In this document: positions 1-40,910 of the stretch, piece by piece
Numbering within the stretch: position 1 is the stretch's first letter
How the letters are laid out: each line of letters opens with the position of its first letter
Assembly: GCA_021790335.1 (NCBI GenBank)
Contig: JAJYEE010000022.1
Coordinates: 2,509-43,418 of the forward strand
Length of the DNA: 40,910 bases
Origin: Pseudomonadota bacterium
GTDB lineage: Bacteria; Pseudomonadota; Gammaproteobacteria; Acidiferrobacterales; UBA6901
Reading direction: 5' to 3'
Notes under the pieces: model-generated
The model's database searches: none
The model's input: only the letters and a program-made list of their open reading frames with translations
What the model was told of the DNA's origin: nothing
Made by a program: the position numbers and the translations under genes

Positions 1-256
1 GCGATTGCGTCTTGGGAAGGTCCTCGCTAACCCACAGCAACGGACCGGGTTAGATCCCCTTCAGGAACGCCGCGAGATAACTGGCGCCCCGTCCGCGACA
101 CCCATCAGGACGACGTAAGCAGACTATTCGCGATTGCGTCTTGGGAAGGTCCTCGCTAACCCACAGCAACGGACCGGGTTAGATCCCCTTCAGGAACGCC
201 GCGAGATAACTGGCGCCCCGTCCGCGACACCCATCAGGACGACGTAAGCAGACTAT
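1..256. repeat. 127-bp direct tandem repeat at the window edge
   Basis: Positions 1-127 and 130-256 are identical as far as I can read, separated by the two bases TC, giving a 129-bp period. Each unit carries an inverted repeat CTAACCC / GGGTTAG (27-33 and 47-53 in the first copy) with a 13-nt loop. Although 129 is a multiple of three, every one of the six frames meets a stop inside the unit, so this is not a protein repeat. More copies may lie outside the window, and a contig-edge assembly artefact cannot be excluded. The role is unknown. Confidence 0.85.
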
Positions 257-524
257 GCAACGGCGAGCGCAGCAGCTCGCCGGCGAAGAGCGTCTTCCAC
301 AGCCGTGGGGTGAGTTCGTCAACGCGCTGCCGAAATGGCAACGGTACGACGAGAAAGCAGTGGTGGCGGCGCGGGGACAGTCTGATACCGCGCGCCTGGC
401 AGCGGTCCTCGGGTCCGCCGGCAGCCTCGACGCGCTCGGGCGCCGGATCTGCATCTCGGCGCGTTTCGGCGCCGACATGATTGCCGATGCGCGCGGCGGC
501 GTCCGGATCCTCTGGGCGCATTAG
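255..524 (+). CDS. Possible small unrecognised protein (89 aa)
   Basis: This is an open frame starting at ATG 255, at the end of the second 127-bp repeat copy, and ending at TAG 522-524. Third codon positions are mostly G or C, as expected of a real gene in this GC-rich DNA, and the residue pattern from about 28 to 75 could form helices. No family is recognised and no ribosome binding site is evident. The same DNA on the minus strand is also open with plausible codons, so strand choice is uncertain. It may be a fragment of a gene broken at the repeat. Confidence 0.25.
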   Translation: MQRRAQQLAGEERLPQPWGEFVNALPKWQRYDEKAVVAARGQSDTARLAAVLGSAGSLDALGRRICISARFGADMIADARGGVRILWAH

Positions 525-625
525 CCGCGCTCGAGTGTCGCCGCCACATCCGCGCACTTGCCGTCGGTAGCGAGCACCGACTTGATCAGGTACGACGTTT
601 CACCGTCCATTTCACCGTTACCCAT
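521..625 (-). CDS. Possible 34-aa peptide, unrecognised
   Basis: A short minus-strand frame begins MGNGEMDGETSYLIKSVL and ends at TAA 521-523, tail to tail with the plus-strand frame ending at 524. Its codons are all common ones for a GC-rich genome. An in-frame GTG lies four codons upstream, right after a stop. No family is recognised, and there is only a weak Shine-Dalgarno-like GGGG. It may be chance or the remnant of a larger gene. Confidence 0.18.
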   Translation of the reverse strand: MGNGEMDGETSYLIKSVLATDGKCADVAATLERG

Positions 626-809
626 GCCACAATTCACTTACCCCGCGTTCCAACACCTGGGAAAAAAAAGCGGCGCGCAATAGCCCGTGGTTTTCGATGC
701 CTCGGAAGTACCTTTTTTTAATCAGCATCCTACCGAGACGTAAACGCAATTGATTTGCGCCAATCTTCCAGCGACTTGATGCCTTTGCTTTGGTAACCGT
801 CTGCATGGC

Positions 810-835
810 ACGGCCCCGGTTCTTGCCGGGGCCGT
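810..835 (-). terminator. Strong hairpin after the last element gene
   Basis: The arms ACGGCCCCGG (810-819) and CCGGGGCCGT (826-835) form a perfect 10-bp stem with a 6-nt loop. It starts 24 bp past the stop codon of the gene ending at 859, on the transcript side of the element's minus-strand operon. There is no clear U tract on either strand, so it is a terminator-like or 3'-end-protecting hairpin rather than a canonical intrinsic terminator. The interval 626-858 otherwise shows no convincing gene. Confidence 0.5.
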
Positions 836-858
836 TCATCCTTACTCGTTTGTCCTGG

Positions 859-1674
859 TTATAGGGTTGCTCGCACGAGGCGCGGTGCACTCGGATCCGC
901 AATGCTATTGGCCGAGCGTATCGAAGGGCGCGGATCTTCGGCTGCGATCGGTTTTGGTGGTTCCATTTGCGATGCAGTCCACTTGGCACCAGCTGACGCC
1001 AGACGGGCCGAGATTTCCTCTCGCGCTGCGGCGGTTTGTTTCGTGAAGAAGTGAACTTCAAGACGTTGGCACAATCCCCAGCCGCGGGGCCCGGCTTTGT
1101 CCAGGAGCTTTGTATTGTGCCAAAGATAACCGGCTGTGGAGGCGAATCCTCCTGCGCCGCAGCTTTGCAGCAGGCCGCCCAATGCGTCGAGTTCCGCCAG
1201 CGCCTCAATGATCCCGTCGCCGAGCTTCAGGTAACGCGCTTCGGCGGCGCCAAATTCTTCCTGAAGCTGCGCAACTAGCGCTTGGTTCATCTGAACCTGC
1301 AGCGCCACGAGTTTCGCCTGGGCCTCGCTCCTGCGGTCAGCCAGGATCTTCTGCGATTCAACAGCTGCTGCGGCAAATTCGCGGGTTCCCTTGGACTGAA
1401 ACTCGCACTTTTCGATTTCTCGATCGATCTCCGAGGTGATCGGTATATCTCCCACGATGAACGCTTTGCCGCGTTCGTGTAGCTGCTGCTGCCTGAGCGC
1501 CGAAAGCTTCTCTTCAGCATGTTGCCAGCGCTGGATCGCGTCGCGCGCGTGGGGCTCGTCCAACGCGATATCATTCAGGACATCGCATTGTTTCGCGAGC
1601 TCGGCGGCCAGTTTCTCTATTCTGTCCATCGTCTTTGTTTGCATGGTCTTCTCCACATCAATGTTGAGTGTCAT
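859..1674 (-). CDS. Hypothetical helical coiled-coil protein of the element
   Basis: A 271-aa protein with no recognised family. Roughly residues 12-160 are rich in Ala, Glu, Gln, Lys and Arg and low in Pro and Gly, which suggests long helices or a coiled coil. The middle (about 160-200) is Gly-rich and hydrophobic, and the C-terminal 45 residues look disordered. Two starts compete. ATG 1674 overlaps the upstream stop as ATGA. ATG 1644 (261 aa) has the sequence GGAGAAG six bases before it, the better ribosome binding site. It is the last gene of the element operon before the hairpin at 810-835. A structural, accessory or immunity role is possible but unsupported. Confidence 0.6.
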   Translation of the reverse strand: MTLNIDVEKTMQTKTMDRIEKLAAELAKQCDVLNDIALDEPHARDAIQRWQHAEEKLSALRQQQLHERGKAFIVGDIPITSEIDREIEKCEFQSKGTREFAAAAVESQKILADRRSEAQAKLVALQVQMNQALVAQLQEEFGAAEARYLKLGDGIIEALAELDALGGLLQSCGAGGFASTAGYLWHNTKLLDKAGPRGWGLCQRLEVHFFTKQTAAAREEISARLASAGAKWTASQMEPPKPIAAEDPRPSIRSANSIADPSAPRLVRATL

Positions 1675-1946
1675 ATCTCGCCGCGGCGCTTGCGGCCTGC
1701 GTTGATGATTGCCGCGGCTGCCCCGCGCGGCCTGGTCGTCAGGATCTCGCCGCGGCGTTTCCTGCCCGCGGTGATGATTCGCTGGGCCGCCTGCCGGACC
1801 GTCGCTGTCCGCTGCCGTTGCGGTAGCGGCTCGGGTCCCAGTATGAGCCGGCTGAACAGCCCGGGGTGTTTCTGGTTTTCGATATCGGACCCCAAAATCA
1901 GCCGGCTGAACAGCCCGGGGTGTTTCTGGTTTTCGTCGTTTTGCAT
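1671..1946 (-). CDS. Small basic protein made of two internal repeats
   Basis: This 91-aa protein starts at ATG 1946 with GAGGAA seven bases upstream. The N-terminal half holds two 18-residue units sharing ENQKHPGLFSRLILG. The C-terminal half holds two copies of AGRKRRGEI 23 residues apart, giving a strongly basic tail. No family is recognised. It lies between the primase/helicase gene and the coiled-coil gene and overlaps the latter by ATGA. The basic repeats suggest nucleic-acid contact, but this is inference. The protein may instead simply reflect DNA-level repeats that happen to stay in frame. Confidence 0.45.
   Translation of the reverse strand: MQNDENQKHPGLFSRLILGSDIENQKHPGLFSRLILGPEPLPQRQRTATVRQAAQRIITAGRKRRGEILTTRPRGAAAAIINAGRKRRGEI
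1828..1935. repeat. 54-bp in-frame tandem repeat
   Basis: A perfect 36-bp core occurs at 1846-1881 and 1900-1935, with looser similarity filling the 54-bp period. On the minus strand it encodes the two 18-residue units of the small repeat protein. A second pair of related sequences with a 69-bp period (from about 1675 and 1744) lies in the same gene. Confidence 0.85.
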
Positions 1947-2040
1947 GGCAATTCCTCAGTGCCGCGTCAGGTATCGAGGCCTGGCGCGCGGCCGGCGCCG
2001 GGCCTCGTTGAATAAAGCGTGGCGGTTTCCCGGGAAACGG

Positions 2041-2157
2041 GCTGCGGGGTCTGCGGGGTTTTGCGGGTTCACTTTTGGTCCCTATATATTTTTTTGCTTT
2101 TGCTAAATCTCACGCGTAAGGAGAAACTGAACCCGCAGTACCCGCAGACCCCGCAAC
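2041..2157. other. Iteron-like inverted repeats, candidate element origin
   Basis: At 2041-2070 three roughly 10-bp units in a row share TGCGGG(G)T. At 2129-2157, inside the 3' end of the primase gene, a near-copy of this block lies in the opposite orientation. The 58 bp between them include the AT-rich stretch TATATATTTTTTTGC, unusual in this DNA. P4-type primase-helicases bind short iterons beside an AT-rich region at their own origin, so this site next to the replication gene is a candidate origin. Alternatives are a terminator-like structure or low-complexity coding sequence (the primase ends in Gly/Ala/Thr/Ser repeats). Confidence 0.35.
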
Positions 2158-4764
2158 TTCGACCAGCCGCCAGCGGGCGACCTTCGAGTGGCTATCGATT
2201 CCGCAGGCCTCAAGCCGTCGGCCATCGATCACCCGGCCGCGATGCCGCCGCAGCCAGTTTCCAAAGCGTTTGGCGGTGATTTTCTCGCCACAGGCGGAGA
2301 GCATTGCCTCGTGGAGTTCGTTGTCCGAGCCGGCGTTCTGTGCCTCCTGCGCCATCGTTCCGGCGGTGACCGGATTCTCGCTATGAAGGCGAAACCAGGC
2401 GGCGAAGAGCTGGCGCTGAGTCGTGATGTCGGGATCTTCGCCGCGCACATCTTCAGCCCCAAGGAGGGGATCGGGGAGGCCGAGCCACACGAGAGGGCGG
2501 CGACACCAGGCATCCCAGCGTTCAAAGCTGCCGAAAGGCGTGGTCCCGACGTCGGGTGTGTCAGCGACGAGGTAGGCGCGGGTGATCGTCAGCGCGGCGC
2601 GGATAAGCTCGCCTCGATGCTTCGACACGTATTGCAGCACGTCACGGTTGAAGCGCCGCTGCTCTGGTCGTTCGACCTTGGCATCGAGGCGGATCAGCAG
2701 GACGCGGCGTTTCAAGTCGCCGCGCATGTCCAGCGCGTTGCCGGTGGCGAAGAAACTGCAGTTTGTCTGGATATTGAGCTTTGCCGAGGCTCCTAACGGC
2801 CGGATGCTCGCGATGGGCTGTGTAAGAATCTGGTTGAGGAAATCGCCGTAGAGCGGGCGCTCGATGTTGTCGAGGTTAATCAGCGAGTCGCCGGCGAGCA
2901 GTGCCGATGCCAACCGCTTTTCGCTCTCCGTTTGATCGTCGCCCAGGCTCAGTACGGGTGCGCGTCGGCCGGTGGCGATGACAGCCGAGACGTCCACGAG
3001 CAGCGTCTTGCCGGTGCCGGCCGTCGGCGCCGTGATGCTGACCATCGGTGCCGCAGGAAGCGACCGGCGAAACAGCGAGGTCAAGATCCCGGCGATGGCG
3101 GCGGCTCGGTCCGATGCATCGACAAAAGGGAAATCGCGCAGTGCGTCCCAGATCTCATCCAGGGCGTACAACCCTTCTTCCCGGTTCGGCTGCGCATGCG
3201 GCGCGCTGTAGTCTTTCGGCAGCTCGCCGGCGAGGTAGATGCCGCTTCCGGCGTCGTAACCGGGAGCATCGAGCACAGTGCCGTCGGCGCGCAGCGTCGG
3301 CGCCTGGACGATGCCGCGCAGTTGGCGAATGTGCTTCCAACCCCCGTTGCGCGCGATAAAGCTATCTGCGATGGGGCGGGGGACATCGGCGGGACGCCAT
3401 TCGTCCGTGCGCGCATTGAATTTCTGCCATTTGGCGGCGAGGGCCAGGCGATCAACCAGGTGCGCTGGCACCACAGTTTGCATCGTGATTGCGCCGGCCG
3501 GCCGATGTATATCGTGCTCGTGTCCGTCCGATTCGATCGCCATGACACGCACCAGGCGACCGTCTTGTGCAAAGACCGTCGGATCCCATGCGCCGAGCGC
3601 GGCATCCGCCTGGTCGAGGATGTGCGGCAGCTCGCCATTCTTGATCTTGATGATCGGGCGATCATCGTCTTGCGCGTCACTCCCGGACCCGGATGCATTT
3701 CGTTTCTTGCGCTTGGTGGTGGGCAGGTTCACGACCTTGGCCTTCGTCATGGATTTTTCTTCTTGTGCGGTGTTGGATACCGTTTTGTCCCAGCCCAGTT
3801 CCTGCAGCTTCTTTTGCACCTGACCACGGACTATCTGCAGGCCTTCGGCCTGGTGCAGATCGTTGAAGTCGGTAAGCTTGCGATCTCCACGATCGGCGAA
3901 AACAGGTGCGAGCCAAGCCCCGCGAACCCCATCAGCGGCGACTGTGGCTGCGGAAATTCCCGGATTACCGGACGTCCGGAAATCGTCGTCAGCGCAGAAG
4001 AGGAGCTGCGCCGCGGAATGGGCGCGCTTGAGTACGTGGCCGGCGGGGGCAAGATTGCCCGCATCGAAGGCGATCGCGACGGGCAACCTGGTGGCTTCAT
4101 GCAGTGAAGCGGCAGTTGCGTAGCCCTCGGCCATGAGGATGATCCCGTTCGGTTCGCCCAGGAGAAAGAACCGCCCGCGTTTGGCGAGGCCTGCCGGCCA
4201 GTAATCTTTGTCGCGTCCCTTGCGGCGCGTCACTTCCGAATCGCCGTAGATCACCTGTAGCCCATGGATGGTGCCGTGCTCATCGGACATAGGGATCAAA
4301 AGATTGCCGCGCTCGGTAAACCGAACACCGAAGGCCTGCACGCCCTTGCGTACGAGATATGCGCAGGAGCCGACCGGACTGGATCGCTCCCACAAGGTAC
4401 GCGCCCTGAGTGCCGCGCGTTCGGCCACGTGGATCCGTTTTGCCTCGGCGCGCCGGCGATCGTCAGCCAGCTGGGCGCGGACCGCTGCGTGTTCCTCAAG
4501 CGAGACGCCGGCGCCGTCGAGCGAAATCTTGTGGTTGACCCGATCGCCGGTGCGCGGATCGTGCTGGCGCCAGTCGCCATAAGCGCCGACCAACAAATGC
4601 CGGCGGCCAACAGTGAGTTCGTGCAGGATGTACCAACCTGTCTTGTCGCGCCCGCGATCCTCGTGGGTGCGCACCCGCATAATGCGTCCGAGCTCCAGGG
4701 CTTCGACCTCGAGGCCTGCGGCACACAGTTGGCGCAAGACGTCATCGTAATTCTCGACAGTCAT
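2110..4764 (-). CDS. Toprim DNA primase fused to D5-like helicase (P4-alpha-like)
   Basis: This 884-aa replication protein of the element probably primes DNA synthesis and unwinds DNA at the element origin. A Toprim domain spans about residues 205-325, with MAEGYATAAS (Glu 213), the acidic FCADDD (257-261) and TDFNDLH (298-304). A linker at about 330-370 is Ser/Lys/Arg-rich. The C-terminal ATPase shows Walker A APTAGTGKT (579-587), a Walker B-like LINLDNIE (628-635) and sensor FFATGN (671-676), as in D5-type superfamily-3-like helicases. No zinc-binding primase motif was seen. The start is ATG 4764. An internal ATG at 3750 (Met 339) follows an A/G-rich stretch and opens the helicase half, so two products are possible. 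The gene lies 51 bp downstream of the AlpA gene. Confidence 0.9.
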   Translation of the reverse strand: MTVENYDDVLRQLCAAGLEVEALELGRIMRVRTHEDRGRDKTGWYILHELTVGRRHLLVGAYGDWRQHDPRTGDRVNHKISLDGAGVSLEEHAAVRAQLADDRRRAEAKRIHVAERAALRARTLWERSSPVGSCAYLVRKGVQAFGVRFTERGNLLIPMSDEHGTIHGLQVIYGDSEVTRRKGRDKDYWPAGLAKRGRFFLLGEPNGIILMAEGYATAASLHEATRLPVAIAFDAGNLAPAGHVLKRAHSAAQLLFCADDDFRTSGNPGISAATVAADGVRGAWLAPVFADRGDRKLTDFNDLHQAEGLQIVRGQVQKKLQELGWDKTVSNTAQEEKSMTKAKVVNLPTTKRKKRNASGSGSDAQDDDRPIIKIKNGELPHILDQADAALGAWDPTVFAQDGRLVRVMAIESDGHEHDIHRPAGAITMQTVVPAHLVDRLALAAKWQKFNARTDEWRPADVPRPIADSFIARNGGWKHIRQLRGIVQAPTLRADGTVLDAPGYDAGSGIYLAGELPKDYSAPHAQPNREEGLYALDEIWDALRDFPFVDASDRAAAIAGILTSLFRRSLPAAPMVSITAPTAGTGKTLLVDVSAVIATGRRAPVLSLGDDQTESEKRLASALLAGDSLINLDNIERPLYGDFLNQILTQPIASIRPLGASAKLNIQTNCSFFATGNALDMRGDLKRRVLLIRLDAKVERPEQRRFNRDVLQYVSKHRGELIRAALTITRAYLVADTPDVGTTPFGSFERWDAWCRRPLVWLGLPDPLLGAEDVRGEDPDITTQRQLFAAWFRLHSENPVTAGTMAQEAQNAGSDNELHEAMLSACGEKITAKRFGNWLRRHRGRVIDGRRLEACGIDSHSKVARWRLVEVAGSAGTAGSVSPYA

Positions 4765-4815
4765 TACCGGGGCTCGTGTTGGTTTCTCTGGAAACCGGCA
4801 ACGTTGTTGGGGGGA

Positions 4816-5058
4816 TCAGGCGACCTTCCGGCGCATAGCTTCGAGTTTTTTCACGAGACCACGGATTTCTTCATCGTTTTTGCCAGCGATCCGAGCATCG
4901 AGAACTGCTGCAATTTCCGATTCCGGCCACGCTACGGCACGAGGACCGAGCTTGACCGGTCGAGGAAGAAGACCTTCGCGGATTTGAAGATAAATCGTCG
5001 ATCTCCGGAGTCCGGATGCAGATTGGACAGCAGGGAGACGAAGCAAAGTGGTAGCCAT
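4816..5058 (-). CDS. AlpA-family transcriptional regulator
   Basis: An 80-aa protein of the AlpA/excisionase type, a winged-helix DNA-binding fold common in P4-like satellites. In that family it activates integrase or element genes, or helps excision. The LPAVQSASGLRRSTIYLQIREGLLPRPVKLGPRAVAW segment (split here only by its helix-turn-helix, about residues 8-45) matches the family pattern: a first helix, the recognition helix containing RSTIY, then the wing with R-x-V-x-W. A charged helix makes up the C-terminus. AAGGAAA lies just upstream of ATG 5058. It sits between the integrase pair and the primase, the usual place for a switch regulator. Confidence 0.85.
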   Translation of the reverse strand: MATTLLRLPAVQSASGLRRSTIYLQIREGLLPRPVKLGPRAVAWPESEIAAVLDARIAGKNDEEIRGLVKKLEAMRRKVA

Positions 5059-5102
5059 GTATTTCCTTGGCGCGCTCCGGCGCGCATCGAATCAACATGA
5101 CC

Positions 5103-5161
5103 GACACTAAACAAGCAAAGGTACAAAATCACGGACACGAAGTATTGGGGGTTAGTGTCCG
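5103..5161. promoter_or_regulatory. Inverted repeats upstream of the AlpA gene
   Basis: Between the unknown gene ending at 5172 and the AlpA start at 5058 lie GACACTAA (5103-5110) and its inverse TTAGTGTC (5152-5159). A third related arm CGGACAC (5132-5138) pairs with GTGTCCG (5155-5161). The repeated core GGACAC/GACAC in both orientations looks like operator half-sites, perhaps for AlpA itself or another element regulator. A minus-strand promoter with TTGCTT and TTGATT 17 bp apart is possible but weak. Confidence 0.4.
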
Positions 5162-5171
5162 CTGAGGTGAG

Positions 5172-5867
5172 CTATTTTACTTTCCTCTGCCCGCGAACCG
5201 TGCGTGAAGTGCGAGGGCGCGCAGATGGATCGTGTGTCTCGTTGTGCACAGTGGAAGATGGAGCGCGCTGGCTCAATTGCTCACCTTTATTGAAAAGGCG
5301 CGTCACTTCACGTTTGATGCTTTCGGTGTCGCTTAAATTGCATTTGTGTTGCCGTTCCTGCGCCTCGAGCGCCTCACCAAGCCACTTTTCGTCGTTCATG
5401 CTATAGGCCAGCGAGGGCAATCCTGCCTTGATGACGAGAGCAATCCGCTTTTTTGCATTCTTGATCGAGAGGTTGTGTTCCTCACTGATAAGCGTTGTGT
5501 AGAAATAGACCTCGAGCGCCCTATCGTGCCTCATCTTTGTCTTGGGCCGTTTATTCGGGGGCTGTACATTGAAGGCAGCGCTGAGATCTTTGTGATTTTC
5601 GGTAAACTCCTGCATGCACTGCACGAGATAATGAGCAAGCGCCGGGGAATGTGACAGATCCTGGAGGTTGCGCGAAATTTGCCCGACCGCTCGACGGAGA
5701 AGTTTTTCCGCTGCCCATGTAGCACCAGATTTGGCCTGCTCGATCAGATGGACAATCTGAGGCTCGGTTCGCTTCACATATTCCTTGCCCCGCTTACCGT
5801 CTATAACCGTGAAGCCATGGCTCTCCAGCAGCTCAATGGCCTCGCACAGCTTCTTGTCGAAGATCAT
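5172..5867 (-). CDS. Unknown protein translationally coupled to the integrase
   Basis: A 231-aa protein with no recognised family. The start is ATG 5867, which overlaps the integrase stop as ATGA; a longer frame to 5933 would run back into the integrase gene. The protein looks soluble and mostly helical, with a segment rich in Lys, Glu and Leu at about 50-100, a middle part containing ALEVYFYTTLISEEHNL, and a basic, Ser/Thr/Arg-rich disordered tail in the last 40 residues. No membrane segments or Cys clusters were seen. Its DNA is visibly less GC-rich than that of the integrase, suggesting a different origin. Coupling to the integrase suggests a role in integration, excision or element maintenance, but there is no direct evidence. 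Confidence 0.65.
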   Translation of the reverse strand: MIFDKKLCEAIELLESHGFTVIDGKRGKEYVKRTEPQIVHLIEQAKSGATWAAEKLLRRAVGQISRNLQDLSHSPALAHYLVQCMQEFTENHKDLSAAFNVQPPNKRPKTKMRHDRALEVYFYTTLISEEHNLSIKNAKKRIALVIKAGLPSLAYSMNDEKWLGEALEAQERQHKCNLSDTESIKREVTRLFNKGEQLSQRAPSSTVHNETHDPSARPRTSRTVRGQRKVK

Positions 5868-7081
5868 GCTCGCGCCATGAGTAGTGGGATCACGTCGGCG
5901 CCAGCTTTCAGCTTGTCCAGGTAATCGGCCCACTGCTGCATCATCTTCTGCCGCTCGAGAAGATGTGCCGTACGGTTGTAAGCGCGGCCATTCGGATCTT
6001 TCACGGCATGGGCCAACTGGTGCTCAATGAAGTCAGGACGTACGCCCAGCACTTCATCCAGGATTGTGCGGGCTGCCGCCCGGAAGCCGTGGCCGGTCAT
6101 TTCTTCTTTACGGATTCCCATGCGCCGCATGGCCGCAAGGATGGCGTTGTCGGACATGGGGCGCTCGACACTCCGTGCCCCGGGAAAGACAAAGCGCCGT
6201 CGTCCCGTGAGGGGGCGCAGTTCGCGCAGGATCGCCACGGCTTGTCGGGCAAGCGGCACGATATGCGGGGTGTTGGTTTTCGTTACCGTGTAACGCCACT
6301 CGGCCTTGTCCAAGTCGATATCGGACCATTCCGCCTTGCGGAGCTCGCCCGGCCGCACGAAGACCAGCGGGGCCAGACGCAAGGCGCAGGAAACGGTGAA
6401 AGTACCCTGATAGCCGTCTATCGCCCGCAGAATGTCCGCCAACCGAGCGGGGTCGGTGACTGCCGCGAAGTGTTCGCCTTTCACTGGCGGTAGCGCACCG
6501 CGTAGATCGCCGGAAGGGTCTCTCCCTGCTCGGCCGGTGGCGACGGCATAGCGGAACACCTGCCCGCAGTTGGCCAGGGCGCGATGCGCGGTTTCCAGTG
6601 CGCCCCGGTTTTCGATGCGCCGCACCACGGCCAGCAATTCCGGTGCGGTCACTTCGGCAACGGGCTTGCCGCCGATCCATGGGAACAGGTCACGATCGAA
6701 GCGCCGCAAGATGCGCTCAGCATGATTCGCCGTCCACGTCGGGGCATACTTGGCGATCCATTCCCGCGCCACCACTTCAAAGCTATTCGCTGCCCGGTCC
6801 TGTTTCACCGCCTTTTGCGCCTTGCGGTTCTCGCCCGGGTCGATTCCGTCGGCCAGCAGCTTGCGGGCTTCGTCCCGATGCTGGCGGGCGTCCTTCAATC
6901 CGACGGCGGGATAGACGCCCAGGGATAGCCGTTTCTCCTTGCCGGCAAAGCGATACTTGAGCCGCCACCACTTCCCGCCAGTGGGGGAGACCTCCAAGTA
7001 CAGGCCTCCGCTGTCAAACAGCCTGGCGGTCTTCCCGTGTGGTTTGGCGTGGCGAATCACGGTATCTGTCAAGGTCGTCAT
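5864..7081 (-). CDS. P4-type tyrosine recombinase (integrase)
   Basis: A 405-aa site-specific recombinase that should integrate and excise the element at a tRNA-linked site. The N-terminal DUF4102-type arm-binding domain (about 1-90) contains LYLEVSPTGGKWWRLKYRF. A SAM-like core-binding domain follows at about 100-185. The catalytic domain shows Arg 243 (FVRPGELR), His 331 and Arg 334 (HGFR), His 354/358, and Tyr 368 (RAYNRT). The set is complete, so the enzyme is probably active. ATG 7081 is chosen because it opens with the family-typical MTTLTDTVIRHAKP and has GAGGAG upstream; the frame extends to 7150 without family support. The gene lies 108 bp below the tRNA terminator and overlaps the next gene by ATGA. 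Confidence 0.95.
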   Translation of the reverse strand: MTTLTDTVIRHAKPHGKTARLFDSGGLYLEVSPTGGKWWRLKYRFAGKEKRLSLGVYPAVGLKDARQHRDEARKLLADGIDPGENRKAQKAVKQDRAANSFEVVAREWIAKYAPTWTANHAERILRRFDRDLFPWIGGKPVAEVTAPELLAVVRRIENRGALETAHRALANCGQVFRYAVATGRAGRDPSGDLRGALPPVKGEHFAAVTDPARLADILRAIDGYQGTFTVSCALRLAPLVFVRPGELRKAEWSDIDLDKAEWRYTVTKTNTPHIVPLARQAVAILRELRPLTGRRRFVFPGARSVERPMSDNAILAAMRRMGIRKEEMTGHGFRAAARTILDEVLGVRPDFIEHQLAHAVKDPNGRAYNRTAHLLERQKMMQQWADYLDKLKAGADVIPLLMARA

Positions 7082-7167
7082 TTGGGGGCAACTCCTCGGG
7101 ATGGTATGGAAGTTGCCCCCAATGTTGCCCCCAAGGATAGCGGAAGTCAACGGACACTGTTGCCCCC
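7082..7167 (-). promoter_or_regulatory. TTGCCCCC repeats and hairpin at the integrase start
   Basis: On the plus strand TTGCCCCCAA occurs at 7113-7122 and 7125-7134, with a shorter TTGCCCCC at 7160-7167. The exact inverse TTGGGGGCAA lies at 7082-7091, directly before the integrase ATG. In a transcript from upstream, 7113-7122 could pair with 7082-7091 in a perfect 10-bp stem whose 21-nt loop contains the GAGGAG ribosome binding site. The more upstream copies could pair in its place. As DNA they could be integrase arm sites or operators. Confidence 0.5.
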
Positions 7168-7188
7168 TATTGGACGGAAAACCCCAAG

Positions 7189-7210
7189 AAAAAACCCGCG
7201 TTGCGCGGGC
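7189..7210 (-). terminator. Intrinsic terminator of the tRNA-Gly/tRNA-Cys operon
   Basis: On the minus strand CCCGCG-CAA-CGCGGG (7195-7209) is followed by six T residues (7189-7194), a canonical intrinsic terminator. It lies 36 bp past the CCA end of tRNA-Cys and marks the right boundary of the region that I assign to the element. Confidence 0.85.
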
Positions 7211-7245
7211 TTTTGGAACTTGCTGGATGCTGCTGGATTGTCAAT

Positions 7246-7319
7246 TGGAGGCTGGGGTCGGAATCGAACCGGCGTCCACGGCTTTGCAGGCCGCTGCATA
7301 ACCACTCTGCCACCCAGCC
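7246..7319 (-). tRNA. tRNA-Cys (GCA)
   Basis: The reverse complement folds as a cloverleaf. The acceptor is GGCTGGG/CCCAGCC with discriminator T and an encoded CCA at 7246-7248. The D arm contains GCAGAGTGGTTATGCA, the anticodon loop contains GCA flanked by CCT and AAAG, and the T arm contains GGTTCGATTCC. It is 74 nt long. It follows tRNA-Gly in one operon, as cysT follows glyW in E. coli. Confidence 0.97.
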
Positions 7320-7368
7320 GGGAACGCTTGGAAAGACAGGGAAGGCGCCCTTTTCCCTGTCGTAAAAA

Positions 7369-7443
7369 TGGAGCGGGAAACGAGATTCGAACTCGCGACC
7401 CCAACCTTGGCAAGGTTGTGCTCTACCACTGAGCTATTCCCGC
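7369..7443 (-). tRNA. tRNA-Gly (GCC)
   Basis: The reverse complement starts GCGGGAATAGCTCAGTGG and ends TTCCCGC-T-CCA. The anticodon loop is CTTGCCAAG with anticodon GCC, and the T arm reads GAGTTCGAATCTC. It is 75 nt with CCA encoded. It is the first tRNA of the operon downstream of pgsA. Confidence 0.97.
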
Positions 7444-7505
7444 AACACACAACTAAAGCGGCCGTACTCCTTCCCGAAACCTCGGAGCCGGCGGCAAGGG
7501 TGGGT

Positions 7506-7533
7506 ATTGTAAACACGGTCACCGGCCTGTCAA
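7506..7533 (-). promoter_or_regulatory. sigma-70 promoter of the tRNA operon
   Basis: On the minus strand a perfect -35 TTGACA (7528-7533) and a -10 TACAAT (7506-7511, one mismatch) are separated by 16 bp. The predicted start is about 55 nt before tRNA-Gly. The promoter sits in the 134-bp gap after pgsA, so the tRNAs need not depend on read-through from pgsA. Confidence 0.7.
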
Positions 7534-7577
7534 GCCGGAACCGTGCCTGCCCATCCGCAGATCCCACCGTCCCCGGC

Positions 7578-8168
7578 TCAGCGTTCTCGGGTGCTCCGAG
7601 TGAGGCTTGGCCAGGCTGCCTTGAGATAAACCGCCATGGACCACAGGGTGAGGGCTGCAGCGAGATACAGCAGTATCTCGCCGGTCAGGAATATCTGGAC
7701 CTTCCACAGGGGTTTGCGGTAGATCATGAAGGGAATCGCCATCATCTGACCGATGGTCTTGAGTTTTCCGACAACCGAAACCGCAACCCGCGCACGCCGA
7801 CCCAGCTCGGCCATCCATTCACGCAAGGCCGACACCGTGATCTCTCTGCCGATAATGATGATAACCACTACGGTGAACAATCGGACGTTGAGCACCTGCG
7901 CCTGGACACGCGGGTCCGATGCCAGCAGCACCAATGCGCTGACAACCATGAGTTTGTCCGCAACCGGGTCAAGGAAGGCTCCGAATGCGGACATCTGATT
8001 GAGACGTCGGGCAAGATAGCCGTCCAGCCAATCGGTCAATGCCGCCAGCACGAAAAGCACCGTGGCCAAAAGCGGCGCCCAGGAATACGGCAGATAATAG
8101 GCAAGGATAAACACCGGGATCAAAATGATCCGCAATAGCGTCAGCAGGTTCGGGGTATTCCAGTTCAC
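7578..8168 (-). CDS. pgsA: CDP-diacylglycerol--glycerol-3-phosphate 3-phosphatidyltransferase
   Basis: This enzyme makes phosphatidylglycerophosphate from CDP-diacylglycerol and glycerol-3-phosphate, the committed step to phosphatidylglycerol and cardiolipin in the inner membrane. The 196-aa protein has the CDP-alcohol phosphatidyltransferase signature DG-x2-AR-x8-G-x3-D-x3-D at about residues 49-71, within DWLDGYLARRLNQMSAFG. Hydrophobic segments lie at about 9-45, 75-85, 98-108 and 153-175. The start is GTG 8168, and the N-terminus (NTPNLLTLLRI) matches the family. It follows uvrC after a 100-bp gap, the conserved uvrC-pgsA-tRNA-Gly order. Confidence 0.96.
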   Translation of the reverse strand: MNWNTPNLLTLLRIILIPVFILAYYLPYSWAPLLATVLFVLAALTDWLDGYLARRLNQMSAFGAFLDPVADKLMVVSALVLLASDPRVQAQVLNVRLFTVVVIIIIGREITVSALREWMAELGRRARVAVSVVGKLKTIGQMMAIPFMIYRKPLWKVQIFLTGEILLYLAAALTLWSMAVYLKAAWPSLTRSTRER

Positions 8169-8268
8169 CGCGGTGTCCCGAGCTAAAGGAAAAATGCCAT
8201 TGATCGTCTTCCCGGATACACGGGCATGGCAACCGGTGACACTTCACTGTGTCTGCGATTCATGCTTC

Positions 8269-10098
8269 TTACGCATCGACCTCATGAAACATTTCATAGA
8301 TGCGCCGTGCCAGACCCGGACTGATGCCGGGTACCCGCACCAAGTCTTCGATCCCGGCTCGCGCGACCTCCTGCAATCCACCGAGGTTCTTGAGCAGCGC
8401 CTGCCGACGTTTGTCGCCGATTCCCGGGATGCTTTCCAGCGTCGAGGTATTGCGCGCCCGGCCGCGCCGTTGCCGGTGGCCGGTAATCGCAAAGCGGTGA
8501 GCCTCGTCGCGAATCTGCTGGATCAGGTGCAGCGCTGGCGAATGCGCAGGCAGTATAGTCGCGGCACGCCGGCCGGACAAGAAAAGCTGCTCGTGACCGG
8601 GCTTGCGCTCACGCCCTTTCGCCACCGCAACAAGCCGGATGCTCGCAGTCGAAAGCTCGCGCATGACGTTCTCGGCCACACGCAGCTGGCCCTTGCCGCC
8701 GTCGATAAGCAGCAGGTCCGGAAGGCGCCCGCCGTCCTCCTCTTCCTGCTCCAGTGCGCGACGGTAACGGCGCATGAGCGCCTGTGAGATCGCTGCATAA
8801 TCGTCGCCGGCTGCGACATTTTCGATATTGAAGCGTCTATAGTCGGATTTGAGCGGCCCATCCTGCGTGAATACGACACAGCTGGCGACCGTTGCCTCCC
8901 CCAGCGTGTGGCTGATATCGAAGCATTCGATCCGCTCGGGCAGCGCATCCAATGCCAACGCCTCCTGCAGCGCCTCAAAGCGTCTGTGCAGGCTCGCCTG
9001 ATCGCTCAGGAAGCGCCGCAAAGCATCACGCGCATTGAGCTCGGCGAGCCGCACCCAGCGCCGGTGCAGCCCGCGCGGATTCGAGATGAGCTGAACGTTG
9101 CGACCGGATTCCTGCGCAAAAGCGGCTTCCAGGAGATCCCGGTCGCCAACCGGGTGATTCAGATAGACAGCGGCGGGGATCGGCTTTCCCAGATAATACT
9201 GCGGCAGGAAGGCGTCCAGGATCGTCGCCGCATCCGTTTCCCCGCCGCTCTTCGGAAAGAAGTTCTTGTTTCCGAGATTGCGTCCGTTTCGTATGAAGGT
9301 GACAACGACACAGGCTGCGCCCTGGGCCACTACCGCGGCCAGCACATCGGCGTCCCCGCCTTCGCCGCTCACCGCCTGGCGTTCCTGTACCCGATGCAAC
9401 GCCGCGATCCGGTCCCGGTAGCGTGCCGCCAGTTCGTACTCCCGGCGTTGCGAAGCCTCCTCCATGCGGCCCACCATTTCTTCGATCAGCGCCTGGCTCT
9501 GGCCTTCGAGAAACAGTACGGCATGACGCACGTCCTCGGCGTAGGTCGCAGCATCGATATACCCCACGCAGGGCGCCGAACATCGCTTGATCTGGTACTG
9601 AAGGCATGGTCGCGAGCGGTTGCGGAAAAAACTGTCCTCGCACTGCCGGACCGGAAACACCTTCTGCAGCAGGTTGAGGCTTTCGCGAACACTGAATGCA
9701 GACGGAAACGGACCGAAGTAGCGCCCACCCTCGCGCTTCGCACCGCGATGGAACGCCAACCTCGGGAACGGCTGGTCGGAAAGAAAGATGTAGGGGTAGC
9801 TCTTGTCATCGCGCAGGACGATGTTGTAGCGCGGCCGCAGGGACTTGATCAAGTTGTTCTCGAGCAGCAGCGCCTCGCTCTCCGTGTGGGTGACGGTAAC
9901 CTCCATATTGTGCACCTGCCGCATCATTGCGCCGGTGCGCGCCGCCAGGCCCGTCGCACGGAAGTAGCTGGAAACACGCCTGCGCAGATTGCGTGCCTTC
10001 CCTACGTACAGTACCTCCCCGCGTGCGTCCAGCATCCGGTACACCCCGGGCGCAGCCGAGAGCGACTTCACGAAGGTTTTCGCGTTAAACAGGGTCAT
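8269..10098 (-). CDS. uvrC: UvrABC system protein C
   Basis: UvrC makes the dual incision of nucleotide excision repair after UvrB has bound the lesion. At 609 aa it has the usual full length. The GIY-YIG nuclease domain for the 3' cut is at about 15-95 (PGVYRMLDARG and LYVGKARNLRRRV). A UVR motif that contacts UvrB is at about 203-238. The RNase H-like nuclease for the 5' cut follows (ECFDISHT, LLIDGGKGQL), and the tandem helix-hairpin-helix region is at the C-terminus (SIPGIGDKRRQALL and RVPGISPGLARRIY). The start ATG 10098 overlaps the stop of the uracil-DNA glycosylase gene as ATGA. uvrB lies 27 kb away in the same window. Confidence 0.98.
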   Translation of the reverse strand: MTLFNAKTFVKSLSAAPGVYRMLDARGEVLYVGKARNLRRRVSSYFRATGLAARTGAMMRQVHNMEVTVTHTESEALLLENNLIKSLRPRYNIVLRDDKSYPYIFLSDQPFPRLAFHRGAKREGGRYFGPFPSAFSVRESLNLLQKVFPVRQCEDSFFRNRSRPCLQYQIKRCSAPCVGYIDAATYAEDVRHAVLFLEGQSQALIEEMVGRMEEASQRREYELAARYRDRIAALHRVQERQAVSGEGGDADVLAAVVAQGAACVVVTFIRNGRNLGNKNFFPKSGGETDAATILDAFLPQYYLGKPIPAAVYLNHPVGDRDLLEAAFAQESGRNVQLISNPRGLHRRWVRLAELNARDALRRFLSDQASLHRRFEALQEALALDALPERIECFDISHTLGEATVASCVVFTQDGPLKSDYRRFNIENVAAGDDYAAISQALMRRYRRALEQEEEDGGRLPDLLLIDGGKGQLRVAENVMRELSTASIRLVAVAKGRERKPGHEQLFLSGRRAATILPAHSPALHLIQQIRDEAHRFAITGHRQRRGRARNTSTLESIPGIGDKRRQALLKNLGGLQEVARAGIEDLVRVPGISPGLARRIYEMFHEVDA

Positions 10099-10784
10099 CG
10101 CTTATTTGAACGTGCGGCCCGGCCGGCCGCAGACCCGGCATGCAGCACTCCGGCAGCCCGCTGGACCACGCGTTCGAACATCGCGGCCGTCAGCCGACGC
10201 GTCTGAGTGTTGTATCGGCTGCAGTGGTAGGAATCAAGCAGCCTTCGGCCATCGGGCAGGTCGTGCTCCACCCCATGCCCGAACGGGTAATCGCGCTGCC
10301 GCAATCCCAAGGCAAGAATGACAGCCCTGTGCGCGACCGTCCCCAGCGCCAACATCACCGAAGCACACGGCAGCTCCTGCAACTCGCACTGAAGATACGG
10401 ATTGCAGGTCCGCACCTCGTCTGGCGTGGGCTTGTTCGCCGGAGGAAGGCATTTGACCGCATTGGTAATCCGGCAATCGTGCAGAACCAATCCGTCGTCC
10501 GACGACACCGACTCCGCACTGCTGGCGAAACCGAACTTGTGCAGCGTCCGGTAAAGCAGCAACCCGGCATAGTCCCCGGTGAACGGCCGGCCGGTGCGGT
10601 TTGCGCCGTGCATGCCTGGAGCAAGACCCACGATCAGCAGACGCGCCGCCGGATCACCGAACGCGGGGACAGGACACGCATGATAACCGGGATGAGCGGC
10701 CCGTACCGACTGCAGATGGCGCGCCAGGCGCGGACATATGGCGCACTTTGTCGAAAATCGGGTCAACGTCGTCTCTCCCGTCAC
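10095..10784 (-). CDS. Uracil-DNA glycosylase, family 5 (UDGb) type
   Basis: It should remove uracil or related deaminated bases from DNA to begin base excision repair. GLAPGMHGANRTGRPFTGD (about 53-71) resembles the family 5 motif 1, and HCSRYNTQT (about 192-200) resembles motif 2. Cysteines near the N-terminus (CAICPRL), in HACPVP, in NAVKCLPP and in RTCNPYL fit the iron-sulfur cluster of families 4 and 5. The assigned start is GTG 10784 (229 aa). A TTG at 10766 has GGGAGAG six bases upstream and is an equally good start (223 aa). The stop overlaps the uvrC start, so two repair genes are translationally coupled. Confidence 0.88.
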   Translation of the reverse strand: MTGETTLTRFSTKCAICPRLARHLQSVRAAHPGYHACPVPAFGDPAARLLIVGLAPGMHGANRTGRPFTGDYAGLLLYRTLHKFGFASSAESVSSDDGLVLHDCRITNAVKCLPPANKPTPDEVRTCNPYLQCELQELPCASVMLALGTVAHRAVILALGLRQRDYPFGHGVEHDLPDGRRLLDSYHCSRYNTQTRRLTAAMFERVVQRAAGVLHAGSAAGRAARSNKR

Positions 10785-11114
10785 GCCTTGATCCGCGGTA
10801 TTTTCCCGGAACGCCCTACCCCGGACAATCGTGCCAACAGTCGGCGGGACCGGCGGCTACATCAGACAATGGCTTGGCACACGATTTTTTGCAGAAACAA
10901 GATCAGATATCTTGATATATCATATTGATAATAATGCAATAAAAATCCCAACTGGCGGCCATGCCCAAACCTGGCCGGACTGCGTTCCGGCACATCGATC
11001 CACGATGGCTGCGTGCCGATCGCCGGCCCCGCCGGGCCTCCCGCATACACCCGCAATCCGGATGTGGCCTGTGCCCGGCAGAATCCCGGATCACGCCAGC
11101 GCGTGCGACCCTAC
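10785..11114. other. 330-bp intergenic region with an AT-rich palindromic island
   Basis: No convincing gene lies between the glycosylase start and the PAP2-family stop. Positions 10901-10945 are strongly AT-rich against GC-rich surroundings and hold overlapping palindromes: GATATC (10906), GATATATC (10914-10921) and TATCA-TAT-TGATA (10918-10930). On the minus strand -35-like TTGCAT and -10-like TATCAA or TATGAT elements can be placed here, so it may be the promoter and operator of the glycosylase-uvrC-pgsA operon, with a leader of about 120 nt. Confidence 0.45.
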
Positions 11115-11762
11115 CTAGAACGACTCATGCAGACCCACGACAACGGCGTTCGGCATGATACTCAACATAAACGGGCTCTTGCGATGCGCAGCGTAAATGC
11201 CCCAGGCAGTCCCGAGTGCCCATCCGGCGAGAACGTCGGTCTGCCAGTGGCCCCACTCCTTCATGCGCGCCTCGGCATCGTACAGGGGCAGGGCCTCCAG
11301 CGACCAGATCCACGGGTCAGTGTGCCGGTATGCGAGAATGAACGGCGTCACGAAACTCGCCTGAAGGGTCACCTCGCCGCTTGGAAAGCTCTGGCCATGG
11401 TGGAACCACTGGTTGGGATTGTCGGTCTGGGCGGGGCGCAGGCGGCCGAAGGCGTATTTCATGACCTGGGCAGAAATCAGCGCGCTGCCAACCGACGCAT
11501 CCAAGGACTGCCAGAATGTACGGCCCAGCTTGCTCTTGCCCCCCAGCCACAAAGCACCGCCCACCTCCAGGAGCACGACGCCACGTTCGAGGAGCAGCGA
11601 GTTACTCCGCGCCCATATGCCGGAGCTGTCGTAGGTCAGACGGTAGTCGATACCGAGCGGCCCCCCGGCGGCGACGGCTGCGTGCGGCAATGCCACCAGT
11701 ACTACCGCGAAAGCGCCGGCGGCAGTCACCGCCCGCCGGAAAGAAAACGTCAGATTTGCCAT
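11115..11762 (-). CDS. PAP2-family phosphatase, secreted or periplasmic
   Basis: A 215-aa member of the type-2 phosphatidic acid phosphatase superfamily, which hydrolyses lipid or other phosphomonoesters and pyrophosphates. A signal peptide is likely (residues 1-32, hydrophobic core ending HAAVAAG). The three superfamily motifs are present: K-x6-RP at 102-110, SFPSGE at 125-130, and R-x5-H-x3-D at 166-176. The usual His of PSGH is Glu here; some PAP2 subfamilies have SFPSGE, so activity is not ruled out. ATG 11762 has GGAGG upstream. The substrate cannot be told. It stands alone, with 248 bp to speD and no obvious partner. Confidence 0.85.
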   Translation of the reverse strand: MANLTFSFRRAVTAAGAFAVVLVALPHAAVAAGGPLGIDYRLTYDSSGIWARSNSLLLERGVVLLEVGGALWLGGKSKLGRTFWQSLDASVGSALISAQVMKYAFGRLRPAQTDNPNQWFHHGQSFPSGEVTLQASFVTPFILAYRHTDPWIWSLEALPLYDAEARMKEWGHWQTDVLAGWALGTAWGIYAAHRKSPFMLSIMPNAVVVGLHESF

Positions 11763-12010
11763 GCTGCCTCCCGCGTAGAGCGCAGCTCCGGTATGAAGCC
11801 GCAGGGAAACCTCACCGGAGGTCAGCTACCGGAACCGGTCGGACCGCCAGGTATTTTTTGTGCAACATCGAGTCAGATTCAAACGTCCCATGACAGTTCC
11901 CGTGCCATGGGGCCTTGAAAAGAAAAATACCGTGGAGGGAAACCAACCGGTCCCGTCTGCAGGCGCGCTCCCCACGCATCGCGCGGGTGAAGCTGCTGGC
12001 CGGGCGACCC

Positions 12011-12820
12011 CTACTTGGGAATGTTCGTGCCGTTGAAGATCTCGACTACCTCGCGCTGCAGACGCTGGGTCACCGTTTTCCAGTCGTGCGGCGCAAGATC
12101 GCTTTCGGTAATGCCGAACAGGTAATTATTCAGATTAAAATCCTTCAGCATCATCTTGGTATGGAAGATGTTTTCCTGGTAGACATTGACGTCAATCGCC
12201 TGATAACGGCCAAGCGTGGCCCGATCGATGAAGTTCTGAACTGAATTGATCTTGTGATCAATGTAATGCTTGATGCCCCGCACATCGCGCGTGAATCCGC
12301 GCACTCGGTAGTCAATGATCACTACATCGGATTCGAACGTGTGAATCAGATAATTCAGGGCACGCAGCGGCGAGATACGTCCGCAGGTCGACACGTCGAT
12401 GTCGGCCCGGAAGCTGCTGATGCCGTTGTCCGGATGGCTTTCCGGATAGGTGTGCACGGTGATATGGCTCTTGTCCAGGTGCGCCACCACTGCATCAGGC
12501 AGCGGGCCGGGCGCCTCGGGATTGAGAGGTTCTTCCGCGATCGGCAGCTCCGAGATAAGCATCGTCACGCTCGCCCCTTCCGGGTCGTAGTCCTGATGGG
12601 CGATGTTGAGGATATTCGCCCCGATGATGCGTGCCACCTCGGTAAGAATGTCGGTCAGGCGCTCCGCGTTGTAAGCCTCATCGATATATGAAATATATTC
12701 TCTCTGCGCCTTCTCGCTGTGCGCATAGCATATATCATAGATGTTGAAACTCAGGGTCTTGGTCAGGTTGTTAAAGCTTTCGAGCTTGAGCTTCCTGAGT
12801 GGTTGAATCAAATCTGCCAA
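12011..12820 (-). CDS. speD: S-adenosylmethionine decarboxylase proenzyme
   Basis: It decarboxylates S-adenosylmethionine to supply the aminopropyl donor for spermidine. It is of the E. coli type, 269 aa against 264 in E. coli. The proenzyme self-cleaves between Lys 117 and Ser 118 in [17 protein letters not shown], giving the beta chain and a pyruvoyl-capped alpha chain; [15 protein letters not shown] (about 144-158) contains the conserved Cys. The start is TTG 12820, preceded by a strong GGAGGAAG. No spermidine synthase gene is nearby. It lies 85 bp downstream of nagZ on the same strand. Confidence 0.96.
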
Positions 12821-12905
12821 CGCTTACTTCCTCCAAATAATGCGGGTAGCCGCATGTCGTAATCCGCTTTGTAGGCCAGAAAGCCGCGCAATGCAATACT
12901 GGAAA

Positions 12906-13925
12906 TCATTCAATCTCGCGCACCATGCGCACCGCCTGCCGGTAGCGCTCATCTTTCTCCAGTTCTCTGCGGGAATAGGCATGCCGTCCGTGCATTCGCA
13001 CCAGACGCAAATGCGACGCGGGGTTGTCATATGCACCGAGTCCGTCCAGGACCCGGTCCGCACCCTGCGGATCGTTGCACACCAGCACCATGTCGCAGCC
13101 CGCCCCTAAAGCGGCGTGTGCGCGCTCGAGCACTCCGCCGGCGACCTTGGCACCTTCCATCGAGAGGTCGTCGCTGAAGATGACCCCCTGGAATTCCAGG
13201 CGCCAGCGCAGTACCTCCTGCAGCCAAAAGCGAGAAAAACCCGCGGGTTGCGTATCCACGCGGGGATAGATGACGTGGGCGGGCATGATGCCGGCCAGCC
13301 CATAATGGATCATGCGCGCAAACGGCAGGACGTCTTCGGCGAAGATATCTTCGAAGGAACGCCCGTCGCTCGGCACGGCCACGTGTGAATCGGCCTCGAC
13401 GCCGCCGTGTCCTGGAAAGTGTTTGCCGGTCGCCGCCATGCCGGCACGCGACATGCCGATCATGTAGGCGTGGGCGATATCGGCGACCTTTTCAGGATCG
13501 GAATGGAATGCCCGGTCACCGATCACCCGGCTCACACCCCGGTCAAGATCGAGCACGGGGGCAAAACTGAAATCCACATCCACCGCGCGCAGCTCGCACG
13601 CCATCAGCCAGCCGCAGGCCTCCGCCAGGCGCTTGGCACGACGTGGATTCTCCCGGTACTGCGCGCCGAGGCGGGCCGCCGGCGGCAGCGGCGTGAACCC
13701 TTCGCGGAACCGCTGGACCCGCCCTCCCTCGTGGTCCACAGCCACCAGCAGCCGCGGCTCGCGCAACGCGTGGATGTCGCGAATCAGCGTTTCGATCTGG
13801 ACCGGCGACTCGTAGTTGCGGCTGAACAGGATGACGCCCCCGACCAGCGGGTGGCGTAAGCGTTCGATTTCGGCCGCGCTGAGCGACGTGTGCGCGATAT
13901 CCACCATCACCGGACCCAGGGGCAT
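12906..13925 (-). CDS. nagZ: Beta-N-acetylhexosaminidase
   Basis: This cytosolic glycoside hydrolase family 3 enzyme removes N-acetylglucosamine from anhydro-muropeptides during peptidoglycan recycling. The 339-aa protein opens with GPVMVDI and contains DHEGGRVQRF and KHFPGHGGVEADSHVAVP, whose Asp-His pair forms the NagZ catalytic loop; the nucleophile Asp lies in IFSDDLSMEGA. No signal peptide is present, as expected. ATG 13925 has GGAGG upstream, whereas the frame further out (to 14099) overlaps the preceding gene. Only one base separates it from the stop of the YkuD-domain gene, so the two are coupled and may share a pathway. Confidence 0.97.
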   Translation of the reverse strand: MPLGPVMVDIAHTSLSAAEIERLRHPLVGGVILFSRNYESPVQIETLIRDIHALREPRLLVAVDHEGGRVQRFREGFTPLPPAARLGAQYRENPRRAKRLAEACGWLMACELRAVDVDFSFAPVLDLDRGVSRVIGDRAFHSDPEKVADIAHAYMIGMSRAGMAATGKHFPGHGGVEADSHVAVPSDGRSFEDIFAEDVLPFARMIHYGLAGIMPAHVIYPRVDTQPAGFSRFWLQEVLRWRLEFQGVIFSDDLSMEGAKVAGGVLERAHAALGAGCDMVLVCNDPQGADRVLDGLGAYDNPASHLRLVRMHGRHAYSRRELEKDERYRQAVRMVREIE

Positions 13926-13926
13926 G

Positions 13927-14433
13927 TCAGTCCTCCGTGCGGATGTGCACTTTCGTGCCGACCGGCACGCGGTCGAACAGATCGATGATCTCGCTATTGC
14001 GCATCTTGATGCAGCCGTGGGAACTTGGAATGCCCATCGGATCTTCGTCCGGACAGCCGTGGATGTATATATAGCGACGCATGGTGTCAACGCGGCCAAG
14101 CCGGTTTCTGCCCGGCTCCAAGCCGCTCAGCCAGAGGATGCGCGTCAGGATCCAGTCTCGTCCCGGAAAGCTGGAGCGCAGCTCCGGAGTGTAGATCTCG
14201 CCAGTCGGGCGGCGCGAAACCAGCACTGCGCCGGCCGGCAAGCCTCCGCCGATCTTTGCGCGAATGATGTGCCAGCCGCGCGGTGTGCACTCGCTGCCGT
14301 TCTCCTCTCCGACACCGTTGCGGGCACTGGCGATACGGGTCTGCATCAGCACGCGCCCCTGGGCATCGCGCAGAACAAGCAGCTGGCCGGGAATCCGGAC
14401 TTCAATCATCACCGCTTCGCTGTTCGGAGTCAT
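13927..14433 (-). CDS. YkuD-domain L,D-transpeptidase / L,D-carboxypeptidase
   Basis: A 168-aa single-domain YkuD-fold protein. The active-site signature is complete: His 125-Gly 126 (YIHGCPDE) and Ser-His-Gly-Cys at 138-141 (PSSHGCIKM), with Cys 141 as nucleophile. No signal peptide or membrane anchor is visible, so it is probably cytosolic, unlike classical cell-wall L,D-transpeptidases. A signal-less YkuD enzyme in Acinetobacter (ElsL) is an L,D-carboxypeptidase in muropeptide recycling. Placement one base upstream of nagZ fits that job, by inference. The start ATG 14433 overlaps the rlmD stop as ATGA. Confidence 0.88.
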   Translation of the reverse strand: MTPNSEAVMIEVRIPGQLLVLRDAQGRVLMQTRIASARNGVGEENGSECTPRGWHIIRAKIGGGLPAGAVLVSRRPTGEIYTPELRSSFPGRDWILTRILWLSGLEPGRNRLGRVDTMRRYIYIHGCPDEDPMGIPSSHGCIKMRNSEIIDLFDRVPVGTKVHIRTED

Positions 14434-15806
14434 GCGGGCAACTCGAACAGCGCCAGCGATTCCACGTGCGCAGTATGCGGAAACATGTCGAGCACACCGG
14501 CGCGGACCAGCCGATATCCCTTGACGTGCACCAGGACCTCGCTGTCGCGTGCCAGCGTGCCGGGATTGCACGAAACGTACAGGATGCGGCGCGGCCCCGA
14601 TCCATCCCCCGGCAGCCGCTTGAGCACTTCCATGGCGCCGGTGCGCGGCGGATCCAGCAGCCACTTCTCGAAACGCTCATCGCCCCAGGGGGCCGGCCCA
14701 TCCGCTGCATACAGGTCCGCAGCGCGAAACTCGCTGTTCGCGATCCCATTGTGCACGGCATTGGCCCGGGCCCGCGCAACCAGCACGGCATCACCCTCTA
14801 CGCCCAATACGCGGCGTGCGCGCCGCGCCAGGGGCAGCGAGAAGTTCCCCAGCCCGCAGAACAGGTCGAGCACAGCATCGTCGGCGTGCGGATCGAGAAT
14901 CTCCAGCGCGTGTCCGACGAGAGCGCGATTGATCGCGGCGTTCACTTGGACGAAATCGGTTGGCAGAAAGCGCAGATCGACCTGATGCTCGGGCAGCCGA
15001 TAGACCAGCTCGGCAACTTCCGGCCACAGGCGTGCGACCGAATCCGGACCGCCCGGCTGCAGAAATATCTGCATTGTGTGGCGCTCGCCGAATCGGCGCA
15101 GCTGGTCCAGATCATCACTGGCGAGCGGCTCGAGATGACGGAAGACGAGCGCCACGCACGGCACCCCGTCCACGGGGTCCCCGACGGCCACTTCGATCTG
15201 TGGCATCCGCTCCGGACGCGACAGCCCTGCGATCAGGACACGCAGCTGCGGCAACAGTACGGAAACGGCCGGATCCAGCACCTCGCAGGACTCCAGAGGC
15301 GTGATGAAGGAATGGCGCTTCTCGCGGAATCCGACCAGGACTCCGCCCTTCTTGGGCACCACACGCACCCCGAGGCGCGCCTTGCGGCGGTAACCCCAGA
15401 CCGGACCGCGCAGGGGGGGCAGCCAGGCGTCGGGCTGGACCTTGCCGATATGCGCCAGGCTGTCACGCAGCACCTGCTGCTTCTCCCGCAGCTGCGCCTC
15501 GGGGAGCAGATGCTGAAGGCTGCATCCGCCACAGACACCGAAATGCCGGCAGCGCGGTACGACCCGGTCCGGCGATGGTACGAGAATCTCGACTACGCCG
15601 CCGGTGTCGAAATTCCGCTTCTTGTTATGATACCGGAACCGCACTTCATCGCCAGGCAGCGCACCTTGGATGAACACCGCCTTTCCGGCAAGCCGGGCGA
15701 CACCATTGCCTTCGTAGTCCAGCGACTCGATGCGCGCGACGGCAAGGTCGCCGCGGTCATCCTGCGGAGCGGACGGGGCGACAGGCGCGACATGGCGGCT
15801 CTGCAT
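14430..15806 (-). CDS. rlmD: 23S rRNA (uracil-1939-C5)-methyltransferase
   Basis: It uses S-adenosylmethionine to make 5-methyluridine at position 1939 of 23S rRNA. From ATG 15806 the protein has 458 aa. It has an N-terminal TRAM domain (about 20-75), then the iron-sulfur cysteines in CRHFGVCGGCSLQHL, a SAM-binding DLFCGLGNFSLPLA, the catalytic region LLDPPRTGA, and YVSCNPGTLARD with the nucleophilic Cys. The frame is open to 15935, but the extra N-terminus is not family-like. The stop overlaps the next start, tying it to the ykuD-nagZ pair, although the functional link is unclear. Other RumA-type uracil methyltransferases are less likely given length and cysteines. Confidence 0.94.
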   Translation of the reverse strand: MQSRHVAPVAPSAPQDDRGDLAVARIESLDYEGNGVARLAGKAVFIQGALPGDEVRFRYHNKKRNFDTGGVVEILVPSPDRVVPRCRHFGVCGGCSLQHLLPEAQLREKQQVLRDSLAHIGKVQPDAWLPPLRGPVWGYRRKARLGVRVVPKKGGVLVGFREKRHSFITPLESCEVLDPAVSVLLPQLRVLIAGLSRPERMPQIEVAVGDPVDGVPCVALVFRHLEPLASDDLDQLRRFGERHTMQIFLQPGGPDSVARLWPEVAELVYRLPEHQVDLRFLPTDFVQVNAAINRALVGHALEILDPHADDAVLDLFCGLGNFSLPLARRARRVLGVEGDAVLVARARANAVHNGIANSEFRAADLYAADGPAPWGDERFEKWLLDPPRTGAMEVLKRLPGDGSGPRRILYVSCNPGTLARDSEVLVHVKGYRLVRAGVLDMFPHTAHVESLALFELPA

Positions 15807-15909
15807 GGCTTGGCGGTTGCCGATCAGCTCAGGTCCCGGGCGGGCGCCGCCCGCCCGGCGCCGATGCCGGCAAGCGAAATGCGTCCGGTACGCCCTTGGC
15901 ACGCACGCA

Positions 15910-16680
15910 TCAGCCCCACGCCTCCAGGAACGCACGCCAGTGCGGGCGATCCTCAGAACGCAGCAGGGCGCGCACGCGCTGTGTCTCAGCTTCCCAGGCG
16001 GCAGCCTCGAGATTGCCCCGGATGAGCTCGAACCGGAGGTAGATCAGGTAGGTATTGAGCACGTCGGTCTCACAATAGTGGCGGATCTCGTCGATTTTCC
16101 CCGCTTGGTACTGTTCCCACACCTCGGAGCCGTGCATGCCGAGCTTGCCCGGAAAACCGAGCATCTGTGCGATCTCGTCGAGCGGAGCGACGGCGCGCGC
16201 CTGATAGCCGGAAAGTACGTCCATAAGGTCGGTATGGCGCGCGTGAAAGCGGCTGAGATAATTGTTCCACTTGAACTCGCGGTCATCCTCGCCGGTGTCC
16301 CAGTACCGCGGCGCGCTGATTCCGTGCAGCAGTGCCCGGTAGTGCAGCACGGGCAGATCGAATCCGCTGCCGTTCCAGGTTACCAGCGTCGGTGTGTACT
16401 TCTCGATGCCATCGAAAAACCGCCGGATGAGCTCGGCCTCGCCTGAATCGGGTTCCCCAAGCGACCATACCCGCAAACTGTCCGCATGCCGCAATACCGC
16501 CGAGATGGCGACCACGCGGTGCAGATGGTGACGCAGGAACTCCGAGTCGCCGGTCTGCTCCCGCCGCTTGTGAAACATGACCTTGGCAATATCGGAATCA
16601 CCCAGACCATCAAGCCGGTACAGCCGCCTGCCCGCGTCGATGTCGGGAACAGTCTCGATGTCGAAAACAAGTATGTTCAT
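15910..16680 (-). CDS. Predicted 3'-5' exonuclease, PolB-like (DEDD fold)
   Basis: A 256-aa protein matching the predicted polymerase-B-like 3'-5' exonuclease family, of unestablished cellular role. Exo I FDIETVPD (about 6-13) supplies the Asp-Glu pair, VTWNGSGFDLPVL the Exo II Asp, and HYCETDVLNTYLIYLR the Exo III region. The start is ATG 16680, chosen because MNILVFDIETVPD is the family N-terminus; the frame continues to 16815 without support. There is no polymerase domain, so it acts alone or as a subunit. It lies between cysM and rlmD. Confidence 0.85.
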   Translation of the reverse strand: MNILVFDIETVPDIDAGRRLYRLDGLGDSDIAKVMFHKRREQTGDSEFLRHHLHRVVAISAVLRHADSLRVWSLGEPDSGEAELIRRFFDGIEKYTPTLVTWNGSGFDLPVLHYRALLHGISAPRYWDTGEDDREFKWNNYLSRFHARHTDLMDVLSGYQARAVAPLDEIAQMLGFPGKLGMHGSEVWEQYQAGKIDEIRHYCETDVLNTYLIYLRFELIRGNLEAAAWEAETQRVRALLRSEDRPHWRAFLEAWG

Positions 16681-16815
16681 GAACCTTCCGCCGCAACGCC
16701 GGAGCGCCAGAAATCCGAAACGCGCGCCAGGCAGCAGGCGCGCTTCGATCCGCGACGGCGCCCGCGCCGCTTCCCCGCCACCGCGGTCGGCCCAGTACCG
16801 GTGTGCATCATGCAA

Positions 16816-17706
16816 TCAGTCCGGAAATACCCCAGTCGATACATAGCGGTCGCCCCGGTCGCACACGATCGTCACGATAGTCGCGTCGCGCAGTTCAGTG
16901 CTCAGGCGCAGCATTGCGGCCACTGCCCCGCCCGATGAGATTCCGCAGAAAATACCCTCCTCAGCCGCGAGCCGGCGAGTCATCTGTTCGGCTTCCTGCT
17001 GCGAAACCTCGAGTACCCGGTCCACGCGCCGCGGATCGAATATCTTCGGCCGATAGGCCTCCGGCCATCGGCGGATGCCGGGGATCGACGAGCCTTCCGT
17101 AGGATGCACGCCGACAATCCGGATCGCGGGATTCTGCTCCTTGAGGAAACGTGAGGTGCCCATGATCGTGCCCGTGGTGCCCATCGAGCTGACCAGGTGG
17201 GTGATTTTGCCGTCCGTATCTCGCCAGATTTCGGGGCCGGTGCTGCGGTAATGCGAATCCGGGTTGTCTGGATTAGCGAACTGATCCAGAACCCTGCCCT
17301 TGCCCTGCGCCTCCATGGCCCGTGCAAGATCGCGCGCACCTTCCATGCCTTGCGCCCGCGAAACCAGGATGACCTCGGCACCGAAGGCCTTCATCACAGC
17401 CCGGCGCTCGATGCTCATGTTCTCCGGCATGATCAGGATCATGCGGTAGCCCTTGACGGCGGCAACCATCGCCAGCGCGATGCCGGTGTTGCCGCTGGTG
17501 GCCTCGATCAGGGCGTCGCCGCTGCGGATCTCGCCGCGTTCCTCCGCCGCCCGGATCATGTTGAGCGCGGGGCGATCCTTGACCGAACCGGCGGGATTGT
17601 TCCCCTCGAGCTTCGCCAGAAGCGTGTTGGAACTTTTCCCCGCGAGGCGCTGTAGACGCACCAGCGGCGTGTTTCCGACCAGATCTTCGATGGTCATCGC
17701 TTTCAT
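16816..17706 (-). CDS. cysM: Cysteine synthase B
   Basis: A PLP enzyme that makes cysteine from O-acetylserine and sulfide, or from thiosulfate giving S-sulfocysteine. Its 296 aa are typical for CysM. The PLP Lys is in NPAGSVKDRPALNMI (about 36-50), the substrate loop is TSGNTG, and PLP phosphate contacts lie in SSMGTTGTIMG. GVHPTEGSSIPGIRRWP is characteristic of CysM rather than CysK. ATG 17706 is used; ATG 17697 (MTIEDLVGNTPL) is also possible. It follows recJ after 90 bp on the same strand. Confidence 0.95.
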   Translation of the reverse strand: MKAMTIEDLVGNTPLVRLQRLAGKSSNTLLAKLEGNNPAGSVKDRPALNMIRAAEERGEIRSGDALIEATSGNTGIALAMVAAVKGYRMILIMPENMSIERRAVMKAFGAEVILVSRAQGMEGARDLARAMEAQGKGRVLDQFANPDNPDSHYRSTGPEIWRDTDGKITHLVSSMGTTGTIMGTSRFLKEQNPAIRIVGVHPTEGSSIPGIRRWPEAYRPKIFDPRRVDRVLEVSQQEAEQMTRRLAAEEGIFCGISSGGAVAAMLRLSTELRDATIVTIVCDRGDRYVSTGVFPD

Positions 17707-17796
17707 GGGCGCATTCTAAAACAAACACACCGGGCCGGCATAGGCAATCCGCAAGGGGATCGCGACACCCGGCTGCCACCGCAGTCGGCCGCCGCC

Positions 17797-19563
17797 TCAA
17801 GTCGGGTCCTGCGGCCACAGATGCGTGACGATGAGCTGCAGCGAGCGGCTGCCCTGAAACTGGTTGACATCCGGCCGGTAGGCCGCGCGCACGCGCCGTC
17901 CCGGCTGCCAGGCGTCACCGGCCTGATTGAACGCGATGGCATCCAGCATGGCGCCGTCGGCGTGGCGCAGAACGAGCTTCAGATGCCTTTCTCCGACTAC
18001 GCGCGCGCCAGTGATGTCGAATATGCCGTCGAATAACGGCTCCGGAAATCCCTGACCCCAGGGCCCGCCCGAGCGCAGCAGTTCGGCCAGTTCAAGAGTG
18101 AGTTCCGTCCCTGCCAGCTCCCCATCGCTGACGACCACCCCCTGCAGACTCTCGCAGTCCAGGCGGCGACCGACCTCTTCGGCGAAAGCCTGACCGAAAC
18201 GCTCCAGACAGGACCGCTCCAGCGTCAGCCCGGCCGCCATGGCGTGACCACCGAAGCGCTGCAGCAGCCCCGGATGGCGGGTTGCAACCGCATCCAGGGT
18301 GTCCCGAATGTGCAGCCCGGCGACCGACCGCGCGGAGCCCTTGATCTCAGTGCCGCCGGCCGGTGCGAAGGCGATCACCGGGCGGTGGACACGTTCCCGG
18401 ATGCGGCCGGCGAGAATGCCGATGACCCCCTGATGCCAGGATTCGTCAAACAGGCATAGTCCCGGTGGCAGCTGCGCATCGAGTTCGAGCAGACGGAGCG
18501 CGCTCAACGCCTGCGCCTGCATTCCGGCCTCGATACTGCGCCGCTCGCGATTGAGCTGATCGAGCCGTTGTGCCAGCTCCTGCGCCCGGGCGACATCGTC
18601 GGTGATGAGACAGGCGATGCCGAGCGACATGTCCTCCAGCCGGCCTGCGGCATTGAGCCGCGGGCCAACCGCGAAGCCCAGGTCCGCCGCGGTGGTCGTC
18701 GCGTGATGGCGACCAGCGATCTCGAGCAGTGCGGCGATTCCTGGACAAGATTGCCCTTGCCGGATGCGCTTCAGCCCCTGGGCGACGAGTATGCGGTTGT
18801 TGTAATCGAGAGGCACCACGTCGGCAACAGTGCCCAGGGCGACCAGGTCCAGCAGACGCGCGAGGTTTGGCTCGGGCAGGCTGCGGCGCGCAAACCATCC
18901 GTCAGCCCGCAGGCAGGCGCGTAATGCCAGCATGACGTAGAAGATGACGCCCACGCCCGCCAGATTCTTGCTGGCAAAACCGTCACCGGGCTGGTTGGGG
19001 TTGACGATCGCGTCCGCCGCCGGCGACTCGCTGCCGGCAAGGTGATGGTCAGTAACCAGCACCGCAATGCCGCGGCTACGGGCGGCCTCGACTCCGGCCA
19101 GGCTGGAAATGCCGTTATCCACCGTCACGATCAGGTCCGGACAGCGGAGCGCAGCGACCTCTACGATCTCCGGCGTCAGCCCGTACCCATAGGCGAAGCG
19201 GTTAGGGACCAGAAAGTCCACTTCCGCTGCACCGATGTCGCGCAAGGCGCGCCAGGCCAGGGCACAGCTGGTAGCCCCATCAGCGTCGAAATCCCCGACG
19301 ATCAGGATGCGCCGTCCGCGGGCAACCGCCTCCGCAAGCAGTCGGGCGGCGGCGTCGATCCCGTTCAGTCCGGACGGGGGCAACAGGTGTGCGAGCGAGT
19401 GATCCAGCTCGGTCGGATCGCGCAGATTGCGGCCGCTGTACACCCGTGCGAGCACGGGATGCAGTGTCCGCAGGCCCACGGGAATTTCCCCCGGCGAGCG
19501 GCGTATCATGTGCAGCACGGGCGGCGAGACCGGCGCCCCTTTCGTGCTCGCAGCCTCACCCAT
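17797..19563 (-). CDS. recJ: Single-stranded-DNA-specific exonuclease
   Basis: A 5'-3' single-strand exonuclease of recombination, mismatch and base excision repair. From ATG 19563 it has 588 aa. The DHH phosphoesterase core shows VGDFDADGATSCA, VTVDNGISS and VTDHHLAG, followed by GTVADVVPL; the DHHA1 domain contains RFGGHAMAAGL, and a C-terminal OB-like domain follows. The longer frame to 19749 overlaps the preceding gene and is low-complexity. ATG 19512 (MIRRSPGEIPVG) is an alternative, closer to typical RecJ N-termini. With ATG 19563 it overlaps the upstream stop by 8 bp. Confidence 0.95.
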   Translation of the reverse strand: MGEAASTKGAPVSPPVLHMIRRSPGEIPVGLRTLHPVLARVYSGRNLRDPTELDHSLAHLLPPSGLNGIDAAARLLAEAVARGRRILIVGDFDADGATSCALAWRALRDIGAAEVDFLVPNRFAYGYGLTPEIVEVAALRCPDLIVTVDNGISSLAGVEAARSRGIAVLVTDHHLAGSESPAADAIVNPNQPGDGFASKNLAGVGVIFYVMLALRACLRADGWFARRSLPEPNLARLLDLVALGTVADVVPLDYNNRILVAQGLKRIRQGQSCPGIAALLEIAGRHHATTTAADLGFAVGPRLNAAGRLEDMSLGIACLITDDVARAQELAQRLDQLNRERRSIEAGMQAQALSALRLLELDAQLPPGLCLFDESWHQGVIGILAGRIRERVHRPVIAFAPAGGTEIKGSARSVAGLHIRDTLDAVATRHPGLLQRFGGHAMAAGLTLERSCLERFGQAFAEEVGRRLDCESLQGVVVSDGELAGTELTLELAELLRSGGPWGQGFPEPLFDGIFDITGARVVGERHLKLVLRHADGAMLDAIAFNQAGDAWQPGRRVRAAYRPDVNQFQGSRSLQLIVTHLWPQDPT

Positions 19564-20611
19564 AGCAGGAAAGCGGCCGGCGGCGACGCCACCAGCGCCG
19601 CAGATCGGCTCGGACGAGTCGCCTTCCGGTGCCGCGCCCCGAATACAGAGTGAGGCTCGCGATGTCGCCCGCACGCAGGGCACCGAGCAGCGGCGACAGC
19701 CACCGCTGTTCGAAGCATTCGACGGACTGCCGCCATGCGGTACCGTCACCGCGCTGCCCGATCATTGGCCCGGGTTCGAATGCCAACAGATGGGCACCAG
19801 CCGCATCGGCAGCCTGCAGCCAGTCCTCAGCCTCGGGCGGCAGGGCATGCAGGGCGGCGCCGGCCAGGTGCCCCAGTCCGCGGGCGAGCGGCCCGTCGCT
19901 CCAGACTGCGGTCCACGTTCTCTGCCCGACGCGCGGGAGCACGCCTCCGCCCCAGAACCACAGGCTGTTGACCGGAGGGCGCCCGCGCTGCTCACGTTCG
20001 GCATTGAGCGGCGAGGCGTGGAGCAGCAGCTGAACTTCGGTGAGCAGCATGTGCCAGGACCGGGCATCCGGCCCGCCGGGCAGGTAGTCGCCGATATCCC
20101 TGCCCCAGACCTCGTCGACACTGTGAGTGTGAATGTGCGCCGGCTGCGCTGGCCGCAGGTACCAGCGATGCGGCTGCAACGCCTCCAGCTTCCAGCTATC
20201 CGGCGTAAATACCTGCCCGAGCTCTGCGATGAGACGCAATGACTCTTCCCGAGAAAGATCAAGGAGTTCGCTGCCACTCAGAATCAGCCCGGCACCCCGG
20301 GGGGAAAGATGGACCGGATCAGCGCGAATCCACCAGTCTCCGTCACTGACGCCGCTGTCGGCCAGGAGCGTGATTGCCGCCACCGGCAGATCGTCCACGT
20401 TTGTGGCATGGATGCCGAACAGGGCACACAACAGCGCCTCGCCGGTCGGTGCTGACAGCCCGTGCTGACCGGCACCCTGCCCGCCTGCTGCTACCGGATT
20501 TGCACGCGCAAGCAGCTTTTCCAGCGCCGGTGCGCGCGGAGCCGGCGCCGTGTCTGCAGGCGCTGGCACTCCGAAGAGCCCGGGCACAATGAGGGTCAGA
20601 TGTCTTTCCAC
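19556..20611 (-). CDS. Phosphoglycerate-mutase-related protein, RPFE type
   Basis: A 351-aa protein opening VERHLTLIVPGLFGVP (GTG start at 20611). It resembles the uncharacterised COG4255 group, annotated as RPFE-type regulatory proteins distantly related to cofactor-independent phosphoglycerate mutase (alkaline phosphatase superfamily). Recognisable parts are DPVHLSPRGAGLILSG, RWYLR, HTHSVDEVWGRDIGDYLP, and NSLWFWGGGVLP. Metal-ligand spacing of a true mutase is not evident, so catalysis is doubtful. It overlaps the recJ start; such proteins often sit beside recJ in gammaproteobacteria, but the link is unexplained. The start is uncertain, since GGAG lies only one base from GTG. Confidence 0.75.
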   Translation of the reverse strand: MERHLTLIVPGLFGVPAPADTAPAPRAPALEKLLARANPVAAGGQGAGQHGLSAPTGEALLCALFGIHATNVDDLPVAAITLLADSGVSDGDWWIRADPVHLSPRGAGLILSGSELLDLSREESLRLIAELGQVFTPDSWKLEALQPHRWYLRPAQPAHIHTHSVDEVWGRDIGDYLPGGPDARSWHMLLTEVQLLLHASPLNAEREQRGRPPVNSLWFWGGGVLPRVGQRTWTAVWSDGPLARGLGHLAGAALHALPPEAEDWLQAADAAGAHLLAFEPGPMIGQRGDGTAWRQSVECFEQRWLSPLLGALRAGDIASLTLYSGRGTGRRLVRADLRRWWRRRRPLSCYG

Positions 20612-20757
20612 ACTCCGCTTTCAACCGGCCGCAGTCCAAACGGACCCGGCCACGGCCTCCGAGGAACTGCCGACATGGTACTCCGGTTATCGCCCCCCGG
20701 AACCGCCGGAAAGACACTGCGGTACATCTCAGGGCCTCGACCCCGCCGCCAGAGCGG

Positions 20758-20775
20758 GCGGGGCTGACGCCCCGC
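20758..20775 (-). terminator. GC-rich hairpin after thrC
   Basis: GCGGGGC (20758-20764) and GCCCCGC (20769-20775) form a perfect 7-bp stem with a 4-nt loop, 40 bp past the thrC stop. It has no U tract, so it could be a weak or Rho-linked terminator separating hom-thrC from the next transcription unit. The rest of the 203-bp gap shows nothing convincing. Confidence 0.35.
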
Positions 20776-20814
20776 AATGCACAGCACCAGCGGCGCGGCC
20801 GCGGTGCTGACACG

Positions 20815-21957
20815 TCAGGCGAGGTTATCCAGGATCGCGCGCTTGACGGCAGTCAGCTCGGCCTGCACTTTGATCAGCGGCCTGGTGCTCTGCTTGATTG
20901 CGATGTCGGGATCCTTCAGTCCATGTCCTGTCAGCGTGCATACGACGCTGCTGCCTGCAGGAATCCGGCCGTTGCGAACATCGCGCAGGGCACCGGCCAG
21001 CGAGGTCGCTGACGCCGGCTCGCAGAACACGCCTTCCTTTTCAGCCAGCAGCTTCTGCGCTGCTAGAATTTCCTCGTCCCGGCATTCATCGAACCAGCCT
21101 CCCGATTCCTCGATGACTTTCCAGGCGCTGTCCCAGGACTGCGGGTGCCCGATGCGGATGGCAGTGGCCACAGTCTCCGGATCATCCACCATCCGGCCGC
21201 GCAGAAACGGAGCGCTTCCGGCCGCCTGGTAGCCAACCATATGCGGACGGTTCCCGACCACCGCGCCTCCGGCATAAAGGCACTTGCCCTTGCAGAATAC
21301 GCAGGCGGCCGTGACGTTTTCACCCGACGCAGACGAGACCTCGCAGTAGCCGATCCAGTGCGCCGTAATATTGCCCGCGTTCCCGACCGGCAGGCAGTGA
21401 AAGTCCGGAGCCCGGCCCAGCTCCTCGATGATCTCGAAGGCGGCGGTCTTTTGCCCCTGCAGCCGATAGGGATTGATCGAATTGACGATCGTGACAGGCG
21501 CCTCCTGGGCGACTTCCTTCACCAGCGCCATGCCGGCATCGAAATTTCCCTGGATCTGGATCACCACCGCGCCGTGGATCATGGCCTGGGCAAGTTTGCC
21601 CAGCGCGATCTTGCCCTCCGGAATCAGGACGAAACAGCTGATCCCGGCGCGCGCGGCATAGGCCGCCGCCGCCGCAGAGGTATTTCCGGTCGAAGCACAG
21701 ATGATCGCACGACTCCCCTCCTCCACCGCTTTGGTCACGGCCATGGTCATGCCCCGGTCCTTGAACGATCCGGTCGGGTTGAGGCCTTCGTACTTGACGT
21801 AGATTTCGACCTTGTCGCCCAGCGACCGGGGAATGTTGCTCAGACGGATGAGCGGCGTATTGCCCTCGCCCAGGCTGATGATGCGCGTGTCGTCATGCAC
21901 CGGCAGGCGGTCGCGATATCTTTCAATAAGGCCGGTGTAGCGTTGATGCGATGTCAT
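20815..21957 (-). CDS. thrC: Threonine synthase
   Basis: A PLP enzyme converting O-phosphohomoserine to threonine. At 380 aa it is of the shorter, fold-type II form. PLP Lys 66 lies in [11 protein letters not shown], and the phosphate loop is in [13 protein letters not shown] (189-201). After that loop an insertion at about 206-235 carries CVFCKGKC (219-226), a Cys-x2-Cys-x3-Cys set that could bind metal. The start is ATG 21957, 3 bp after the hom stop, so hom and thrC form an operon for the last steps from homoserine except kinase. No thrB is present. Confidence 0.97.
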
Positions 21958-21960
21958 GAT

Positions 21961-23283
21961 TCACTTCCAGTCTCGGTTCAGGTGCTCGACGCGGATGCGC
22001 ATGACCTTGCCATTGATGGAATCGAGCGCCTCGATGCGTGCAATCGCCTGGTTCATGTTCCTTTCGAGCACACGGTGGGTAAGCAGTATCACGGGCACTT
22101 CGTTCGCACCCGCAGACGGTTCCTTCTGAATGATCGCCTCGATGCTGATGCCGAGATCAGCCAGAATGCGCGTGACGTCCGCCAGCACTCCGAGCTGGTC
22201 CTTCGCCTGCATGCGCAGATAACAGGCGGTCTGTACCTCTTCCATGGGCAGGATCGCGACATCCGACAGCTGGTCCGGCTGGAACGCCAGGTGGGGCACC
22301 CGGTTGGTCGGATCCGCCGTGAGCGTGCGCACCACATCGACGATATCGGCCACCACGGCCGAGGCGGTTGGTTCGGCACCGGCCCCGGCACCGTAATACA
22401 TCGTTGCGCCCACGGCATCGCCCTTCACCAGTATGGCATTCATGACGCCGTCGACGCTCGCAATCAGCCTGCGTTCGGGTATCAGGGTCGGGTGCACGCG
22501 CAGCTCTACACCACGGCTGGTCCGACGTGCGATGCCGAGATGCTTGATCCGGTAACCGAGCTCCTCGGCATAGGACACGTCGCTGCGCGTAATGCGGGTG
22601 ATACCCTCCGTATAGACCTTGTCGAACTGCAGCGGAATGCCGAAGGCGATTGCCGACAAAATGGTCAGCTTGTGCGCGGCATCAATGCCCTCCACATCGA
22701 ATGTGGGGTCGGCCTCGGCGTATCCAAGCCGCTGGGCCTCGGCCAGGACATCGGAAAACTCGCGGCCATGGTCGCGCATTTCAGTAAGAATGAAATTGCC
22801 GGTGCCGTTGATGATCCCCGCCAGCCACTCTATGCGGTTTCCGGCCAACCCCTCGCGAATGGTCTTGATGATCGGAATGCCGCCTGCGACCGCGGCCTCG
22901 AACGCGACCATTACGCCCTTCTTGCGGGCGACGGCGAAGATTTCATTGCCGTGCGCGGCGATCAGTGCCTTGTTCGCGGTCACGACATGCTTGCCGTTGT
23001 CGACCGCTCGCATCACGAGCCTGCGCGCCGGATCATCGCCACCGATCAGTTCGACGACGACATCGATCTGCGGGTCGTCGACCACCTCGAACGGATCGGC
23101 CGACAGGCGTATGCCGTCCATCGGGCAGGGTCGCCTCCGGCCGATATCGCGGGCAGCGGCGTGGACCACGCGGATCTCGCGCCCCGCGCGCCGCGCGATC
23201 TCGGCACCATTGCGCGTCAAGACGTTCACCATCCCGGCGCCCACCGTTCCCAGACCCAGCAGGCCGATTCTTACGGGTTCCAC
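21961..23283 (-). CDS. hom: Homoserine dehydrogenase
   Basis: It reduces aspartate semialdehyde to homoserine for threonine and methionine synthesis. The 440-aa monofunctional enzyme has the NAD(P)-binding GLLGLGTVGAGM (about 8-19), the catalytic region with GGIPIIKTIREGLAGNRIEWLAG (split as GGIPIIK and IEWLAGIINGTGNF), and a C-terminal ACT domain (DQLGVLADVTRILADLGISI), implying feedback control by threonine. The start is GTG 23281-23283, overlapping the TAG stop of alaC by one base, so alaC-hom-thrC are probably co-transcribed and coupled. Confidence 0.97.
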   Translation of the reverse strand: MEPVRIGLLGLGTVGAGMVNVLTRNGAEIARRAGREIRVVHAAARDIGRRRPCPMDGIRLSADPFEVVDDPQIDVVVELIGGDDPARRLVMRAVDNGKHVVTANKALIAAHGNEIFAVARKKGVMVAFEAAVAGGIPIIKTIREGLAGNRIEWLAGIINGTGNFILTEMRDHGREFSDVLAEAQRLGYAEADPTFDVEGIDAAHKLTILSAIAFGIPLQFDKVYTEGITRITRSDVSYAEELGYRIKHLGIARRTSRGVELRVHPTLIPERRLIASVDGVMNAILVKGDAVGATMYYGAGAGAEPTASAVVADIVDVVRTLTADPTNRVPHLAFQPDQLSDVAILPMEEVQTACYLRMQAKDQLGVLADVTRILADLGISIEAIIQKEPSAGANEVPVILLTHRVLERNMNQAIARIEALDSINGKVMRIRVEHLNRDWK

Positions 23284-24497
23284 TAGACCGGGCCAGCCTT
23301 CTGCTGTTCGCCGCGGTCGCGGCGCATCATTTCCTTGATCGAGCGCACCGCCTGACGGGTGCGATGCTCGTTTTCGATCAGGCCGAAACGCACGTAGTCG
23401 TTGCCATACTCACCGAACCCTATGCCAGGCGCCACTGCGACCCGCGCATCGACCAGCAGCTTCTTGGAAAACTCGAGCGAGCCCATCTCGCGGTACTGCG
23501 GCGGAATATGTGCCCACACGAACATGGTGGCCTTCGGCACCTCGACCATCCATCCGGCGGCGTGCAGCCCCTGACACAGGACATCGCGCCGGTTCTGGTA
23601 GCGCAGGCGAATCTCCTCGACACAGTCCTGGGGACCCTCCAGGGCGAGAATGGAGGCAACCTGGATCGGCGTGAACATTCCATAGTCGAGATAGGACTTG
23701 ATACGCGCGAGGGCCGCCACCAGCTTGCGGTTGCCGCACATGAAGCCAACGCGCCATCCCGGCATGTTGTAGCTCTTCGACAGCGTGAAGAACTCGACTG
23801 CAACATCCTTGGCGCCGGGCACCTGAAGAATGGATGGCGCCTTGTAGCCGTCGAAGACGATATCCGCATAGGCCAGGTCGTGGATTACCCAGATTCCGTG
23901 GTCGCGGGCGATTTCCACAACCTTCTCGAAGAAGTCGAGCTCGACGCACATGGTCGTCGGATTTCCCGGGAAATTGAGTACGAGCATCTTGGGTTTTGGC
24001 CAGGAGTTGCGAATGGCGTTCTCCAGCTCGACGAAAAAGTCCACACCGGGTATCAGGGGCACGTGTCGAATGTCGGCCCCGGCGATGACGAAACCGTAAG
24101 GATGGATCGGGTAGGTCGGATTCGGTACCAGGACCGCGTCGCCGCGATCCACGGTCGCGAGCGCCAAGTGCGCCAGACCTTCCTTCGAACCTATGGTCAC
24201 GATCGCCTCGCTGTCCATGTCCAGATCAACGTCGAACCGGCGTTTGTACCACGCACAGATCGCGCGCCGCAGCCGTGGAATGCCCCGCGACACGGAGTAG
24301 CGGTGGGTATCGCCACGCTGCGCCGCCTCGCACAGCTTGTCGACGATGTGCTGCGGCGTGGGCTCGTCCGGATTGCCCATGCCGAAGTCGATGATGTCCT
24401 CTCCGCGCTGTCGCGCCTTGGCCTTCAGCTCGTTGACAATGTTGAAAACGTACGGAGGCAGCCTCTGAATGCGGGGAAATTGATCAGATGGGTTCAT
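23283..24497 (-). CDS. alaC: Alanine transaminase (AlaC type)
   Basis: A class I/II PLP aminotransferase that should interconvert pyruvate plus glutamate with alanine plus 2-oxoglutarate. The 404-aa protein has the PLP Lys in [15 protein letters not shown], the cofactor contacts NFPGNPT and HDLAYADI, and the C-terminal Arg in [10 protein letters not shown]. It opens with [19 protein letters not shown], typical of AlaC. It is the first gene of the alaC-hom-thrC unit, as in several gammaproteobacteria. A promoter and a palindrome lie about 45 bp upstream. Confidence 0.93.
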
Positions 24498-24541
24498 GAT
24501 ATCGATACCGCGCGGGCCGGTTACCCGTCGGATGGAAATCC

Positions 24542-24572
24542 TTGTAATATATGGCGTTACAAAAAGTGTGAA
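24542..24572 (-). promoter_or_regulatory. alaC promoter with overlapping operator-like palindrome
   Basis: On the minus strand -35 TTCACA (24567-24572) and -10 TATTAC (24544-24549) are 17 bp apart, predicting a start about 40 nt before alaC. The inverted repeat TTGTAA (24542-24547) / TTACAA (24557-24562), with a 9-bp spacer, covers the -10 and spacer region, as expected of a repressor site. The regulator is unknown. The divergent Mth938-domain gene starts 91 bp beyond it. Confidence 0.5.
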
Positions 24573-24652
24573 ACATACTGGCGCAACGCCACGCTGTCAA
24601 TGATTCGGGCAGTGTTTCCGACGGACTCACGCATCGGGATTGGTTTCGAAAT

Positions 24653-25030
24653 ATGAAATTTCACCTGCAAACCGGCGACGGGGACAACATCATCCGTGGC
24701 TACGGCCCCGGGCAGATAACGATCAACCAGGACGTCTACAACTCCAGCATCATCGTGCTGCCGCAACGGGTCGTCCAGGACTGCCTGCCGCAACAGTACA
24801 ATGAACTGACAGCGGCCCACTTCGAAACCATCGCCGGACTGGGGCCGGAACTGGTGATCCTAGGCACCGGCCGGCGCCTGCACTTTCCTCCCGCCGAACT
24901 CACGATCTCCCTGATGCGCGCGTCCATCGGTCTCGATGTGATGGATACGTCCGCGGCCTGCCGCACCTACAATATCCTGATGGGCGAGGGCCGGCGGGTG
25001 GCAGCCGCCCTCCTGATGATTGAACGCTGA
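24653..25030 (+). CDS. Mth938-like domain protein (DUF498/DUF598)
   Basis: A 125-aa soluble protein of the Mth938/NDUFAF3-like family. The mitochondrial relative is a complex I assembly factor; the bacterial role is not established. Family features are the N-terminal GYGPGQITINQDVYNSSIIVLP, then ELVILGTGRRLHFPPAEL, and the conserved VMDTSAACRTYNILMGEGRRVAAALL. It is the only plus-strand gene between the element and the PilZ gene; it diverges from alaC and converges on rpoS with 29 bp between stops. ATG 24653 is preceded by only a weak Shine-Dalgarno. Confidence 0.88.
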   Translation: MKFHLQTGDGDNIIRGYGPGQITINQDVYNSSIIVLPQRVVQDCLPQQYNELTAAHFETIAGLGPELVILGTGRRLHFPPAELTISLMRASIGLDVMDTSAACRTYNILMGEGRRVAAALLMIER

Positions 25031-25059
25031 GAGGGCCCTGCACCAGGCCGGATCGCGGC

Positions 25060-26148
25060 TCAGAAGAGCGAATCGATCGAGTAGCCGTTCTTCTCCAGCA
25101 TCACCCGCAGCCGGCGCAACGCCTCGACCTGGATCTGGCGCACGCGTTCGCGCGTCACTCCGATGTCGGCACCCACTTCCTCGAGCGTGGAAATCTCCCG
25201 GCCATTGAGGCCGAAACGGCGTTCCACCACCTCGCGCTGCTTGTCGTTGAGTTCGTTCAGCCACGCCCTGATCTGCGCATGCAGGTCTTCGTCCTGAAGG
25301 ATCTTTTCCGGGTCAGGGGTTCGCTCATCGGCGATGGCGTCGAGCAGCGAACGCTCAGGATCAGCATCCAGCGGCGCATCCATAGACGCGATGCGCTCGT
25401 TCAGCCCGAGCATCTCCTTCACATCCTCGATCGGCTTGTCCAGCAGCGTCGCGACCTCTTCGGGGGTCGGTTCATGGTCCATCTTCTGCGAGAGGTAGCG
25501 GGCGGCGCGCAGATAGATGTTGATTTCCTTCAGCACATGAACCGGAAGACGGATGGTGCGTGTCTGGTTCATGATGGCACGCTCTATCGTCTGTCGTATC
25601 CACCAGGTCGCGTAGGTGGAAAAGCGGAACCCCCGTTCGGGATCGAATTTCTCGACCGCGCGAATGAGCCCGAGATTTCCCTCCTCAATGAGGTCGAGCA
25701 GCGCCAGCCCACGGTTCATGTAGCGACGGGCAATTTTGACCACCAGGCGCAGATTGCTCTCGATCATGCGGTGGCGCGCGGCTTCGTTTCCCTTGCGCGC
25801 ACGCCGGGCGTAATAGACTTCTTCCTCGGCCGTCAGCAGCGCCGAGAAACCGATCTCCCTGAGATAGAGGCGCGTCGCATCGGCCTGCACGGTCGCTACG
25901 CTGGCCTCGCTTGAATCTGCCGTCTCGGCAGCTTCTGGACTCACCGCTGGTGGTGCTGCTGCCGTCTCTTCCTCGGCTGCCTCGGCATCTGCTTCGGCCT
26001 CAGCTTCGGTCTCGGCCTCGGCTTCGGGGCGCGAAGGAATCTCTCCCTCGTGCTCGATTTCTTCCGGCGGCAGTCCGGACCCCTCTGCGCCTACGGGCCC
26101 AGAGCCGTTTTCTTCGTCCGTTTGATCGGATTTCTTTCGACGGCCCAT
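25060..26148 (-). CDS. rpoS: RNA polymerase sigma factor RpoS
   Basis: The sigma factor of stationary phase and general stress. The 362-aa protein has an unusual N-terminal extension: residues 30-75 are almost only Glu, Ala and Pro with an EAEAE repeat. The sigma-70 core begins near [21 protein letters not shown] (region 1.2). Region 2 contains [21 protein letters not shown] and [19 protein letters not shown]. Regions 3 and 4 end with the helix-turn-helix in [20 protein letters not shown]. It begins 2 bp after nlpD, whose 3' region typically contains a main rpoS promoter. RpoH and RpoD are excluded by length and neighbours. Confidence 0.97.
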
Positions 26149-26150
26149 AA

Positions 26151-26987
26151 TCAGGGTTTCGGCAAGAATCGCATGGGGTCTACGGGAGAACCGTAACGAC
26201 GGATCTCAAACAGAAGCTCCACCCGGTCAGTACCGGTGTCCCCCATTTCCGCAATTTGCTGGCCCGGCCTCACCATCTCTCCCTCTTTGACTAGGATACG
26301 CTCGTTGTGCGCGTAGGCACTCAAATACTCATCGTTATGCTTGATGATGATAAGCTGACCGTATCCGCGAAGTCCACTTCCCTCGTAGACCACCTTGCCG
26401 GTTGCCGCAGCAAGCACGGGTTCGCCAAGCCGCCCGGCGATCACAACGCCGTTTTCAGTCCCGTCGGGGTCGAAGTGCGCCATGACTTTTCCCTTCGCCG
26501 GCCAGATCCAGGGGCCGACTTTGCGCTCAATCCGTCTTGCAACGGCCGTCCCAAGCGGTATTCGGTGCAGCCCGCCTTGCGCCCGGTCGGGCACCCCGGC
26601 AGGCACACGGTAGATGCGCCGTCCGGAGTTTTCCTTCGCGTATTCCCGCCGCGCCGGCACCGGCCGGAGCGGGGCGCGGTAGCGACGCTTCGGCGGGAAC
26701 AGGAGCAGGCGCTCTCCCGGATGGATTGTGTACGGAGAAGCGATGTGGTTCCAGTCCGCGAGCTCGCGGTAATCACGTCCGTTTTCCCAGGCGATGCTGT
26801 ACAGCGTATCCCCGGGCAGCACCGTACAGTAGCGCGATTCTGGGAAGCGCAGGGAGGTGGCGCGGTCACTGATCTCCGGACGGATGCGTGGCCCGCCGCA
26901 ACCCAGAAGCAACACGGCGACCAGCATCAATACACAGAAAATGGCCAGATGATCGGCGCGGCGACGCACGCAGGACTTAGTGCTCAT
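26151..26987 (-). CDS. nlpD: Murein hydrolase activator NlpD (lipoprotein)
   Basis: An outer-membrane lipoprotein that activates the amidase AmiC during cell separation. From ATG 26987 it has 278 aa, with a signal peptide ending in the lipobox LLGC (about residues 28-31). A LysM domain follows ([20 protein letters not shown], about 52-95). The C-terminal LytM/M23 domain contains [23 protein letters not shown]. Its metal-ligand His residues are mostly missing, as in E. coli NlpD, so it is an activator, not a peptidase. The start overlaps the pcm stop by 11 bp; ATG 27005 is an alternative. Confidence 0.95.
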
Positions 26988-27633
26988 CCCGGACCAGCGG
27001 AACAAAGTTTACCGTCTCCAGCACTTCACACTGGTAACCGTCTTCGCTGTGCGTGATCAACTGCAGTTGCTGCTGCCCCGCTCCGACCGGGATTACCAGC
27101 CGCGCCTTGGGTGCCAGTTGCCCGCACAGCGCATCCGGCAGCTCGGCTGCCGCTGCGGTCACCAGAATTCCATCGTAGGGACCATGCTCCGGCCAGCCCG
27201 AGCCGCCATCGGAGAGTTTGAACCGGAAATTGCGGTAACCGAGATCCTGCAAGCGGCGGCGGGCGAGCCGCAGCAGTGGCTCGATGCGCTCGACTGAATA
27301 GACCTCATCGACCAGTGCCGCCAGAATCGCCGTCTGGTAGCCGGAACCCGATCCGACTTCGAGCACTCGGCGCAGCGGCCGGCCGGCCAGCAAGGCCTCG
27401 GTCATGCGCGCGACGATATAGGGCTGCGAGATTGTCTGGTTATGCCCGATCGGAAGCGCCGTGTCTTCGTAGGCGCGGCTTGCAAGCGCCTCATCGACGA
27501 AGGTGTGGCGCGGAACGTTCAGCATCGCCGTCAGGACACGCTCGTCGCGGATCCCCATGGCACGCAGGCGCTGGATCAAGCGCTCGCGGGTGCGCTGCGA
27601 GGTGAACCCTATGCCTTCCCAGTGTGCACTCAT
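26977..27633 (-). CDS. pcm: Protein-L-isoaspartate O-methyltransferase
   Basis: It methylates isoaspartyl residues in aged proteins so that they can revert to aspartate. From ATG 27633 it has 218 aa. The SAM-binding motif I is [15 protein letters not shown], preceded by the conserved [16 protein letters not shown]; motif II lies around [19 protein letters not shown] 27633 overlaps the surE stop as ATGA and is preferred over ATG 27645. It is part of surE-pcm-nlpD-rpoS, linked to stationary-phase survival. Confidence 0.97.
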
Positions 27634-28385
27634 TCGTGAATCCATCGATCAAGCCAGGACGCGACCTGGTCGAGCGCAGCATAGCGCGTCAGATCGACCT
27701 GCAAAGGCGTAATGGAGACGCAATTGCGACGGATTGCATGAAAGTCCGTTCCGGGCCCGGCGTCGGCCTCGGCACCGGGCGCACCCACCCAGTATATGGC
27801 ATTGCCCTGGGGATCGGCAGATCGCACCACCGGCTCGGCCTTATGCCGACGACCCAGGCGAGTCGCCTCGTAACCGGCAATCATCCCCGGTGGTACGTCG
27901 GGCACGTTTACATTGAGGATCGTATCGGCCGGCAGCGGTTCGCGCTGCAGTTGTTGCAGCAGACGGACGACGACAGCCGCTGCGGTGGGAAAATTGTTTC
28001 CGGAGCGGCCCGACATCGACACCGCGATCGCCGGCAGTCCGAGGAAACGGCCTTCCATTGCGGCGGCAACGGTGCCCGAATAAATCACATCGTCTCCCAG
28101 GTTGCCGCCGTGGTTGATTCCGGAAACCACGATGTCCGGCTCATACTCGAGCAGGCCCGTGATCGCGAGGTGCACGCAGTCTGTGGGTGTCCCGTCGACA
28201 TACAGAAAACCGTTGCCGGCTTGGTGCGCACGCAGCGGACGGGTGAGGGTGAGTGAGTTGCTGGCGCCGCTGCGATCGCGTTCTGGGGCTACGACGTCGA
28301 CATGCCCCAGTGGTCGCAGCGCCTCCACCAGACAGGCGAGCCCGGGTGCAAGGTAGCCGTCGTCATTGCTCAGCAGAATGCGCAT
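27630..28385 (-). CDS. surE: 5'/3'-nucleotidase SurE
   Basis: A metal-dependent phosphatase acting on nucleoside monophosphates and short polyphosphates. From ATG 28385 it has 251 aa and begins [16 protein letters not shown], where Asp 8-Asp 9 bind the metal. Ser and Asn ligands lie in [11 protein letters not shown] and [25 protein letters not shown]. The frame extends to 28424 without family support. It is the first gene of the stress cluster. The E. coli neighbour truD is absent, replaced upstream by a long gene-poor stretch. Confidence 0.97.
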
Positions 28386-29198
28386 TCCGCGCGCGAAGAT
28401 ACATAAAACCGCGCGCAAAACCAACTAGCCTGCTGCCATCGATCATCCGGCGGACACGCTCCGGTGCACCGCGCCGCATCTGGCACCCGGAAATCCAGGC
28501 GCCAAACCCGTTGCAGCCAAGCCCCATCCCTGCGGTCCGACGCAGCCGCGCTGACCCTTTTCACCGCCCCCGCCCGGCCGGATTCCACGGTCAGCAACCG
28601 GGGCTATGATCCCGCTTCCCGTTCTGCCGGTACGCCATTGATAGATATGGCTCTAAACTGCTACCGCTGTTGCCAAAGATGGTCTTCTTGCGGGCCGGTG
28701 GACGCATTCTGGGAGTCGAGACACGCAATCGTCGGGTATCCCGACGGCAACGCAGTGGAAATAACTAGTCCAATCGATCCGGCAGGACGACATATTCCGC
28801 CGCCTGCGCCCGGCTGACCGGGTCTTTTCGGTCCGCATCGCGGGGCCCGGGCGATCCTTCGGTCAGGTCACGCACACACCGACGTCGCTGCGAAGTCCTG
28901 CAACGGCGTCCAGCCATTTCGCGGTTTGATCTGTCGGATTGCGCTGCGTCGACTTCGTACCGGGGCAGATTCATCCGGGCAGGCACCGAAACCCGCGCTT
29001 CATAGCGCCGGCCCGGCCGTGCGGTCGTCGCAGACCGCCTGCGGCAAGCCCCAGGACCCGCCGATGCATCCGGCGCTGCCATGATTGCGTACTGGTCGTT
29101 AATCCGATCGCCCAGGAGGATCAGGCATCGCCGCACCGGCCGGCGATTCGACAACCAGCTGCCAGCGCGGTCGGCGTGGGGAGTAAACGACGAATATA
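28386..29198. other. Gene-poor 813-bp stretch between surE and tRNA-Pro
   Basis: Open frames here (plus 28464-28817, minus 28765-29238) show no family likeness and poor codon logic, and the second begins inside tRNA-Pro. A short perfect hairpin CGTCGGG-TAT-CCCGACG lies at 28730-28746. The surE promoter should be within the first part. A structured RNA cannot be excluded, but none is recognised. Confidence 0.6.
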
Positions 29199-29275
<77 letters not shown>

Positions 29276-29386
29276 TCGATAGTCTGAGCCGAACGGCGCG
29301 CCGGCCCGCTTCCATCCCCGATTTCCGGAGCGGCCGTCCGGCGCCGCACCATGATACCCGAGAAATTCAGGTGGCGGAACTGCTGT

Positions 29387-29743
29387 TCAACCACGCAAAA
29401 GCTGCAGCACCTCTTCAAGTTCTTGGATGAGCTGGTTGATAAGCGCGGCGCGATGGCTGGGATCGCTCAGATCGTGCTCGACCACCAGCTTGTTGCGCGC
29501 ACCGCTGATGGTGAAGCCATCGACGTACAGCAGACAGCGTATCTGGCGGATCAGCATGACGTCGTGGCGCTGATAATAACGGCGGTTACCGCGGCGCTTG
29601 ACCGGTTTGAGCTGGGGGAATTCCTGTTCCCAGTATCGCAGCACATGCGGCTTGACGCCGCACAGGTCACTCACCTCACCGATGGTGAAGTAGCGCTTGC
29701 TCGGTATCGGCGGAAGCTCAAGATTGTCCGCGGGATCCAGCAT
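29387..29743 (-). CDS. MerR-family transcriptional regulator
   Basis: A 118-aa protein with an N-terminal MerR winged-helix domain (residues 18-85): [23 protein letters not shown] forms the helix-turn-helix and [19 protein letters not shown] the wing. A short C-terminal helix ([17 protein letters not shown]) should dimerise. There are no Cys-based effector ligands, so it is not a classical metal or redox sensor. It overlaps the ihfA 3' end by 26 bp. Such a gene after ihfA is common in gammaproteobacteria; its targets are unknown. Confidence 0.92.
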
Positions 29744-30023
29744 TCATGTCCACTCGTTCTTTGAGTTTATGGCTGGCCCGGAAAGTCACGACTCGCCGCG
29801 CCGAGATGGGAATCTCTTCCCCGGTCTTCGGATTGCGGCCCGGGCGTGGGTTCTTCTTCCTCAGCCCGAAGTTGCCGAAACCGGAGAGCTTGACCGCTTC
29901 TCCGTTCTCGAGCGTCTCGCGTATCTTTTCGAAAAAGAGCTCTACGAACTCTTTCGCCTCCCGCTTGTTTAGCCCCAGTTCATTGAACAACGATTCGGCC
30001 AAATCAGCTTTTGTTAACGCCAT
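29718..30023 (-). CDS. ihfA: Integration host factor subunit alpha
   Basis: One half of the IHF heterodimer, which bends DNA sharply for recombination, replication and transcription. The 101-aa protein opens [28 protein letters not shown]. The minor-groove arm is [26 protein letters not shown], with the intercalating Pro in GRNPKTG. It lies 26 bp after pheT, the conserved pheT-ihfA order. IHF also often serves phage-type integrases such as the one in this window. Confidence 0.97.
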
Positions 30024-30049
30024 GGATTGCGTCCTTCTTATGACTTATC

Positions 30050-32434
30050 TTATTGTCTTAGCCTTGCTCCCAGCCGAGACGCCAGGACCGCAACCACCTG
30101 GTCCATCAAGGTCTCAACCTCCCCTTCTTTAAGAGTGCGCGAAGAGTCCTGCAAGGTCAAGCCCATGGCCAAACTTTTTCTTCCGGAATCAATGCCTTCG
30201 CCGCGATATTCGTCAAAAAGCTCAAGGTTTGCAAGCAATTTGCCCGAAACTTGCGCTACGCAATCGAGCACGGACTGGGCCGAAATGTGCTCGTCCACGA
30301 CCACCGCGATGTCACGGCGGATGGAGGGAAAGCGCGAAATCTCGCCGAACACCGGTATCTGGACCTGTTCCAGTACTTTGAGCCACAGCTCAAACAGAAA
30401 CACGGGCCGCTCCAGACCGAGTTCAGCCTGGATCGAAGGGTGCAGGCCGCCGAACACACCGATCTGCCGACCGTCGGCATCGGTAACTTCCGCCGCCTGC
30501 CCCGGATGCAGGGCGGGGTGCTGGATCGGGCGAAAACGGAAGCGCTCGCGCGGACCGCTCGTGGACAACAGCGCCTCGACATCGCCTTTGACATCGAAAA
30601 AGTCCCCTGCTCTCCCCGACACACCCCACTGCTCGGGCAGGGCATTGCCCACGGCAATCCCCGCCAAGCTCGGATGTTCCTGCACCGTGCCATCGGTGCC
30701 CGGCAGATACCGGCGTCCCAGCTCAAACAGCCGCACCCGCTCCTGCTGGCGGTTCAGGTTGTGGATGGCGGCTTTGAGCAGACCCGGCCACAGGCTGGTG
30801 CGCATGGCTGCCATGTCCGAGGCAATCGGGTTCGCCAGCATCATCGGCCGGTGGGCAGGGTCGATCAGCGCCTGCAGCGCCGGATCCACGAAGCTGTAAG
30901 TGATCGCCTCCTGGTAATCACGGTCGACGAGCATGGTACGGAACCGGTCGGCGGGCACAAGCTTCTCCGTGACCGTCCCGGCCTGCAGCACCGCCAGCGG
31001 CCGTCGCGGAGCAAGCTTTTCATAGCCCGTGATCCGCGCCACCTCCTCGATCAGATCGCACTCCAGCGCAATATCGAAGCGCCATGACGGCGGCGTCACC
31101 CTCCAGCCATCCGCCAGTTTGACCGTCTTCATGCCAAGCCGCTTGAGGATGACTGCTATCTGCTGTGGCGGAACCGGTGCGCCCAGCAGCCGTGTCACGC
31201 GCTGCGTGCGCAGCCTGACTGGCGCACGTTCCGGCAGATGGCGTGAAGACGTCTTTTCCGCCACCGGACCGGCCCTGCCTCCGGCCAGCGACAGGATCAG
31301 TTGTGTGGCGCGTTCCAGGGCGCGCGCCTGCAGCTGCGGGTCCACGCCACGCTCGAATCGGTGCGACGAATCCGTGTGCAGGCCCATCTGCCGCGCCCGG
31401 CTCGCGATCGCCTCGGGCCGGAAATAGGCGCTCTCGAGGAAAACGCCGTGTGTCGCCGCACCGACCGCCGAATCCTGCCCACCCATGATCCCGGCGAGCG
31501 CACACGGACCGTTGTCATCGGCAATAAGCAGCGTGCCGGCCGGTACTTCCATGCGGTTTCCGTCGAGCAGAGTCAGCGTCTCGTGCTCGTGCGCATGGCG
31601 CACCGTGATTGCGCCGGAAAGTCTGTCCAGATCGAAGGCATGCAACGGCTGGCCGAGCTCGAGCATGACATAGTTCGTGACATCCACGACCGGGTGGATG
31701 CTGCGCACACCGCTGCGTCGCAGGCGCTCACGCATCCACAACGGTGTTGTGGCCGCCGCGTCAATGCCCTCGATCGCCCGGCCGAGATAGCGCGGGCAAT
31801 CCTGCCGGGCATGGATCGTCACCTTGATCTGCCGCCTGCTGTGCGCCTTTGCCGGCTTCACTGGCGGAGCGTGCAGCGTGGCGCCCGTCAGGGCCGCCAG
31901 CTCGCGCGCAAGCCCCGCCACGCTCAGGCAATCGCCGCGGTTGGGAGTCAGGTCCAGCTCGATCTGATGGTCATCCCGGCCCAGGATTTCGCTCAAGGCC
32001 GCACCCGTGCGCGTTCCGGGATCGAGCTCCATCAGGCCTTCAGCGGCTTCCGCGAGCCCGAGATCCTTGGCCGAACAGAGCATGCCCTGCGATGCGATGC
32101 CACGGATCTCGCTGCGCTCGATGCGGATACCGCCCGGCAACTCCGCGCCCGGTAGCGCCACCGGCGCCTTGAGACCGGCCACGGCGTTACTGGCGCCGCA
32201 GACGATGCTGAGCGTGCGGCCCTTGCCAACGCGCACCGTGCATACCCGCAGGCGATCGGCGGCGGGATGGGGTTCAGCCGAAATGATCTCTCCGACGACG
32301 ACCTGCTCGAGTTCCGGAGCAACCGGAAGCAGCGCATCGACGGCAAGACCGGCCATGGTCAGACGCTCAGCGAGCACATCGCTTGGCATCCGGGTCGGAA
32401 TCCACTCGCGCAGCCACTGTTCGCTGATTTTCAT
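30050..32434 (-). CDS. pheT: Phenylalanine--tRNA ligase beta subunit
   Basis: The large subunit of the alpha2-beta2 synthetase that charges tRNA-Phe. At 794 aa it has the normal length. The tRNA-binding OB domain is at about 39-150 (EQVVVGEIISAEPHPAADRLRVC), followed by B3/B4 editing and B5 domains (QRVTRLLGAPVPPQQIAVILKRLGM), a catalytic-like domain, and the C-terminal ferredoxin-fold anticodon-binding domain (FPSIRRDIAVVVDEHISAQSVLD). The gap to pheS is 115 bp. Confidence 0.98.
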   Translation of the reverse strand: MKISEQWLREWIPTRMPSDVLAERLTMAGLAVDALLPVAPELEQVVVGEIISAEPHPAADRLRVCTVRVGKGRTLSIVCGASNAVAGLKAPVALPGAELPGGIRIERSEIRGIASQGMLCSAKDLGLAEAAEGLMELDPGTRTGAALSEILGRDDHQIELDLTPNRGDCLSVAGLARELAALTGATLHAPPVKPAKAHSRRQIKVTIHARQDCPRYLGRAIEGIDAAATTPLWMRERLRRSGVRSIHPVVDVTNYVMLELGQPLHAFDLDRLSGAITVRHAHEHETLTLLDGNRMEVPAGTLLIADDNGPCALAGIMGGQDSAVGAATHGVFLESAYFRPEAIASRARQMGLHTDSSHRFERGVDPQLQARALERATQLILSLAGGRAGPVAEKTSSRHLPERAPVRLRTQRVTRLLGAPVPPQQIAVILKRLGMKTVKLADGWRVTPPSWRFDIALECDLIEEVARITGYEKLAPRRPLAVLQAGTVTEKLVPADRFRTMLVDRDYQEAITYSFVDPALQALIDPAHRPMMLANPIASDMAAMRTSLWPGLLKAAIHNLNRQQERVRLFELGRRYLPGTDGTVQEHPSLAGIAVGNALPEQWGVSGRAGDFFDVKGDVEALLSTSGPRERFRFRPIQHPALHPGQAAEVTDADGRQIGVFGGLHPSIQAELGLERPVFLFELWLKVLEQVQIPVFGEISRFPSIRRDIAVVVDEHISAQSVLDCVAQVSGKLLANLELFDEYRGEGIDSGRKSLAMGLTLQDSSRTLKEGEVETLMDQVVAVLASRLGARLRQ

Positions 32435-32549
32435 GGTTCGGTGCTTGCTTGTCGTTTTTCTTCACACTTCCGGATACCGGCAGCGGCGGCGCCGGCCTGC
32501 CTGCCAGCATTAGGCTGGCGCGCACCGGGATCGCGCGCTGCCTCGATGC

Positions 32550-33629
<1,080 letters not shown>

Positions 33630-33680
33630 TCATTATGCAGACCGTGCATGGCAGTCACGCTGCCGTGCACGTGCCGGCAA

Positions 33681-34037
33681 CTACGAGAGACTGGCCTTGG
33701 CTTTTTCCGCCAGCGCGGAAAAGGCATGCTTGTCGTGGACTGCGATGTCGGCCAGGACCTTGCGATCGACGGCAATCGCCGCGCGCTGCAGGCCGTTGAT
33801 GAACCGGCTGTAGCTCAGGCCGCATTCCCGCGCCGCCGCGTTTATGCGTGCAATCCACAGTGCGCGAAAATCACGCTTGCGCACGCGCCGGTCGCGATAA
33901 GCGTATTGTCCGGCCTTGTCGACCGCCTGCTTGGCGACGCGGTACACCTTGCGTCGCGCATTAAAATAGCCCTTGGCACGACCCAGCACCTTCTTGTGGC
34001 GTGCATGGGCAGTAACTCCGCGTTTAACTCGTGGCAT
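33681..34037 (-). CDS. rplT: 50S ribosomal protein L20
   Basis: A 118-aa primary 23S rRNA-binding protein needed for early large-subunit assembly. It opens [30 protein letters not shown], the basic N-terminal extension, and contains [21 protein letters not shown] in the globular half. In E. coli L20 represses translation of rpmI and itself. It lies 11 bp after rpmI. Confidence 0.98.
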
Positions 34038-34048
34038 GGTTCACCCCC

Positions 34049-34246
34049 TCAGACGTACGGCAGCATGCGCCGCACAAGCGCGACATCGGATCCGTGCACC
34101 TGCATCGTGCCACGCAGATGACGCTTACGTTTGGTCGGCTTCTTCGTCAGGATATGACGCACATGCGAGTGTCCGGTCTTGTAATTCCCGCTCGCAGTCT
34201 TGCGGAACCGCTTGGCGGCCCCACGGTTGGTCTTCAGCTTCGGCAT
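34049..34246 (-). CDS. rpmI: 50S ribosomal protein L35
   Basis: A 65-aa basic large-subunit protein, [20 protein letters not shown] at the start and [22 protein letters not shown] at the end, both family-typical. ATG 34246. An 85-bp gap separates it from infC; in E. coli the matching leader is where L20 acts, but no clear L20-binding fold was identified here. Confidence 0.98.
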
Positions 34247-34331
34247 TTCGTACTCCGCATTCTCACGCTGGAACCCTTCCGTTGGAGGAGGCTTCCGGCG
34301 CTACAGGTTGGACCGCCCGCTAGGTGCGGTC

Positions 34332-34847
34332 TTATCGTTTGGGGTTGACCACCATGACCATCTGCCGGCCTTCCAGGCGCGGATACTGCTCTATCGTTCC
34401 GACTTCCTTGAGGTCCGCTTCGATACGCTTCAGCAGCTGCATACCCAGCTCCTGGTGAGCCATCTCACGGCCTCGAAAACGCAGAGTGATCTTGGCCTTG
34501 TCCCCGTTCTCCAGGAAACGTATCAGGTTGCGCAGTTTGACCTGATAATCTCCGACGTCCGTCCCGGGACGAAACTTCACTTCCTTGATCTGGATCTGTT
34601 TCTGCTTGCGCTTCGCCGCGTGCTTGCGCTTGCTCTCTTCATACTGAAACTTGCCGTAGTTCATGATACGGCAAACCGGCGGCGAAACGTTGGGCGAAAT
34701 TTCAACCAGATCCAAGCCCTCCACCACCGCCATCTGTCTGGCTTCGGCGGTTGAAACCACGCCTATTTGTTTTCCGTCAGCACCGATCAATCGCACGTTT
34801 GGCGCTTTGATCTGCTCGTTCAGGCGTGTCTCTTTATCTGCAGCGAT
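34332..34847 (-). CDS. infC: Translation initiation factor IF-3
   Basis: It binds the 30S subunit, checks the start codon and prevents early subunit joining. No ATG fits; the family N-terminus ([22 protein letters not shown]) starts at ATC 34845-34847, preceded by GGAGG at a nine-base distance. infC in E. coli starts with AUU, which lets IF-3 repress itself; ATC would serve the same way. This gives 171 aa. Seen parts: [22 protein letters not shown] (end of the N domain), the Lys-rich linker [20 protein letters not shown], and [21 protein letters not shown]. The start lies 17 bp after the thrS stop. Confidence 0.95.
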
Positions 34848-34864
34848 AGGTCTAACCCTCCGTT

Positions 34865-36781
34865 CTAACTAAAAAAGCCGTGGCGCGCGATCTCCTGGGT
34901 GAGTCGCTCGCTGAACGCCTGCGGCGTCATCGAGCCTAGATCCTCACCCGTGCGCGTGCGCACGGCCAGAGTCCCGTTCTGCGCCTCCTTTTCCCCGATC
35001 ACCAGCAGGTACGGGACGCGCTGTAAGGTATGTTCGCGGATTTTAAAGCCAATCTTCTCGTTTCTCAAGTCCGTTTCGACCCGAAAGCCTTCTTTGGCCA
35101 AATTCTCGGCAATACTGCGGGCATAATCGCCCTGTTTGTCAGTGATGGTCAGTACGGCCGCCTGCAGCGGGGCCAGCCAGGGCGGAAAGGCCCCGGCATA
35201 CTCCTCGATCAGGATCCCGATAAAGCGCTCGATCGATCCGAAGACCGCCCGGTGCAGCATGACCGGTATCTGCTTGCTGCCGTCGGCCGCAATATAGCTC
35301 GCCCCCAGACGCCCGGGCATGGAGAAATCCACCTGGACGGTGCCGCACTGCCACAGGCGGCCAATGGAATCCCTGAGGGAAAACTCGATCTTGGGCCCGT
35401 AGAACGCCCCCTCCCCGGGCTGCAGGTCCCAAGGCAGATTCTTGCTGTTCAGCGCCTGCTCTAAAGCGTGCTCCGCCCGGTCCCAGGCCTCTTCCGAACC
35501 GATGCGGTTGACCGGACGGGTGGAAAGCCGGTACTGCAGTTGGTGGAACCCGAAATCCTCATAGACCCGGTGCAGCAGGTCGATGAACGCCGATACTTCC
35601 GGCTGGATCTGGTCTTCCGTGCAGAAAATGTGGGCGTCGTCCTGCGTGAATCCGCGCACGCGCATCAGCCCATGCAGGGCACCGGACTGCTCATTGCGGT
35701 GGCAGGACCCGAACTCGGCCAGCCGCATGGGCAGGTCACGGTAGCTCTTCAGGCCCTGGTTGTAGATCAGGATGTGGCACGGACAGTTCATCGGCTTGAC
35801 CGCGAAGGTTCGCTTCTCCGACTCGGTGGTGAACATGTCGTCGTGAAACTTTTCCCAGTGCCCGGACTTCTCCCACAGGCTGCGATCCACGAGCAGCGGT
35901 GTATGCACCTCGCGATAGCCGTGGTCGCGCCACAGCAAGCTCATGTAATGCTGGATCGTCTGGTAGATGCGCCAGCCGCGCTCGTGCCAGAACACCATGC
36001 CCGGCGCCTCCTCCTGCATGTGAAACAGATCGAGGGCCTTGCCAATCTTGCGGTGATCGCGCTTCTCGGCCTCCTCGAGGCGGTGCACATAGGCATCCAG
36101 CGCCTTCTTGTCGGGCCAGGCCGTTCCATAGATGCGCTGCAGCATTTCATTGTGCGAGTCGCCACGCCAATACGCGCCGGCCACCTTCATGAGCTTGAAG
36201 GCCTTGAGCTTTCCGGTGGAGGGAACGTGCGGTCCGCGGCACAGGTCGATGAATTCACCCTGGCGGTAGAGCGAGATTTCCTCTCCCTTGGGAATGCTCT
36301 CGATGATTTCGGCCTTGTACCGCTCGCCCATGTCACGAAACAGCTGCACCGCCTGTTCACGCGTCATCGCCTCACGCCGCACCGGAAGATCCTGTTTGGC
36401 GAGATCGAGCATGCGTCCCTCGATGGCGCGCAGATCCTCTTCGCTAAACCCGCGCTTGAAGGCGAAATCGTAGTAGAAGCCGTCTTCGATAACCGGGCCA
36501 ATGGTTACCTGGGCATCCGGGTAAAGCGCTTTCACCGCCTGGGCCAGAAGGTGGGCGGTCGAATGCCGTATGACGTCCAGACCCTCGGCATCACGCTCGG
36601 TAACGATGGACACCGCCACGTCGTGGTCGATGATGAAGGAGGTATCGACCAAACGGCCGTCGACCCTGCCGGCAAGTGCGGCCTTTGCCAGACCGGGTCC
36701 GATGGATGCAGCCACATCGGCAACGCTAACAGACCGGGGAAATTCGCGCCGGCTTCCGTCAGGCAAGGTCACTACGGGCAT
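34865..36781 (-). CDS. thrS: Threonine--tRNA ligase
   Basis: It charges tRNA-Thr and edits mis-charged Ser. The 638-aa protein has an N-terminal TGS domain ([14 protein letters not shown]), an editing domain with [11 protein letters not shown] (HxxxH, about 76-86), and a class II core. The zinc ligands are Cys in MNCPCHI plus downstream His residues; motif 2 includes [14 protein letters not shown]. The anticodon-binding domain is C-terminal. It begins the operon leading to infC-rpmI-rplT-pheST-ihfA. ATG 36781. Confidence 0.98.
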
Positions 36782-36840
36782 CGGGGTTGGACCCTTTCAT
36801 CAGTGGCGACCGTTACGAAGGGTCGCGTGGGGGTTCGCCG

Positions 36841-36866
36841 TTTCCGGCTGAGTCCTCGACTCGGAA
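36841..36866 (-). promoter_or_regulatory. Hairpin in the thrS leader
   Basis: On the minus strand TTTCCG-AGTC-GAG-GACT-CAGC-CGGAAA forms a stem of 10 pairs with a four-base bulge and a 3-nt loop, between tRNA-Val and the thrS start. E. coli thrS is controlled by ThrS binding to tRNA-like stem-loops in the leader. Whether this hairpin plays that part, or ends the tRNA-Val transcript, cannot be decided. There is no U tract. Confidence 0.35.
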
Positions 36867-36884
36867 ATCGGGACCAGGGAAAGC

Positions 36885-36959
36885 TGGTAGGCGCGAGTGG
36901 GATCGAACCACCGACCACTACCATGTCAAGGTAGTGCTCTACCACTGAGCTACGCGCCT
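36885..36959 (-). tRNA. tRNA-Val (GAC)
   Basis: The reverse complement starts AGGCGCGTAGCTCAGTGG and ends CGCGCCT-A-CCA. The anticodon stem-loop is ACTACCTTGACATGGTAGT with anticodon GAC, and the T arm is GGTGGTTCGATCCCACT. It is 75 nt, with CCA encoded. It lies 103 bp upstream of thrS and has its own promoter. Confidence 0.97.
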
Positions 36960-36975
36960 GCGTTATCAGGCGCGC

Positions 36976-37005
36976 AAAATAGCACAGGTGCTCGGCCTGT
37001 CACAA
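36976..37005 (-). promoter_or_regulatory. sigma-70-like promoter of tRNA-Val
   Basis: On the minus strand -35 TTGTGA (37000-37005) and -10 TATTTT (36976-36981) are 18 bp apart, followed by the GC-rich discriminator GCGCGCC, typical of stable-RNA promoters, 16 bp before the tRNA. It may also drive thrS by read-through. Confidence 0.5.
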
Positions 37006-37172
37006 GGCGCCGATCGCGATCGGGCACCTAACCCGAGTCTGCAACGTCGCGCAGTGACCCGCAAAAACCCATGGGAAACCCCTCCGGCGTGCGCTAATAT
37101 CCTCAAAATAGGACACGGACCGTAAGGCTTCATGTTACCGGCGGCCGTGGACGCACCAGGTGCCCGCGATCC

Positions 37173-37604
37173 ATGGACGCCGAGCTGGTGCAAACGGACA
37201 ATCAAGCGTCAGCCGGACGCTCAGGATTCGATATGCCGCCATCCGACAACCAGCGACGGTTCACAAGATTTCAGTTCGACGCCAGGGTGCAGATCTGGCG
37301 CGGCCAGGCGCAATGGGAAGCGCGCCTGCTCGACATCTCGCTTAACGGCGCGTTGCTGACGGTGCCGCACGGCTGGAACGCATCGGTGGGAGAATCGGTC
37401 AGGCTGGACATGCATATCGCGGACAGCGCAGTGGTGATCCGGATGGAAGCCGAGGTTGCCCATCAGGGATCCGAACAGGTCGGCTTCCGTTGCAAGCGCA
37501 TCGACCTGGACAGCATCGAACACCTGCGCCGCCTGGTCGAGCTCAATCTGGGCGACCCCTCCCGCCTACACCGCGAGCTGCACGCGCTCGGCAACCAGAA
37601 ATAA
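37173..37604 (+). CDS. PilZ-domain protein, likely cyclic di-GMP receptor
   Basis: A 143-aa protein consisting mainly of one PilZ domain (about 26-130). NQRRFTRFQ gives the R-x3-R cyclic di-GMP motif (Arg 28-x3-Arg 32), and DISLNGALL the D-x-S-x2-G motif. This suggests it senses the second messenger controlling motility or surface growth. The first 20 residues may not be translated: ATG 37233 (MPPSDNQRRF) is an equally good start. It stands alone on the plus strand, tail to tail with uvrB. It is not type-4-pilus PilZ itself, which lacks the binding residues. Confidence 0.88.
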   Translation: MDAELVQTDNQASAGRSGFDMPPSDNQRRFTRFQFDARVQIWRGQAQWEARLLDISLNGALLTVPHGWNASVGESVRLDMHIADSAVVIRMEAEVAHQGSEQVGFRCKRIDLDSIEHLRRLVELNLGDPSRLHRELHALGNQK

Positions 37605-37621
37605 GCCGACACCACCTCGCA

Positions 37622-39673
37622 CTAGTCTCCATCGATACCGGAGACAATCGCTCCGAGACTGCGCGCCTTGATGGCCTCGATCCTGTCACGGATAGCGGCC
37701 GCCTCCTCGAACTCGAGGTTCTTGGCATGCGCAAACATCTGCTTCTCGAGCTTGCTCAATACGCGTCCCAGCGCTTCGGGTGCAAGTCCAGCATACTCGG
37801 CGCTTTCCTCGGCAGCACGCTGCGCCGCTTCCCTGCCGCCGCGCCCCGTGCGGGCATACGGCACGCCATCGATGATGTCCTTCACCGCTTTGACGATGCT
37901 GGTCGGGGTAATACCATGGGCCTCGTTGTACTCGATCTGCTTGCTGCGCCGGCGGTCAGTCTCCTCTATGGCCTGTCGCATGGACTGCGTGACCCTGTCC
38001 GCGTACATGATGGCCCTGCCGTTGACGTGTCGCGCGGCGCGGCCGATGGTCTGGATGAGCGAGCGCGCTGACCGTAGAAAACCCTCCTTGTCCGCATCCA
38101 GAATGGCAACCAGAGACACTTCCGGTATATCCAGCCCTTCGCGCAGCAGGTTGATGCCCACCAACACATCGAACACACCCGCGCGCAGGTCACGGATGAT
38201 CTCCACGCGCTCGACCGTATCGATGTCCGAATGCAAATAACGCACGCGCACACCATGCTCCGCAAGATACTCCGTCAGGTCTTCGGCCATGCGCTTAGTG
38301 AGCGTCGTGACCAGAACGCGCTCGTGCACTGCGGTGCGTCGGCCTATCTCGGAAAGCAGGTCATCGACCTGTGTCAGGACCGGCCGCACTTCGATAGCCG
38401 GGTCGACCAGACCGGTAGGCCGGACCACGAGCTCGATCACGGCGCCGGCGCGATGCGCCTCGTACGGCCCGGGCGTGGCAGACACGAATATCGTCTGCGG
38501 CATCAGTGATTCGAATTCTTCGAATTTCAGCGGCCGGTTGTCCAGCGCCGATGGCAGGCGAAATCCGTATTCCACAAGGGTTTCCTTGCGTGCTCGGTCA
38601 CCACGATACATGCCGCCTATCTGGGGTATGGTCACGTGGCTTTCATCGATGACGAGCAGACAGTCATCCGGCAAGTAATCGATAAGCGTCGGCGGCGGCT
38701 CCCCCGGACTGCGTCCGGACAGGAAACGCGAGTAGTTCTCGATTCCCGGGCAGTATCCCAGCTCCTGCAGCATCTCGATGTCGAGACGCGTGCGGCTTTC
38801 CAGTCGCTGCACCTCGACCAGCTTGTCGGCAGCGCGCAGTTCTTCCAGCCGGGTGCGCAGCTCATCCTTGATCGCATCGATCGCTTTGAGGACCGTTTCG
38901 CGCGGCGTGACATAGTGCGACGATGGAAAGATCGTAGCGCGTGTAAGCGGGTTCAGCGTTTCGCCGGTGAGGGGGTCAAATTGGCTGATGCCCTCTATTT
39001 CATCGCCGAACAGCGTCACACGGATCGCCCACCGCTCCGACTCGGCCGGAAATATGTCGATGACCTCGCCGCGCACCCGGAAGGTAGCGCGGTGCAGCTC
39101 GTAGTCGTTGCGCGTGTACTGCAGTTCCGCAAGTCTGCGCAGGATCGCGCGCTGATCCATGACCGCACCGACACGCAGATGCAGGATCATATCGTGATAG
39201 GCGGACGGATCACCCAGTCCGTAAATTGCCGAAACGGTCGCGACGATGATCGAGTCCGGCCGCTCGAGCAGGGCCTTGGTGGCGGACAGGCGCATCTGCT
39301 CGATATGCTCGTTGATCGATGCGTCCTTTTCTATATAGGTATCCGAGGACGGGACATAGGCTTCGGGCTGGTAGTAGTCGTAATACGAAACGAAGTATTC
39401 CACCGCGTTATGCGGAAAGAAATCCCGCATTTCGGCATACAGTTGCGCCGCCAGGGTCTTGTTTGGCGCCATGATCAGCGTCGGGCGCTGCACCAGCTGG
39501 ATCACGTTTGCGATGGTGTAGGTCTTGCCCGAGCCGGTTACTCCCAGCAGGGTCTGAAAGGCTTCGCCGCTGCGCAGGCCGTTTACCAGGGATTCGATCG
39601 CCTGCGGCTGGTCGCCTGCCGGGCGAAAAGGGCTCTCCAGAAGGAACTGCTGGTTCATCGGCATTGGTGACAT
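37622..39673 (-). CDS. uvrB: UvrABC system protein B
   Basis: The damage-verifying helicase-like subunit of nucleotide excision repair; it receives the lesion from UvrA and recruits UvrC. From ATG 39673 it has 683 aa; ATG 39664 and 39658 are close alternatives. Walker A is GVTGSGKT, the beta-hairpin region [20 protein letters not shown], and Walker B is in [10 protein letters not shown]. Motif VI includes [19 protein letters not shown]. The C-terminal UVR domain ([24 protein letters not shown]) contacts UvrC. It is divergent from aspC with 56 bp between starts. Confidence 0.98.
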
Positions 39674-39729
39674 GAGAATTGTCGGGTATATTACTCCAAT
39701 TCCGTTTAGACACCGTCGGGAACAAAAAT

Positions 39730-40910
39730 TTGTCCAAGATTCGCCTATCCAGCCGCGTTCAACGCATCCAACCGTCATCCACGCTCGCAGTCACAGCCCG
39801 GGCCAGGGAGCTCAGGGCCCAGGGCAAGGACGTCATCGGACTCGGTGCCGGTGAACCCGATTTCGATACACCGGAACATATAAAGGAAGCGGCCATCCGC
39901 GCCATTCGCGCGGGCTTCACGAAATATACGGCGGTAGACGGCACACCGTCCCTGAAACAGGCCGTGCGCGACAAGTTTCAGCGCGAAAACGGCTTGGAAT
40001 ATGGTCTCGACGAGATCCTAGTCTCGGTTGGGGGAAAGCAGAGTTTCTTCAATCTCGCGCAGGCACTGCTCGACCCCGCCGATGAGGTGGTTATCCCTGC
40101 CCCGTACTGGGTGTCCTATCCGGACATAGTGCTTCTGGCCGATGCTACGCCGATCATCGTCCGGGCCGGCATCAGCCAGGCATTCAAGATCACGCCAGAG
40201 CAGCTCGACAGCGCCATCGGCTACAAAACCAAGCTTGTGGTCATTAACAGTCCGTCCAATCCGACGGGGGAAGTTTACTCGCGCGCGGAACTCGAGGCCC
40301 TGGGCGCCGTCCTGCGAAGGTACCCGGACGTCCTTATCGCCACCGACGACATGTACGAACACATTCTCTGGACCAAAGAGCCGTTCTGCAACATCGTCAA
40401 CGCCTGTCCCGATCTCAAGGATCGCACCATCGTCCTTAACGGAGTGTCCAAGGCGTATGCGATGACGGGTTGGCGCATCGGTTATGCAGCTGGGCCCAAA
40501 CCGCTGATTGCCGCGATGAGAAAAATTCAGTCACAGAGCACGTCCAACCCCACATCCATCGCGCAAGTCGCTGCCGAAGCCGCGCTGAACGGAGACCAGG
40601 GCTGCATTGCTCCCATGCTCAAGGCATTCAAGGAACGACACGACCGGGTTGTTGCCCGGCTTAATGTGCTGAAGGGGGTACGTTGCCTGCCGTCTTGGGG
40701 CACTTTCTATGTTTTTCCCTCTTTCGAAGGAGCGATTGCGTCGATCAAGGACATCCATAACGACGTGGAGATGGCTGAATATCTCCTCAACGAGATTGGT
40801 GTGGCGCTGGTTCCCGGTTCAGCCTTCGGCGCCGAAGGTCATTTGCGGCTGTCTTATGCCACAAGCATGGAAAACCTCGATATGGCTCTTGACCGTCTCG
40901 AGAAACTTCT
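39730..40910 (+). CDS. aspC: Aspartate aminotransferase, cut by the window end
   Basis: A class I PLP transaminase linking aspartate and 2-oxoglutarate to oxaloacetate and glutamate. At least 393 residues are present; the frame is open at 40910, close to the usual C-terminus. The start is TTG 39730, giving [28 protein letters not shown], the subgroup I-gamma N-terminus; there is no in-frame ATG and only a weak GGGA upstream. [27 protein letters not shown] and PLP Lys 241 in [17 protein letters not shown] are clear. Oxaloacetate or prephenate specificity cannot be separated by eye. Confidence 0.94.

Follow-up and report, generated by a model that had tools for sequence, protein, structure and literature searches.

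PICMIs are small phage satellites of marine Vibrionaceae that carry int, alpA, and prim genes (PMC10803314). Among their 35 subfamilies, 21 also carry iolg (integrase-overlapping gene), a gene of unknown function defined by its overlap with int (1, 4, or 13 nt, commonly as ATGA) and by its position between int and alpA (PMC10803314). Together, IOLGs and genes contiguous with int comprise 13 families of unknown function (PMC10803314).

The role of iolg has been addressed in one satellite, PICMI115, where deletion of the gene abolished both excision and transfer; the iolg mutant was complemented with int and iolg together (PMC10803314). In an int deletion mutant of the same element, int supplied in trans without iolg restored excision (PMC10803314); this result is ambiguous, because the int-deletion strain may still carry iolg. 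In an alpA mutant, alpA in trans was enough to induce excision (PMC10803314). That mutant keeps iolg, and the experiment thus does not exclude a regulator role. How AlpA, the integrase, and IOLG jointly catalyse excision is left open by the same paper (PMC10803314), and our literature search found no other paper that uses the term iolg in this sense.

An 8.1-kb element at tRNA-Cys

Here, we describe a gene in the iolg position outside Vibrionaceae. The window, that is, the whole stretch of DNA that was analysed (40,910 nucleotides), begins at position 2509 of contig C7 and covers the right-hand part of an integrated element, the left end of which lies outside. Its features, in window coordinates unless stated otherwise, are as follows.

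Contig C7, 1623-1636: second copy of the att core TGGAGGCTGGGGTC, just under 0.9 kb to the left of window position 1
859-1674, minus strand: 271-aa open reading frame, no family, with a weak partial JetC match at most
1671-1946, minus strand: small open reading frame with an internal repeat, no family
2110-4764, minus strand: primase/helicase, 884 aa, Toprim in the N-terminal half (Toprim_3 and PHROG DNA primase)
4816-5058, minus strand: alpA, AlpA/Vis-type excisionase-regulator, 80 aa (Pfam Phage_AlpA, E 5.6e-15; PHROG excisionase and transcriptional regulator)
5059-5171: gap of 113 bp ahead of alpA, candidate operator
5132-5141 and 5152-5161: 10-bp inverted repeat CGGACACGAA/TTAGTGTCCG in the alpA gap
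5172-5867, minus strand: orf231, orphan protein in the iolg position, 231 aa, pI 9.6, basic tail
5864-7081, minus strand: int, intact P4-type tyrosine integrase, 405 aa (Arm-DNA-bind_3, Phage_int_M, Phage_integrase)
7084-7167: integrase arm-type sites TTGCCCCC, at 7084-7091 (minus) and at 7113-7120, 7125-7132, and 7160-7167 (plus)
7246-7319, minus strand: tRNA-Cys, the integration target
7246-7259: att core TGGAGGCTGGGGTC, 14 bp, at the 3' end of tRNA-Cys

The site is empty in a congener (G054), where the left flank joins the tRNA-Cys side directly and the two have exactly those 14 bases in common. The 14-bp att repeats and this empty site thus fix both ends of the element and give it a size of about 8.1 kb. 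Arm-type sites TTGCCCCC are present at both ends, with seven copies in 12 kb against 0.59 expected. Inward from int, the gene order is int, orf231, alpA, and primase/helicase, followed by a few small open reading frames without a family. The integrase was initially annotated as intact, and its arm-binding, central, and catalytic domains are all present. No packaging, capsid, or terminase genes were recognised in the element.

Two repeats were observed in the left part of the element. Within the small open reading frame at 1671-1946, a 51-nt unit recurs at 54-nt spacing (1831-1935) and encodes the repeated peptide SRLILG..ENQKHPGLF. A 130-nt unit is present three times (window 1-256; contig C7, 2369-2764); immediately to the left of the window, a run of N separates its first and second copies. 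This may be an artefact of assembly where scaffolds were joined, or else a repeat of the element itself that might be origin-like.

The element resembles PICMIs in its small size, in its order of int, slot gene, alpA, and primase (we call the interval between int and alpA the slot), and in the absence of recognised capsid or terminase genes. As in PICMIs, int and alpA are co-localised. There are also clear differences. PICMIs insert at fis, whereas this element lies at tRNA-Cys, and the PICMI primase model is DUF3987 or DUF5906, whereas Toprim_3 is the sole match of the primase here, at E up to 1. Furthermore, PICMIs are helper-dependent satellites, whereas no helper phage is known for this element. 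Insertion outside fis and a primase without DUF3987 or DUF5906 mean that the element is not a PICMI by the published model (PMC10803314).

Other satellites are alike in part. Gram-negative PICIs of the EcCICFT073 type (PMC6092414) have in common with the element an integrase, an alpA activator, and a primase-type replication gene; their interference and terminase-type packaging genes are unrecognised here. P4-like satellites share a P4-type integrase at a tRNA gene, AlpA (Vis), and a primase-helicase. These satellites carry psu, sid, and delta, and no psu-, sid-, or delta-like genes were recognised in this element. Their defence hotspot between int and psu also differs from the int-to-alpA slot seen here.

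The closest match to orf231 is positional. It overlaps int and lies between int and alpA, as in the definition of iolg, and it is like the iolg of PICMI115 in its ATGA overlap, its place as a single gene, and its lack of a known family. The two host elements are alike in their int-alpA-primase layout, and packaging genes are absent from both. This likeness is one of position and layout; the collections searched held no detectable sequence relative of orf231, and the integration sites differ. The shared layout and overlap make orf231 a gene of the iolg kind by position, and its putative function, too, is drawn from position. It had initially been put forward as the best candidate for something undescribed, which holds for the protein sequence and not for the position and type of the gene, published in 2024 (PMC10803314): orf231 is a new member, by sequence, of a kind of gene already described.

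orf231 is a real open reading frame with an orphan sequence

The frame of orf231 is open over all 231 aa on the minus strand, from 5867 to 5172, and its ATG shares the four bases ATGA with the TGA of int. This overlap, the length of the protein, and the lower GC content relative to its neighbour (52.7% against 63.3% for int) confirm the initial annotation. Dinucleotide shuffles of the region gave an open reading frame of this length in only 3 of 2000 cases, the longest open reading frame on the opposite strand is 102 aa, and GC by codon position (57/39/62%) is coding-like. An in-frame GTG upstream would give 253 aa; the overlap ATG is the more natural choice of start codon. Ahead of this ATG, no strong Shine-Dalgarno sequence was seen, a context that would fit re-initiation after int.

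We find no convincing family match for orf231 in Pfam, PHROGs, NCBIfam, PADLOC, or PDB sequences, as expected from the initial annotation. More specifically, neither Xis or AlpA homology nor a helix-turn-helix (HTH) family was matched in Pfam, PHROGs, or NCBIfam, and no PADLOC model for anti-phage defence matched. The initial annotation had judged the protein too large for a normal excisionase; it is not a classical excisionase, a role that belongs to the adjoining AlpA. No credible relative was found in plasmids and phages (tblastn), in viral contigs (queried with the full length and two halves), or in contigs of 84,980 species and about 800 whole genomes of the order, class, and phylum; all of these searches were empty save for weak single matches. 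The best of them (E 1.9e-4, in G473) was to a protein that by eye resembles a PhaR-type regulator, and was judged to be chance. AF2 prediction from the single sequence gave a pLDDT of 42, and the model was left out of the fold search; the prediction is poor because relatives are lacking.

Orphan status in every collection searched, GC below that of the neighbours, and low AF2 confidence could together mean that orf231 does not work as a gene and is a frame that arose by chance, or has decayed, within a patch of low GC. The shuffles, the codon-position GC, the exact ATGA overlap, and a place and size like those of slot genes elsewhere all argue the other way, and we find this explanation scarcely credible. 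orf231 is a real open reading frame.

The slot between int and alpA is coding in many proteobacteria

As orf231 gave no homologues whose neighbours could be surveyed, we surveyed the slot instead. Loci around related integrases were drawn from viral contigs, from whole genomes within the class, and from contigs of genomes in many phyla; the sampling tracks integrase similarity and should not be read as an unbiased census. A co-oriented alpA lies within 3 kb of int at 62 of 132 usable loci, and at 45 of these 62 it is immediately preceded by an open reading frame of 110 aa or more. The longest slot frame averages 197 aa in the sense direction, compared with 124 aa in antisense and 86 aa in shuffled sequence. 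The slot is therefore coding, and it is general beyond Vibrio: the integrases that it follows come from many proteobacteria and from some further phyla. The first slot gene often begins no more than 15 bp from the int stop; in five cases, orf231 included, the two genes overlap by 4 bases. In most loci, the last slot gene ends 54-157 bp before alpA.

Slot genes turn over rapidly. The 45 slot proteins are mostly unrelated: clustering by full-length match gives 42 groups, and clustering by local matches of any kind gives 38. Integrases with 70-79% identity to that of the element are followed by unrelated slot genes or by none, and the claim that the gene is "obligately" coupled to its integrase is thus not supported. 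At three loci (L117, L118, and L103), alpA comes soon after int and the slot gene is absent, which shows that the slot function is not universal. Usually the slot holds one gene; some slots hold several. By eye, the genes in some slots resemble a toxin-antitoxin pair (L067 and L069), Fic-type (L170), RadC-like (L090 and L162), and restriction-endonuclease-like genes (L189), which suggests that the int-alpA interval may take ordinary cargo too.

Such turnover, the different slot genes behind integrases up to 79% identical, and the slots with several genes are what would be expected if the slot were a cargo hotspot, with orf231 as swappable cargo (e.g., for anti-phage or superinfection immunity) that rides the int transcript and has no part in excision. 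This is the main rival to an excision role, and on balance we think it unlikely. orf231 is without a PADLOC match, PICMI defence genes sit between prim and fis and not between int and alpA (PMC10803314), and the tested iolg, that of PICMI115, was required for excision (PMC10803314). Furthermore, a slot with mostly one gene, little variation in its distance from alpA, and a C-terminal domain that recurs looks like the seat of a backbone function.

Other slot proteins share C-terminal domains

Matches between slot proteins are often limited to the C-terminus. Across slot proteins, basicity is higher in the final 75 residues than in the remainder (p = 1.3e-5). A first C-terminal domain of about 70 residues is common to slot proteins of L005, L009, L172, and L195-L200. 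The A4/A5 C-terminal domain has the pattern DPKQ-x-E-K ... SKAAFARDM ... VIE-x-WCR. In a second scan, the first domain was present at 12 viral loci, with alpA within 150 bp downstream in 8 of them; most of the N-terminal regions ahead of it are unrelated or only weakly similar. Three helices are predicted, with a pLDDT of about 90 in the core. The domain is absent from Pfam and PHROGs, and Foldseek against the PDB gave nothing at E below 1. In a comparison limited to 11 solved chains, the best match was a homeodomain (Z 5.2, weak), a likeness that may be merely that of a common three-helix arrangement.

The same domain also occurs away from int and alpA, in L209 (3431-4216) and L210 (3428-4216). 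In L209, its gene directly follows a phage S24-type repressor gene, and the neighbour in L210 is similar; the slot is thus not the only setting of the domain. A second C-terminal domain (SANxAA ... LSESNAQRTIAEWFRKS) is common to slot proteins of L024, L116, and L132, which have unrelated N-termini. It is rare: viral contigs yielded no additional relative, and 274 genomes a single partial match.

By sequence and profile comparison, orf231 had no link to any other slot protein, with scores like those of shuffles, and hhalign against the A4/A5 C-terminal domain gave a probability of 0.09%, no better than shuffles. It also joined no group in iterated HMM searches of slot proteins. These searches included shuffled decoys, which set the noise level and sometimes entered profiles, and weak links (L129 and L080) were therefore dropped. 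By eye, residues 113-195 of orf231 can be fitted to the three-helix pattern, but no score supports the fit. Given the missing sequence and profile links and the pLDDT of 42, we claim no membership of a domain family for orf231.

The gap ahead of alpA

The 113-bp gap and its inverted repeat are consistent with alpA having its own promoter. CGGACAC motifs of the gap (5132-5161) recur near the att end, at 7151-7157. Their count in 12 kb is only modestly above chance (5 of 200 shuffles have at least as many), and CGGACAC is a possible AlpA site.

Since orf231 is basic and adjoins this gap, and since sibling slot proteins have a predicted three-helix, HTH-like domain just upstream of alpA, the protein could be a transcriptional regulator of the int-alpA region that acts at the alpA promoter and not in the recombination complex. 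We regard this as improbable: orf231 has no HTH family match, and alpA in trans induces excision in PICMI115, but in a strain that retains iolg (PMC10803314).

A putative role in excision

We lean toward orf231 being an iolg-type integrase-overlapping gene of a PICMI-like element of 8.1 kb, with a probable part in excision. Counted in its favour are the defined element ends, the gene order and overlap of PICMI115, the slot survey, the three-helix siblings, and the basic C-termini. Counted against it are the missing link between orf231 and other slot proteins, its pLDDT of 42, the ambiguous int-in-trans result in PICMI115, and the elements without a slot gene. The initial annotation had offered a directionality or immunity factor, or cargo; of these, a directionality-type function fits the iolg of PICMI115, the sole tested case (PMC10803314).

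In the mechanism that we propose, orf231 would be made together with int through translational coupling at the ATGA that the two genes share. As a small basic protein, it would join the excision complex with Int and AlpA, perhaps by binding to DNA or to Int at the att ends. According to the literature, alpA, behind its own promoter gap of ~110 bp, would be the switch. The need for orf231 in excision is carried over, by position, from PICMI115.

Most likely, orf231 is an excision partner that is swapped quickly, and it does not represent a new type of system. More tentatively, the slot could in many integrative elements hold one functional class of modular recombination partner, in which a small DNA-binding C-terminal domain of several interchangeable types is joined to a freely swapped N-terminal region that specialises excision to the element or its helper. 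orf231 would then be a highly diverged member.

With these findings, the iolg slot is no longer confined to Vibrionaceae: it accompanies integrases across many proteobacteria and in some further phyla. The wider interest, which is less certain, lies in the modular slot proteins, whose shared and unnamed three-helix domain is a concrete candidate for binding att DNA or Int. If slot proteins do act in excision, dozens of unrelated proteins would be serving a function that looks essential, an unusual situation.
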